Positions 1 through 46,808 of a stretch of DNA of 46,808 bases are shown piece after piece. The notes beneath the pieces are model-generated. The model searched no databases and had not been told where the DNA came from. It was given only the letters and a program-made list of their open reading frames with translations. How positions within the stretch are numbered: position 1 is the stretch's first letter; every line of letters starts with the position of its first letter. The DNA lies in assembly GCA_001776785.1 (NCBI GenBank), contig MFDF01000001.1, forward strand, positions 1 to 46,808, written 5' to 3'. This DNA comes from Candidatus Daviesbacteria bacterium RIFCSPHIGHO2_12_FULL_37_16 (GTDB lineage: Bacteria > Patescibacteriota > Microgenomatia > Daviesbacterales > UBA10151). A program made the translations under genes and the position numbers.

Positions 1-2
1 CT

Positions 3-476
3 TCACAGGTTTTTGCAAATATTTATATGAATGAACTAGACCGCTTTATTAAACATAAATTAAAAATTAAATATTACCTAAGGTATGCAGATGATTTTGT
101 AATTCTATCTGGTGACAAACAGTTGCTATCGCAACTCATTGTACCCATATCTCAGTTTCTGAATGAGGATTTAAAACTTGAGCTTCATCCTAAAAAGATT
201 ATTCTAAGAAAATTAAATTGGGGAATAGATTTTTTGGGATATATTGTTTTACCCCATTATATTTTACCAAGGACTAAAACCAAAAGAAGGATATTTAAAA
301 AATTAAAAGAAAAAGCTGGATCAGATAATTTTAACCAGAGTCTACAATCTTATATGGGATATTTAGGCCATGCGAGAAGTTTTAAACTAAGACAATATAT
401 TCTTCGCTACGCTCAGAATGACATTAGAGTGTTGGATCCCTTAGCTATCAAGTATTTGGGCGGCGAATTGTTCTAA
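3..476 (+). CDS. DGR-type reverse transcriptase, 3' part
   Basis: The gene runs in from the left edge; the frame is open from base 3. It begins with SQVFANIY, the end of RT motif 4. The SQ pair there is typical of diversity-generating retroelement RTs, whereas most other RTs have SP. It continues with the catalytic YADDF box, the LHPKK region and the FLGY thumb motif, followed by RTKTKRR. RTs of this kind copy an A-rich template RNA and diversify a target gene. No template or variable repeat is visible here, which fits the usual order with the RT last. The last residues (from about LRYAQND) are encoded by a palindromic repeat and then by the antisense of the neighbouring nuclease gene, so the natural C-terminus may have been lost. 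It overlaps the convergent nuclease gene by 36 bp. RT identity is firm; DGR assignment is likely. Confidence 0.8.
   Translation, partial: SQVFANIYMNELDRFIKHKLKIKYYLRYADDFVILSGDKQLLSQLIVPISQFLNEDLKLELHPKKIILRKLNWGIDFLGYIVLPHYILPRTKTKRRIFKKLKEKAGSDNFNQSLQSYMGYLGHARSFKLRQYILRYAQNDIRVLDPLAIKYLGGELF
400..424. repeat. palindromic repeat at the RT 3' end
   Basis: An inverted repeat (ATTCT, then TCGCTACGCTC, then AGAAT) lies inside the last RT codons. It has the style of short stem-loop repeats scattered through many bacterial genomes. It appears to have been recruited as coding sequence for the tail LRYAQND. Confidence 0.5.
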
Positions 477-1601
477 CTGTTTTTGTTTTTCTTTGGGGTA
501 GTTTTTGGCTTCAAAGTATTTTTTTAAGGCTTCTATTGGGGTTAATTTTTCTACTTCTTCACCTGCTTCTAACCTTTGTCTTTCTAACTTTTCTACATTT
601 CTTGAGATACCTGCAACAAAGTGGGCAGAAGAGAGGGCTTTTTTAATTTTATCCATCTGGATTTCACCTTCAACTGAGGTTGGGATATTAATTGTGAGCT
701 TGATAATTTTTTCTGTGAGATCATATTTTTTCAGTTCCTGCAGGATAGCTGCAGTTGGTTCTTTTTCAACAGCTTTTAGGGTGATATTTATGCTTAAAAA
801 TTTTCTGCAGTTTGTGTCTATAAATTTATAGGAAGCATTATGTTTTTGGTCAATCTCTACTAGTATTATTCCTTTGTCTTCTTTTTCTTCACCAAAGTCT
901 ATCCTGTGGGGGGAGCCTGCATAGATAATGAGGGGTTTATCAGAAGGTTTTGAGAGGACCTGGTGTTTATGGATATGGCCTAAGGCGCCGTAAGATAGCC
1001 TTCTGTCCTGGATTAGAGAAAGGGGGATAGTGACATCATTTTGGATGGCCATACCTTTTTCAGAGCCATACTGGGCCCCTACAACTTCACAGTGGGAGAG
1101 AAAGATGGCAGGGGAAGATTTATCTAATTTGTTGTAAAGAATATTTAGTTTTTCACCAACAGTTTTGTAGTCATTTTTGTGAAGCCAGGGGAGGGTGACA
1201 ATCTGGAGGTTGCCTGATTTTGTAGGAATATTTAAAAGCTCAGGAACCCTTGAGACATGGACATTGTCCATTTCTAAAGCAGAATAAATATCTAGGGTGT
1301 TAGCTTTACCCTCTGCATTTGGGGTGTCATGATTGCCAACTACTAAAACAATCGGGATTTTTTTGGCCATTTTTTTTATCCTAGCAGCAAAGCCTCTTTG
1401 CTGGGTTGGGTTAGGGTCCCTGGTTTTGTAAGCATCACCTGCAAAAACTACTGCATCAACATCTTCTTTTAGGGCAGTTTCAACTATAAAATCAAAGGTC
1501 TTGAAAAAATCTAAAAGCCTGGTGGAAAGTCCGGTAGCAGGATCTAACTTTGCATAATTTTCCATACCTATATGAATGTCTGAAAAGTGCAGCAGCCTCA
1601 T
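441..1601 (-). CDS. Mre11/SbcD-like DNA repair exonuclease
   Basis: This is a calcineurin-like metallophosphoesterase of the SbcD/Mre11 family, which processes DNA ends and hairpins, usually together with the ATPase SbcC/Rad50. The N-terminus MRLLHFSDIHIG carries the first metal motif (D-x-H). GDAY, GNHD, SHCE and GHIH follow in the expected order, so the catalytic set looks complete. The start at 1601 was chosen because the first strand begins there and because a TATAAT box on the minus strand lies only 9 nt upstream (1611-1616); an upstream ATG at 1649 would precede that promoter. No sbcC partner is in the window. The gene diverges from the histidine kinase and converges on the RT gene. Confidence 0.85.
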   Translation of the reverse strand: MRLLHFSDIHIGMENYAKLDPATGLSTRLLDFFKTFDFIVETALKEDVDAVVFAGDAYKTRDPNPTQQRGFAARIKKMAKKIPIVLVVGNHDTPNAEGKANTLDIYSALEMDNVHVSRVPELLNIPTKSGNLQIVTLPWLHKNDYKTVGEKLNILYNKLDKSSPAIFLSHCEVVGAQYGSEKGMAIQNDVTIPLSLIQDRRLSYGALGHIHKHQVLSKPSDKPLIIYAGSPHRIDFGEEKEDKGIILVEIDQKHNASYKFIDTNCRKFLSINITLKAVEKEPTAAILQELKKYDLTEKIIKLTINIPTSVEGEIQMDKIKKALSSAHFVAGISRNVEKLERQRLEAGEEVEKLTPIEALKKYFEAKNYPKEKQKQLEQFAAQILDS

Positions 1602-1684
1602 GGACTTAAGATTATACCATTTAAAAAAGTGCGGGATTTTTTTACGCAAATCTTACAAAATATTGATATAGTTTGGAAAAACCG
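1602..1684. promoter_or_regulatory. divergent promoter region, nuclease / histidine kinase
   Basis: On the minus strand an extended -10 (TGGTATAAT, core 1611-1616) lies 9 nt before the nuclease ATG. On the plus strand TATAGT (1667-1672) lies 12 nt before the kinase ATG. Neither gene has a Shine-Dalgarno site, so both mRNAs should be leaderless or nearly so. Confidence 0.55.
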
Positions 1685-4156
1685 ATGCTACAAAATTCAG
1701 GGCTTGATATTAAAAAATCTTCCAGGCATGAGGTTAAAGAGATAGAGGTGTCTGACGAGTACTCAAATTTAGTAAATTTGGCTTCTAAAAAAGACCTGGA
1801 GATTATCTTTTCCCAGGTTGGGATTGGAATTACTGTCCAAAAACCAAATGGTGAGTTGATGTTTGCCAATGATATTGGGGCAAAGATGATTGGTTTTAAA
1901 TCTCCAGGAGAGCTTATAAATATCCCTGTTAAAAAAATTATGGAAAAATTCGAGGTTTTTGGTGAGGATGGAGGGAGTATTCCAATTGAAGCATTTCCAG
2001 GCAGGAGGGCCCTAATGGGTGAGTCACCAAAAGAGATGGTTTTGAAATTTAAGATTAAGGATTCAAAGGTAGAGAGGTGGGCATCTGTTAAGGCAACTCC
2101 TGTTTTTGATAAAGATGGAAGGGTGATTTTTGCAATAAATACTTTTAATGATGTTACAGAGAAAAAAAGGGTTGAGATTGAGCTTAGAAATTCTGAGGCC
2201 AGGTTAAAATTTTTAACTAAAGCCAGTAGGGTTTTAGCATCCTCTTTAGATTATAAAAAGACTTTAAAAAGTGTGGCCAGATTGGCAGTGCCTCATATAG
2301 CTGACTGGTATGCAATAGATATGCTTAATAATAAGGAGGTAGAATTGCTGGTAGTTGCGCATGTTGATCCAAAGAAAGTAGCCTGGGCAAAAGAGCTTAG
2401 GAAAATTGACCCTGTTGATTTGGATGCACCAAACGGCATTGCTAATGTTTTTAGAAGCGGCAAGTCAGAAATTTATCCTTTAGTTACAGAGGAATTAATA
2501 AAAGCTTCTTCAGTTTCCAAAAAGGAGATTGAGGTAATAAAAAAACTTGGTCTGATATCTGTAATGCTTGTGCCTATAAAAATAAGAGGGAGAGTAGTTG
2601 GGGTAATAACATTTGTCAGCGCTGAATCTAAAAGGGAGTTTAATAAGTCTGATTTAGAACTGGCTGAGCAACTGGCAGGCAGGGCAGCATTAGCTATAGA
2701 AAATGCATCTTTATATAAAAAGGTGGAAGAGGAGAAAAAGAGGCTAAGTAATGTTGTGGCAAATGTCCCTGGAGTTGTCTGGGAAGCATATGGGGAACCA
2801 GGAAGCCAGGAGCAAAGAATGGCTTATGTGAGTGAATATATTATAAGACTTTTAGGATATTCAGTTAAAGATTGGACATCCAGACCTAATTTCTGGCTTT
2901 CAATTGTTCACCCCGATGATGTAGAGGAGACTCTTAAGAGGACAAAAGAAAATTTTAGGAGAGGGAGCGGAGGCGTAGTTCAGTTCAGGTGGGTGGCTAA
3001 AGATAAAAGAGTCGTCTGGGTTGAGGCGCAGACAGCAGTTATTAAGAATAGCGAAGGTAAGAGTGTAGGGATGAGAGGAGTGACTGTTGACATTACATCA
3101 TCAAAAGAAGCAGAGCTTAATAATCATAGACTGGCTGCAATAGTTGAATCTTCTGATGATGCAATTATAGGCCAGGATCTAAAAATGAGGATTACAAACT
3201 GGAATTTGGGAGCAGAAAAACTTTATGGATATAGTGCAGATGAGATGGCTGGAAAGTCGATTTTGATAATTGTACCAAGAGATAAGAAAGAAGAAATGCG
3301 GGAGATAATGGAGGTAATAAGGCTTGGGGAAGGAGTTGACCATCTGGAGACTACCAGAATTACAAAGAATGGCAGAATGATTGATGTATCATTGACTATA
3401 TCACCTCTGAAAGACACATCGGGAAAGGTTATAGGAGCATCAGGGATAGGTAGGGATATATCTTCGTCAAAAGAGCTTGAGAGAAGGAAAGATGCGTTTA
3501 TCGGAATGGCATCACACGAGCTAAAAACTCCAATTACTTCTATTAAAGCTTATATCCAGGTACTGCAGAGCAAATACAGACAAAGCAGGGATGAGGTGGC
3601 CTTGAAATATCTTGATAAAACCAATGACCAGCTTAATAATTTGACTGAACTGGTAAATGACTTATTAGATTTGTCTAAGATCCAAACAGGCAGATTGGAG
3701 CTTGAGAAACAGCAGTTTAATTTGGGGGATTTAGTCAGGGATACGGTGGAGACTATGCAGGGGTTGACTCAAAGACATAAAATTTATCTGGAAGGGAATG
3801 AAAATGTGGATATTGTGGGTGATAAAAACAGGATTGGCCAGGTGTTAATAAACTTAATAAACAATGCTATTAAATATTCTCCTGAAGCTGAAAAAATAAT
3901 ACTAAATGTTTTCAGGAAGGGTAATAAGGTGACATTTACTGTAAAAGATTTTGGGATTGGAATCTCAAGGACTCATCAAAAAAGGATTTTTGACAGGTTT
4001 TACAGGGCAGCAGGAAAGAGTGAAAAAACTTTCCCCGGGCTTGGGATTGGACTTTATATCTCATCAGAGATAGTAAGAAGGCATGGGGGAAATATCTGGG
4101 TGGAATCCGTTAAAAGGAGAGGGTCAACGTTTTTTGTTTCTTTGCCTTTGAGGTAG
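1685..4156 (+). CDS. cytoplasmic multi-PAS/GAF sensor histidine kinase
   Basis: The protein has no membrane segment, so it should sense an internal signal. Domains in order, numbered from the ATG at 1685: PAS (about 35-155), GAF (about 180-340), PAS (about 350-475), PAS (about 480-595), HisKA with the phospho-acceptor in ASHELKTPIT (His about 611), then HATPase_c with the N box NLINNAIKYS, DFGIGIS, the F box IFDRFYRA and GLGIGLYIS. All kinase boxes look intact. A TTG at 1673 is in frame but touches the -10 box, so the ATG at 1685 is preferred. A single-domain response regulator starts 7 nt downstream and is the likely phosphotransfer partner. The ligand is unknown. Confidence 0.88.
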   Translation: MLQNSGLDIKKSSRHEVKEIEVSDEYSNLVNLASKKDLEIIFSQVGIGITVQKPNGELMFANDIGAKMIGFKSPGELINIPVKKIMEKFEVFGEDGGSIPIEAFPGRRALMGESPKEMVLKFKIKDSKVERWASVKATPVFDKDGRVIFAINTFNDVTEKKRVEIELRNSEARLKFLTKASRVLASSLDYKKTLKSVARLAVPHIADWYAIDMLNNKEVELLVVAHVDPKKVAWAKELRKIDPVDLDAPNGIANVFRSGKSEIYPLVTEELIKASSVSKKEIEVIKKLGLISVMLVPIKIRGRVVGVITFVSAESKREFNKSDLELAEQLAGRAALAIENASLYKKVEEEKKRLSNVVANVPGVVWEAYGEPGSQEQRMAYVSEYIIRLLGYSVKDWTSRPNFWLSIVHPDDVEETLKRTKENFRRGSGGVVQFRWVAKDKRVVWVEAQTAVIKNSEGKSVGMRGVTVDITSSKEAELNNHRLAAIVESSDDAIIGQDLKMRITNWNLGAEKLYGYSADEMAGKSILIIVPRDKKEEMREIMEVIRLGEGVDHLETTRITKNGRMIDVSLTISPLKDTSGKVIGASGIGRDISSSKELERRKDAFIGMASHELKTPITSIKAYIQVLQSKYRQSRDEVALKYLDKTNDQLNNLTELVNDLLDLSKIQTGRLELEKQQFNLGDLVRDTVETMQGLTQRHKIYLEGNENVDIVGDKNRIGQVLINLINNAIKYSPEAEKIILNVFRKGNKVTFTVKDFGIGISRTHQKRIFDRFYRAAGKSEKTFPGLGIGLYISSEIVRRHGGNIWVESVKRRGSTFFVSLPLR

Positions 4157-4163
4157 GATTTTT

Positions 4164-4529
4164 ATGTCAAAAATACTGGTAATAGATGATGATAGTGGTA
4201 TCCAGGATGCATTAGCGGCTATTTTGGAATTTGATGGACATGAAGTCCAGCTTGAGGTTAGTGATGAGCGGGTTTTGACAATGGAGGATAGGGAACTTCC
4301 GGATTTAATAATTTTGGACTTGTTACTTTCAGGTAAGGATGGAAAAACAATTGCAAAGGGTTTTAAAAATAATGACAGACTTAAGCATATACCTATCATT
4401 ATGCTTTCTGCCCACCCCAGTGCTCAACAGTCAGCATTAGAGTCAGGAGCGGATGATTTTTTAGCCAAGCCATTTGATATGGATGTACTACTGAAAAAAG
4501 TCAGGAGTAATTTAAAAGATGACAGATGA
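4164..4529 (+). CDS. single-domain response regulator (CheY-like)
   Basis: A receiver domain of 121 aa with no output domain. The acidic pair D9/D10, phospho-acceptor D52 (in LIILDLLL), S82 and K102 (in AKPF) are all present. It probably takes phosphate from the hybrid-free kinase just upstream and acts by protein contact rather than by DNA binding. Its stop overlaps the start of a 40-codon membrane-peptide frame by 11 nt (ATGACAGATGA), which suggests translational coupling. Confidence 0.88.
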   Translation: MSKILVIDDDSGIQDALAAILEFDGHEVQLEVSDERVLTMEDRELPDLIILDLLLSGKDGKTIAKGFKNNDRLKHIPIIMLSAHPSAQQSALESGADDFLAKPFDMDVLLKKVRSNLKDDR

Positions 4530-4641
4530 GTCTACAGGAGTAACTGATGATATCAGACAGGGATGTTTTGGAAGCCTGATTTTGCTTTTAGGATTATTAG
4601 GAGGATTAGGGGTTTTAGTTTATCAGATTATTAGAGTGTAG
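4519..4641 (+). CDS. small predicted membrane protein
   Basis: A 40-residue frame with an acidic N-terminus (MTDESTGVTDDIR) and one hydrophobic segment (LILLLGLLGGLGVLVY). It starts inside the last codons of the response regulator and ends 27 bp inside the convergent SGNH hydrolase gene. I do not recognise a family. Its position makes it a candidate membrane partner of the two-component pair, but the frame could also be fortuitous. Confidence 0.4.
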   Translation: MTDESTGVTDDIRQGCFGSLILLLGLLGGLGVLVYQIIRV

Positions 4642-5403
4642 AAAGTCTGCGACCTCTGCACTTATAAATTTTATCCCTTCAATTGATGGGTGTATGTTAT
4701 CTCCAGGGTTTAAAAAGTCTTTGTTGCCATCACCATCTTTTAAGGATTTCTCATAAACATTAATAAGGGGGATATTGTGAGAGTTGGCATATTCAATGTG
4801 GTTTTTTAAATAAGTAATCCTTTCACTTACCCACTCTTCCCGCTTTTGGGGGGTTAATTCAACAGAGCCCTCCCCAAAGTGGGTTTTACTAGGAGCAATG
4901 GTGGCTAAGAAAACTATTTTTATATCAGGCTTAACTTCGTGGACTTTAGAAATTATTTCATCAAGGGCTCGGTTTTGTATTTTTAGACCTTCTTCTAAGG
5001 GATATTCTGAGAGGGGATTATTAGCAAAAGATTCAATTATTAAAAGGTCAAGATTTGTTTGCAAAAGGGGTGGGTATTTAACCCCTAAATAATCTGTTTG
5101 CTTTTCTAAAACTTCTTTGGCAAAAAGGATGTTTTTAGAACCAAAACCATAGTTTTGAATGACAATTTTAGAGTTTGGATAATAGGTTTTAAGATTTGAA
5201 AGGATTTCATCACCAGAAGGGCCTAAAAATGAAGTCATGGAATCCCCAAAAAGAATTATTTTAAAAGCAGAATCATCAGTTAAGAGTTTGGTTTGGGCGC
5301 CCAAGACATTTAATCTCTGGTCGACTGCAGTCTGAAATGGGGTTAGGATGATAAAAATTACCAGGAGTAATGAAAAAATCATTAAAGACAGATAAAATTT
5401 CAT
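4615..5403 (-). CDS. SGNH/GDSL-type hydrolase, exported or membrane-anchored
   Basis: An N-terminal hydrophobic segment (about residues 4-22) acts as a signal peptide or anchor. The SGNH core follows: block I GDSM with the nucleophile Ser55, NYGFGSKN as block II, an Asn in IIESFANNP as block III, and D235-x-x-H238 in GDNIHPS as block V. Such enzymes are esterases, lipases or acyl-group hydrolases acting on lipids or on cell-surface glycans; the substrate is not predictable here. A TATGGT box on the minus strand ends 8 nt before the ATG, with no Shine-Dalgarno site. The gene diverges from the DUF84 NTPase. Confidence 0.82.
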   Translation of the reverse strand: MKFYLSLMIFSLLLVIFIILTPFQTAVDQRLNVLGAQTKLLTDDSAFKIILFGDSMTSFLGPSGDEILSNLKTYYPNSKIVIQNYGFGSKNILFAKEVLEKQTDYLGVKYPPLLQTNLDLLIIESFANNPLSEYPLEEGLKIQNRALDEIISKVHEVKPDIKIVFLATIAPSKTHFGEGSVELTPQKREEWVSERITYLKNHIEYANSHNIPLINVYEKSLKDGDGNKDFLNPGDNIHPSIEGIKFISAEVADFLHSNNLIN

Positions 5404-5452
5404 TGAAATTTACCATAACACATTTAAAGGATTTTATGGTATGAATGCTGTA

Positions 5453-5977
5453 ATGAAAGTTGCAGTTGGTTCAAAAAACCCAGTTAAGATAGAAGCAGTC
5501 AAAAGGGCATTTGAGATTATCTGGCCTGAGAAGAAATGGGATGTTTTAGGGGTGGAAGTTTCCTCTGGGGTGTCAAACCAGCCAATGAGTGATTTAGAGA
5601 GTATTAAGGGGGCAACAACCAGAGCTAAAAGAGCTATAAAAGCACTAAAGGCTGACTTTGGGGTGGGGCTTGAGGGGGGTTTGCAAAAGATTAAAAAGGA
5701 TTGGTTTGACTGCGGGTGGATTGTGGTGATAAATAAAAAAGGGGAGATGGGGATGGGGTCATCTATTAGAATGCATGCTCCAAGAAGGATGATGGAACTT
5801 GTTAAGAAGGGAATGGAATTGGGGGATGCAAATGATTTAATTTTTAGAAAGGTTAATACAAAACAGTCTGAGGGGCATTTTGGGCTGATGACTAAAAATG
5901 CAATAACCAGGACTACTGCTTATAGGGATGGAGTGATTGCAGCTTTAAGCTATTTTCTGCATACACATTTATTTTGA
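5453..5977 (+). CDS. inosine/xanthosine triphosphatase-like NTPase (DUF84)
   Basis: Begins MKVAVGSKNPVKIEAVKRAF, the signature N-terminus of the DUF84/YjjX family, which hydrolyses non-canonical purine nucleoside triphosphates (house-cleaning). VGLEGGL and the DCGWIVV strand fit the family core, and the length (174 aa) is usual. An in-frame ATG at 5441 would add four residues, but it abuts the TATGGT box at 5435-5440, so 5453 is preferred. The gene stands alone and is followed by a cluster of palindromic repeats. Confidence 0.82.
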   Translation: MKVAVGSKNPVKIEAVKRAFEIIWPEKKWDVLGVEVSSGVSNQPMSDLESIKGATTRAKRAIKALKADFGVGLEGGLQKIKKDWFDCGWIVVINKKGEMGMGSSIRMHAPRRMMELVKKGMELGDANDLIFRKVNTKQSEGHFGLMTKNAITRTTAYRDGVIAALSYFLHTHLF

Positions 5978-5989
5978 TAAAATGAAGCT

Positions 5990-6075
5990 CCACGGCTAAA
6001 GCCGTGGTATCTTCTTGCACTGTACGGCTTCGCCGATACAGAAATTGATCCATTCACCCACGCTTAAAAGCGTGG
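5990..6075. repeat. cluster of three stem-loop repeats
   Basis: There are three perfect or near-perfect hairpins. The first is CCACGGCT-aa-AGCCGTGG (5990-6007). The second is CTGTACGGC-ttc-GCCG-a-TACAG (6020-6041). The third is CCACGCTT-aa-AAGCGTGG (6058-6075). The first and third share an 8-bp stem, an AA loop and a following GGTA. They resemble REP-type repeats mobilised in trans by small transposases. None has a U-tract, so they are not terminators. Confidence 0.75.
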
Positions 6076-6098
6076 TACTCTGGATCTGCAATAGACTA

Positions 6099-6557
6099 AT
6101 GGATAAGGATTTAGAGGAATTTTTAAAAACAATTGATAAATCTACTTTTAGTAATGAGCCTTTTTTACAGAAAGTTGAGAAACCCTGGGGTTATGAATTG
6201 ATCTTTACACCTGAAGGACTGCCCTATTCAGGAAAGATTATGCACTACCGGGCTGGAAAGAGAAATAGTTTGCAGATCCATGATAAAAAAATAGAAACAG
6301 GTTGTTTAATGTCTGGAGAGTGCAATTTAATTATTGAGAATGATCAGGGGGAGATGGAAACAATTAAGATGGAGCAGGGAAAAGGATATACAGTTAAAGT
6401 AGGACAAAAACATAGATATCAGGGGGTAACAGATTGTGATATTTTTGAGGCAGCTATGAGTGAGGTTGGTGTGACTTTTAGACTCGAGGATGATTATGCA
6501 AGAGGAAATGAGGATGATGAGATGAGGAAAGAAGAAAATAGAGGCTGGGGGGGTTAA
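6099..6557 (+). CDS. cupin-fold protein, type II mannose-6-phosphate isomerase-like
   Basis: The KPWGYELIF motif, followed by a cupin core (NSLQIHDKKIETGCLMSGE, then GQKHRYQG), matches the cupin domain of mannose-6-phosphate isomerase / mannose-1-phosphate guanylyltransferase C-termini. The first cupin motif keeps one His and a Glu rather than the usual H-x-H, so metal binding may differ. It may be a sugar-phosphate isomerase or a binding protein. The start at 6099 (MDKDLEEF) is preferred because anything further upstream would translate the hairpin repeats. It converges on the methyltransferase gene with a 4-bp overlap of stop codons. The C-terminus is highly charged. Confidence 0.68.
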   Translation: MDKDLEEFLKTIDKSTFSNEPFLQKVEKPWGYELIFTPEGLPYSGKIMHYRAGKRNSLQIHDKKIETGCLMSGECNLIIENDQGEMETIKMEQGKGYTVKVGQKHRYQGVTDCDIFEAAMSEVGVTFRLEDDYARGNEDDEMRKEENRGWGG

Positions 6558-7054
6558 GCCCTGTATAAATAGAAATTGCCGGATTTTTTAAAAGGTTTCC
6601 AGGATTTGAAGTGATAAGTTTGGGTGATAACAATTGAGCCTTTTTTTAATTCTTTTTTTAGTTTTTGCTCTAATATGTCAACTGCCTTTTGAAGCATATA
6701 GATATAAATATAATCTGCGTGAATATAGCTTCTTTTAAAGATATTGCCATGACAGAAGTATGCATTGGGAAGGTTTAGTTTTTGGGCTTTATATCTTGAG
6801 TACCAGACCCTGATCCAGGATTGTTCTACACCAAAAGCCTGAGCTCCAAGCCTGGCAGCATCAATAACAATCCTGCCATCACCTGAGCCTAGTTCAAAAA
6901 AGATTTTATTTTTTTTCATTTTTAAACTTTTTAGGATTGGAAGATAGAGTTTTTCTTTGCTGGCAACGAAAGGGGCATCAGAGCCTGCAAACCAGGAGAG
7001 GCCTAAAAAGCAAAAAAAGAGAACTATTAAAGATAATAAAAGTAATGGGTCCAT
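6554..7054 (-). CDS. membrane-anchored class I SAM-dependent methyltransferase
   Basis: An N-terminal hydrophobic helix (about residues 3-22) is followed by a Rossmann methyltransferase core with SAM motif I ELGSGDGR (54-61) and the acidic strand-2 end GVEQ. The protein is short (166 aa). The substrate is unknown; related anchored enzymes occur widely in CPR genomes. It overlaps the upstream FemAB gene by one base (TAATG), so the two are probably co-translated. Confidence 0.7.
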   Translation of the reverse strand: MDPLLLLSLIVLFFCFLGLSWFAGSDAPFVASKEKLYLPILKSLKMKKNKIFFELGSGDGRIVIDAARLGAQAFGVEQSWIRVWYSRYKAQKLNLPNAYFCHGNIFKRSYIHADYIYIYMLQKAVDILEQKLKKELKKGSIVITQTYHFKSWKPFKKSGNFYLYRA

Positions 7055-8064
7055 TATTTACCGAGTACTTTTAACAAAAATACCTTCAAAGGTGTTAACT
7101 TGTCTATAGATGTGAATGTCCAATAAACAGCGTTGTTAAAGACTAGATCATAGGTGCCAATGTATTCAACTAATTTTCCTCCATAGCCTTGTTTAAACCT
7201 GTGAAAGCCATACCAGGGATCTTTTGGGTCTGCGTTTGGACCCAGTGCCCCCCACATATCAAATTCTTTTAGACCTAATTTTTTGCCAAGCTTGATGGCT
7301 TCCCAGGCTACTAAGTTGTTGGCCATAATCCCTTTGTGCTCTAAAGATGACCCTCCATAAGGATAGTAGAGCTTATCTTTAAAATTTAAAAGCATCCAGG
7401 CAGTTAAGGGAGTTTTTTTATAATATGCAATCAGGATTGTGGCCATGTTATCTTTTTTTAGGGCTTCCCAGATTTTTTTATGATAGTTTGGGTTGTGGCC
7501 ATGATAATTCTGCCTCTGTGTGGTTTCAAAGTAGAGTTTTAAATAGATTTTAAAAGCTTCATCTGAGGTAGACTCTTTTACTTCCACACCCTTTTTTTGA
7601 GCTACCCTTAGGTTATACCTGGTTTTTGGGTGCATTTTTTTTAGAATTTCATCTTCTGATTGGGTTAAGTCTAATATAAAGTTATGTTTGGTAAAAAGTG
7701 GTTTGGGGGAAGGGAGGAATTTGGGGTAGATTCTAAAGGGTTTAGTTTCATCTTCTAATATGTCAGGTTCAAGTTTAATGAATGCACAGTTTTGCTCTTT
7801 GCCAATAATCTCTAAGGCCTCATAAAGCTCTTTGTCAGGAAGAGGGCCTTTGGGTAGATAGCCTACAAATTGGGAGGAGAAGGGGATTTTGTGAAAGGTT
7901 AGCTGGAAAGCTTTTTGGAGTTTGCCCTGATTATAGAGACCATATCTTAAAAGAGGGGTGCCTAAACTAATCCTGGCTTTTCCCCACTCCCATGACTGCA
8001 TAATATGGGTGACTACTTTGTTGTACTGAGCTTTCTGAGCATTTGTAATAGGTCTTAAGTCCAT
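7054..8064 (-). CDS. FemA/FemB-family peptidoglycan aminoacyltransferase
   Basis: A 336-aa protein of the FemABX family (tandem GNAT-like domains). These enzymes transfer amino acids from aminoacyl-tRNA to the lipid II peptide to build peptidoglycan cross-bridges. Features seen are the QSWEWGKARISLG N-terminus, KMHPKTRYNLRVAQKKGV in the middle and the W-G-x-x-GPNADPKDPWYGFHRFKQGYGG block near the C-terminus. Together with MurJ, LCP, G5/3D and SGNH proteins in the window it points to a peptidoglycan-type wall. It is first in a two-gene minus-strand operon. Confidence 0.82.
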   Translation of the reverse strand: MDLRPITNAQKAQYNKVVTHIMQSWEWGKARISLGTPLLRYGLYNQGKLQKAFQLTFHKIPFSSQFVGYLPKGPLPDKELYEALEIIGKEQNCAFIKLEPDILEDETKPFRIYPKFLPSPKPLFTKHNFILDLTQSEDEILKKMHPKTRYNLRVAQKKGVEVKESTSDEAFKIYLKLYFETTQRQNYHGHNPNYHKKIWEALKKDNMATILIAYYKKTPLTAWMLLNFKDKLYYPYGGSSLEHKGIMANNLVAWEAIKLGKKLGLKEFDMWGALGPNADPKDPWYGFHRFKQGYGGKLVEYIGTYDLVFNNAVYWTFTSIDKLTPLKVFLLKVLGK

Positions 8065-8070
8065 GGTTGT

Positions 8071-8110
8071 AAGTGTAAAGGGAAAAGGGAAAAGTGTAAA
8101 GGGAAAAGGA
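8071..8110. repeat. short tandem repeat upstream of a surface-protein gene
   Basis: An 18-bp unit, AAGTGTAAAGGGAAAAGG, occurs twice (8071-8088 and 8092-8109). It lies between the FemAB start and the next gene's promoter. Confidence 0.6.
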
Positions 8111-8121
8111 ATGTCTCATAG

Positions 8122-8158
8122 TTGTAGAATTGGGGTTTTTGTGCTAGAATTTGCAATC
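8122..8158 (+). promoter_or_regulatory. sigma-70-type promoter for a leaderless mRNA
   Basis: TTGTAG (8122-8127), a 17-nt spacer and the extended -10 TGCTAGAAT (core 8145-8150). The ATG follows 8 nt later, where transcription should begin. This fixes the gene start at 8159 rather than at the in-frame ATG at 8063. Confidence 0.65.
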
Positions 8159-8767
8159 ATGGATGATCAGAGAAAGACTTTAATAGTAACAGGGGCTGTA
8201 GTTTTAATAATTTTAGCTTTGATAATAAGCTTAATATTTTTCCTAACCAGATTTATTTCATCAAGAAGGCAGTCTGCAAGCCCTACACCTACTGTAGCAC
8301 CATCTGGTCAAACTCCCGGGGAGACTGCAAGCCCTGCACCAGGAAACACATCTGCTCCAGTGCCAAATGCAAAAAGCTATAAAGGAGTAGGGTTTGAGCT
8401 TGCATATCCAAATAATTGGGGGCTTTTGACTTGTAATAATTCAGTTAATTTTGAGTTTGACCCTGAAAAATCACAAGATATGCTAAAGGTTAACTGTGAT
8501 AGGGCAGTTAAACCAATTACTGTTTTAGTTTCTGATAATTTATCCTGTCAGGGGGATAATATAAAGCTTGGGAATAATAGTGTAGTAAGGATAGTTGAGG
8601 GGACTAAAGGGGCTGAGGCTGATTATAGATGGTGTGTAATAAATCCAAATGGAGTGGATTTAGATATAACCCAGCGGGTTTCTAATTCAGGCAGACCCTC
8701 TTCTTCAAGACAGGACTTTGCTGTACAGATTGAGCAGGTTATCTCTTCTGTTAATTTTTCAAGGTAA
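8159..8767 (+). CDS. membrane-anchored surface protein, hypothetical
   Basis: 202 aa: a short cytoplasmic head, one membrane helix (about residues 9-30), a Ser/Thr/Pro-rich linker (about 36-62) and an external domain starting YKGVGFELAYPNNW. Four cysteines in that domain could form disulfides. The same Y-x-G-x-GFE-x-x-Y opening appears in the next gene, so the two are probably distant paralogues, perhaps PsbP-like in fold. The function is unknown. The start is set by the promoter directly upstream. Confidence 0.65.
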   Translation: MDDQRKTLIVTGAVVLIILALIISLIFFLTRFISSRRQSASPTPTVAPSGQTPGETASPAPGNTSAPVPNAKSYKGVGFELAYPNNWGLLTCNNSVNFEFDPEKSQDMLKVNCDRAVKPITVLVSDNLSCQGDNIKLGNNSVVRIVEGTKGAEADYRWCVINPNGVDLDITQRVSNSGRPSSSRQDFAVQIEQVISSVNFSR

Positions 8768-8806
8768 GATTAGGGATATTAGGGGGATTTGGGGTATGAT
8801 TAATCT

Positions 8807-9442
8807 ATGCAAAGGGGTTTTCTGCTTATTCCTTTAGTGATTGCTTTGGGGCTTATTGGACTTTCTGGAGTGATTTATTACAGGTATTCTGATATAAAAC
8901 AGGTTGAGAAAAATGAGGAAGTCTTAGAAGTTTCACCTGCAGATGAAGAGGGTGAGAAAGTTTATTCAGGTTTGGGGTTTGAATTTAAGTATTCTGTGGA
9001 ATTGGAGGTTAAAGAGGATAGTGAGGAGGAATATAACAGAAGGGGAAATGGGGATTTTAGGAAGAATTTTACTTCTTATGTCCAATATGCCCCTGCAGAA
9101 TTTTTAGGGGCAGTTTCTGTTTTAAAAGAAGATAAAGATTTTGATAAAGCTCCTCTGACTATCTGGGTATTTAATAATCCAAATGGTTTAACACCTGAAG
9201 GGTTTTACAATGAATATTGGTATTACCCATTTTTGTGGGGGATGTTTAATCCTCCTGATAAGAAAAAAGATGCCCCAAATCTAGAAGCTACAATTTCAGG
9301 GAAATTAGCAAAGGGGGCAGAAATTTCTTACCAGATAAATTCTCCTAAATATTTTAATCTAAATAGTGGGGGGAAGATGTATCTATTTAGGGTGTTAAGT
9401 GGAGGTGAGGAGATTTTGGGAAGTTTTAAATTTTTAGAGTAA
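8807..9442 (+). CDS. membrane-anchored surface protein, paralogue of the preceding gene
   Basis: 211 aa with an N-terminal helix (about 4-23), an acidic linker and an external domain opening YSGLGFEFKYS, which parallels YKGVGFELAYP in the previous protein. A TATGAT box (8795-8800) lies 6 nt before the ATG, so this gene has its own leaderless promoter. I do not recognise a characterised family. Confidence 0.62.
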   Translation: MQRGFLLIPLVIALGLIGLSGVIYYRYSDIKQVEKNEEVLEVSPADEEGEKVYSGLGFEFKYSVELEVKEDSEEEYNRRGNGDFRKNFTSYVQYAPAEFLGAVSVLKEDKDFDKAPLTIWVFNNPNGLTPEGFYNEYWYYPFLWGMFNPPDKKKDAPNLEATISGKLAKGAEISYQINSPKYFNLNSGGKMYLFRVLSGGEEILGSFKFLE

Positions 9443-9484
9443 ATGCATGATATTATCAATCTATGAAGATTGTTTTAAACCACG

Positions 9485-9505
9485 TTCCCACATCGGATGT
9501 GGGAA
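9485..9505. repeat. stem-loop repeat
   Basis: TTCCCACAT-CGG-ATGTGGGAA, a perfect 9-bp stem, in the space between two convergent genes. It has no U-tract. Confidence 0.6.
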
Positions 9506-9551
9506 GCTAATTAGTTTATGGTTTTAGGATTTCTGGGCGGGAATCTAAAAA

Positions 9552-9782
9552 TTAAATAGTTGTGAAGCCACGGGCGTGGAGGATTTCGTTTTTATCCATT
9601 AATCTTACATCCTCAGATTTTAGTGTAAGTACTGCTACAGTTTTTCCCCGGGCTGCGACAAACTCGACCTCTAAGGCCTTATCTTTAGAATATACATGGA
9701 CTACAGCACCAACGTCACCCTTTTTAAGGTTATATCCTTTAATATCTTTATTTAATACAACTGTATCTAGTTCTTCAAACAT
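9552..9782 (-). CDS. DUF4926 domain protein
   Basis: 76 aa starting MFEELDTVVL, with KKGDVGAVVHVY and KTVAVLTLKSEDVR, the pattern of DUF4926 (a small beta-rich, SH3/KOW-like domain). The start at 9782 is preferred to 9824 because the family begins at this residue. DUF4926 genes commonly follow a DUF6883 gene. Here the remnant of such a gene lies 16 bp upstream. The function is not established. Confidence 0.72.
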   Translation of the reverse strand: MFEELDTVVLNKDIKGYNLKKGDVGAVVHVYSKDKALEVEFVAARGKTVAVLTLKSEDVRLMDKNEILHARGFTTI

Positions 9783-9798
9783 ATTTATATCATACACC

Positions 9799-9942
9799 CT
9801 ATAAGGGATAGACTGTTTCATCAAAACCTAGATTTCTAAAGAACTTAGCCTTGAATTTTCCAACTGGATGAATTTCTGAAAGTATGTAATTTAATAATTT
9901 TTCTTTGGAAATAAATGTTTTGCTACCATTAGGAAGCTTCAT
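9799..9942 (-). pseudogene. DUF6883-like remnant
   Basis: A 47-codon frame, MKLPNGSKTFISKEKL through GKFKAKFFRNLGF, matches the N-terminal part of DUF6883 proteins, which are normally about 110 aa. It then jumps to ETVYPL and stops. The middle appears to be deleted, leaving the N-terminus joined to what could be the family's last residues. It sits between the G5/3D gene (8 nt away) and DUF4926. Confidence 0.55.
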
Positions 9943-9950
9943 GAATTTTA

Positions 9951-10634
9951 CTAGAGTAGATAGATGTCTACATATCTGGCAGTCCAGCCTGCTGTGCGGG
10001 CGTCATCAAAGCCTAAATCTATAATATTTCCCTTTATAGCACCCCCAGTATCTCCAGCTACTGCTTTCCCATACCCTGGTATAAAAACACTTGATCTTAA
10101 CTTAATCACTTTTGGATCAACAGCTATTACCCCTTTCCCAGCTCTCATCCCTATAGCAGTAGTCTCATTACACCCGGGACACCTTGAATCATAATGGGTG
10201 GCATAGACCTTTAACTTTTTCCAGTATCTTATTTCTCCATCATCAGTCTGGAGGGTTTTCCAGACAATTTTTGTGCCTCTTTTGATAATTTTGTCAACTG
10301 GTTCTTCAGTGGTGGTAGAAACCAGTTCCCTACTAAACTCTTCACCATCGTAATAAGTAATTTTGTAAGTTTTTATTTTTTTACCATCTTGGCCTTCCTG
10401 AGCTACTGACTCTTCCCCTGCTTCTGTTTCAGGATCATCTTCATATTTAGTAGTAAATTCAATCTTAGTTTCTTCAGTCTCTGTTTCTTCTCCAAATTTA
10501 GTTTCTGTTTTTATGGGTTGGGAAAAAGAGATAGTTTCAACTGGGTCTGGGGTTTTTGGTAAATTTGAGTCGCTGGAGGCAAAAACATTGAAGCTAAAAA
10601 GGGTTCCTAGAGCTGCACCTAAGAAAGATTCCAT
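9951..10634 (-). CDS. exported G5 / 3D-domain cell-wall protein
   Basis: It has an N-terminal hydrophobic export segment (about 1-20), an acidic linker and a G5-type region (KITYYDGEEFSRELVSTTTEEPVDKIIKRGTKI, written here only as the span from about residue 90 to 122). A 3D domain follows, with the catalytic Asp pattern: YDSRCPGC, GVIAVDP, IPGYGKAVAGDTGGAI and IIDLGFDD. RpfB/YocH-type proteins with this architecture are peptidoglycan lytic or resuscitation-promoting factors. It is likely to remodel the wall outside the membrane. Confidence 0.8.
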   Translation of the reverse strand: MESFLGAALGTLFSFNVFASSDSNLPKTPDPVETISFSQPIKTETKFGEETETEETKIEFTTKYEDDPETEAGEESVAQEGQDGKKIKTYKITYYDGEEFSRELVSTTTEEPVDKIIKRGTKIVWKTLQTDDGEIRYWKKLKVYATHYDSRCPGCNETTAIGMRAGKGVIAVDPKVIKLRSSVFIPGYGKAVAGDTGGAIKGNIIDLGFDDARTAGWTARYVDIYLL

Positions 10635-10684
10635 CTGTTAGTGTGTGCAAAAAACTTTAGCTGATTTTTAGGGAAAATGCAAAT

Positions 10685-12763
10685 TTAGGAGTTGAGCCAG
10701 TCGTCATCATCTTTTAATCCTTTTTCATAAACATCATCGTTGAAGTTATCCTTTGGAGAGTATTCATCATAGCTTTTGTTGGCTAATTTTTGATCTAGTA
10801 ATTTTTCTGGGATAGAGGATAAAAATCTTGAGGGGAGATTATTGGATCTGGTACCAAAATATAGCCTTGATCTGGTGTGAGTTAAGAAGAGTTTATCTTT
10901 AGCCCTTGTGATGCCAACATAAGCTAACCTTCTTTCCTCTTCCATCTCATTTGCGTCAAGCATAGACCTTGAGTGAGGAAAAAGGCCCTCCTCCATTCCA
11001 ACTAAGAAAACTACTGGGAATTCTAAGCCTTTAGATGCATGGAGGGTCATTAAATGGACTGCATCTTTTTGCTCTTTTAAGTTTGAGTCTGGCATTTGGT
11101 TATCCTGAATTAAAGCTACATTTTCTAAAAATTGGGTCAAATCTGGGAACTGTTCTGCAACAGAGCGTAACTCTTTAACATTTTCTACCCTCATTTTGCC
11201 CTGTTCTGTCCCATCATCTAAATAAGCTAAATAACCTGTTGTAGTTAGGATTTGATCCATAATGTTCATAGTAGTTTGTTCGGGGTCCTGCCTCCTCAGT
11301 TTCCCAAGTGCGTCCTCGGAGGTTAACAAACCTCCTGCGGTCGACGCTCGGGATCCCTCTTCGGAGTCACCCCTCACAAACGTTGGTAAGAGTTCGTAGA
11401 ATTTTTGGGCGCGGCCTTTGCCAATTTTTTCTATCCTTTTTCTGGCAATAGAATCATCCGGATTGGCTACTAATTTTAAATAGGAGAGGACATCTTTTAT
11501 CTCTTTTCTTTCATAAAATTGGACACCCCCTGTTAATTTATAAGGAACACCTGATTTTAGGAAAGCTTCCTCTAAGGCCCTGGATTGGGCATTAGTCCTA
11601 TACAAAAGTGCAAAACTTGAGAGATTGATGGGTCCTGTCGCCTCGGTGTCCCGCGTGCGTCCTCGCTCATTGTCATTCGCTGCGGTCGACGCGCGAGATC
11701 CCTCCTCGGCGCCACCCATCAACCGCCTGATACGGTCTATTATAAATAGTGCTTCTTCTACTTCAGATCTGGCCTGGTAGAGGGAGATTTTAGGACCTTC
11801 TTTTTTATCAGTCCATAAAGTTAATATTGGGTGGGTTTTATTTTCAGAGATAACAGAGTGGGCAGCATCCAGGATAGTCTGGGTGGATCTGTAGTTTTGT
11901 TCTAAGTTAAAAACCTTAGCTTCTGGATAGTCTTTTTGAAAATTAACTATATTTCTAAAATCTGCACCCCTAAAGCCATAAATAGCCTGGGCTGCGTCAC
12001 CAACTACGCACAAATTCCTGTTTCTTTTAGCCAGGAGTTTAATAAGCTGGTATTGAGCTGCGTTGGTATCCTGATATTCATCTACTAAGATATATTCAAA
12101 CTGGTTTTGGTATTTTGCTAATGTTTGGGGATTAGTCTCAAAAAGTTTGATGGTGTACATTAAAAGGTCATCAAAATCCAAAGCAGAATTTCTTCTTAAG
12201 ATCTTTTGGTATTCTAAATAAACGTTAGCTACTATTTCCTGGAAGTAGCCTCTGGCATATTGAGGGTATTCAATGTCTGAGATTAGTTCATTTTTTGCTC
12301 CTGAGATAGTGTGCCTGATAGAACTTGGATTTGTTTTTTGGGTAGCAATATTTAAATTACCCATAGCTTCTTTTATTGCATCCAGGGCATCATTTTCATC
12401 ATAAATAGAAAATCCAGGTTTTAAGCCTAAAGCAAAGCCTTCTTTTCTTAAAATTCTGGCACAGATACTATGAAAGGTGCCCATTAAGGGGAGAGCTGAG
12501 TTATGAGTTATGAGTTCAGAGTTAAGAAGTTTTAAGATGCGGTCGCGCATTTCACCAGCGGCTTTATTGGTAAAAGTTACAATAAGAATTCTTTCTGGCT
12601 GGATTTTCTTTTCTCCAATTAAGTAAGCAACTTTATAAGTGAGAACTCTGGTTTTGCCTGAGCCTGCACCTGCTAAAACTAGAGTAGGGCCATCTGTTGC
12701 TTTAACAGCTTCTTGTTGGATTGGGTTTAGGTCTTCTAGGAGGGCAGAGGTAGGTTGGGTCAT
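10685..12763 (-). CDS. UvrD/PcrA superfamily 1 DNA helicase
   Basis: A 3'-5' helicase for repair and replication restart. Walker A is AGAGSGKT (31-38), Walker B VDEYQDTN, motif III GDAAQAIYGFRGAD, motif IV NYRST, motif V LHASKGLEF and motif VI RRLAYVGITRAK; all are intact. Two foreign-looking blocks encoded by GC-rich palindromes (11282-11373 and 11627-11720) are read in frame. Both contain EEGSRASTA and both replace variable surface loops. A third, low-complexity insert (NSELITHNS, 12493-12529) lies before GTFHSICARIL. The start overlaps the istB stop (ATGA), so the transposition gene pair abuts the helicase with no spacer. Confidence 0.9.
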   Translation of the reverse strand: MTQPTSALLEDLNPIQQEAVKATDGPTLVLAGAGSGKTRVLTYKVAYLIGEKKIQPERILIVTFTNKAAGEMRDRILKLLNSELITHNSALPLMGTFHSICARILRKEGFALGLKPGFSIYDENDALDAIKEAMGNLNIATQKTNPSSIRHTISGAKNELISDIEYPQYARGYFQEIVANVYLEYQKILRRNSALDFDDLLMYTIKLFETNPQTLAKYQNQFEYILVDEYQDTNAAQYQLIKLLAKRNRNLCVVGDAAQAIYGFRGADFRNIVNFQKDYPEAKVFNLEQNYRSTQTILDAAHSVISENKTHPILTLWTDKKEGPKISLYQARSEVEEALFIIDRIRRLMGGAEEGSRASTAANDNERGRTRDTEATGPINLSSFALLYRTNAQSRALEEAFLKSGVPYKLTGGVQFYERKEIKDVLSYLKLVANPDDSIARKRIEKIGKGRAQKFYELLPTFVRGDSEEGSRASTAGGLLTSEDALGKLRRQDPEQTTMNIMDQILTTTGYLAYLDDGTEQGKMRVENVKELRSVAEQFPDLTQFLENVALIQDNQMPDSNLKEQKDAVHLMTLHASKGLEFPVVFLVGMEEGLFPHSRSMLDANEMEEERRLAYVGITRAKDKLFLTHTRSRLYFGTRSNNLPSRFLSSIPEKLLDQKLANKSYDEYSPKDNFNDDVYEKGLKDDDDWLNS
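11282..11373. repeat. in-frame palindromic element E1 in uvrD
   Basis: A 92-bp GC-rich element bounded by GGGGT and ACCCC with internal inverted repeats. It shares GGGTCCTG, CGTCCTCG, CTGCGGTCGACGC and CACCC with element E2. It is read on the minus strand as part of the helicase. Confidence 0.75.
11627..11720. repeat. in-frame palindromic element E2 in uvrD
   Basis: Bounded by GATGGGT and ACCCATC, with an inner GCGTC/GACGC pair. It encodes EEGSRASTA in the same frame as E1. It replaces the loop that in other PcrA/UvrD proteins links IRRL to the FAILYRTNAQSR strand. Confidence 0.75.
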
Positions 12764-13575
12764 AGAGGGAAAATTTGAGTAGATTGCCCAGTTTTGCCTA
12801 ATCTGTCTTTTATTCTATATGAATCACCCTCTATTAATACTGGGTGAGCTTTTTGGTTGATTCTATCTATAATCATAGTTGAACTATGTTTATCCCCAAA
12901 TGCGTTTGTCCATTGGGAAAAGCTTTTATTGGAGGTAAAAATTGTTGAATTTTTTAGATGACGATTTAGAAGAAGCTCGCTTAAAAATTCAGCAAGTATT
13001 TCATCCGGTTGAAATAAAGCAACTTCATCCAAAATTAAGAGTTTTGGTTTTGCCAGGTTTGTGAGTAGTTTTCTGAGTTCATATTTGCTATCTCTAACTT
13101 TGTCTATAAGTTCATGCAGAGATCTGAGTGTTAGAAACCTTACATCAAAACCATTATAAATAGCTTTTAGGCCTAAGCTTTGGGCAAGGTGAGTTTTACC
13201 GACTCCAGTTTGGCCTAAAAAGATAATGTTCTCAGCGTTCTCAATAAATCTGCAAGAGGCGAGTTCAAAAATTAGGGTTTTATTTATTTTTTTGGGAAAG
13301 GAAAAATCAAATTCTTCAAGAGTTTTGGGTGAATCAAAATGAGCTTGTTTAATCCATCTTTCTGTCCGGTTGGTTTCTGCCCAATTGAGTTCAGCTAATT
13401 GTAAGTGCTCAATTAATTCAAAAGGAGTCCAAGATTCTTCAAGTGCTTTTTTGGCGATTTTTTTATACAAGGTTAACATTCCATTAAGGCTTAAAAATCT
13501 AAAATTTGCTTCTATCCTTCCTTGTTGGTTGGGCAGTTTTGATATTAGGTATTTATTGATCCTAGTTTTGCCCAT
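12760..13575 (-). CDS. istB: IS21-family helper ATPase IstB
   Basis: A DnaA/DnaC-like AAA+ ATPase that assists the IstA transposase in target selection. Walker A is GQTGVGKT (121-128) and Walker B LLILDEVAL; a sensor strand (IFTSNKSF) and the arginine-bearing MIIDRI segment follow. The length (271 aa) is slightly above usual. It follows istA by 5 nt, and its stop codon overlaps the uvrD start by 4 nt, leaving no room for a right-hand terminal repeat of an insertion sequence. Confidence 0.88.
   Translation of the reverse strand: MGKTRINKYLISKLPNQQGRIEANFRFLSLNGMLTLYKKIAKKALEESWTPFELIEHLQLAELNWAETNRTERWIKQAHFDSPKTLEEFDFSFPKKINKTLIFELASCRFIENAENIIFLGQTGVGKTHLAQSLGLKAIYNGFDVRFLTLRSLHELIDKVRDSKYELRKLLTNLAKPKLLILDEVALFQPDEILAEFLSELLLNRHLKNSTIFTSNKSFSQWTNAFGDKHSSTMIIDRINQKAHPVLIEGDSYRIKDRLGKTGQSTQIFPL
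12770..12783 (+). repeat. 14-bp direct repeat, right flank of istAB
   Basis: AAAATTTGAGTAGA here, in the last codons of istB, is identical to 14809-14822 at the other side of istAB and to the second 91-bp repeat further right. It may mark a duplication or recombination border. Confidence 0.4.
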
Positions 13576-13580
13576 ATTAT

Positions 13581-14753
13581 TTAGGAAATTAGTTTATCAT
13601 AATAGCTTAAAGATCGGGTTTTTAGTTGAGGATAATGTTTCCAGGCTTTTTCTGGAGTAGTGTTTGTTCTAGGGGGATGGGTCTTTTTGGGTTTGAAATG
13701 TGCAGGGTTTTCAATATGCTGACCTTTTTCTGTGTATAGATTATGTTGGGCAATTAACTGATTTTTAAAATAAATATTAACAAGTTTTACTCCCTGTTGA
13801 CAGGTTTCTCTTAGGAGTAACTTTTTCCAGGAAAATTCTTTGGGTACAGAATAGAAGTTTTGTTTATATTGGATCCATTGATCTTTAGTGCTGAAGCGAG
13901 TTAAAAATGGGTTTACCTGATAATCTGGTAAGCCATTAGGGAAGTGGAGGAATTGTTTTTCTGTCAACCATAATTCTAAAGGTCTTTTGTGGGTATTGCT
14001 GTGGATACGGGCATTCGCAATTTGATTTACCCAGTCAGTTGCTTTGTGGTTAAGCTCATTTAGTGAAGTCAAATTTCTTTGGTGTTTTGTGCCCTGCATA
14101 AAGTTGTTTCTGATGTATTTTATGACTGCTTCAACTTTGCCTTTATTTCTTGGCCAATAGGGAGGTGAAGGATTTATTTCAAAGCCATAGAAATTTGCAA
14201 AATCTAAAAATCCGAGATTGAAGTTAATTTTTCTGGTTCCATCAGGGAGTTTTTTATTAGAAATGATTACTGTTTTAGTGTTATCATAAACGATTTCTTC
14301 AGGTATGCCTAAAGCCTTAAAGGCATTGATATGGCATGTTTCAAAAACTGAGAGTTTTTGGGTGGTTGTGAATTCTATATAAATAGCCCGGCTAAAACTT
14401 AAGATGTATACAAAACAATAAAGCTTCTCAGCTTTATGATTAATAGTGACTTCTCCAAAATGTGCCCAGTCAACTTGGGCTTGTTTTCCTGGTTCTGTTT
14501 TATCTATAATTCTTGCAGTTTTATACTTAGCTCTGTTTAACTTAACCTGAGTTTTATAGGGGAAAGTCTTTTTGCAAGACGATTTTGTCCAGAAGTCTGA
14601 TAAATCTTCCTTTAAATATCTATATAGAGTTATATATGAACCATTAAAACCTTGATTTTGCAATTCATGAAAAAGTTTTTTGCCATTGGTTACTCCTTTT
14701 TTAATTCTTAGGATTAGGTAATTTCTGAATGGGTTAAGGTCTTTTTTTTGCAT
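13581..14753 (-). CDS. istA: IS21-family transposase IstA
   Basis: A DDE integrase-fold transposase. Counting from the ATG at 14753, the triad is D95 (QVDWAHFG), D157 (VYDNTKT) and E208 (NKGKVEAVIKY). The family normally starts with an HTH of about 40-50 residues before the region corresponding to NPFRNYLILRIKKG; that first HTH is missing. An in-frame TTG at 14810 would extend the protein by 19 residues into the 91-bp repeat but does not restore an HTH. A TATAAT box lies on the minus strand between the two starts. The element looks old or immobile, although both reading frames are intact. Confidence 0.85.
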   Translation of the reverse strand: MQKKDLNPFRNYLILRIKKGVTNGKKLFHELQNQGFNGSYITLYRYLKEDLSDFWTKSSCKKTFPYKTQVKLNRAKYKTARIIDKTEPGKQAQVDWAHFGEVTINHKAEKLYCFVYILSFSRAIYIEFTTTQKLSVFETCHINAFKALGIPEEIVYDNTKTVIISNKKLPDGTRKINFNLGFLDFANFYGFEINPSPPYWPRNKGKVEAVIKYIRNNFMQGTKHQRNLTSLNELNHKATDWVNQIANARIHSNTHKRPLELWLTEKQFLHFPNGLPDYQVNPFLTRFSTKDQWIQYKQNFYSVPKEFSWKKLLLRETCQQGVKLVNIYFKNQLIAQHNLYTEKGQHIENPAHFKPKKTHPPRTNTTPEKAWKHYPQLKTRSLSYYDKLIS

Positions 14754-14793
14754 TGAAAAATTTAGCTTAGATTTTGGGTGATTATATACTATG

Positions 14794-14884
14794 TGTAAGA
14801 TTTCAGTCAAAATTTGAGTAGAATTTTCAATATTTGAAGCTAATTATTGAAAATTTATGCTATAATAACATTGAAATCTTACAC
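14794..14884. repeat. 91-bp repeat R, left copy
   Basis: Identical to 16563-16653 in the same orientation. It has terminal inverted repeats (TGTAAGATTTCA and TGAAATCTTACA) and an inner inverted pair (AATTTTCAATA and TATTGAAAATT). A TGCTATAAT extended -10 lies near its right end. It looks like a miniature transposon beginning TG and ending CA. Confidence 0.85.
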
Positions 14885-15511
14885 GGGACGAAGCGAATCG
14901 AATTGAAGATAGATTTCAAGACGCGATCCGATTACAGAGAGTTCTTCCGCGAACCCTTTCTCATTAGCAAGACGGACGCCATTCGTTACGAGGAATATCC
15001 GCGGGGCCTGGCTTTTAACCACCATGGAGAGGATTTCGCTAAACCGAGGATGTAGCGTCGGCTCGCCGCCGCTGAGCATAATGACAGGGGGGAGCAAGCT
15101 CTGGCTTTGACTGGCCTTCAACATGCGATTCACTACGCCCAGTTCTTTTATTCGGCCAGCTCCAGGAAACGATTCAGCGCTGCAAGTCGGACAGGCCATA
15201 TCGCATTCGTGGAGTAATTCAAGAATCGCGGCGGCCAGATAAGATGAACCATTGACGTTGGCCTTGTTCTGGCGCGCCTTGAGCGGCGCTTGGCTTCCAG
15301 AGACAGGGCTGCCAGGAGCGGCCCGTGCTACCGCCTGGCACAGCTCGAAGTACTTGAGATCAGTCGAGTAGACGCCGGCCTGAACCCCATGGATACCGCA
15401 CGTCTTTCGCAGCTCCACGTTGTTGCCGACTGTCTCCAGATAAGCGGGAACTCCCTGAAAGCAGATGTCGCAGACGCCAATCCCGCTGTCCATGAACTGA
15501 GAACCCCGCAT
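14879..15511 (-). pseudogene. radical SAM protein, 3'-truncated
   Basis: The N-terminus has paired cysteines (VCDICFQG, then KTCGIHG) like the zinc-ribbon head of large radical SAM enzymes related to MJ0619. The cluster motif ECDMACPTCSAESF and SGGEPTLHP follow. It ends at FDSLRP exactly where the 91-bp repeat begins; the repeat supplies the stop. The second half of the barrel is missing, so it should be inactive. Codon use is GC-rich, unlike the host genes. Confidence 0.7.
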
Positions 15512-15533
15512 GAACCTTAGAAGTTCTCCTCCT

Positions 15534-15887
15534 TCACCCAGCGCTCACTGAGGTCATCTCATTGACCCAGTTCAGGTATCCGATTGAACCCGCGCTCACC
15601 GGGACGCAAATGATCTCCGGCGTCTCATAGGAATGGGCCCCCAGCAATGCTGCCTCAACCGCGGGATAGAGCTCGCGCCTCGTCTTGATCAGTATTAGCT
15701 TCTCAGACTCTGTCTCCCGCTGACCCTTCCACATGTATGAACTATTGATATCTAGCGACTGAATACATGCCGCAAGTTTTCCTTCCAGCAGCACGGAGAC
15801 TAACGTCTCTAATTCATCAGCAGACGCACATGTCGTTAAAACTATGCAGTATTGGAATTCATTGTTCGACTCGCCCACGTCACTCAT
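15534..15887 (-). CDS. cutA: CutA-like divalent-cation tolerance protein
   Basis: A complete 117-aa CutA1 domain: YCIVLTTCASADELETL, LLEGKLAACIQ, SSYMWKGQ, KLILIKTRRE, HSYETPEIICVPV and YLNWV. The family forms compact trimers of uncertain role linked to copper tolerance. The start at 15887 is supported by an AAAGGA Shine-Dalgarno site 6 nt upstream. It overlaps the preceding stop by 8 nt (ATGAGTGA). It is the only whole gene in the GC-rich segment. Confidence 0.85.
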   Translation of the reverse strand: MSDVGESNNEFQYCIVLTTCASADELETLVSVLLEGKLAACIQSLDINSSYMWKGQRETESEKLILIKTRRELYPAVEAALLGAHSYETPEIICVPVSAGSIGYLNWVNEMTSVSAG

Positions 15888-16562
15888 TCGTAGTCCTTTC
15901 ATGGTTGTCACTCCTGGCCTCGGATCGGTCGGGCCCACTCCAATAGGGCATCGATGGAAATTCCTGAACGTGCCTCTCTAGCAATTCAGCCAATCGTTCT
16001 CTTTCTTGTGCCATCGCCATCAAACCGTGTGCCCATTCGCTATCAAAATTACATCCCATCCAATGACCAAGCATGTGCCTCCCAGAGCGATGAATCACTA
16101 GATATATAGTACCTCGTGCCATGACAGAGTCTTCAATAGCAACATACGTCCCAATCACGTACTGACTATCATAGACAGAACATTGAGCTTTCCAAAGGTA
16201 CCCGCCATCGGGATTCTGTTCGCTTTTACTCCGGTTGGCAATATAAAGATACTCGCCTTTCCATTGTAAGTCAATCACTTCGAAGTTAATATTCTCCGAG
16301 TGCTCCACACTTGTTTGCCATAATGCATGCCATTCACCTTGAACAACTCTATTATTGAAAGATGTGCGTTTGAAGAACATTGAAAGGTCGGACTCATCAT
16401 CGAGTTCATTCTGGTATTGGTAAGGGTGCCCATTCGGATGTTTCGCGGAGTAGGCATCGTTGTAAAGCGATCGTAACTCATCAGCTTCTTTGCTACGCCA
16501 TCGGAAAATCCTTTCCAGAAGTGCCGAACCTGGTAGTGATTCGCCTCGTTCAATATTCGCGT
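15880..16562 (-). pseudogene. unknown protein, 5'-truncated
   Basis: The frame is open from the right-hand repeat border (ANIERGESLPGS) to the stop at 15880. A Met-initiated part would start at 16380 (MFFKRTSF), but the coding pattern clearly continues upstream. It has a soluble, Trp-rich beta-type region (WKGEYLYIANRS, GTIYLVIHRSGRHMLGHWMG). I do not recognise the family. The missing N-terminus shows that the segment was cut out of a larger operon. Confidence 0.5.
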
Positions 16563-16653
16563 TGTAAGATTTCAGTCAAAATTTGAGTAGAATTTTCAAT
16601 ATTTGAAGCTAATTATTGAAAATTTATGCTATAATAACATTGAAATCTTACAC
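16563..16653. repeat. 91-bp repeat R, right copy
   Basis: Base-for-base identical to 14794-14884 and in the same orientation. After it the sequence returns to the AT-rich host composition. Confidence 0.85.
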
Positions 16654-16706
16654 CCCTTCAATAAATAATTTCTTTTAAGATTGACAAAAAGGTAAGGGTT
16701 TGAGGG

Positions 16707-16811
16707 CTATTTCTTTTTAGATGCGATGTAAAATAGGAGGAAAAATATTGCAAATAGTGCACCTACCCCATAAAAGATTAATAATCCAATACTTGTGTTA
16801 TCAAAACTCAT
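16707..16811 (-). CDS. small membrane protein
   Basis: 34 aa with one membrane helix (IGLLIFYGVGALFAIFFLLF) and a basic tail (SKKK). Its start overlaps the upstream gene's stop by 4 nt (ATGA), which supports real, coupled translation. No family recognised. Confidence 0.5.
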   Translation of the reverse strand: MSFDNTSIGLLIFYGVGALFAIFFLLFYIASKKK

Positions 16812-17023
16812 AATTTACCTTTCTCTGCAAAAAATATAGCCAGCAATGAGAAGCTTACAGTTGCTATTATACCAGATAATACAATTGGCCATTTAGATAG
16901 ATTAAAATCTCCAGCAAAGATGGGGACTACCAGTGAAGCGAGAAAAACTGTAGAGAAATTAATACAGATGTTAGATATTGCTAAGGATTTTGAAGATGTT
17001 AATTTAAACATTAAATTTATCAT
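16808..17023 (-). CDS. small two-helix membrane protein
   Basis: About 71 aa with two hydrophobic segments (INFSTVFLASLVVPIFAG and PIVLSGIIATVSFSLLAIFF). The ATG at 17023 is used. A second ATG at 17011 lies 7 nt after a TATGAT box and could be the true leaderless start. It forms a two-gene unit with the 34-aa protein. Unknown function. Confidence 0.5.
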   Translation of the reverse strand: MINLMFKLTSSKSLAISNICINFSTVFLASLVVPIFAGDFNLSKWPIVLSGIIATVSFSLLAIFFAEKGKL

Positions 17024-17146
17024 ACTACTTTGTGGCTTCTGTTTAAGATATGAAAATAATTGATCAGGCAATAAAATATTTTAAGAAAGAGTATTTAATT
17101 AAATAACCTTTTCAAAATTTGACAGGGGTGGTAATATATTTGTCCT

Positions 17147-17401
17147 ATGATTAAGTTATTAGATTTTTGGGCCGTGTGGTGTGGGCCATGCAGAATTATG
17201 GCTCCTGTTTTAGAGGAGATAAAAAAAGAGTTAGGGGATAAAGTTGAGGTTGAAGAGATAAATGTGGATGAAGACCCTAAAAAAACTGAACAGTTTGGGG
17301 TAATGAGTATTCCTACTTATGTGATTATGAAAGATGGTAAAGAAGTAGGAAGAAAAATTGGAGTAACCCCTAAGGCTGAATTGTTGAAGCTTTTGCAGTA
17401 A
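17147..17401 (+). CDS. thioredoxin
   Basis: A short thioredoxin (84 aa against the usual 105 or so) lacking the first strand and helix. The active site is W-C12-G-P-C15, and the cis-proline is in SIPTY. It reduces protein disulfides in the cytoplasm. An extended -10 (TGGTAATAT, core 17132-17137) ends 9 nt before the ATG, so the mRNA should be leaderless. Confidence 0.88.
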   Translation: MIKLLDFWAVWCGPCRIMAPVLEEIKKELGDKVEVEEINVDEDPKKTEQFGVMSIPTYVIMKDGKEVGRKIGVTPKAELLKLLQ

Positions 17402-17494
17402 AATTTTCAATTTTTAATTTACAATTTTCAATCAAATTTTAATGATTTAATTTTTATACATTTAATATTCATTTTAAATTTCTAATTTCAAATT
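17402..17494. repeat. AT-rich low-complexity intergenic repeat
   Basis: Degenerate runs of the type TTTTTAATTTACAATTTTCAA fill the space before the next promoter. I see no gene in it. Confidence 0.45.
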
Positions 17495-17506
17495 TATAAT
17501 TAGGGT

Positions 17507-17812
17507 ATGAATTTTAAAGATAAGGTGATTTCCATACTTAAGTTAATTCCATATGGTCGGGTTACTACCTATGGCACAATTGCTACTTTGGCTAATGTGC
17601 CAAGAGGGGCAAGGCTGGTTGGAGGAGTATTGCACTATAACTCTGAAAAACATGATTTGCCTTGGCATAGAGTGATAAACAGGCATGGATTTATTTCTAC
17701 AACTTGTTTTGATCACCTGAAGGGAGCACAAAAAGCACTTTTAGAAGATGAGGGTGTAGAGGTTTCCAAGGATTTTATGGTAGATTTAGATAAGTATGGC
17801 TGGTGGGGATAA
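17507..17812 (+). CDS. alkyltransferase-like protein (ATL, MGMT fold)
   Basis: 101 aa of the MGMT C-terminal domain: IPYGRVTTYGTIA, the arginine-finger helix VPRGARLVGG, and LPWHRVI where true methyltransferases have PCHRV. The active cysteine is thus Trp53. By analogy with ATL1/eATL it should bind O6-alkylguanine and flag it for excision repair rather than remove the alkyl group. TATAAT (17495-17500) ends 6 nt before the ATG. Confidence 0.87.
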   Translation: MNFKDKVISILKLIPYGRVTTYGTIATLANVPRGARLVGGVLHYNSEKHDLPWHRVINRHGFISTTCFDHLKGAQKALLEDEGVEVSKDFMVDLDKYGWWG

Positions 17813-17825
17813 GTGTAGTTTTCTT

Positions 17826-17917
17826 GGGGTCCTGTCGGCCAACAGCCCCAAAAATATCCTCGCTCGTAACAACTTCGCTGCGGGCAGTTTTTGGGGCGCC
17901 CCGTTTGCCGCCACCCC
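17826..17917. repeat. intergenic palindromic element E3
   Basis: 92 bp bounded by GGGGT and ACCCC, with a strong inner stem (GCCCCAAAAA and TTTTTGGGGC). It shares GGGGTCCTGTCG, CCTCGCTC, TTCGCTGCGG and GCCACCC with E2 in uvrD. It ends 15 bp before the tpiA start. Confidence 0.72.
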
Positions 17918-17932
17918 TGCGAAAACTTTATT

Positions 17933-18628
17933 ATGAAGAACATCTGGATAATAGCTAACTGGAAATCAAACAAAAATATTGCAGAAGCTTTGGAGTGGAT
18001 TAGTTTGGTGGGGCCAAAGTTACCCAGGAAGGATAACCTGCCTGCCGGCAGGCAGGGTTTAAAGGTTGTTGTTTGTCCTACATTTTCTGTAATTGAAGAG
18101 GTTAAAAAAGCTATACAGGTTGGTAATTTTCCTTTAATGGTTGGTTCTCAGGACCTGTCCCCTTTTGATGAGGGAGCATATACCGGTGAGGAAGCTGCTG
18201 CAATTTTAAATGATTTAGTGGAACTTTCAATTTTAGGCCATTCTGAAAGAAGGCAAAATTTTGGAGAGAGTGATGAGATGGTGGAGCGAAAGACAGCCCA
18301 GGCAATTGCAGCAAATATAATCCCGCTGGTTTGTGTACAGGGTCAGGATATCCCAATTCCCAGTGAGTGTAATTTAGTTGCATATGAGCCTATTTTTGCT
18401 ATTGGGACAGGTAATCCAGACACTCCTGAAAATGCAGAGAGTGTGGCAAAAAAAATTAAAGAAAAAGTTGGACAGGAGATTGAAATTTTATATGGAGGGA
18501 GTGTAAATTCTGAGAACTGTAAAAAGTTTTTAGAACAAGAGGATATTAGCGGGTTTTTAATTGGTAAGGCATCGCTTGATGGGGAAGAATTTGTTAAAAT
18601 TATAGATTGTGCAAACTCTCTTATTTAA
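17933..18628 (+). CDS. tpiA: triosephosphate isomerase
   Basis: Interconverts dihydroxyacetone phosphate and glyceraldehyde 3-phosphate in glycolysis. Catalytic residues are in place: K11 (ANWKSNK), H103 (ILGHSERR) and E152 (VAYEPIFAIGTG); the phosphate loop YGGSV is present. Residues about 35-42 (NLPAGRQG) come from a perfect 20-bp palindrome at 18037-18056 inserted in a surface loop. The ATG at 17933 is the start, since upstream codons belong to element E3. The LCP gene begins 4 nt after the stop. Confidence 0.92.
   Translation: MKNIWIIANWKSNKNIAEALEWISLVGPKLPRKDNLPAGRQGLKVVVCPTFSVIEEVKKAIQVGNFPLMVGSQDLSPFDEGAYTGEEAAAILNDLVELSILGHSERRQNFGESDEMVERKTAQAIAANIIPLVCVQGQDIPIPSECNLVAYEPIFAIGTGNPDTPENAESVAKKIKEKVGQEIEILYGGSVNSENCKKFLEQEDISGFLIGKASLDGEEFVKIIDCANSLI
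18037..18056. repeat. in-frame 20-bp palindrome in tpiA
   Basis: CCTGCCTGCCGGCAGGCAGG, self-complementary over its full length. It is GC-only in an AT-rich gene and encodes LPAGRQ. Confidence 0.8.
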
Positions 18629-18631
18629 CCA

Positions 18632-19825
18632 ATGGACTACGAAAATTTAATGCATCTTAATTTGTCAAAACCGCGTAGAGGAAACTTTTTCAAAAAATAT
18701 AGGTTTTTGCTGCTTATTGCTTCAATTTTAATAATAACCACAATTGCCTGGTCATTTTTAACCTCAACATCTTCTGTTTTTAACTTTGCAATTGCCCAAA
18801 TCAACCCACTTAAGTCAACAGATGAGCGGGTAAATATTTTAATGCTTGGTAATGCTGGTGGAAAGCACGATGGACCATACCTGACAGATTCTATTATTAT
18901 TGCTTCCTATCATCTAAAGAGTAAAAAAACTACATTAATTTCTGTGCCTAGGGATCTTTGGCTTTTGGGGACTCAAACTAAGGTAAATACTGTTTATATT
19001 TATGGCCAGCAAAAAAGTCAGAATGGACTTTCTGTAGCAGAAGATGAGATAGATAATATTTTGGGGATCCCAATCCATTATGGGGTGAGGATTGATTTTA
19101 GGGGATTTATAAAGGCTGTGGATTTAGTCGAAGGGGTAGATGTTGAGGTCCCTAATACTTTTGATGATTATAACTATCCAATTGAGGGTAAAGAAAATGA
19201 TTTGTGCGGGCTTTTAGAAAAAGAAGTAGAACTTTCAGAGGAGCAGATTAGTGGACTCAACCTAAGAGATGACCATCTAAAACTTAAACCTGGATTGAAT
19301 AAAGTTTTAGTAGATTCTACTGACAAGATTGCAACTGAATCTGCAGACTTTGCCTGCAGATTTGAACATATAAATTTTAAGAAGGGTAAAACTCATATGG
19401 ACGGGACAACTGCTTTAAAGTTTGTCCGCTCAAGGATGGGGACAAATGGTGAGGGGTCTGATTTTGCAAGATCAAGAAGACAGCAGATTGTATTACAGGC
19501 TTTTAGGAGCAAAGTTTTATCTTTAGAGACACTTTTTAACCCAGGTAAAATTAAGGGGTTAATAGATGCTTTTGGAGAGAGTTTTGAGACAGATATTCCA
19601 ATTGAGAGGTCACTGGATTTTCTAAAACTTGTTAGAAATTCTGAGAATGTTTCTAACATAGTTTTAGGGGATTTGGGAGGAGGAAAATCTATACTGATGG
19701 TTCCACCTCCATCAGAGTATGGAGGAGCATTTGTGCTAATCCCTCCAGATAATGACTTTAGTGCTATAAAAGATTATATTAAGCAAAGACTTTTAGAGGA
19801 CTCTATCAGGGTTGAAGAAGAATGA
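18632..19825 (+). CDS. LytR-CpsA-Psr (LCP) family cell-wall ligase
   Basis: One N-terminal membrane helix (about 25-45) places the catalytic domain outside the membrane. LCP features: NILMLGNAGG, LTDSIIIASYH, ISVPRDLW, the arginine-rich ALKFVRSRMG and GSDFARSRRQQIVL. LCP enzymes move undecaprenyl-linked glycopolymers onto peptidoglycan. An insert of about 70 residues between PNTFDDYNYPI and DFACRFEHINF is typical of CPR versions. It overlaps the next gene by 4 nt (ATGA). Confidence 0.87.
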   Translation: MDYENLMHLNLSKPRRGNFFKKYRFLLLIASILIITTIAWSFLTSTSSVFNFAIAQINPLKSTDERVNILMLGNAGGKHDGPYLTDSIIIASYHLKSKKTTLISVPRDLWLLGTQTKVNTVYIYGQQKSQNGLSVAEDEIDNILGIPIHYGVRIDFRGFIKAVDLVEGVDVEVPNTFDDYNYPIEGKENDLCGLLEKEVELSEEQISGLNLRDDHLKLKPGLNKVLVDSTDKIATESADFACRFEHINFKKGKTHMDGTTALKFVRSRMGTNGEGSDFARSRRQQIVLQAFRSKVLSLETLFNPGKIKGLIDAFGESFETDIPIERSLDFLKLVRNSENVSNIVLGDLGGGKSILMVPPPSEYGGAFVLIPPDNDFSAIKDYIKQRLLEDSIRVEEE

Positions 19826-20475
19826 TTATACTTTTGCATGGTGGTGGGGCTTTAGGGATATCTCAGAAAATTTCCCAGATAAAAAAAGATTTTGATACTC
19901 TTTCAGTTGTTGAAATTTCCGGGAAAAATAGTTCTTTTGCAAATGCCCGCTCAGAATATTTAACCCCTCAGCTTTTTTCTGAAAAAAGGCTGGTGATTTT
20001 AGAAGATTTTTCTGATTTGGAATTTGAATTACTGGAAGACAGAGAAGATTTAACTTTAGTTTTAAAATTTTCAAAACTTTTACCATCAAATTCAAAGATT
20101 TTAAAAGAAGCTTTAAGTAAAAAAATCCAGATTTTATTATTTGAAGAGGCAGGAGAGACTCCAATCTTTCCATTTCTTGATAAATTGGGGGAGAAAAATC
20201 CCAAAGCTTTAGAGGAGTTTGAGAGAAACCATGATGAGTGGGGAGGGCAGTATATATTTAGCATGATGTTTTATTTACTTAGAAGAATGCTGATTTCTTC
20301 TAAAAAAGCTCCAGCTTTTATTGTTCAAAGATTGGAAAGACAAAAGAGAAATTTTAGTATTTTGGAGATAAAAAATTTATATAAATTTATGTTAGAAAAT
20401 GATTTTAAGATAAAGTCTGGATTGATAGATGAAAAACTAGCTTTAACATTAGTTGTGAATAAGTTTTTAAATTAA
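19822..20475 (+). CDS. DNA polymerase III delta subunit-like protein (HolA-like)
   Basis: 217 aa with a weak resemblance to the clamp-loader delta subunit: the MIILLHGGGALGISQKISQIKKDF opening, RLVILEDFSDLE, then a helical C-terminal region with FILVQRLERQ-like and NDFKIKSGLIDEKLAL features. It is shorter than classical HolA (about 340 aa) and lacks a clear Walker A, as expected for delta. The assignment rests on the overall pattern. A helical protein of other function cannot be excluded. Confidence 0.6.
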   Translation: MIILLHGGGALGISQKISQIKKDFDTLSVVEISGKNSSFANARSEYLTPQLFSEKRLVILEDFSDLEFELLEDREDLTLVLKFSKLLPSNSKILKEALSKKIQILLFEEAGETPIFPFLDKLGEKNPKALEEFERNHDEWGGQYIFSMMFYLLRRMLISSKKAPAFIVQRLERQKRNFSILEIKNLYKFMLENDFKIKSGLIDEKLALTLVVNKFLN

Positions 20476-20476
20476 T

Positions 20477-21406
20477 TTACTGTAGGGACTTAAGGATTAA
20501 GGTTAGGTCTTTTTGGTCAACTTTGCCGTCATTGTTTAAATCTGCTTTTTTATCAAAAACCTTTCTGTTTATATTGTCAGAAACAATTGCAGAATCTAGG
20601 GAATTTAAGGTTCCATCTGCATTTAAGTCATAGATTGAAATGTCTGTTTGGAGAGACTCTGGGTTTGAGGGTCTTTTTAAAGTTTGGAGATACTCACTTA
20701 AGTTAAAGCTTTGTCCAATTGTGAAGGGAGGCAGGTTTGGGTTTTCCAAAGGAAGGTTTAGAGAGATATTTGATTTAAGGGAGGATTTTTCTACTAAAAG
20801 AATGGCAGGGAGAGTAGAATCAATCTCAAGAAAGTTAGTTCCGTCTGCGGAGAGTATGTTTAGAGGAAGTATGAAATTGCCGGATATTCCAGTAATAGAC
20901 GCAATTTCTTGAGCGCCATCAATTTTTAAAGTAACCAAAGCTTCATCGATTGGGTTTAGGTTAGTATTTAGAATTGTTCCCCTTAAGAATTTATTTTTTT
21001 CAGAGGATAGGTTATCAGTGTTAATTTGGGGAAGAGTTTCAAATTCTAAATTATAGTCAGGATAAGAAAAATTGCCGCTTTTTATTTTATAGCTGTATTT
21101 GGTGTCTGGATTTAAGTTTTTTAAAGTGACAAAATGAACCTGGTGAGGAGTAGGCGTATTTAGATCCCTGTCATCTCTTTTTAAGTTTTTTTGATCTCCA
21201 TTTAGTTCTACTTCCCCTTCTGTTGCAAGATTTGTCTGCCAGGTAATAGAAGCCTGGCGATCTGTTAAATTAAATATTTTAATATTTTGAGGAGTGGAGC
21301 TTTGTTTTAAATTATGATCATTAGTTTTTTGAAAAGAATAAAGGATTAAGCCCAGGCTTAATGAGGTGATTATTAAAACTAGACCAAAGACAGTTGGAAT
21401 TTTCAT
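20477..21406 (-). CDS. anchored Fn3 / carboxypeptidase-regulatory-like / dockerin protein
   Basis: N-terminal helix (about 5-24), a fibronectin type III domain (about 40-125: ASITWQTNLATEGEVE, PDTKYSYKIKSG), a carboxypeptidase regulatory-like beta domain (about 138-215: LRGTILNTNLNPIDEALVTL) and a dockerin-type pair of calcium loops at the C-terminus (DLNADGTLNSLD and DLNNDGKVDQKD). It is probably displayed outside the cell. It is the last gene of the pilN-pilO cluster and overlaps the preceding frame by 4 nt, so it may be a pilus-associated adhesin or scaffold. No cohesin is in view. Confidence 0.75.
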   Translation of the reverse strand: MKIPTVFGLVLIITSLSLGLILYSFQKTNDHNLKQSSTPQNIKIFNLTDRQASITWQTNLATEGEVELNGDQKNLKRDDRDLNTPTPHQVHFVTLKNLNPDTKYSYKIKSGNFSYPDYNLEFETLPQINTDNLSSEKNKFLRGTILNTNLNPIDEALVTLKIDGAQEIASITGISGNFILPLNILSADGTNFLEIDSTLPAILLVEKSSLKSNISLNLPLENPNLPPFTIGQSFNLSEYLQTLKRPSNPESLQTDISIYDLNADGTLNSLDSAIVSDNINRKVFDKKADLNNDGKVDQKDLTLILKSLQ

Positions 21407-21648
21407 GGACTTGCTGACGGGCTGGCTTGGGAAGTTGGCTGAATTATTACGGGTCTATTTTGAGCATTTTCCCGGACAAGATTTATGGCTTCGGTATCAA
21501 AGTCTGGACTTATGGGTTCTAAAAGCGTTTGGAGAGCCGGGTCTAATTCAACTGAAGTTTTAGTTCTGAAAAATATATCAAAGATGAGCCAAAGCATAAT
21601 GACAAAAAATGTGATTATTAGAAGTATGACAAATTCTTTTCTATTCAT
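21403..21648 (-). CDS. small membrane protein in the pilus cluster
   Basis: 81 aa with an N-terminal helix (VILLIITFFVIMLWLIFDIFF) and a Pro/Ser-rich tail. It lies between pilO and the Fn3/dockerin gene, in the place where PilP-like lipoproteins occur in other type IV pilus operons, but there is no sequence match to PilP. Function unknown. Confidence 0.6.
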   Translation of the reverse strand: MNRKEFVILLIITFFVIMLWLIFDIFFRTKTSVELDPALQTLLEPISPDFDTEAINLVRENAQNRPVIIQPTSQASPSASP

Positions 21649-21681
21649 TTTAGTTTTTTAGGTAAAGTTAACGCCCTTTTC

Positions 21682-22284
21682 TCAATTTTTGAGATAGAAA
21701 GCATTAGCTGTAACTGACATTATAAGTCCTCCATCCTGAGTCCTGGAAATATTTAATGATTTTATTTCAAGTATTCTATCCAGGCTTTTAATGGATTTTA
21801 GAAATTCATTTAACTGAGTAAAGGAGCCTTGGACATTTAAGCTTAATTCAATTATTTTTAAAGTTGCATTTTTTGAAAGAGTTATGGGAGGGCCATCCAG
21901 GTCAATAGGCTGAAACTGGATGCCTGAAATTGAAGCCTGGTTAGAGCGGGAGAGGCTATACAGATTAGTTATTAGCTGAGGGAGGGAAGTTGAAGGTGGG
22001 ATAAGGATATTGAGCCTGTTTTTTAAGCTTGAGTCAATTTTTTGATAATTTGCTTTTCCCTCGGTCAGATTTCTGGATTTTTCATTTAGCTTTTCTAAAA
22101 CTTGACTTTGCTCATTGATGCTTATTTGCAGGGATAAAATTGTTTTTACTGTAGGGCGGATGGCATAGAGGGAGAAAATTGTAATGGTAATAATTGAAAA
22201 AACAATTGGTGAATAGGTTTTAACTGCTTTTGAGTTAATGATAGGTTTTATATAGGTGTAATACCTTGAGTATTTTGGATTCAT
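21682..22284 (-). CDS. pilO: type IV pilus assembly protein PilO
   Basis: One membrane helix (about 28-48 from the ATG at 22284), a coiled-coil segment (LQISINEQSQVLEKLNEKSR) and a ferredoxin-like C-terminal domain with LSLNVQGSFTQLNEFLKSIKSLDRIL, the characteristic PilO signature. It forms the inner-membrane alignment complex with PilN. The start at 22284 lies 4 nt after the pilN stop; the longer form to 22332 would overlap pilN heavily. Confidence 0.8.
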   Translation of the reverse strand: MNPKYSRYYTYIKPIINSKAVKTYSPIVFSIITITIFSLYAIRPTVKTILSLQISINEQSQVLEKLNEKSRNLTEGKANYQKIDSSLKNRLNILIPPSTSLPQLITNLYSLSRSNQASISGIQFQPIDLDGPPITLSKNATLKIIELSLNVQGSFTQLNEFLKSIKSLDRILEIKSLNISRTQDGGLIMSVTANAFYLKN

Positions 22285-22288
22285 AAGT

Positions 22289-22855
22289 TTAACTCGAACC
22301 TGAAATTGTAAAGCTAATTTCCCCCTGATCAAAACTGACAGTATCTAGATTGATGTTTTTAAAAATTGGATCCTTTTTAAGGTTATTTAAAAAGATAGAA
22401 AGATCTACATTAGATTTTGACTTACCAATTATTTTGAATGAAATTTCAGAACTACCATTTTTATCTAAAGCTAATGAAGTAAATCTGATTTGGGAGGGGA
22501 CATAGCGGGAGATTTTTGGCAATAGTTCTGACCATTTATCAAGCTCTTGGTATTTAGAAGAGATAGTTGTTAATTTAAGCTGGGTTTGTCTTATTAAAGC
22601 CTCATCAGTACTTAGGCCCTCAATAAATGGTTTTTCGTTGTTAATTTTTCTTTTTAGATCATCAAGCTGGGCATCAAGAGTAAACCTAAAGACAAAAGCT
22701 GCTACTACTACAACTTCTACTGCTATGACTATGAACCTGCCATAGGAGATAAGCCATTTAATAAATTTTAAAGGGAGTTTTTCAGTTATACCTTGAGGGT
22801 GTAAGAGATTAAGCTTAACTCTTAGCCTTGGTAGTGGAGCAGGTTTTGTAGCCAT
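22289..22855 (-). CDS. pilN: type IV pilus assembly protein PilN
   Basis: The N-terminus RLRVKLNLLHPQGI corresponds to the PilN cytoplasmic motif that binds PilM. A membrane helix (about 40-58), a coiled coil and a periplasmic ferredoxin-like domain follow (FKIIGKSKSNVDLSIFLNNL). No pilM gene is adjacent. A hairpin (GCCAG/CTGGC, 22865-22882) lies in the 5' leader about 10 nt before the ATG and may affect translation. Confidence 0.78.
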   Translation of the reverse strand: MATKPAPLPRLRVKLNLLHPQGITEKLPLKFIKWLISYGRFIVIAVEVVVVAAFVFRFTLDAQLDDLKRKINNEKPFIEGLSTDEALIRQTQLKLTTISSKYQELDKWSELLPKISRYVPSQIRFTSLALDKNGSSEISFKIIGKSKSNVDLSIFLNNLKKDPIFKNINLDTVSFDQGEISFTISGSS

Positions 22856-22924
22856 AGCAAATATGCCAGCAAAAAAACTGGCTTAAGGATATTCTAAACT
22901 AAGAATGTAAGTTTTAATAGGGTT

Positions 22925-23161
22925 CTAAGCTGAGAGATGCTTTGAAAGCCTGGATTTAAGTCTTGAGGCTTTGTTGGGATGGATAAGGTGAGTTTTTGCA
23001 GCTTTATCTAAAGCAGAAAAAGCTCCCTGCAAATTTTGTTTGGTGGGGGTTTTGCGCATAGACTTTATAAGAGCTTTTAAGTTGTCTTTTAAGACTTTAT
23101 TGTGCGCAGTGATCCTTTTATCTTTGCGCATTTTCTTCTTTGCACTTTTAATGATAGGCAT
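22925..23161 (-). CDS. rpsT: 30S ribosomal protein S20
   Basis: 78 aa, very basic, with the S20 pattern: MPIIKSAKKKMRKDKRITAHN, a three-helix bundle and the KTHLIHPNKASRLKSRLSK C-terminus. It binds the 5' domain of 16S rRNA early in 30S assembly. A TAATAT box on the minus strand (23171-23176) ends 9 nt before the ATG, with no Shine-Dalgarno site. Confidence 0.92.
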   Translation of the reverse strand: MPIIKSAKKKMRKDKRITAHNKVLKDNLKALIKSMRKTPTKQNLQGAFSALDKAAKTHLIHPNKASRLKSRLSKHLSA

Positions 23162-23205
23162 AACCTGAGAATATTAGCACAAAATTAGCTTCCTTTGCAA
23201 TGGTA

Positions 23206-23320
23206 GACCTTCTGGAAGGTCGCTCGTCAGATCAGAAAGTACCGCTCGGGTAGAATCCCTCGCTGTTGGATAGCAAGTCTCCTGGCATCTGCACGACTTG
23301 CTCTCCGACTACTTTCTTGA
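23206..23320. repeat. compound palindromic element E4
   Basis: A GC-richer block between rpsT and murJ. GACCTTC/GAAGGTC lies at 23206-23221. An outer stem AGAAAGTA/TACTTTCT (23234-23241 with 23310-23317) and an inner stem AGCAAGTC/GACTTGCT (23272-23279 with 23295-23302) follow. Words such as CCTCGCTG recall E1-E3, but the overall sequence differs. Confidence 0.6.
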
Positions 23321-23363
23321 TTTTGACCTCGTTCCCTATTCGATTTTTTTGTGATTGGAAAAG

Positions 23364-23372
23364 TTATCCACA
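23364..23372 (+). other. single DnaA-box-like site
   Basis: TTATCCACA matches the DnaA-box consensus exactly. It stands alone, so it is not evidence for an origin; it may be a regulatory site or chance. Confidence 0.25.
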
Positions 23373-23422
23373 TCTTATACAATATATTGTAGGCTAAACG
23401 CCTCAATAAATTGTAGGCTTTT

Positions 23423-25060
23423 ATGGTTAAATCTTTACTTGCTCTTTTAAATACCAGGCAGAACTCAATTTTATCCGGGGCTGTTATTTTAATGGTGGCT
23501 GTTTTTGGCTCAAAAATTTTAGGTTTGGTTAAGGATAGGTTTTTAGTCCATAACTTTGATACCTCTGAGGCTGCTATATTTTTTGGGGCATTTAGATTGC
23601 CTGATTTAATTTTCCAGCTTTTAATTTTTGGGACTTTATCTGTAGCTTTTATCCCTGTCTTTACAGATTACATAAATAAAAAGGGAGAGGATGAAGCCTT
23701 TTTGTTTGCCTCCAATATTCTAAACCTGTCTTTACTTGCCTTTATAATTTTAGGGACTTTAGCTTTTATATTTGCTCCTGCATTAAACAGTTTGCTGGTG
23801 CCTGGGTTTTTAGGGCAGCAAAAATTAATGACTGATGAGCTAACCAGGATTATTTTATTTGGACAACTTTTACTGGTAATTGGGTCATTTTTTATGGGGA
23901 TAAACCAATCTTTCCAAAGGTTTATTATTCCTGCTTTGGCTCCCCTTATGTATAATCTGGGAATTATTTTTGGAATTGCAGTACTAGCACCATACTTTGG
24001 GATAGCAGGGGCTGCTTATGGGGTGGTAATTGGGTCATTACTGCATATGCTGATACAATTTCCATTGGCTAAATCTTTAGGATTTCAGTATTCATTTTCA
24101 CTGGATTTTTTAAACCAGGGGGTAAGGGAGATATTTCAGCTTATGAGTTTAAGAAACCTGTCTTTGATGGTAGAGCAGTTAAATGAGACTGTATCTATTG
24201 CATTGGCTTCTTTAATTTCATATTCATCTGTAACACTTTTGACTTTTTCACAACACCTTTATGCTGCACCTATTGGGCTTTTTGGGGCAACTATTGCCCA
24301 GGCTGCGCTGCCAGTACTTTCCAGGGAAAAATCCAGAAGAGAGGATGAAAGCTTTAAGATTACACTTTTGACAACCATGCACCAGATTTTGTTTTTAACT
24401 TTGCCTGCAGCTGCAATTTTAATAGTTTTAAGGATTCCTGTAGTAAGACTTGTTTTTGGAGCCAGCCAGTTTTCATGGGAGGATACAGTTTTAACAGGCA
24501 GGACTGTAGCATTTTTAGCTGCAGGACTGGCTGCACAATCAGTAATTTTATTATTGGTCAGGGGTTTTTATGCATTTAAGGATGTGAGAATTCCTGTGGT
24601 AGTTTCTATTGGGACAGTAACTTTAAATATATTTTTAAGCTTTCTTTTTGTAACTTATTACAAGTTTGATGTTTGGGGCCTTGGAATGGCCTATGCTATT
24701 ACTACAAATTTGTCATTTTTTACTCTTTTATATTTCTTGCATAAAAAGGTAGGAGGGTTTAATTTACACAGTTTGATTGACCCATTTTTAAAGATGTTTT
24801 TAGCTGCTTTAATTGCAGCTATCGCACTTTATATTCCTATTAAAGCTTTAGACCAGGTGGTATTTGATACAACCAAAACTGTAAATTTAATAATATTAAC
24901 TGGGATTGCATCTTTTTTTGGGTTATCCATTTATGTTGTTTTAGTCTGGCTGATGAGAGTAAAAGAGCTTGAGACTTTTTTGAATTTAATAAAAAAGATT
25001 TCTAAGATGGAGTTTATGTTTAAATCTGAGGAGATTACTAAAGAGACAGGGAGTGTTTAA
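23423..25060 (+). CDS. murJ: lipid II flippase MurJ (MviN family)
   Basis: 545 aa with about 14 hydrophobic segments and MOP-superfamily MurJ features: GSKILGLVKDR, AFRLPDLIFQLL, FIPVFTDY and the QAALPVLSRE segment between helices. It flips the undecaprenyl-linked peptidoglycan precursor across the membrane. With FemAB, LCP and G5/3D proteins nearby it supports active peptidoglycan synthesis. Two direct copies of ATTGTAGGCT lie just upstream of the start, near 23387-23419. Confidence 0.92.
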   Translation: MVKSLLALLNTRQNSILSGAVILMVAVFGSKILGLVKDRFLVHNFDTSEAAIFFGAFRLPDLIFQLLIFGTLSVAFIPVFTDYINKKGEDEAFLFASNILNLSLLAFIILGTLAFIFAPALNSLLVPGFLGQQKLMTDELTRIILFGQLLLVIGSFFMGINQSFQRFIIPALAPLMYNLGIIFGIAVLAPYFGIAGAAYGVVIGSLLHMLIQFPLAKSLGFQYSFSLDFLNQGVREIFQLMSLRNLSLMVEQLNETVSIALASLISYSSVTLLTFSQHLYAAPIGLFGATIAQAALPVLSREKSRREDESFKITLLTTMHQILFLTLPAAAILIVLRIPVVRLVFGASQFSWEDTVLTGRTVAFLAAGLAAQSVILLLVRGFYAFKDVRIPVVVSIGTVTLNIFLSFLFVTYYKFDVWGLGMAYAITTNLSFFTLLYFLHKKVGGFNLHSLIDPFLKMFLAALIAAIALYIPIKALDQVVFDTTKTVNLIILTGIASFFGLSIYVVLVWLMRVKELETFLNLIKKISKMEFMFKSEEITKETGSV

Positions 25061-25063
25061 TAA

Positions 25064-25098
25064 TTGCCTGATAGGCTTAACTCCTCTACAATACTCCC
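25064..25098 (+). promoter_or_regulatory. promoter of the lepA upstream frame
   Basis: TTGCCT (25064-25069), a 17-nt spacer and TACAAT (25087-25092), followed after 6 nt by the ATG of the upstream frame. The geometry is that of the other leaderless genes in the window, so this looks like the original lepA promoter. Confidence 0.6.
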
Positions 25099-25212
25099 AT
25101 GGCAAATATAAGGAACTTCTCGATTATAAGGACCTGTTTCGCGCTTCAGTATGGGAAAAATTATACTTCGCGCTCGCAGAACCTGTTAATTGAAAAAGAG
25201 ACTATTATATGA
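25099..25212 (+). other. upstream frame that copies the lepA N-terminus
   Basis: 37 codons. The first ten read MANIRNFSII, the standard LepA opening, and differ from the real start (MNIRNFSII at 25209) almost only at synonymous bases. The frame then enters a hairpin element (RTCFALQY...) and stops with TGA overlapping the lepA ATG (ATGA). It is either a displaced old start or a leader peptide coupled to lepA. Confidence 0.6.
25127..25193. repeat. hairpin element B at lepA
   Basis: Opens with AAGGACCTGTT and closes with CAGAACCTGTTAATT. Between them lies a stem, GCGC-ttc-AGTAT paired with ATACT-tc-GCGC. The same opening and closing words flank a different stem upstream of dnaK. Confidence 0.65.
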
Positions 25213-27008
25213 ACATAAGGAACTTTTCAATTATTGCGCATGTTGACCATGGGAAATCTACTTTGGCTGACAGGTTTTTGGAGGTTACAGGGACTGTGGT
25301 TGGGGACAAGATGCAGGAGCAGATACTTGATTCTTTGGCACTTGAGCGGGAACGTGGTATTACTATAAAGCTTGCCCCTGTCCGTCTTAACTATACCCTA
25401 AACGCTATACCCTATACCCTAAATCTAATTGATACTCCTGGGCATGTAGATTTTTCATATGAGGTGAGTAGGGCTTTAGCTGCTGTTGAGGGGGTAATAC
25501 TTTTGGTTGATGCCACTCAAGGTATCCAGGCCCAAACTTTATCCCATGGGTTGTCTGCTTTGGAGCAGAATCTAACTTTAATCCCTGTTGTTAACAAGAT
25601 AGATCTGCCAAATGCAGATGTGGAAAAGGTAAAAACTGAGCTTTGTGACACTTTTGGATTTTTAGAGTCTGAGATAATTTTAGCCTCAGGAAAATCAGGT
25701 GAAGGGGTAGAGGAGATTTTAAAAGCTATTATTGAGAGGGTTCCCTCACCAGAGCAGGATAGTGAAAAACCCTTAAAGGCTTTGATTTTTGATTCTTTTT
25801 TTGATGCATATAAAGGAGTGGTTGCCCAAGTACGGATTATGGAAGGTCAGACACCCCCAACCCAGTCTAAAATCTATTTTTTAGGTACAAAAGCAGAGGG
25901 ACAGGTGTTAGAGACAGGTTTTTTTGCACCACAATTAAAAGTTGGGGAGAGTCTGAAGGCTGGGGAGATAGGCTATATTGCAACAGGGATTAAAGAGCCT
26001 GATAAAGTTAGAGTTGGAGATACGATAACGAGTGCAGAATTTAGAGTGAAGAATGAAGAGTTAAAAACAGTTGATCCGTGGAGTGTTTATTCTTTGCCTG
26101 GTTATAGAGAAGTAAAACCAATGGTGTATGTGGGGCTTTATCCAATTGATGCTTCTGAATATTTTGAGTTAAAAGAGGCTTTATCTAAATTTAGATTAAA
26201 TGACCCTGCATTTTCTTATGAGAGCGAACAATCCAGTGCTTTGGGGTCTGGGTTTAGGTGTGGGTTTTTGGGATTACTTCATGCAGAAGTAGTCCAAGAG
26301 AGATTGTCAGAGGAGTTTGGGGTGGATTTACTGGCTACTGCCCCTTCTGTTGAATATATGGTAGGTGAAGGGTTTATAAACAATCCTGCAGAATTAGATA
26401 TAGCAAGGATTAAAGAGTTAAAAGAGCCCTGGGTTTTAATTAAAGTCTTTACGCCCTCTGATTATTTGGGGAATATTATGGACCTTTTACAGGAAAGAAG
26501 AGGAAAGTTTGTAAACCAGGTCTATTATGGAGTCCAAATAGAGCTTACTTATGAGATGCCTTTAGCTGAGATGGTGACAGATTTTTATGACAGGTTAAAG
26601 TCAGTATCTTCTGGGTTTGCTTCTTTAGATTGGGATTTATTAGAGTTTAGGGAGGTAGATGGGGCAAGGGTGGATATTTTAGTGGCAGGGGAAAAGGTGG
26701 ATGCATTATCTTCTATTGTATTTAGGCCAAAAGCTGAGGGGTTTGGGAGGAGGATGGTGGAGAAATTAAAAGAGGTTTTGCCCAGACAAAATTTTGCAAT
26801 TGCAATTCAGGCTGTGATTGGGGGGACAGTGATAGCCAGGGAGACTGTAGCCCCTTTTAGAAAAGATGTGACTGCAAAGTTGTATGGTGGGGATAGGACT
26901 AGAAAGGATAAATTGCTAGAAAAGCAGAAAAAAGGGAAGAAGAAGATGAAGATGGTGGGGAGAGTAGAAATCCCCCAGGAAGCATTTTTGAGTATATTAA
27001 AGAGCTAG
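25209..27008 (+). CDS. lepA: elongation factor 4 (LepA) GTPase
   Basis: 599 aa. G1 AHVDHGKST (10-18), RERGITIK switch I, DTPGH G3 and NKIDLP G4, then EF-G-like domains and the LepA-specific C-terminal domain (YGGDRTRKDKLLEKQKKGKKKMK). It binds ribosomes and affects translocation and biogenesis. Two low-complexity inserts are seen. One is a TATACCCTAAA-type repeat encoding LNYTLNAIPYTLN before LIDTPGH (25391-25424); the other is a GAGTGAAGAATGAAGAG-type stretch encoding FRVKNEELK (26040-26066). The start overlaps the stop of the upstream frame. Confidence 0.93.
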   Translation: MNIRNFSIIAHVDHGKSTLADRFLEVTGTVVGDKMQEQILDSLALERERGITIKLAPVRLNYTLNAIPYTLNLIDTPGHVDFSYEVSRALAAVEGVILLVDATQGIQAQTLSHGLSALEQNLTLIPVVNKIDLPNADVEKVKTELCDTFGFLESEIILASGKSGEGVEEILKAIIERVPSPEQDSEKPLKALIFDSFFDAYKGVVAQVRIMEGQTPPTQSKIYFLGTKAEGQVLETGFFAPQLKVGESLKAGEIGYIATGIKEPDKVRVGDTITSAEFRVKNEELKTVDPWSVYSLPGYREVKPMVYVGLYPIDASEYFELKEALSKFRLNDPAFSYESEQSSALGSGFRCGFLGLLHAEVVQERLSEEFGVDLLATAPSVEYMVGEGFINNPAELDIARIKELKEPWVLIKVFTPSDYLGNIMDLLQERRGKFVNQVYYGVQIELTYEMPLAEMVTDFYDRLKSVSSGFASLDWDLLEFREVDGARVDILVAGEKVDALSSIVFRPKAEGFGRRMVEKLKEVLPRQNFAIAIQAVIGGTVIARETVAPFRKDVTAKLYGGDRTRKDKLLEKQKKGKKKMKMVGRVEIPQEAFLSILKS

Positions 27009-27009
27009 T

Positions 27010-27351
27010 ATGGAGATATTAAATAGAGCAGGAGAGTTTTTAAATAATCAGGTAGAGAAGAGAGTGTTTCGCTATAAAGTTAGTTTGGATGAAGCAACAG
27101 ATGATCAACTTTTGAGAATGGTTGAGTTATATGAAGAAAAGCTCAGGGTTGAAGAGGCATTGGTAAAAGATTCCAGGGATGTTGCAATACTCACAACAAC
27201 TATAGGTGCGCCTGTGACTTTAGTTAGTGGGATTAATAGTTTCCTGATTCCAAGTATAGTTTGTTTAGGTTTTGGGCTTTATTCAGAGCTTAAGGTTGGG
27301 TATGCTGAGTTAAGATATAAAAGAATAAAGGAAAAAGTAAAAACCTCTTAA
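27010..27351 (+). CDS. hypothetical membrane protein
   Basis: 113 aa: a charged helical N-terminal half and one or two hydrophobic segments (ILTTTIGAPVTLVSGINSFLIPSIVCLGFGLY), then a basic helix. It begins one base after the lepA stop, so it is probably co-transcribed. No family recognised. It overlaps the convergent peptidase gene by 4 bp. Confidence 0.6.
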   Translation: MEILNRAGEFLNNQVEKRVFRYKVSLDEATDDQLLRMVELYEEKLRVEEALVKDSRDVAILTTTIGAPVTLVSGINSFLIPSIVCLGFGLYSELKVGYAELRYKRIKEKVKTS

Positions 27352-27731
27352 GCTAGCAGGTATTTTTTGGCGAATTGGTCAGCTTCGGATTCCTGTAGTT
27401 TTATCTCCTCTTTAGTTTGGATATAGCCTATTGAGTTTTTGTGGCCTAATATTATGTGGCCTATTTCGTGGAGGATGGTAAATATTATTTGGGTTTCTCC
27501 CTGGTCAAAAAGGACATCTGAGAGAAAGATCAGGTGTTTGCCTTTTAAGTCATTGCCATTGAAGGCATAACCCCAGGAATCTTCATCTGAGGATAAAAAC
27601 CAGGTTGAGTGGATAAGATGGTTTGAAATATCCCCTGGCAGTTTAGAAACAGCCTTTGAGACCATAGCTTTCATGTAAGCATTGCCAACTAGTCTTCCTC
27701 CAAAAGCTTTTACTATTGCCTGAGAATTCAT
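27348..27731 (-). CDS. ImmA/IrrE-family metallopeptidase
   Basis: 127 aa with the zinc site HEIGH (88-92) and a downstream acidic ligand in QESEADQFAKKYLLA. Family members cleave repressors or sense stress. The usual partner, a Xre-type HTH repressor, is not adjacent. The N-terminal half (GGRLVGNAYMKAMVSKAVSKLPGDI) is not typical, so it may be a stand-alone zincin. Confidence 0.78.
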   Translation of the reverse strand: MNSQAIVKAFGGRLVGNAYMKAMVSKAVSKLPGDISNHLIHSTWFLSSDEDSWGYAFNGNDLKGKHLIFLSDVLFDQGETQIIFTILHEIGHIILGHKNSIGYIQTKEEIKLQESEADQFAKKYLLA

Positions 27732-27816
27732 GAGAGTATTATAAACCTAAAAAAAGCTTGATTGTTTTGATGATTTGTGCTTAAACTGAATTTAAGGTCA
27801 GGAGGTGAGAATTAAA

Positions 27817-28032
27817 ATGAATTCAAAATATCTTCATATGACAGCTATGACTTTACTTTGGGTTGGTGGTTTAAACTGGGGTTTGGTTGGGCTTTTGGAT
27901 ATTAATTTAGTGACTATGCTTTTGGGTGATGGAACTATGCTTACTAAAATTGTCTACATACTGGTTGGTCTTTCAACTGTATGGATAATTATTACCCATA
28001 AGAAGGATTGCAGAATTTGTAATCCAGGATAA
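27817..28032 (+). CDS. DUF378 membrane protein
   Basis: 71 aa, two membrane helices with the family motif LLWVGGLNWGLVGLLDINLV and a short C-terminal KKDCRICNPG. The ATG at 27817 is preferred to an in-frame GTG at 27805 because a strong AGGAGG lies 11 nt upstream. Function unknown. Confidence 0.82.
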   Translation: MNSKYLHMTAMTLLWVGGLNWGLVGLLDINLVTMLLGDGTMLTKIVYILVGLSTVWIIITHKKDCRICNPG

Positions 28033-28046
28033 GTTAATTTTAGGTA

Positions 28047-29309
28047 TTATTTAAATACTACTGATTTTGTCTTTAGAGACTGGTCAGTAGTATTTTTTTG
28101 TGGATTTAGTTTGCCCAGTTTTATATATAGATAGAGGGCAAAGGTTAAGAGGATGATTGCGCCTGACTGAATGGCAAACTGGGGGCCAAAGTGTTCTGTC
28201 AGCAGTCCTACTAAAAAGCTTCCTAAGGGTTGGGTACCCAGGAAAGCTAAGGTATAGATACTTAAAACCCTTCCCCTGATATGGTTATCTACTGTTTTTT
28301 GGATAGTGGAATTGACCATGGCAATTTGGGCAGAAATACCTATTCCTGATAGAAACATCATAGGGAGTGCAAGGTATAGGTCTTTAGTGAGGGTAAACAA
28401 AAAAAGTGAGATGGTAAAAAGCAGACAGCCTCCTAAAATTATATGAGAGGTTTTAAATTTTTTGTGAAATGCTGAAATAAAAAGTGTGCCTACTATAGCT
28501 CCTGCTCCACCAGCTGCATAAAGATAACCTAAACCAGTGGCATTTTGGTGAAAAACTACATCTGCAATATAGGGCATGATGGTGGTATAAGAAAAGCCAA
28601 AGATAGAGGTGGCAGAAGAAAAGATTAAAAGATTTTTAATTAAAGGATGGGTATAAGCATACTTTAGCCCATTTTTTATAGCTTCTATTGGGTGGGGGTG
28701 TTCATTTGGGATATCTGATTCTATCTTCATGAAGAATAGTGCACCCAGAGGGGCTATAAAGCTAACTCCATTTAAAATAAATGCCCAGCCTGTTCCAAAA
28801 AGGGCAATTAAGACTCCAGCAATAGCAGGGCCAATTATTCTGGCTGTATTAAAAGTGCCCATGTTTAATGCTATGGCTGAGGGTAAGTGTTCCCTGCCAA
28901 CCATTTCTATAGTGAAGGCTTGTCTGGCAGGCATATCAAGGGAGTTTATAGTGCCAAGTAAAAAGGCAAATATGGCAACAACCCAGATGTTTGCAAGTCC
29001 TAAAATAACCAAGACTCCTAAAAGCAAAGCCAGGATCATAGAAGCTGTTTGGGTGAAGATTAAAACATGTCTGGTGTGGAGCCTGTCTATTAAAACCCCT
29101 CCAAAAAGGGCAAAAAAAGTAATGGGTAAAAAACCTAAGGCTGATACTGCACCTACCATAAAAGCTGAGTGGGTTAATTCCCAGACCAGCCAGCCCTGGG
29201 CAACAGTCTGGACCCAGGTGCCAATTAAAGAGACTAATTGTCCTCCAAAATAATACCTATAATTTAAATGTTTAAAAGCGGGCAAAGCCGCTGAAATTTT
29301 TGCTCTCAT
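28047..29309 (-). CDS. MFS transporter, EntS-like exporter
   Basis: 420 aa with 12 predicted helices. The opening FKHLNYRYYFGGQLVSLIGTWVQTVAQGWLVWELT and the GGVLIDRLHTRHVL loop between helices 2 and 3 are typical of the MFS_3 group (enterobactin exporter EntS relatives and drug exporters). The substrate is unknown. It stands alone on the minus strand. Confidence 0.85.
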   Translation of the reverse strand: MRAKISAALPAFKHLNYRYYFGGQLVSLIGTWVQTVAQGWLVWELTHSAFMVGAVSALGFLPITFFALFGGVLIDRLHTRHVLIFTQTASMILALLLGVLVILGLANIWVVAIFAFLLGTINSLDMPARQAFTIEMVGREHLPSAIALNMGTFNTARIIGPAIAGVLIALFGTGWAFILNGVSFIAPLGALFFMKIESDIPNEHPHPIEAIKNGLKYAYTHPLIKNLLIFSSATSIFGFSYTTIMPYIADVVFHQNATGLGYLYAAGGAGAIVGTLFISAFHKKFKTSHIILGGCLLFTISLFLFTLTKDLYLALPMMFLSGIGISAQIAMVNSTIQKTVDNHIRGRVLSIYTLAFLGTQPLGSFLVGLLTEHFGPQFAIQSGAIILLTFALYLYIKLGKLNPQKNTTDQSLKTKSVVFK

Positions 29310-29383
29310 AAGATTTAGAAAAAAGGAAATAACAAAACTGCGGTGGTAATTATTTTAAAAGATTGTAAGATGGATTACAATGT

Positions 29384-29854
29384 TTAGAGACTGCTTATTA
29401 TAGAAGAGGCTCTTTTTATTGCATAAATTTTCTGATAAAAGGGGTGAGATTGGATTTCACTTAAGGTTTCTGTAAAAACGCCTATTTTTGGCTCTCTTCC
29501 TCTGGCATGGATAAGACCTGGCTCGTTATCCATGGGTAATGCTGCAAAAGTGGCCTGGTGCAGGGAGGCAAAATCAGTAACCCCTATAGGACCCAAAAGG
29601 GCAATATCACCTAACTGGACGTTATAAAGATCTACATTTTCGAACTCATGAATGTTAGCAAGCAGATTTTGAGAATGGAAAAATTCGGGGGGGAAGATAT
29701 TTCCAAACCTTCTGATAAATATAATCTGGGATAAAGACATGCAATTAATGTAAAGTGAAGATTCAGGATCTTTTGAGGGCATAGCAAATTTTTTATATTT
29801 TTTGTCTAAAAGATCCTCATATAGAGAAGGTGGGAGTTCTAACTCTACAGCCAC
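29384..29854 (-). CDS. hypothetical protein, possibly NlpC/P60-like
   Basis: 156 aa. It contains YINCMSLSQIIFIRRFG, where NlpC/P60 peptidases have their catalytic Cys, and a later LIHARGREPKIGVF segment that could supply the His. Both are only suggestive. Its start overlaps the CofE-like stop by one base, so the two proteins are probably made together. Confidence 0.5.
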   Translation of the reverse strand: MAVELELPPSLYEDLLDKKYKKFAMPSKDPESSLYINCMSLSQIIFIRRFGNIFPPEFFHSQNLLANIHEFENVDLYNVQLGDIALLGPIGVTDFASLHQATFAALPMDNEPGLIHARGREPKIGVFTETLSEIQSHPFYQKIYAIKRASSIISSL

Positions 29855-30606
29855 TAGTTTTTGTCTCCTTTTTGCCAGTGGGCTTTAGTTAGAAGAGGGG
29901 AATATAAATCTTCTTCAAGGGTGATTTTTAGTGAATCCAGTTCTTTCTGAGTAGGGTCAGAATCCTGAAATTCTATGTTTTTTATATCTTCTATTAATGC
30001 CAGGGGTGTTTGTTCTGAGCCTTCACCCATGACTACTCCTGCTGCAGAAGAGAGGGAGTCTATTAAAGAAAGTTTTTCAAACTGAAAAGGCCTGCCAAAA
30101 AGGTCTGGTTTGCCAATATAGTCTAAAAGTGGTTTAAAGCCTGAGTAAGCTATGGCCATTGAGGTGACACCCCACCTGAAAGGGGTGGTCTTTGAATCTG
30201 TAATCATTACCCCTAGATTTTTTAAGTTAAACTTTTTTCTAAGATAAGCCCTGATAGAATTTGCAGAAGATTGGGGGTCTTTGGGCCATAAAATATAAAA
30301 GCCATTGCCATTAGATTCATCTATGCCTGCAGAAGCTGAGAGGTTATTTTGGGTGATGGTAAGAGAGACATTATAGGGATTTGCTTTTCTTGGGAGAAAA
30401 TACTGAGAATGTTGTTTGATAAGTTCATCCTTGGCAGAATCTTCCATTTTGACCACGCTGCCTTCTGTAATAGAGATTATTTTTGAGGTGACTGCCAGGA
30501 TAGAGGCCTCTTTAATAATTTTGGGCAAAAATTTATCTAAAACTGCAAAGATATCTGTGTCCTGAAGGGGGACTAATTTATCTGTTTTTAAGCCTGTAAT
30601 TTGCAT
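29854..30606 (-). CDS. CofE-like (F420-0:gamma-glutamyl ligase family) protein
   Basis: 250 aa with the F420-ligase pattern: GLKTDKLVPLQDTDIF, ILAVTSKIISITEGSVV, SAGIDESNGNG and MITDSKTTPFRWGVTSMAIAYSGFKPL, then GRPFQFEKLSLIDSLSSAAGVVMGE. Known members add glutamate to coenzyme F420 using GTP. No other F420 gene is visible, so the real substrate may be different, for example an amino-acid ligation at the envelope. TATACT on the minus strand ends 7 nt before the ATG. Confidence 0.75.
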   Translation of the reverse strand: MQITGLKTDKLVPLQDTDIFAVLDKFLPKIIKEASILAVTSKIISITEGSVVKMEDSAKDELIKQHSQYFLPRKANPYNVSLTITQNNLSASAGIDESNGNGFYILWPKDPQSSANSIRAYLRKKFNLKNLGVMITDSKTTPFRWGVTSMAIAYSGFKPLLDYIGKPDLFGRPFQFEKLSLIDSLSSAAGVVMGEGSEQTPLALIEDIKNIEFQDSDPTQKELDSLKITLEEDLYSPLLTKAHWQKGDKN

Positions 30607-30797
30607 AAAGGCAAGTATATCTCAAGTTACTTTTATATTCAAAGAATTGAAGCTATACTCTGAGTATGATTTATGAACCAAAGATTGATAAAGATAAATT
30701 AAAATAATTTTTAGACTATTCAGGATTAAAAAATGAATAACCTTTGATATAAATAAGTTGTATTGTCTTCCTAAAAATGGAGGATTAAAATAGGGTT
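30607..30797. other. intergenic region with a broken small frame
   Basis: A TATACT box and, 6 nt on, an ATG (30667) open MIYEPKIDKDKLK and stop. Reading through the TAA would give FLDYSGLKNE. It may be a decayed gene start. Nothing else is seen. Confidence 0.3.
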
Positions 30798-31181
30798 ATG
30801 GTTAATAAAAGGGAGAAGAATGCAAATTTTGAAGATCAAGTAAGAGAGATTAGAGATTTAGTGGAGATAGTTGTTGATAAAGTAAGGACTTTAGAAGCTT
30901 TTCAGAGTGTAGTAATGGAACAGTTAAGGACTATTAAGGATCAGCAGTCTTTGATGAACAAGAAATTAGATGATCCTGATACTGGGCTAGAAAGAATCAA
31001 TGAAAAACTAGATACAAATACAGAATCAGTAGTGAATATTGAACAAACAATAGCAGTGTATAAGGATATGTATAGAATTAATGATGATAATGCTAGAAAA
31101 TTAGAGAAACGAGTTAAGAAATTAGAAGATAATGCAGGAATTGAGGCTCCCCCAGAACTTGAGCTTCTAGAAGTTTCCTAA
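30798..31181 (+). CDS. coiled-coil protein, hypothetical
   Basis: 127 aa, almost entirely heptad-patterned helix (VREIRDLVEIVVDKVRTLEAF, KLEKRVKKLEDN), highly charged, with a short Pro/Glu-rich tail. It probably forms an oligomer. It lies 2 nt before the GNAT gene. No family recognised. Confidence 0.6.
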   Translation: MVNKREKNANFEDQVREIRDLVEIVVDKVRTLEAFQSVVMEQLRTIKDQQSLMNKKLDDPDTGLERINEKLDTNTESVVNIEQTIAVYKDMYRINDDNARKLEKRVKKLEDNAGIEAPPELELLEVS

Positions 31182-31183
31182 AA

Positions 31184-31702
31184 ATGGATGAGGTAGAGAT
31201 TATTAAATTATCCCCTGATAGATGGGAGGAATATAGGGATTTAAGATTAAGATCCTTGAAAGAGGATCCTGAGGCATTTGGGATTTTATATGAGGATGCA
31301 GTTAAGGAGGATGAAATTTTTTGGAGAAAGTTACTGGAAATTGCTGAAAAAGAGATTGATCACTGGAAATTTTTTGCTGAACTTAATGGAAAGTTAGTAG
31401 GAATAGTGAGTGCAAGAATTACAATTCCTGCAGGGGATGGAGATACAGTAAAAGTTCAGGAAGTATTTGTGGCAAATGAAGCCAGAGGTAAAGGTGTAGG
31501 GAAGAAATTAATGAATTATTTATTTAAAGAGATTTCTAAACACCCTCAATTTAAGAAGGCTAAGATAAAAGTTTTTACTTCTCAGAAACCTGCTATAGGT
31601 ATGTATGAGAGTGTGGGGGCAAAAATTGTGGATAAGATAGAAGAATCCTGGCCTGATGGAAGAACTAATGAAACATATGTGATGGAAAAAGCGCTCCCAT
31701 AA
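31184..31702 (+). CDS. GNAT-family N-acetyltransferase
   Basis: 172 aa with the GNAT fold: IIKLSPDRWEEYRDLRLRSLKEDPEAF at the N-terminus and the acetyl-CoA pyrophosphate loop VFVANEARGKGVGKKLM, then ALGMYES-like IGMYESVGAKIV. The substrate is unknown; relatives act on small amines or protein N-termini. Confidence 0.82.
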   Translation: MDEVEIIKLSPDRWEEYRDLRLRSLKEDPEAFGILYEDAVKEDEIFWRKLLEIAEKEIDHWKFFAELNGKLVGIVSARITIPAGDGDTVKVQEVFVANEARGKGVGKKLMNYLFKEISKHPQFKKAKIKVFTSQKPAIGMYESVGAKIVDKIEESWPDGRTNETYVMEKALP

Positions 31703-31709
31703 AAACCCC

Positions 31710-31746
31710 TTGACAACTTTTAGCACTCTTACTATAATAGTGCTAA
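31710..31746 (+). promoter_or_regulatory. hrcA promoter overlapped by a CIRCE operator
   Basis: Promoter: TTGACA (31710-31715), 17-nt spacer, TATAAT (31733-31738). CIRCE: TTAGCACTC (31720-31728), nine bases, TAGTGCTAA (31738-31746), one mismatch from the TTAGCACTC-N9-GAGTGCTAA consensus. HrcA bound here would block the promoter. Confidence 0.92.
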
Positions 31747-31769
31747 TGGTTCGACTCCGCTCACCATTA
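31744..31769 (+). repeat. hairpin in the hrcA leader
   Basis: TAATGGT (31744-31750) and ACCATTA (31763-31769) form a perfect 7-bp stem around TCGACTCCGCTC. It ends 5 nt before the ATG and overlaps the CIRCE right arm by 3 bases. The loop words occur in common short palindromic repeats. Confidence 0.6.
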
Positions 31770-31774
31770 CAACC

Positions 31775-32506
31775 ATGGATTTAACAGACAGACAAAAAGA
31801 ACTGCTTAAAGCCATAGTTGAATTGCACGTTAAAACAGGTGAACCTATTGGATCTGAGATTATAGAGAAAGAATTTTCTCTGGGGGTCTCCCCTGCCACA
31901 ATCAGAAATGAGATGGCAAAGCTGACCCAGCTTGGATTTTTAAAGCAGCCTCATACCAGCGCTGGAAGAGTACCTACTTCTATTGGCTACAGAGTTTATA
32001 TAACTGAGTTGATGAGGGAAAAGGAAGTCCCAATTTCTGCTGAGGTTTCTATGAAACAGAACCTCTGGCAGGAGAGGTATGTGGAGCACAAGCTTTTGAA
32101 GGAAGCTGTTAAAGCTTTAGCTTACAGGTGTCAGATGCTGGCTTTAGCTATTAGTGAGGAAGATGAGCTTTTTTATGCAGGGGCAGCCCATATCTTAGAC
32201 TGGAGGGAGTTTGAGGATATTGATGTAACAAGGTTTGTTTTATCTTTGTTTGATGAATATCCAACTCTAAAAGAGATCATAGGGAGAGCCCAGGGGACAA
32301 ACCCAATGCATATATTATTTGGGGATGAGCTTGGAATTGAATATTTAATACCTACAAGCTTTGTTTTTACAAGGTATGGGGGTAAAGAGGGGAGTAAGGG
32401 TGGAATAATAGGTATAATAGGACCTGCCAGGATGAATTTTCCTGTAATACTGCCTTATGTCAGGTATACTAGCAGGCTGATTGAAGAAGCGTTGAGATCA
32501 TATTAG
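31775..32506 (+). CDS. hrcA: heat-shock repressor HrcA
   Basis: 243 aa, about 100 shorter than the usual form; the dimerisation insert is reduced. The winged-helix DNA-binding domain is clear (LTDRQKELLKAIVELHVKTGEPIGS, VSPATIRNEMAKLTQLGFLKQPHTSAGRVPT), and the GAF-like C-terminal part keeps GIIGIIGPARMNFP. It binds CIRCE and is activated by GroEL in other bacteria. It should repress its own operon (grpE-dnaK-dnaJ follow). Confidence 0.92.
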   Translation: MDLTDRQKELLKAIVELHVKTGEPIGSEIIEKEFSLGVSPATIRNEMAKLTQLGFLKQPHTSAGRVPTSIGYRVYITELMREKEVPISAEVSMKQNLWQERYVEHKLLKEAVKALAYRCQMLALAISEEDELFYAGAAHILDWREFEDIDVTRFVLSLFDEYPTLKEIIGRAQGTNPMHILFGDELGIEYLIPTSFVFTRYGGKEGSKGGIIGIIGPARMNFPVILPYVRYTSRLIEEALRSY

Positions 32507-32531
32507 ATTAATGATTTAAGATTAAAGATTT

Positions 32532-33032
32532 ATGAATAAGAAGCAAAAACAAGAGAATACAGAAGAATTAGAGAAGTTGAAGCAGGATTTTGCTAATTTA
32601 GAAAATCAGTTAAAAAGGGCAGTGGCTGATTATCATAATTTAGAGAGAAGAGTGAGTGAGGGTAGAAGCCAACTTACAAGTTTTGCTGCCAACAACTTGA
32701 TAGTTAATATTTTGCCTGTAATGGATCATTTAGAAAAGGCAGTAGAAGGAGTAAGTGAGGAAGAGAGAAACTCAGGATGGTTTAAGGGAGTGGAGATGAG
32801 TGTGAAACAGCTGCAGCAAGTGCTCAAAGATGAAGGGTTGGAGCAAATTAGAGCAGACGGACAGTTTGATCCAACCCTTCATGAAGCTGTTGATACCAGA
32901 GAACCCTCCTCCGCTGAAGCTTCGGCGGGCAAGGGTGAGGATGATGTTTTAGAAGTTGTTAGAAAAGGTTATAATCTAAATGGAAAAGTTTTGAGACCTG
33001 CTCAAGTGGTGGTGGGGAGGAAACAGGATTGA
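32532..33032 (+). CDS. grpE: nucleotide exchange factor GrpE
   Basis: 166 aa: an N-terminal coiled coil (EELEKLKQDFANLENQLKRA), RANYHNLERR-like ADYHNLERRVSEG, and the beta wing with FDPTLHEAVDT and VVRKGYNLNGKVLRPAQVVV. It releases ADP from DnaK. A loop in the wing contains SSAEASAGKG, encoded by the palindrome at 32904-32935. The same DNA word occurs in dnaK. Confidence 0.92.
   Translation: MNKKQKQENTEELEKLKQDFANLENQLKRAVADYHNLERRVSEGRSQLTSFAANNLIVNILPVMDHLEKAVEGVSEEERNSGWFKGVEMSVKQLQQVLKDEGLEQIRADGQFDPTLHEAVDTREPSSAEASAGKGEDDVLEVVRKGYNLNGKVLRPAQVVVGRKQD
32904..32935. repeat. in-frame palindrome in grpE
   Basis: CCGCTGAAGCTTCGGCGG (32911-32928) flanked by CCCT and AGGG. 32909-32929 is identical over 21 bp to 35261-35281 in dnaK. 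It encodes SAEASAG. Confidence 0.8.
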
Positions 33033-33084
33033 AGATTTAAGAATATGAGAGGAAATTAATATAAGCAGTTATCATCAATTAATA

Positions 33085-33267
33085 GTGTTAGTTTTAATTG
33101 CAGGTTATTTTCTAGATGAAATTTTAACAACTGCAGCTAAGACTATAGTAGGTGGTGATTCATTTGCAGGATTGGACTTTTTATTATTTGGAATAATGGT
33201 TGCAATTATATTAATTAATAGAAAAAAAATAATAGATTTTTTGAAAGGAAAAAATATAAATGGCTAA
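33085..33267 (+). CDS. small membrane protein in the heat-shock operon
   Basis: 60 aa from a GTG start with two hydrophobic segments (VLIAGYFLDEIL and FLLFGIMVAIILIN) and a basic tail. The reading frame is open further upstream (to a TGA at 33046), so the true start is uncertain. It lies between grpE and the dnaK leader. No family recognised. Confidence 0.5.
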   Translation: MLVLIAGYFLDEILTTAAKTIVGGDSFAGLDFLLFGIMVAIILINRKKIIDFLKGKNING

Positions 33268-33274
33268 GATTGTA

Positions 33275-33325
33275 AGGACCTGTTCGTATTTTGAAATTAG
33301 AAATTTTATCAAAATACTCTCAGAA
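33275..33325. repeat. hairpin element B at dnaK
   Basis: Opens with AAGGACCTGTT and closes with CAGAACCTGTCAATT. The stem between is GTATTTTG/CAAAATAC. The flanking words match the element at lepA; the stem does not. Confidence 0.65.
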
Positions 33326-33354
33326 CCTGTCAATTTTAGACAGGAAGAATTTAT

Positions 33355-33393
33355 ATCTTGCTCTAAGATACAAGAAGCAAGATGTAATCTTGC
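33355..33393 (+). promoter_or_regulatory. mutually exclusive hairpins in the dnaK leader
   Basis: ATCTTGCT (33355-33362) can pair with AGCAAGAT (33376-33383). The same middle arm can instead pair with ATCTTGC (33387-33393). The third arm lies just before the AGGAGG ribosome-binding site. This is the layout of a translational or thermal switch. Confidence 0.45.
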
Positions 33394-33413
33394 GAGTATA
33401 ATAGGAGGAATGT

Positions 33414-35327
33414 ATGTCTAAAATAGTAGGAATTGATTTAGGAACAACAAATTCAGCTGTGGCTGTGATGGAGGGTGGTAAACCCAAAGTTATCCACTCT
33501 GCAGAAGGTGAGAATACTATTCCCTCAGTTGTAAACCCTGTTAAAAATATTGTGGGCAGGGTTGCTAAGAGACAGGCTATTGTTAACCCCAAAGAAACTA
33601 TTTTTTCAGTAAAAAGGCTAATGGGAAGGAAATTTTCAGACCCTGAAGTCAAAAGGGATATGGAATGGCTTCCTTACACTATTAAGTCAGGTAAAAATGG
33701 CATGGCTGTTGTTGAAGTTGAAGGCCATGAATATACACCACAGGAAATTTCTGCACAAATTTTAGGAAAAATTAAAGCTGATGCTGAAAGCTACTTAGGT
33801 GAAAAAGTAACTGATGCTGTAATTACTGTGCCTGCATATTTTGATGATTCCCAAAGGCAGGCTACCAAACAGGCTGGGGAGATTGCAGGACTTAATGTCC
33901 AAAGGATAATAAATGAGCCTACTGCAGCTGCTTTAGCTTATGGACTTGATAAATCTCATGCCCACACCATTGCTGTTTATGATTTGGGTGGGGGAACTTT
34001 TGATATCTCTATTTTAGAGCTTGGAGATGGGGTAATTGAAGTAAAGAGTACAAATGGAGATACCCACTTAGGTGGAGATGATTTTGACCAGAAGATTATT
34101 GACTGGTTAGCTTTGGAATTCAAAAAACAGGAAGGGATTGATTTAAAAGGTGATAAACAGGCTCTGCAAAGGTTAAGAGACGGGGCTGAGAAAGCAAAAA
34201 TTGAACTTTCTTCTTCAATGGAGACTGATATCTCTATTCCTTTTGTAACTGCTGATAGTTCAGGGCCAAAGCATTTAGATATGAAACTATCCAGGGCAAA
34301 GCTTGAAGGGTTAGTCCAGGAGCTTATAGACCACTCATTTGAGGCTGTGAGAAGTGCGCTGAAAGATGCGAAACTTGAGGCTTCTAAGATAGATGAGGTG
34401 GTTTTAGTTGGCGGGCAGACCAGAATGCCTGCAGTACAAAAGAGTGTTCAAGACTTTTTTGGCAAAGAACCACACAAGGGAATTAATCCTGATGAGGTAG
34501 TAGCAATTGGAGCTGCAATCCAGGGTGGAGTTTTGGGTGGTGAAGTTAAAGATGTTTTGCTTTTAGATGTAACACCTTTGACTTTAGGTATTGAGACTTT
34601 GGGAGGAGTATCCACACCTTTAATTACCAGAAACACAACTATTCCATCTTCAAAGTCTGAGGTATTTTCTACAGCTGCAGATAACCAGACTTCTGTTGAG
34701 ATTAATGTGCTCCAGGGTGAAAGACAGATGGCCAATGATAATAAATCTTTAGGAAAGTTTATCTTGGATGGAATTCCACCTGCACCAAGAGGTGTACCAC
34801 AAGTTGAAGTGACCTTTGATATTGATGCTTCAGGAATTTTGAATGTTTCTGCCAAAGATAAAGCATCTGGCAAAGAACAAAAGATTACTATTACAGGCTC
34901 AACAGGGCTGGATAAAGATGAAGTTGAGAGGATGACTAAAGAAGCTGAAGCCCATGCTGAGGATGATAAAAAGAAAAAAGAGGAGATTGAGACAAGAAAT
35001 AATGCAGATACTATTTTATATACAGCTGAAAAGAGTTTGAAAGATGCTGGTGATAAAGTTAGTGCTGAGGTAAGGACAGATGTTGAGCAGAAGATTTCTG
35101 AGCTTAAAAGCATTAAGGATTCAGGTTCTATAGAGGATATAAAGACTAAAGCTGATGCACTGGGAGAGGTTTTGCAGAAGGTTGGGGCTGCAATGTATGA
35201 GAGTAAAGGGGCAGAGGGTTCGAATGGGTCGGAGGGGTCGAAGGGGGAAGATGGGCCCGCCTCCGCTGAAGCTTCGGCGGGTGAAACTGTAGAGGGAGAA
35301 GTGGTTGAGGAAAAGAAAACAGATTAA
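33414..35327 (+). CDS. dnaK: Hsp70 chaperone DnaK
   Basis: 637 aa. ATPase motifs [41 protein letters not shown] and GGQTRMP; the linker [10 protein letters not shown]; then the substrate-binding domain and helical lid. It refolds proteins in cycles with DnaJ and GrpE. AGGAGG lies 5 nt before the ATG. The C-terminal tail is unusual: a [13 protein letters not shown] run followed by ASAEASAG, the latter from the palindrome shared with grpE (35261-35281). Confidence 0.96.
35256..35281. repeat. in-frame palindrome in the dnaK tail
   Basis: CCGCC followed by the same word as in grpE (35261-35281, 21 of 21 bases). It encodes ASAEASAG in the disordered C-terminus. Confidence 0.8.
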
Positions 35328-35359
35328 AGATTAATGATTAAGGATTAATGAGAAAGGAG

Positions 35360-35381
35360 CCCTGGGGAACCGGGGTTTTTT
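35360..35381 (+). terminator. intrinsic terminator after dnaK
   Basis: CCCTGG-GGAA-CCGGGG followed by six T. The stem contains one G-U pair and the loop is a GNRA tetraloop. It separates dnaK from dnaJ. Confidence 0.82.
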
Positions 35382-35410
35382 ATTATTAAATAAGGTAAAA
35401 TACACATATT

Positions 35411-36334
35411 ATGGCAACTAAACGTGATTATTATGAGATTTTGGGGGTGACTAAATCGGCAACTGATGCAGAGATTAAGTCTGCTTATAGAAAGCTGGCC
35501 AGGAAATTCCACCCTGATGTTGATAAAACAGCAGGGGCTGCTGAGAAATTTAAAGAGGTGTCGGAGGCTTATCAGGTGCTGTCTGATCCAAATAAGAAAA
35601 AGACTTATGACCAGTTTGGTCATTCAGCTTTTGATAGAGGTGCACCTGGTGGTGGAGCAGGGGCTTATGGTAATCCTTTTGGAGAAGGGTTTAACCCATT
35701 TGGACAAGGGGGGTTTAGCTACAGCTGGTCCAGCTCAGGAGGCCAGGGTGGGCCTGATATGGGAGGATTTTCTGACCCATTTGACCTGTTTGAACAAATT
35801 TTTGGGATGGGTTCCCCTTTTGGAAGTATGAGAAGAAGGCCTTCTTATCAAATGGGAATTACTTTTGATGAGGCTATAAAAGGAGTGGAAAAAGATATAG
35901 AGCTTGAGAGTAGAGATGCACAGGGAAGAGTGGAGAGAAAAAGGCTGAGAGTAAAGGTGCCTGCAGGAGTGGATGATGGGACCAGGATGAAATTTGGGGA
36001 GATAGATTTGGTGTTTAGAGTAGCATCTTCTAATGAGTTTGTTAGAGAAGGTGCAGATATTTTTTCTGAAAAGAGTTTGACTATCCCTCAGGTTGTGCTA
36101 GGAGATACTATTGAGGTTAAAACTGTAGGTGGAGTGGTTAAAGTTAAAGTTCCAGCTGGAACACAGCCTGGAGCATTAGTTAGGATTAAGGGAAAGGGTG
36201 TGGTTAATTTAAGAGGGGGTCATGGGGATCATTATGTGAGGGTTAGGCTTGAAATACCTAAAAGTTTGAGTGCAGAAGAGAAGAAATTATATGAGCAGTT
36301 AGGTTCTATTAAGGGTAAGAAAAAGTGGTTTTAG
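35411..36334 (+). CDS. dnaJ: DnaJ/CbpA-type Hsp40 co-chaperone
   Basis: 307 aa: J domain (DYYEILGVTKSATDAEIKSAYRKLA, written here as residues 6-30, with HPD in FHPDVDK), a Gly/Phe-rich stretch (about 75-135) and two C-terminal beta domains (VPAGVDDGTRMKF, VPAGTQPGALVRIKGKG). The zinc-finger CxxCxGxG repeats are absent, so it is CbpA-like. It has its own -10 (TAAAAT, 35396-35401) 9 nt before the ATG, downstream of the dnaK terminator. Confidence 0.92.
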   Translation: MATKRDYYEILGVTKSATDAEIKSAYRKLARKFHPDVDKTAGAAEKFKEVSEAYQVLSDPNKKKTYDQFGHSAFDRGAPGGGAGAYGNPFGEGFNPFGQGGFSYSWSSSGGQGGPDMGGFSDPFDLFEQIFGMGSPFGSMRRRPSYQMGITFDEAIKGVEKDIELESRDAQGRVERKRLRVKVPAGVDDGTRMKFGEIDLVFRVASSNEFVREGADIFSEKSLTIPQVVLGDTIEVKTVGGVVKVKVPAGTQPGALVRIKGKGVVNLRGGHGDHYVRVRLEIPKSLSAEEKKLYEQLGSIKGKKKWF

Positions 36335-36400
36335 CTATCAACTAGACTTGACTTAAGAGGGTTTGAGGACTACAATATTTCCAGTTGAAAGTGAGGATTG

Positions 36401-36424
36401 AGGTGGGCCCTGTCCCACCTTTTT
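36401..36424 (+). terminator. terminator-like hairpin directly before nusA
   Basis: AGGTGGG-ccctgt-CCCACCT then TTTTT, ending 8 nt before the nusA ATG. It could end upstream transcripts, or act as an attenuator that NusA itself controls. Confidence 0.7.
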
Positions 36425-36432
36425 AAATATTT

Positions 36433-37674
36433 ATGCCTATTCAGGCTCGAACAGAATTTGCAGCTGCTATAAATCAGATAGCCTCTGAAAAAGGGGTTGA
36501 GGTAGATGTGATTTTAGATGCTATCCAGCAGGCTGCTTTGGCTGCATACAGAAAGGATTTATCATTTAGAAATGAGCCTGTACCAGATGATTTTGAAGAA
36601 CTTACTGCTAAGCTTGATCCTGCAACTGGTGAGATATCCATTTGGAGAGGGAGTGAAAATATTACTCCTCCAGGATTTGCCAGGATTGCAGCCCAGACTG
36701 CCAAACAGGTGATAACCCAAAAACTGCATGAGGCTGAAAAGGGTGCAATTGTTTCAGAATATGAACAAAAAGTGGGAACAATTGTGTCCGGGGCAGTCCA
36801 GCGGCAGGAGGGAAATACCTATTTTGTAGATTTAGGCAGAGCTGAGGGTATTTTGCCCCCACCTGAGCAGGTTAGGGATGAGCTTTACTCCCAAAACCAG
36901 AGGATGAAGTTTTATATTAAAGAAATTAGGGAATCAGGAAGAGGGCCTGAGGTAGTGGTTTCCAGGACTGATTCAGGACTTGTTAAAGGGCTTTTTGCCA
37001 TGGAGGTGCCTGAGGTTGCATCAGGAGTAGTTGAGATAAAAGAGATAGCCAGAGAGCCAGGTGGAAGGACTAAGGTAGCAGTTGTGTCAAGCCAGGATGG
37101 GGTTGATCCTGTGGGGTCAATGGTTGGGCAAAAAGGGGTAAGGGTCCAGGCTGTTATAAATGAACTAGGAGAGGAAAAAATAGATATTGTGATGCATTCT
37201 GAGGATCCAGCCAGGTTTATTGCAGCTTCACTTTCTCCTGCTAAGGATATCCAGGTACAGTTAAATGAGGAAGAAAAGGTAGCCACTGTTACTATTCCTG
37301 ACAGCCAGTTATCACTGGCTATTGGGAAGGGTGGACAAAATGTCAGACTGGCTGCAAAATTAACAGGCTGGAAGATAGATATAGTGGGTACGGGGGAAGG
37401 ACTTGAAGAAGAGTCGAAGGTAGAAGAGAAGGTATCAAAGGAAGGAAAAGTATCAGATGTATCAAATGCAGAGAAGACAGAAGACACTAAAATTGCAGAA
37501 CCAGCACAAGCTGAGGTAACACCTGCAGATGTACCAGCTGCTGAACCTGTAGCAGAGCCGGAAGTACAAGAAGAGTCGAAGGTAGAAGAAGTTGCACCAG
37601 CAGCTGAAGCAGAAGCACCAGTAAGTACAGAAAAAAAGACAGATCAGGCGCAAGAAGATGAACCTAAAGCTTAA
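36433..37674 (+). CDS. nusA: transcription termination/antitermination factor NusA
   Basis: 413 aa: N-terminal RNA polymerase-binding domain (about 1-115), S1 domain (about 118-190, VQRQEGNTYFVDLGRAEGILPPPEQ region) and two KH domains (DPVGSMVGQKGVRVQAVINELGEE region; LAIGKGGQNVRLAAKLTGW). A Glu/Ala/Pro-rich acidic tail of about 75 residues follows, in place of the acidic repeats of enterobacterial NusA. infB follows, as in most bacteria. A terminator-like hairpin abuts the start. Confidence 0.93.
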   Translation: MPIQARTEFAAAINQIASEKGVEVDVILDAIQQAALAAYRKDLSFRNEPVPDDFEELTAKLDPATGEISIWRGSENITPPGFARIAAQTAKQVITQKLHEAEKGAIVSEYEQKVGTIVSGAVQRQEGNTYFVDLGRAEGILPPPEQVRDELYSQNQRMKFYIKEIRESGRGPEVVVSRTDSGLVKGLFAMEVPEVASGVVEIKEIAREPGGRTKVAVVSSQDGVDPVGSMVGQKGVRVQAVINELGEEKIDIVMHSEDPARFIAASLSPAKDIQVQLNEEEKVATVTIPDSQLSLAIGKGGQNVRLAAKLTGWKIDIVGTGEGLEEESKVEEKVSKEGKVSDVSNAEKTEDTKIAEPAQAEVTPADVPAAEPVAEPEVQEESKVEEVAPAAEAEAPVSTEKKTDQAQEDEPKA

Positions 37675-37717
37675 GTTTATGTGAATTTTAGAAATTCAAC
37701 TTAATAACAAAGCTTTA

Positions 37718-37748
37718 ACCGCCTGATAGAAAGAAAGGCGGTATTTTT
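37718..37748 (+). terminator. terminator-like hairpin directly before infB
   Basis: ACCGCCT-gatagaaagaa-AGGCGGT then ATTTTT, ending at the infB ATG. It mirrors the arrangement before nusA. Confidence 0.65.
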
Positions 37749-39200
37749 ATGTCAGAACAATCCAGACCACCAGTTGTAACCATACTTGGCCATGTTGATC
37801 ATGGTAAGACAACTTTACTTGATTTTATCAGGAAGAGTTCTGTTGCCTCAAAAGAGCATGGGGGGATTACCCAGGCTATTGGTGCATACCAGGTTGAACA
37901 TGAGGGGAAACTGATAACTTTTATAGATACTCCAGGGCATGCTGCTTTTGAAAAGATGAGGAGCAGGGGTGCAAAGGTGGCTGATATTGCTGTACTGGTT
38001 GTAGCTATAGATGATGGGATAATGCCCCAAACAACTGAGGCTATAAAACATATTCAGGAGGCTAAAGTGCCAATGATTGTGGTTGTGAACAAAGTTGACC
38101 TTCCAGGAATTGATAAAAAAGTCCAGCTTGAAAAGATTAAAAAACAGTTGTCAGACCAGAAAGTTTTGGTTGAGGAATATGGAGGGGATGTGCCTTTGGT
38201 TGAGGTTTCTGCAAAAAGCGGGACTGGGGTGGATGACCTTTTAGAAACTATAACTTTGGTGGCAGAGGTAAATGAGACTCGTGGAGACCCTGCTTTACCC
38301 GCACATGCTGTAGTGATTGAGGCTAATCTGGATAAATTTAAGGGGCCTATTGCTACCCTTTTAGTTAGAAACGGGACATTAAAAAAGGGAGAAACAATTT
38401 TACTTGGTGGAGTTAAATCTAAAATCAGAGGGATGTTTGATTTTTCAGGCAAGGCTATAGAGGAGGCTTTACCATCTATGCCTGTTGAGGTTTTAGGGCT
38501 TGAGGAAGTGCCTGAGGTTGGAAGATATATTGGTGAGGATGCATCTATTAAAGAAAAAGCAGATGTTTTAAATTTGCTTGAAAGGTTAAAACAGGATAAA
38601 ACAAAAAGGCTTAATTTAGTAGTAAAAGCTGATAAAGCAGGGTCTTTAGAGGCTGTTGAAGCAGGTTTGCAAAAATTCAATGATAGTGGTGAGGAGCATA
38701 TTAAAATTGTTTTTAGTGGGACTGGGGATATTAATGATTCAGATATAAAACTTGGGGCATCTTCTTCCGCTATAGTTTTAGGGTTTAATGTTGAGCCTGT
38801 AGTTTCTGCAAAAAAATTGGCTGAGACTGAGCAGGTATTAGTCAGGACTTATACTATTATTTATGAGCTTTTAGAGGAGATTGAGGATGTGGTGGAGAGC
38901 ATGCTTAAAGTTGGAGCAATTGAAGAGGTTTTTGGGACAGCCCAAATTATAGCTGAATTTCCATATGGTAAAAATGAGAGGATTGCAGGATGCAAAGTAT
39001 TAGATGGGCAAATTACCAAAGGGCCTAAAATAAAAGTAGTCAGAGGAGAAGAAGTGGTTGGGGAAACAAAGCTAAAGTCACTTAAAAAAGTCAGGGAAGA
39101 GGTGGTGAGGGTAGAGACTGGTGATGAGTGTGGGATGATGTTTGATCCTCAGGTTGAGTTTGCAGTTGGAGATGTTCTCCAATCCTTCAGAACTTTATAA
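37749..39200 (+). CDS. infB: translation initiation factor IF-2, short form
   Basis: 483 aa: GTPase G1 GHVDHGKT (14-21), [15 protein letters not shown], and domains II, III and IV down to the fMet-tRNA-binding C2 domain ([20 protein letters not shown]). It starts directly at the G domain; the long N-terminal region of most bacterial IF-2 proteins is absent, as is common in small-genome lineages. It positions initiator tRNA on the 30S subunit. Confidence 0.94.
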
Positions 39201-39210
39201 ATCCTATATC

Positions 39211-39231
39211 ATTCCCGACTTGATCGGGAAT
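39211..39231. repeat. stem-loop repeat after infB
   Basis: ATTCCCGA-cttga-TCGGGAAT. No U-tract; it belongs to the class of common short palindromes. Confidence 0.6.
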
Positions 39232-39340
39232 CTATAACAAAATAGTTATCCAAAAATTCGTTATCGCGAAAAAGTGGATCAAAATTTATAATAAATAACC
39301 AGGCTAAGTATGCTAAAAAATCCGCAGGTGTTTGCACAAT

Positions 39341-39355
39341 CCACCCCAAGGGTGG
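39341..39355. repeat. stem-loop
   Basis: CCACCC-CAA-GGGTGG, directly left of the larger inverted-repeat element. Confidence 0.55.
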
Positions 39356-39357
39356 AC

Positions 39358-39435
39358 ATAGGGTAGTTATCACCCCCAGGGTGTCTAGCCAGCACACGCC
39401 CGAGGTGGGAGCTAAAACTCTAATAACTACCCTAT
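39358..39435. mobile_element. 78-bp element with 13-bp terminal inverted repeats
   Basis: ATAGGGTAGTTAT (39358-39370) and ATAACTACCCTAT (39423-39435) are perfect inverted repeats. The interior, more GC-rich, contains CACCC-CCA-GGGTG. It may be a tiny non-autonomous transposon or a structured RNA. The rest of the infB-DHH gap (39201-39493) shows no gene. Confidence 0.5.
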
Positions 39436-39481
39436 AGGCTTGTAATTTTAGCTTGGAGGTTGTAAAATACTCAAATATTTA

Positions 39482-39493
39482 TATAATCAAACC
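39482..39493 (+). promoter_or_regulatory. leaderless -10 for the DHH-like gene
   Basis: TATAAT (39482-39487) followed after 6 nt by the ATG. Confidence 0.6.
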
Positions 39494-40582
39494 ATGAAGT
39501 ATCAATCACAGCTTCAAAATGTGGCCTCTGCTCTTTCCGGGCAGGGATCTATTGTGGTTGCACTGCCTACTAATGCTTCAACTGATAAAATTGCCTCAGG
39601 ACTTTCGCTTTATTTAGCTTTAAAAAATGCAGGAAAGCATGTAGTAGTAGTTTCACCTGATAACTTAACAGTTTCCCAATCTAACCTTTATGGAGTTGGG
39701 GATGTTAAAAATATTTTTCCTTTAGGTGGTCAGGGTAATTTCATAATTTCTTTAGAAGGAGTAGTGGAAAATGTTAATGGTAACCCAGTTGTTTCATCTT
39801 TAGAAAAATTAGACTGGATGCCTAATGGAAATAATTTAGATTTGGTATTTCACATTACCCCTGGCAAAAAATTTGAGCCTATAAATGTGAGAGAGTACCG
39901 TCAGGAAAATGGAGGACAAGTTTCGATGGTTTTTGTGGTTGGAGCCTCAAGCTTAAATGACCTAGAAGCAATTTATCAAAACAATACCCAGGTATTTTCT
40001 AATACTTACTTAGTAAATATTGATAGGAATCCCACAAATTCCAATTTTGGTGCTACAAATGTTTTAGATACTAATGCTGCAACTTTGTCTGAGATGGTTA
40101 TACAAATCTTGCCTGATTTAAGCCTTAGTATAGATGCTGATATTGCAAGTAATATTTTAACCGGGATTTATGCTGAAACTGCTAATTTAACTGCTAAAGG
40201 TTCTGCTGATACATTTATTGCAGTTGGACAGGCAATGCAGGCTGGAGGTAAGATCCAGCAGGTGGCAGAGAGCTCTCAGCTACACTTACAGCCTCAAACA
40301 GAACCAGCTGCACAAGCTGCACCTTCTCAGCCTGTAATGCCTAATATTCCTGCAAATGATCAAGCTTCAGGTTTTGATTTAAAACAGATTTTTAATATCC
40401 CAAATTCTCCAGTACAAAATAATGAATCTTTTATTAATCCTCCAGTTGTTTCTTCGCAAGCTCAGTCTTCACCAGAAGAAAAACCAGTGGGAGAATATGC
40501 AACTTCAAAAAATCCTGAGGTTGAAACACCAACACCTGACTGGCTAGTGCCAAAGATTTTTAAGGGTGGTAATGTTGGCTAA
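39494..40582 (+). CDS. degenerate DHH-family phosphoesterase-like protein
   Basis: 362 aa. The first half follows the NrnA/RecJ-like DHH fold (IVVALPTNASTDKIASGLSLYLAL; YLVNIDRNPTNSNFG; TLSEMVIQIL; TGIYAETANL). The metal ligands are largely lost: PTNASTDK where active enzymes have H-x-x-x-D-x-D, and D177-R-N where they have DHH. Nucleotide-hydrolase activity is therefore unlikely, and binding may remain. A Gln/Pro/Ser-rich C-terminal tail of about 100 residues looks disordered. Cytoplasmic; role unknown. Confidence 0.7.
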   Translation: MKYQSQLQNVASALSGQGSIVVALPTNASTDKIASGLSLYLALKNAGKHVVVVSPDNLTVSQSNLYGVGDVKNIFPLGGQGNFIISLEGVVENVNGNPVVSSLEKLDWMPNGNNLDLVFHITPGKKFEPINVREYRQENGGQVSMVFVVGASSLNDLEAIYQNNTQVFSNTYLVNIDRNPTNSNFGATNVLDTNAATLSEMVIQILPDLSLSIDADIASNILTGIYAETANLTAKGSADTFIAVGQAMQAGGKIQQVAESSQLHLQPQTEPAAQAAPSQPVMPNIPANDQASGFDLKQIFNIPNSPVQNNESFINPPVVSSQAQSSPEEKPVGEYATSKNPEVETPTPDWLVPKIFKGGNVG

Positions 40583-40607
40583 AGCCACTATGATATAGTA
40601 CGTTAAA

Positions 40608-40618
40608 TATAATCTACC
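40608..40618 (+). promoter_or_regulatory. leaderless -10 for the next gene
   Basis: TATAAT (40608-40613) followed after 5 nt by the ATG at 40619. Confidence 0.6.
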
Positions 40619-40993
40619 ATGCCTTCTCCTGAAGTTACTACCAAAAATCCAGCTATTAGTTATATGAAAGAATGTGTGAGAGCTTGTAGAGTGAAGCTTT
40701 CTATGGAAGAGAAAATGAGTAGAGGAGGAATGAGGGTGGCTGAGGCAGGTTTAAAAGTTTTAGTAGAGCATCCCGAGGCTGCTTTAAGAGCTCTGACTGT
40801 AGTTCCTGCGTCAGTTGCTTTTGGCAGAGCATTTTCAAAACATGACCATGAGGGAAGCAGAAATGCGCTGATAGCTTTAGGGGTTGGGATGATAGTGCAT
40901 GAGGTAGCCAGGGAAGTGGGCAGAGCTGCAGAGTTTTTGTTAGAAGATATAATAAGAACTGACAGACCCCATCCATATCGTGAGGATAAATAA
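40619..40993 (+). CDS. hypothetical helical protein
   Basis: 124 aa, Ala- and Arg-rich, mostly helical, with a weakly hydrophobic central stretch (ALIALGVGMIVHEVA) that may be membrane-associated. No family recognised. It has its own leaderless-type promoter. Confidence 0.55.
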   Translation: MPSPEVTTKNPAISYMKECVRACRVKLSMEEKMSRGGMRVAEAGLKVLVEHPEAALRALTVVPASVAFGRAFSKHDHEGSRNALIALGVGMIVHEVAREVGRAAEFLLEDIIRTDRPHPYREDK

Positions 40994-41089
40994 AAACAAC
41001 AAGCCCCATTATAAGAAATAGATTGTGGGTTTACATTTTTTGAAATGTTTGGTTCGAGAACTTATAAATCAATTTTCAAACAGATAAGT

Positions 41090-41542
41090 TTACTTAACGT
41101 CATTTATAATACCAGCCATAGTTTTCTCTCCCACCCTATAAGTAAAAACTCTACCTGCGGAAAGTCCTTTTACTGCTTCTCCCAGGGGGGATTTAGAAGT
41201 TATCACTTGTACTCCTGGAAGTTTAATACTGAATGGAGCAAATATTGCACCCTTTATTTTTTCATCAGCATCCCAAAGTTCTGCATCGAATTCGGCTCCT
41301 TCGCTTATTTCGGAATTAGGAGTTGTATCCTTAATAAAGATTTTAAATGCTTTTGCAGCATCTAGAAGGTCTCTTTTTACGTTTGATTCTTGGGCATAAA
41401 TTTCTCTCATTGTGTCATATCTAGAAGTCATTGGACTGTCTGAACGATTTCGGGCTTCTTCACTTGATGCAAGACTTTCTTCTGAACGAATGATTTCTAA
41501 GTCTAATTCCTTTAAGTATTTTTCTTTGCTTTCAGGACTCAT
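41090..41542 (-). CDS. GreA/GreB-like transcription factor
   Basis: 150 aa: an N-terminal helical region with the SPMTSRYDT motif found in a group of short Gre-like proteins, and a C-terminal FKBP-like Gre domain (VQVITSKSPLGEAVKGLSAGRVFTY). Such factors bind the RNA polymerase secondary channel. The start at 41542 is supported by a promoter on the minus strand (TTGCAA, 17 nt, TAAAAT) a short distance upstream; the longer form to 41581 would begin inside it. It diverges from the kinase operon. Confidence 0.7.
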   Translation of the reverse strand: MSPESKEKYLKELDLEIIRSEESLASSEEARNRSDSPMTSRYDTMREIYAQESNVKRDLLDAAKAFKIFIKDTTPNSEISEGAEFDAELWDADEKIKGAIFAPFSIKLPGVQVITSKSPLGEAVKGLSAGRVFTYRVGEKTMAGIINDVK

Positions 41543-41626
41543 AATTATTACTATTTTACTACTAAAAAAAACTTTTTGCAATATACATATAGATATGTTA
41601 TCATAAAACTAACCTATAGATAAAAA

Positions 41627-41640
41627 TATAGTGCAATAAA
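41627..41640 (+). promoter_or_regulatory. leaderless -10 for the kinase-CYTH-radical SAM operon
   Basis: TATAGT (41627-41632) followed after 8 nt by the ATG; no Shine-Dalgarno site. Confidence 0.5.
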
Positions 41641-42219
41641 ATGAATGAACACAGAGTAATAGCTCTTGAGGGATTAGATGGATCCGGTAAAACAACTACC
41701 GGAAGAATGCTTGCCGAACAAACCGACAATACTTATTTTTACTGTACACAAGATAACCCATTAAAAAAACACCGAGCTTTCTTTGATACAAAACCAATTC
41801 AATTAAGATTTCTATATTACGTTGCCCTTTCTATAGTTAATCATCAAAAAGTTGAAAGCTTATCGAATTCGGAGGATGTTTTTTATGATAGGACAGTTAT
41901 ATCTACGATTGCATACCACAGCGCTTTTGGACTTTCAAAGCCCTGGCTTAATCTTGTACCGCCTTTTTTAATAAATCAGATTGATTTAATTGTGTATTTT
42001 ACTCTAGATGAGGAGGAAAGAATTAGGAGACTTGAATCTAGACCACAACATGTTTTAACAAATCAATCACAGGATGAAAAATCCGTCATCCGATCAACAG
42101 ATATTGATAGAGAATACCGCAAACAGTTCAATGAAAGCACAGTATTTGTATCAGGTAATGGAAAATCTCCCCAGCAAGTTGTGGATGAACTAAAAGTTAA
42201 ATTTTATGAAACAAAATAA
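41641..42219 (+). CDS. thymidylate kinase-like nucleotide kinase
   Basis: 192 aa of the P-loop NMP kinase fold: VIALEGLDGSGKTTTGRML with Walker A at 11-18, the base/acceptor motif VFYDRTVIST, VYFTLDEEERIRRLESR at the lid, and a C-terminal helix. It resembles dTMP kinase but is shortened at the lid and has a changed DRY/DR-x-S region, so the acceptor could be another nucleotide or nucleoside. It overlaps the CYTH gene by 14 nt, and the three genes 41641-43736 clearly form one operon. Confidence 0.75.
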   Translation: MNEHRVIALEGLDGSGKTTTGRMLAEQTDNTYFYCTQDNPLKKHRAFFDTKPIQLRFLYYVALSIVNHQKVESLSNSEDVFYDRTVISTIAYHSAFGLSKPWLNLVPPFLINQIDLIVYFTLDEEERIRRLESRPQHVLTNQSQDEKSVIRSTDIDREYRKQFNESTVFVSGNGKSPQQVVDELKVKFYETK

Positions 42220-42763
42220 GAGAAATCAAAGATTGCAACTTTTAGAAGTAGAGTTAAGAGCTAAAATTGATAGAGTTAATCTATTAAACAATAAAATACT
42301 TCTGAATAAAGAATATCTGGAAATTGATATGTATTACAGGTATGCACCTGAGATTAATAAGGACTGGGTTGTCAGAATTAGACGTCATCTTAATGATTTT
42401 TTCGTGACATATAAATCAAATAAGAAATTTGGTGAGGGTGCTTGGAGCGAGGTTGAAATGCAGATTAATAAAGAAGTAGCTGATAAATTGCATGACTTTT
42501 TCCTAAGTAATAAATTTATTTTGGACGTTATTATTGAAAAAAATAGAAAAAATTTCCAGTATAAAAATTTTGAAATTAATATTGACCAAATTAAAGATTT
42601 AGGTATTTTCATTGAAGCAGAAGTTATTACAGATAATGTTGAGGAAGGAAGAGAAAGGATACTTGAACTTTTCTTAGAGCTTGATATTCCAAGTAAGGAT
42701 ATTACAGAAAAAGGTTATGTAACGTTAATGAAGGAGGCACTAAATGGAAAAAGTACCAGATAA
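42206..42763 (+). CDS. CYTH-domain protein (class IV cyclase / triphosphatase fold)
   Basis: 185 aa with the triphosphate tunnel pattern: EVELRAKI (E-x-E-x-K), WVVRIRR, TYKSNKKFG, SEVEMQI, EKNRKNFQ, FEINIDQIKDLGIFIEAEVI and a final KGYVTLM. CYTH proteins act on triphosphate substrates (inorganic triphosphate, thiamine triphosphate) or make cAMP. Metal-binding acidic residues and basic tunnel residues are present. It lies between a nucleotide kinase and a radical SAM enzyme, so a nucleotide triphosphate substrate is plausible. Confidence 0.78.
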   Translation: MKQNKRNQRLQLLEVELRAKIDRVNLLNNKILLNKEYLEIDMYYRYAPEINKDWVVRIRRHLNDFFVTYKSNKKFGEGAWSEVEMQINKEVADKLHDFFLSNKFILDVIIEKNRKNFQYKNFEINIDQIKDLGIFIEAEVITDNVEEGRERILELFLELDIPSKDITEKGYVTLMKEALNGKSTR

Positions 42764-43736
42764 TTCGGTCAGGATTAAGGTTACAAATGATTGCCAGTGG
42801 ACTTGCACATTTTGCCATAACGAAGGGACTGAACTCCCAAACAGTGCAAACGCAAATTATAGAACTTCAGCTTTTTTAGATCCAAACATTCTTTCCTTGC
42901 CTATCGTAGAAAATATAATCGTCAGCGAGGATACAATTGCAGCAATTAGCAACTTAAAGACAATTGGTATCGATGAAATTCACTTAACAGGAGGTGAGCC
43001 GACTTTACTGCCGCAACTACCAAGTCTTATAAAAGTTCTTAGTAGTCAAGGTTTTAAGGTTAAGTTAACCACTAATGGACAGGTCTCTAATCAAAGAATG
43101 CAGGAAATAATAGAATCTGGATTGGATGGCATTAATTTTAGCATTTTATCACTGGACGAAGATGAATTCTTAAAAACTCAAAATCCTCCGATGATTCCTG
43201 GACTAGATCCTAGGAGATGGGCTAAGAATATGATTGAGAGGGAAAAATCAAATATATTACTAGCTGTAAAACTAGGAGTTAATGTAAAGATTAATACAGC
43301 TGTTTTAGGAAAAGGGGACTATTCAAGAGTAGATTCAGTTAGAGAATTTGCTCAAGAAGAAGGAATAACTCTTGTTCTCTTGAATGGTATTGGTGAACAA
43401 GACACAGCCCAAGATGCTGTTTTTGAGTATGCGCAGTCGTATGCTGAATACCGTTCGAGTTCAGAAAGCAGTAATAATTCTAAAGGATCCAGAACCTACG
43501 CTTTTCCAAATGGTGACGTATTAAGAGCTAAATATTTGACAAACTATCATCCCGAAGTAGTTTGTGGTGGCTGTGAGTTAAGAGATACACCATTATGTGC
43601 TGAAAAGTTTTACGGTATTAGGATGGAATTTAGAGGTGGTACTCCATTTATCAGATTATGTATTCAAAAAACAAATGAAAGAACTGTAATGCCGCTACAA
43701 GATTTCATTGCTAAAGATATAAAATCCCAACTATAA
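42744..43736 (+). CDS. MoaA-like radical SAM enzyme
   Basis: 330 aa. The cluster motif is C17-x3-C21-x2-C24 in NDCQWTCTFCHNEG; HLTGGEPTL is the SAM-binding GGE strand, and LTTNGQ follows. Near the C-terminus CGGCELRDTPLC and RLCIQ give a cysteine set that could hold a second Fe-S cluster, as in MoaA. No other molybdopterin gene is present, so the reaction is open. AAGGAGG lies 6 nt before the ATG, inside the CYTH gene, which it overlaps by 20 nt. Confidence 0.8.
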   Translation: MEKVPDNSVRIKVTNDCQWTCTFCHNEGTELPNSANANYRTSAFLDPNILSLPIVENIIVSEDTIAAISNLKTIGIDEIHLTGGEPTLLPQLPSLIKVLSSQGFKVKLTTNGQVSNQRMQEIIESGLDGINFSILSLDEDEFLKTQNPPMIPGLDPRRWAKNMIEREKSNILLAVKLGVNVKINTAVLGKGDYSRVDSVREFAQEEGITLVLLNGIGEQDTAQDAVFEYAQSYAEYRSSSESSNNSKGSRTYAFPNGDVLRAKYLTNYHPEVVCGGCELRDTPLCAEKFYGIRMEFRGGTPFIRLCIQKTNERTVMPLQDFIAKDIKSQL

Positions 43737-43882
43737 TTGTTTATTGAACTGTTTCGTTTTAAGATTTAGATTTAGTTACTCAGTTCAAATACTGTTAAAG
43801 ATAATATTTAGCTTAGATTAATAACGATATCTTTATGGGTAGATGTATCAGAGTTGAGAAATACTAGGCTTTAATCTTATAG

Positions 43883-43911
43883 TTGCAATATGCATGGGAA
43901 TCTGGTAGAAT
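43883..43911 (+). promoter_or_regulatory. rpsO promoter
   Basis: TTGCAA (43883-43888), 17-nt spacer, extended -10 TGGTAGAAT (core 43906-43911). The predicted leader of about 55 nt carries a small stem (AAGTA/TACTT) and an AAGGAGG site. The rest of the gap from 43737 shows no gene. Confidence 0.72.
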
Positions 43912-43972
43912 TTGTTCACATTAAGTAGGATTTACTTCTTGGCACCGAAGTTTATCCATATAAGGAGGGAAG

Positions 43973-44242
43973 ATGCCACTCGATCCAAAAATAAAACAGA
44001 ACATAATTGACCAATTTGCGACACACAAGGGTGATACAGGTTCCCCTGAGGTACAAGCAGCACTATTGTCTGAGGCGATTAAAAATCTAACCACTCATTT
44101 AAAAGAGCACACCCATGATATCCATTCCAGAAGAGGGCTTTTATCAATGGTTAATAAGAGACGCCGTTTACTACAGTATCTTTTGAAAAAAGATAACGAT
44201 CGATATAAAGGAGTTATTGATAAACTTGGACTGAGTAGGTAA
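43973..44242 (+). CDS. rpsO: 30S ribosomal protein S15
   Basis: 89 aa, standard length: [38 protein letters not shown] and the C-terminal [16 protein letters not shown]. It binds the central domain of 16S rRNA and commonly represses its own translation. A strong Shine-Dalgarno site (AGGAGG) precedes the ATG. The final third is followed by two further copies of its own C-terminal codons, separated by hairpin elements. pnp follows, the usual order. Confidence 0.95.
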
Positions 44243-44307
44243 ACGACGCTCTTGCGAGTACTTCGCTATTATTGAAATAGTTTTTTCAATAAAGGCTGCG
44301 TACTCTT
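44243..44307. repeat. hairpin element C after rpsO
   Basis: Starts right after the rpsO stop. CTTGC, then GAGTAC (44256-44261) pairing with GTACTC (44300-44305), with an inner stem TATTGAA/TTCAATA, then TTA. Confidence 0.6.
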
Positions 44308-44394
44308 AAGAGACGCCGTTTACTGCAGTATCTTTTAAAAAAAGATAATGATAGGTATAAGGGAGTTATAGACAAGCTATGGCTTTCGCGATAA
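44308..44394 (+). pseudogene. second copy of the rpsO 3' end
   Basis: Reads [24 protein letters not shown] then WLSR and stop. The first 17 bases match rpsO; the first 24 codons then differ only at synonymous sites. One amino-acid change (Gly to Trp) follows. It has no start and must be a former or alternative C-terminus. Confidence 0.72.
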
Positions 44395-44439
44395 CTCCCT
44401 TGCGATAGTTCCACTGCTTCGCAGTGTAGTAACTATCTA
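44395..44439. repeat. hairpin element D after rpsO
   Basis: CTTGC, then GATAGTT (44404-44410) pairing with AACTATC (44431-44437), with an inner stem CACTGC-ttc-GCAGTG. Same plan as element C with different stem sequences. Its first bases also pair with the preceding copy (AAGGGAGTTAT and ATAACTCCCTT). Confidence 0.6.
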
Positions 44440-44475
44440 AAAGGTGTGATTGATAAATTAGGTTTAAGCAGATAG
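44440..44475 (+). pseudogene. third copy of the rpsO 3' end
   Basis: Reads [11 protein letters not shown] and stop, identical in protein to the rpsO C-terminus. Compared with the second copy, all seven codons of KGVIDKL differ, all synonymously. Confidence 0.72.
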
Positions 44476-44479
44476 TTTT

Positions 44480-44551
44480 GGTATAATAAGGAAGGTAGGG
44501 TTGGAGATTGTAAATTGAAGTTAATTTATAAAAATTGACTCCAGTTACCCA
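44480..44551 (+). promoter_or_regulatory. pnp promoter and structured leader
   Basis: An extended -10 TGGTATAAT (core 44482-44487) is followed by a long stem: GGGT-TGGAG (44498-44506) pairs with CTCCA (44539-44543) and ACCC (44547-44550). A leader stem cut by RNase III controls pnp in Escherichia coli; a similar role is possible here. Confidence 0.45.
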
Positions 44552-44594
44552 GTTTCCAAACAATTCCTCCATATTTAAAATTTAAATAAATTTT

Positions 44595-46808
44595 ATGAAT
44601 AAAGTAGTAATAAAAGAGATGGATCTTAACGGGTCCAAATTAAAACTTGAAACAGGCAGGCTTGCATTGCAGGCTGATTCTTCAGTGCTGGCAAGCTGGG
44701 GTGAGACTGTAGTTTTAGCAACAGTTTCTACAAAACCACTTGCTTTGGATATAGGGTATTTTCCACTTTCTTGCGAATATGCTGAGAAATATTATGCAGG
44801 GGGAAGGATTACCACCCAAAAGTTTATTAAAAGAGAGTCAAGGCCTTCTGAAAAAGCTGTTTTATCAGGCAGGGCAATTGACAGGGCAATTAGGCCTCTT
44901 TTCCCTAAAGATTTTAAGAATGAAGTTCAGGTTATTATCACTGTTTTATCATTTGACGGCACCCATGACCCTGCAATTTTAGGCTTTATTGGAGCATCTG
45001 CAGCACTTTGTATTTCAACTGTTCCATTTTTAGGACCAATAGGTATTACCAGGATTGGTGCGAGAAATGGGGATGTCGAGGTAAACCCAACTATTGAAGA
45101 GATTGAGCATTTAGACATGATTTTGGATGTAGCTTCCACTTCTGAAAAGGTGGTGATGATTGAGGCTGAGGGTAAAGAGATCGCTGAAGATAAGTGTTTC
45201 CAATATATTAAAAAAGCTTTTGAGGAAGCCCAAACCCAGATTGATTTTATAAATGATTTTGTCAAAGAAGGCGCAAAGCAAAAACAGGAATTTGTTCCAA
45301 TTGCAGATCAAGTCGAAGGTCCTCTTCTTGAAGAAGTTAAAATTGACATCAAAAAGGAAATTGAAGATGCACTTTTTTCTGAAAACTCAACCTGGCATGA
45401 AGCAACAGGTGACTTAATCAAAGCAGATATAGCTACTAAGTATGCAGAAAACGAGATAACCCCAATCCAGATTTCAGCCATCTTTGACAAAATTGCCAAA
45501 GAGTTAATGAATGATTTTGTCTTAAACAAAGGGAAAAGGGTTGACTCCCGAGGTATGGAAGAAGTCAGGGAGATTTCTGCAGAGATTGATATTTTACCCA
45601 GGACCCATGGGTCTGCAATTTTTAACAGAGGAGGAACCCAGGTTTTATCTATTGCAACACTGGGACCTTTGTCAGTTTCCCAAACTCTGGAGGGTATGGA
45701 AGGTGAGAGTACTAAAAAGTTTATGCATCACTACAACATGGGCATAAACCCATTTTCTACAGGTGAGGTCAAAAGAATTACAGGCCCATCAAGAAGGGAC
45801 ATAGGACATGGTAATCTGGTAGAAAAATCCATAAGGCCTGTTTTACCTTCAGATGAAGCTTTCCCTTATGCAATTAGGGTTGTATCTGAGGTAATGGGAG
45901 CAAATGCTTCTACATCCCAGGCTTCTGTTTCTGCTTCAACTTTGGCACTTTTGGATGCAGGGGTCCCAATTGAGCCTGTTGCAGGTATTGCCATGGGGCT
46001 TTTATCTAATGGTGACAAGTTTCAGGTTATAACAGATATGCAGGCTGTGGAAGATTTTTATGGGGAGATGGATTTTAAGATTGCAGGGACAAAAAATGGA
46101 ATTACCGGGATCCAGATGGATACTAAGCTTACAGGGCTTAATTTTGAAATGATTGAAGAAGCTTTAAGACAAGGTAAGCTGGCAAGAGAACACATTTTAG
46201 GAAAGATGGCTGAGGTTGCACCAAAAGAGGTGGAACTTTCTAAATATGCTCCAAAGATTGAAGTAACCCATATTAAACCTGAGGAGATTGGGATGCTGAT
46301 TGGACCGGGAGGTAAAAATATTAATGCAATTATTGCTAAGACTGGTGCCCAAATAGATATTGAGGATGATGGGACTGTAATGATCTCTTCTATGGATGAT
46401 GGAGCTATAAAAGCTGCAATAGAGGCTGTTGAGGGAATGTTTAAAAAGGTTAACGTGGGTGAGGAGTATGATGGTAAAGTTGTCAGACTTGCTCCATTTG
46501 GAGCATTTGTGGAGATTTTACCTGGAAAAGACGGGTTGGTGCATGTATCCCAGATGGCTCCAGGTAGAGTTGAGAAGCCAGAAGACATTGTGTCTGAAGG
46601 ACAAGAAGTGCATGTGAGGGTAACTGATGTAGATTCAGCGGGAAAGATTGCCTTATCAATGCTTTTTGGGGCAGATATAAAACCTGAGAGTGAAGGAAGG
46701 CCAAGAGGTGGAGGTGGCGGAGGTTTTAGAAGTGGCTCGCCTCGCTTCACGGGTGGAGCGGGTGGAGATAGACCAAGATTTGACAGAGGTGGTGGAAGAC
46801 CAAGTGGT
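44595..46808 (+). CDS. pnp: polyribonucleotide nucleotidyltransferase (PNPase), 3' end beyond the window
   Basis: 738 codons to the window edge with no stop. Two RNase PH domains (GGRITTQKFIKRE; RTHGSAIFNRGGTQ, then GPSRRDIGHGNLVEK), an intervening helical domain, a KH domain (GMLIGPGGKNINAI) and an S1 domain (GKVVRLAPFGAFVEIL, DGLVHVSQM). The tail that begins at about residue 700 is rich in Gly and Arg (RPRGGGGGGFRSG), an RNA-binding type extension. It degrades RNA 3' to 5' by phosphorolysis. No Shine-Dalgarno site is seen. Confidence 0.95.
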   Translation, partial: MNKVVIKEMDLNGSKLKLETGRLALQADSSVLASWGETVVLATVSTKPLALDIGYFPLSCEYAEKYYAGGRITTQKFIKRESRPSEKAVLSGRAIDRAIRPLFPKDFKNEVQVIITVLSFDGTHDPAILGFIGASAALCISTVPFLGPIGITRIGARNGDVEVNPTIEEIEHLDMILDVASTSEKVVMIEAEGKEIAEDKCFQYIKKAFEEAQTQIDFINDFVKEGAKQKQEFVPIADQVEGPLLEEVKIDIKKEIEDALFSENSTWHEATGDLIKADIATKYAENEITPIQISAIFDKIAKELMNDFVLNKGKRVDSRGMEEVREISAEIDILPRTHGSAIFNRGGTQVLSIATLGPLSVSQTLEGMEGESTKKFMHHYNMGINPFSTGEVKRITGPSRRDIGHGNLVEKSIRPVLPSDEAFPYAIRVVSEVMGANASTSQASVSASTLALLDAGVPIEPVAGIAMGLLSNGDKFQVITDMQAVEDFYGEMDFKIAGTKNGITGIQMDTKLTGLNFEMIEEALRQGKLAREHILGKMAEVAPKEVELSKYAPKIEVTHIKPEEIGMLIGPGGKNINAIIAKTGAQIDIEDDGTVMISSMDDGAIKAAIEAVEGMFKKVNVGEEYDGKVVRLAPFGAFVEILPGKDGLVHVSQMAPGRVEKPEDIVSEGQEVHVRVTDVDSAGKIALSMLFGADIKPESEGRPRGGGGGGFRSGSPRFTGGAGGDRPRFDRGGGRPSG

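Follow-up and report, generated by a model that had tools for sequence, protein, structure and literature searches.

The systems described so far that come closest to the locus analysed here are the IS21 family of insertion sequences (IS21, IS5376), integrons including chromosomal integrons, CRISPR arrays, and TIME-COMP elements. Transposition of IS21 leaves a 5-bp target duplication, and IstA of IS5376 has two N-terminal DNA-binding domains, one of which, HTH-1, comprises residues 1-39; IstA shortened at the N-terminus corresponds to the cointegrase, which is better at processing IS21 tandems (PMC10122671). Our locus lies in a stretch of 46,808 nucleotides from a Candidatus Daviesbacteria genome (contig MFDF01000001.1), referred to below as the window. 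It shares with the IS21 family the genes istA and istB, which encode DDE and AAA+ domains, as well as TG...CA ends, but the repeat associated with it, termed here R, is a free-standing palindrome, the IstA of the window is devoid of HTH-1, and loci of this type (termed here array-type) show no 5-bp target duplication. They also lack the terminal repeat downstream of istB: in ordinary IS21 elements of the phylum (L046, L068/L083, L069, L087) inverted ends are present on both sides of istAB in all four cases, whereas no terminal inverted repeat follows istB in any of the four array-type pairs (the window, L033, L080, and L081).

Integrons and chromosomal integrons resemble the R arrays in the presence of imperfect palindromic repeats (attC in the case of integrons), acquired DNA between them, an adjoining recombinase gene with a promoter nearby, constant orientation, and arrays that have lost the recombinase; toxin-antitoxin genes in the cargo (L037, L058, L039) are a further common feature. 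However, no tyrosine integrase IntI was found beside R arrays, which are bordered only by istAB, its relics or host genes, and the adjoining enzyme is a DDE transposase accompanied by an AAA+ ATPase. R ends with TGT...ACA instead of the attC core RYYYAAC...GTTRRRY, and the cargo comprises random genome fragments, often with cut genes, rather than single-gene cassettes. With CRISPR the R arrays have in common a repeat that is apparently copied with each acquisition, apparent growth at the leader side, and promoter elements in the leader. In contrast to CRISPR, there are no cas genes (cas1/cas2) among the named genes of their neighborhood, the repeats are 90-150 bp long, the inserts measure 0.4-2.7 kb instead of being short uniform spacers, and the arrays carry no sign of an immunity function. 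In TIME-COMP elements the cargo is bounded by two small inverted-repeat (MITE-like) elements, as it is in the window, but R arrays are not flanked as whole units by direct repeats (0/4), and R loci are multi-unit arrays at fixed sites with resident transposase genes.

The locus in the window and its istAB pair

The two R copies of the window (14794-14884 and 16563-16653, Table 1) are identical in 91 of 91 positions. The palindrome proper is imperfect and comprises 90 bp, while the 91st base, C, belongs to a flank shared by both copies. The 12-bp termini, TGTAAGATTTCA and TGAAATCTTACA, are exact inverted repeats, and the window strand of R is predicted to form a strong hairpin (folding z = -4.7). 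The GC content of the DNA enclosed by R amounts to 50.9%, compared to a mean of 37.5% (sd 2.5) and a maximum of 44.0% among all other 1678-bp windows of the 46.8 kb. A first-pass annotation had described this segment as foreign, GC-rich and bounded by identical repeats, in which cutA is complete and two further genes are cut where the repeats begin, and had regarded R as a unit with TG...CA terminal inverted repeats linked to the adjoining istAB; our analysis supports all these points. The genes of the cargo are all on the minus strand. The frame of the one next to the second R copy is open through to the repeat, therefore its 5' end and start have been lost; searches of Pfam and NCBIfam gave no match for its product. 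The entire 1.02-Mb genome contains only these two copies of R and a single istA.

Both istB and istA adjoin the first copy of R. The window IstA aligns with the IS5376 transposase of solved structure (8b4h) with an E-value of 9e-63. HTH-1 is missing also from the IstA of another genome, G032 (JACPEZ010000005), where, as in the window, the stop codon of istB meets the start codon of the next gene directly; the istA of G032 has suffered an internal deletion and a frameshift. A promoter of the form TTGACT-17/18-TATAAT is predicted across R and its flank in five of five junctions facing istA or the methyltransferase gene, and in none of ten cargo-side junctions, while the two uvrD-side junctions without istAB (L034, L037) match it more poorly. 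As judged from these motifs, R supplies the -35 box of the putative istAB promoter. Since this box is situated inside the istA-proximal R, binding of IstA to R could autoregulate istAB.

Elsewhere the window contains a reverse transcriptase gene (27-476, Pfam RVT_1) and two direct repeats of 72 nt, 88% identical and spaced by 152 bp (44155-44378). Another reverse transcriptase (Pfam RVT_1) is encoded in L036 (11772-13804) beside two 120-nt stretches that are 85% alike, and resembles a diversity-generating retroelement.

Table 1. Positions of features in the window
Feature	Position	Strand	Remarks
uvrD	10685..12763	-	left border of conserved site A
istB, AAA+ ATPase	12760..13575	-	stop overlaps uvrD start codon (ATGA)
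istA, IS21-type DDE transposase	13581..14810	-	first ATG 14756; without HTH-1; catalytic D-D-E kept
predicted -10 box TATAAT	14781..14786	-	in leader between R copy 1 and istA; spacing 18 bp
R copy 1, istA-proximal	14794..14883	+	imperfect 90-bp palindrome, TGTAAGATTTCA...TGAAATCTTACA; C at 14884 belongs to the shared flank
predicted -35 box TTGACT	14805..14810	-	within R copy 1, reads outward to istA
foreign cargo	14885..16562	.	1678 bp, 50.9% GC
radical-SAM fragment, TrsS/Tes-like, N-terminal zinc ribbon	14885..15511	-	3' end cut at R copy 1
cutA, whole, CutA1 family	15534..15938	-	true start probably a downstream ATG
ORF lacking its 5' end at R copy 2	15880..16562	-	frame open up to border
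R copy 2, distal	16563..16652	+	same sequence as copy 1
thioredoxin	17147..17401	+	right border of conserved site A

Recurrence of the arrays and structure of the repeats

R was searched for in 95 relatives and then, with the use of a covariance model, in 45 genomes of the family (Candidatus Daviesbacteria). It is present in eight of the latter, including seven beyond the window, with 77-86% identity. A pattern scan of ~85,000 GTDB genomes detected R only in Daviesbacteria and Levybacteria, namely in Candidatus Daviesbacteria groundwater MAGs and in one Levybacteria MAG. Copies of R with different cargo, a prospect that had been raised from the window, were found both in the further Daviesbacteria genomes and in Levybacteria. 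The locus of G032 has the structure istAB-R-c-R-c-R-c-R-c-R, with five R and four different GC-rich cargos (c) of 393-932 bp, and a Levybacteria contig possesses three copies of R and two relics, separated by cargo. On either side of this entire Levybacteria array the promoter/start region of tpi is directly duplicated over ~47 bp (L058, 193-240 and 4602-4649), a length far beyond that of any IS21 target duplication.

Analysis of the neighborhoods reveals a conserved gene order, methyltransferase - [site B] - FemAB - SurA-like - ... - uvrD - [site A] - thioredoxin - MGMT-like - tpi. R occupies site A (uvrD to thioredoxin/tpi) in the window, G006, G015, G023, G042, and the Levybacteria genome, and site B (methyltransferase to FemAB) in G032, G029, G042, and G009. 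Most R copies are found at these two sites; one Levybacteria copy lies outside them (L060), in a GC-rich segment that is enclosed by another palindrome. The enclosing repeat is a different one with TG...CA ends (TGTCAAATTGCA...TGCAATTTGACA; 4478-4626 and 6335-6380) and may represent a second family of repeats within which an R array is nested.

It is always the same end of R that faces istA, uvrD or the methyltransferase gene, and within each array all copies have one orientation (2/2, 5/5, 5/5, and 3/3). In most R-bearing genomes istAB is absent from the vicinity of R, but relics persist beside R where the pair is gone, e.g. 13 codons of istA (L038) or the tail of istB (L035), therefore the pair was once resident and has been lost repeatedly. 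The repeats proximal to istA are the most alike, a polarity read from two arrays: they are 100% identical in G032, and 96.5% identical in L082 (G366) versus 88.9-92.4% for other pairs. The distal repeats a and c of G032 are identical as well.

The IstA clade of the window is rare. Searches of 374 genomes of the class, 380 genomes of the phylum, and two further orders yielded only five loci (the window, G032, G181, G366, and G281), four of which exhibit R-like palindromes with foreign cargo beside istA, in two cases with unrelated repeat sequences. In G181 (L081) two copies of a 97-bp palindrome, 99% identical, surround 2.65 kb of DNA with 52% GC, in which there is a gene for tRNA-Gly and a cut one for an AAA-ATPase. 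G366 (L082) has three full copies and one partial copy of a 148-bp palindrome and three cargos, one of which includes an entire UvrA-like gene. The contig of G281 stops ~90 bp upstream of istA, and a search for another copy of this end was negative. The three repeat families have little in common beyond the TGT...ACA ends and the hairpin. As relatives of IstA elsewhere in the class, with 46-51% identity, those of L081 and L082 are accompanied by their own unrelated palindromes and foreign cargo. Intact copies of istA are confined to the window and L080 (the contig of the latter stops before any array), while the gene is broken in L033, L081, and L082; thus, most known loci of the clade are decaying. 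The window is therefore the only known array with an intact pair, and its two R copies are identical; as far as sequence can indicate, this makes it the best candidate for recent activity. As to the repeats of other sequence, the start of the distal copy in L081 (9982-10290) encodes the C-terminus of ribosomal protein S20 (rpsT), and in L082 a 41-bp piece of the 148-bp repeat occurs in inverted orientation at the far end of the array, just after dnaK (8905-8945).

Among 14 aligned R copies hardly any variation is seen in the outer stem of 14 bp, where a single compensatory change occurs; the inner stem is variable, with compensation. Changes on both sides are observed in 9 of 27 pairs, which exceeds all 500 shuffles and every slid register. 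The palindromic repeats between cargos fold with z from -3.3 to -6.2 and display covariation. Full R copies contain 70-79% A+T and end with TGTAAG/CTTACA or TGTCAG/CTGACA. No match to R was detected in Rfam, plasmids gave only partial, weak matches to AT-rich sequence, and neither R nor IstA was found in IMG/VR. We also noticed that on RNA folding the istA-to-distal strand of R beats its complement in 15 of 15 copies of the R1 family (window 14794-14883 and relatives), with G-T pairs outnumbering A-C by 44 to 11, which hints at a single-strand or RNA role. As a general reading this role was rejected, as the 148-bp repeat family shows the opposite strand preference.

Content of the cargo

We compared 22 cargos, 393-2649 bp in length. 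Most have a GC content of 0.48-0.59, in loci of 0.36-0.47; those of L036 and L038 are only mildly GC-rich, and the second cargo of L058 is AT-rich. They encode radical SAM proteins, CutA, a replication-relaxation domain, DUF4329, MazE/AbrB-PIN and HTH-PIN pairs, UvrA, CHAT, a PsbP-like protein, and tRNA. The MazE/AbrB-PIN toxin-antitoxin pairs of Daviesbacteria and Levybacteria are 60% identical. Toxin-antitoxin cargo (MazE/AbrB-PIN, HTH-PIN) recurs in L037 (7440-8158), L058 (350-1063), and L039 (8110-9023). In L058 and L060, otherwise different GC-rich cargo genes, whose products start with MSKE, are preceded by a common AT-rich leader of 125 bp (3147-3271 and 4655-4779, respectively; 97% identity).

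Neighboring cargos do not join into continuous genes across R once R is removed, and one pair of adjacent G032 cargos has a related 87-bp stretch. Cargo DNA gave no match to phages and plasmids, cargo proteins found nothing closer than distant homologs in plasmids and IMG/VR, so that no donor was identified there, and no cargo looks clearly viral. A search for defence functions returned generic matches only.

Proposed capture of DNA and alternative explanations

We lean towards the interpretation of the window as one locus of a DNA-capture array, in which an immobilised IS21-type pair duplicates R with each capture. The sequences themselves show the anatomy of the arrays, their constant orientation, cargo of foreign composition without target duplications, sites that are conserved, recurrence with other repeats that arose independently, and a promoter overlapping R, all of which point in this direction. 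What goes beyond these features is inferred: that the capture is done by IstAB, how it proceeds chemically, on which side arrays grow, where the DNA comes from, and how the cell might benefit. IstA (the DDE transposase) and IstB (the AAA+ target-binding ATPase) would recognise the ends of the ~90-bp R upstream of istA, and captured foreign DNA, e.g. after natural uptake, would be inserted into the array at R. The AT-rich repeat would be copied in the process to give R-cargo-R without target duplication. In chemical terms, IstA may free the 3'-CA end of either R strand, the two may be joined to both ends of a linear fragment brought in by IstB, and once the R strands have separated, filling of the gaps would yield two R copies; the high A+T content of R would help strand separation. 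As target duplications are missing, the orientation is uniform, and repeats are most similar next to istA, the simplest account is that each capture copies the istA-proximal R. New cargo would accordingly enter beside istA and arrays would grow from the istA side, with older cargo and repeats decaying outward. Natural competence has been documented in Saccharibacteria and competence genes are enriched in the phylum (PMC11665869), which makes incoming linear DNA plausible.

The strongest rival, to which we assign a rather low but appreciable probability, leaves the same product: homologous recombination with a resident R could integrate small circles that carry one R and foreign DNA, with IstAB having only made the circles or being incidental. 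A single crossover would generate exactly R-cargo-R in direct orientation and without target duplication, and a circle model has been proposed for directly oriented MITESen1 composites (PMC13367494). However, the GC-rich donor must then have carried R first, whereas R is confined to Daviesbacteria and Levybacteria among the ~85,000 genomes and absent from IMG/VR, and the recurrence of three unrelated repeats beside one IstA clade would be left unexplained. The first-pass annotation had suggested a miniature composite transposon; R-cargo-R would then be a TIME-COMP-like unit with two MITEs, moved by IstAB in trans. The TG...CA terminal inverted repeats of R and its position next to istAB agree with this proposal, and composites bounded by directly oriented MITEs do exist (PMC13367494), but we consider it unlikely: target duplications of at least 3 bp were found at none of 22 R copies, 10 pairs of cargo ends, and 4 outer borders, the arrays are multi-unit (up to five R in a row with different cargos), have one orientation and sit at two fixed sites across several genera, and the genome of the window has no further R copy.

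It appears very improbable that a GC-rich genomic island was invaded repeatedly by AT-rich R elements and cut into pieces. R is indeed an AT-rich palindrome of MITE size, and the 87-bp stretch related between two neighboring G032 cargos could be read in this way, but such insertions are at odds with the lack of target duplications, the single orientation, and the lack of genes continuing across R, as well as with repeats that lie exactly at the island borders and islands that differ each time. The other explanation offered earlier, an assembly chimera bridged by R, would suit metagenomic assemblies in which composition breaks exactly at the repeats. We regard it as extremely unlikely, because similar architecture occurs with three unrelated repeats in independent genomes, samples and contigs, including one of 609 kb, and because mis-joins cannot produce decayed R copies; a mis-join in the contig of the window itself is unlikely.

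If arrays do capture DNA by means of IstAB, a tentative proposal is that, next to integrons and CRISPR, they constitute a third type of locus for the archiving of DNA in prokaryotes, in which a domesticated IS21-type pair of the Microgenomates branch of Patescibacteria stores kilobase-sized foreign pieces between hairpin repeats. The putative capture route, which looks related to neither of these systems, seems to be previously undescribed: we found no description of it in publications about arrays linked to transposases, about integrons, or about foreign DNA of Patescibacteria, where subscription papers and bioRxiv were thinly covered and an earlier account is possible. DNA-capture arrays would then have a third evolutionary origin, in a DDE transposase instead of a tyrosine integrase or Cas1, and genome engineers would be interested in a compact IstAB-R system by which arbitrary DNA can be inserted at a defined repeat. 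For the organisms themselves, such arrays would account for gene acquisition by some ultra-small bacteria with reduced genomes. They would also keep a record of the DNA met by these bacteria, perhaps that of their unknown hosts; as the hosts of most Patescibacteria are unknown, the captured fragments could show whose DNA the cells take in.
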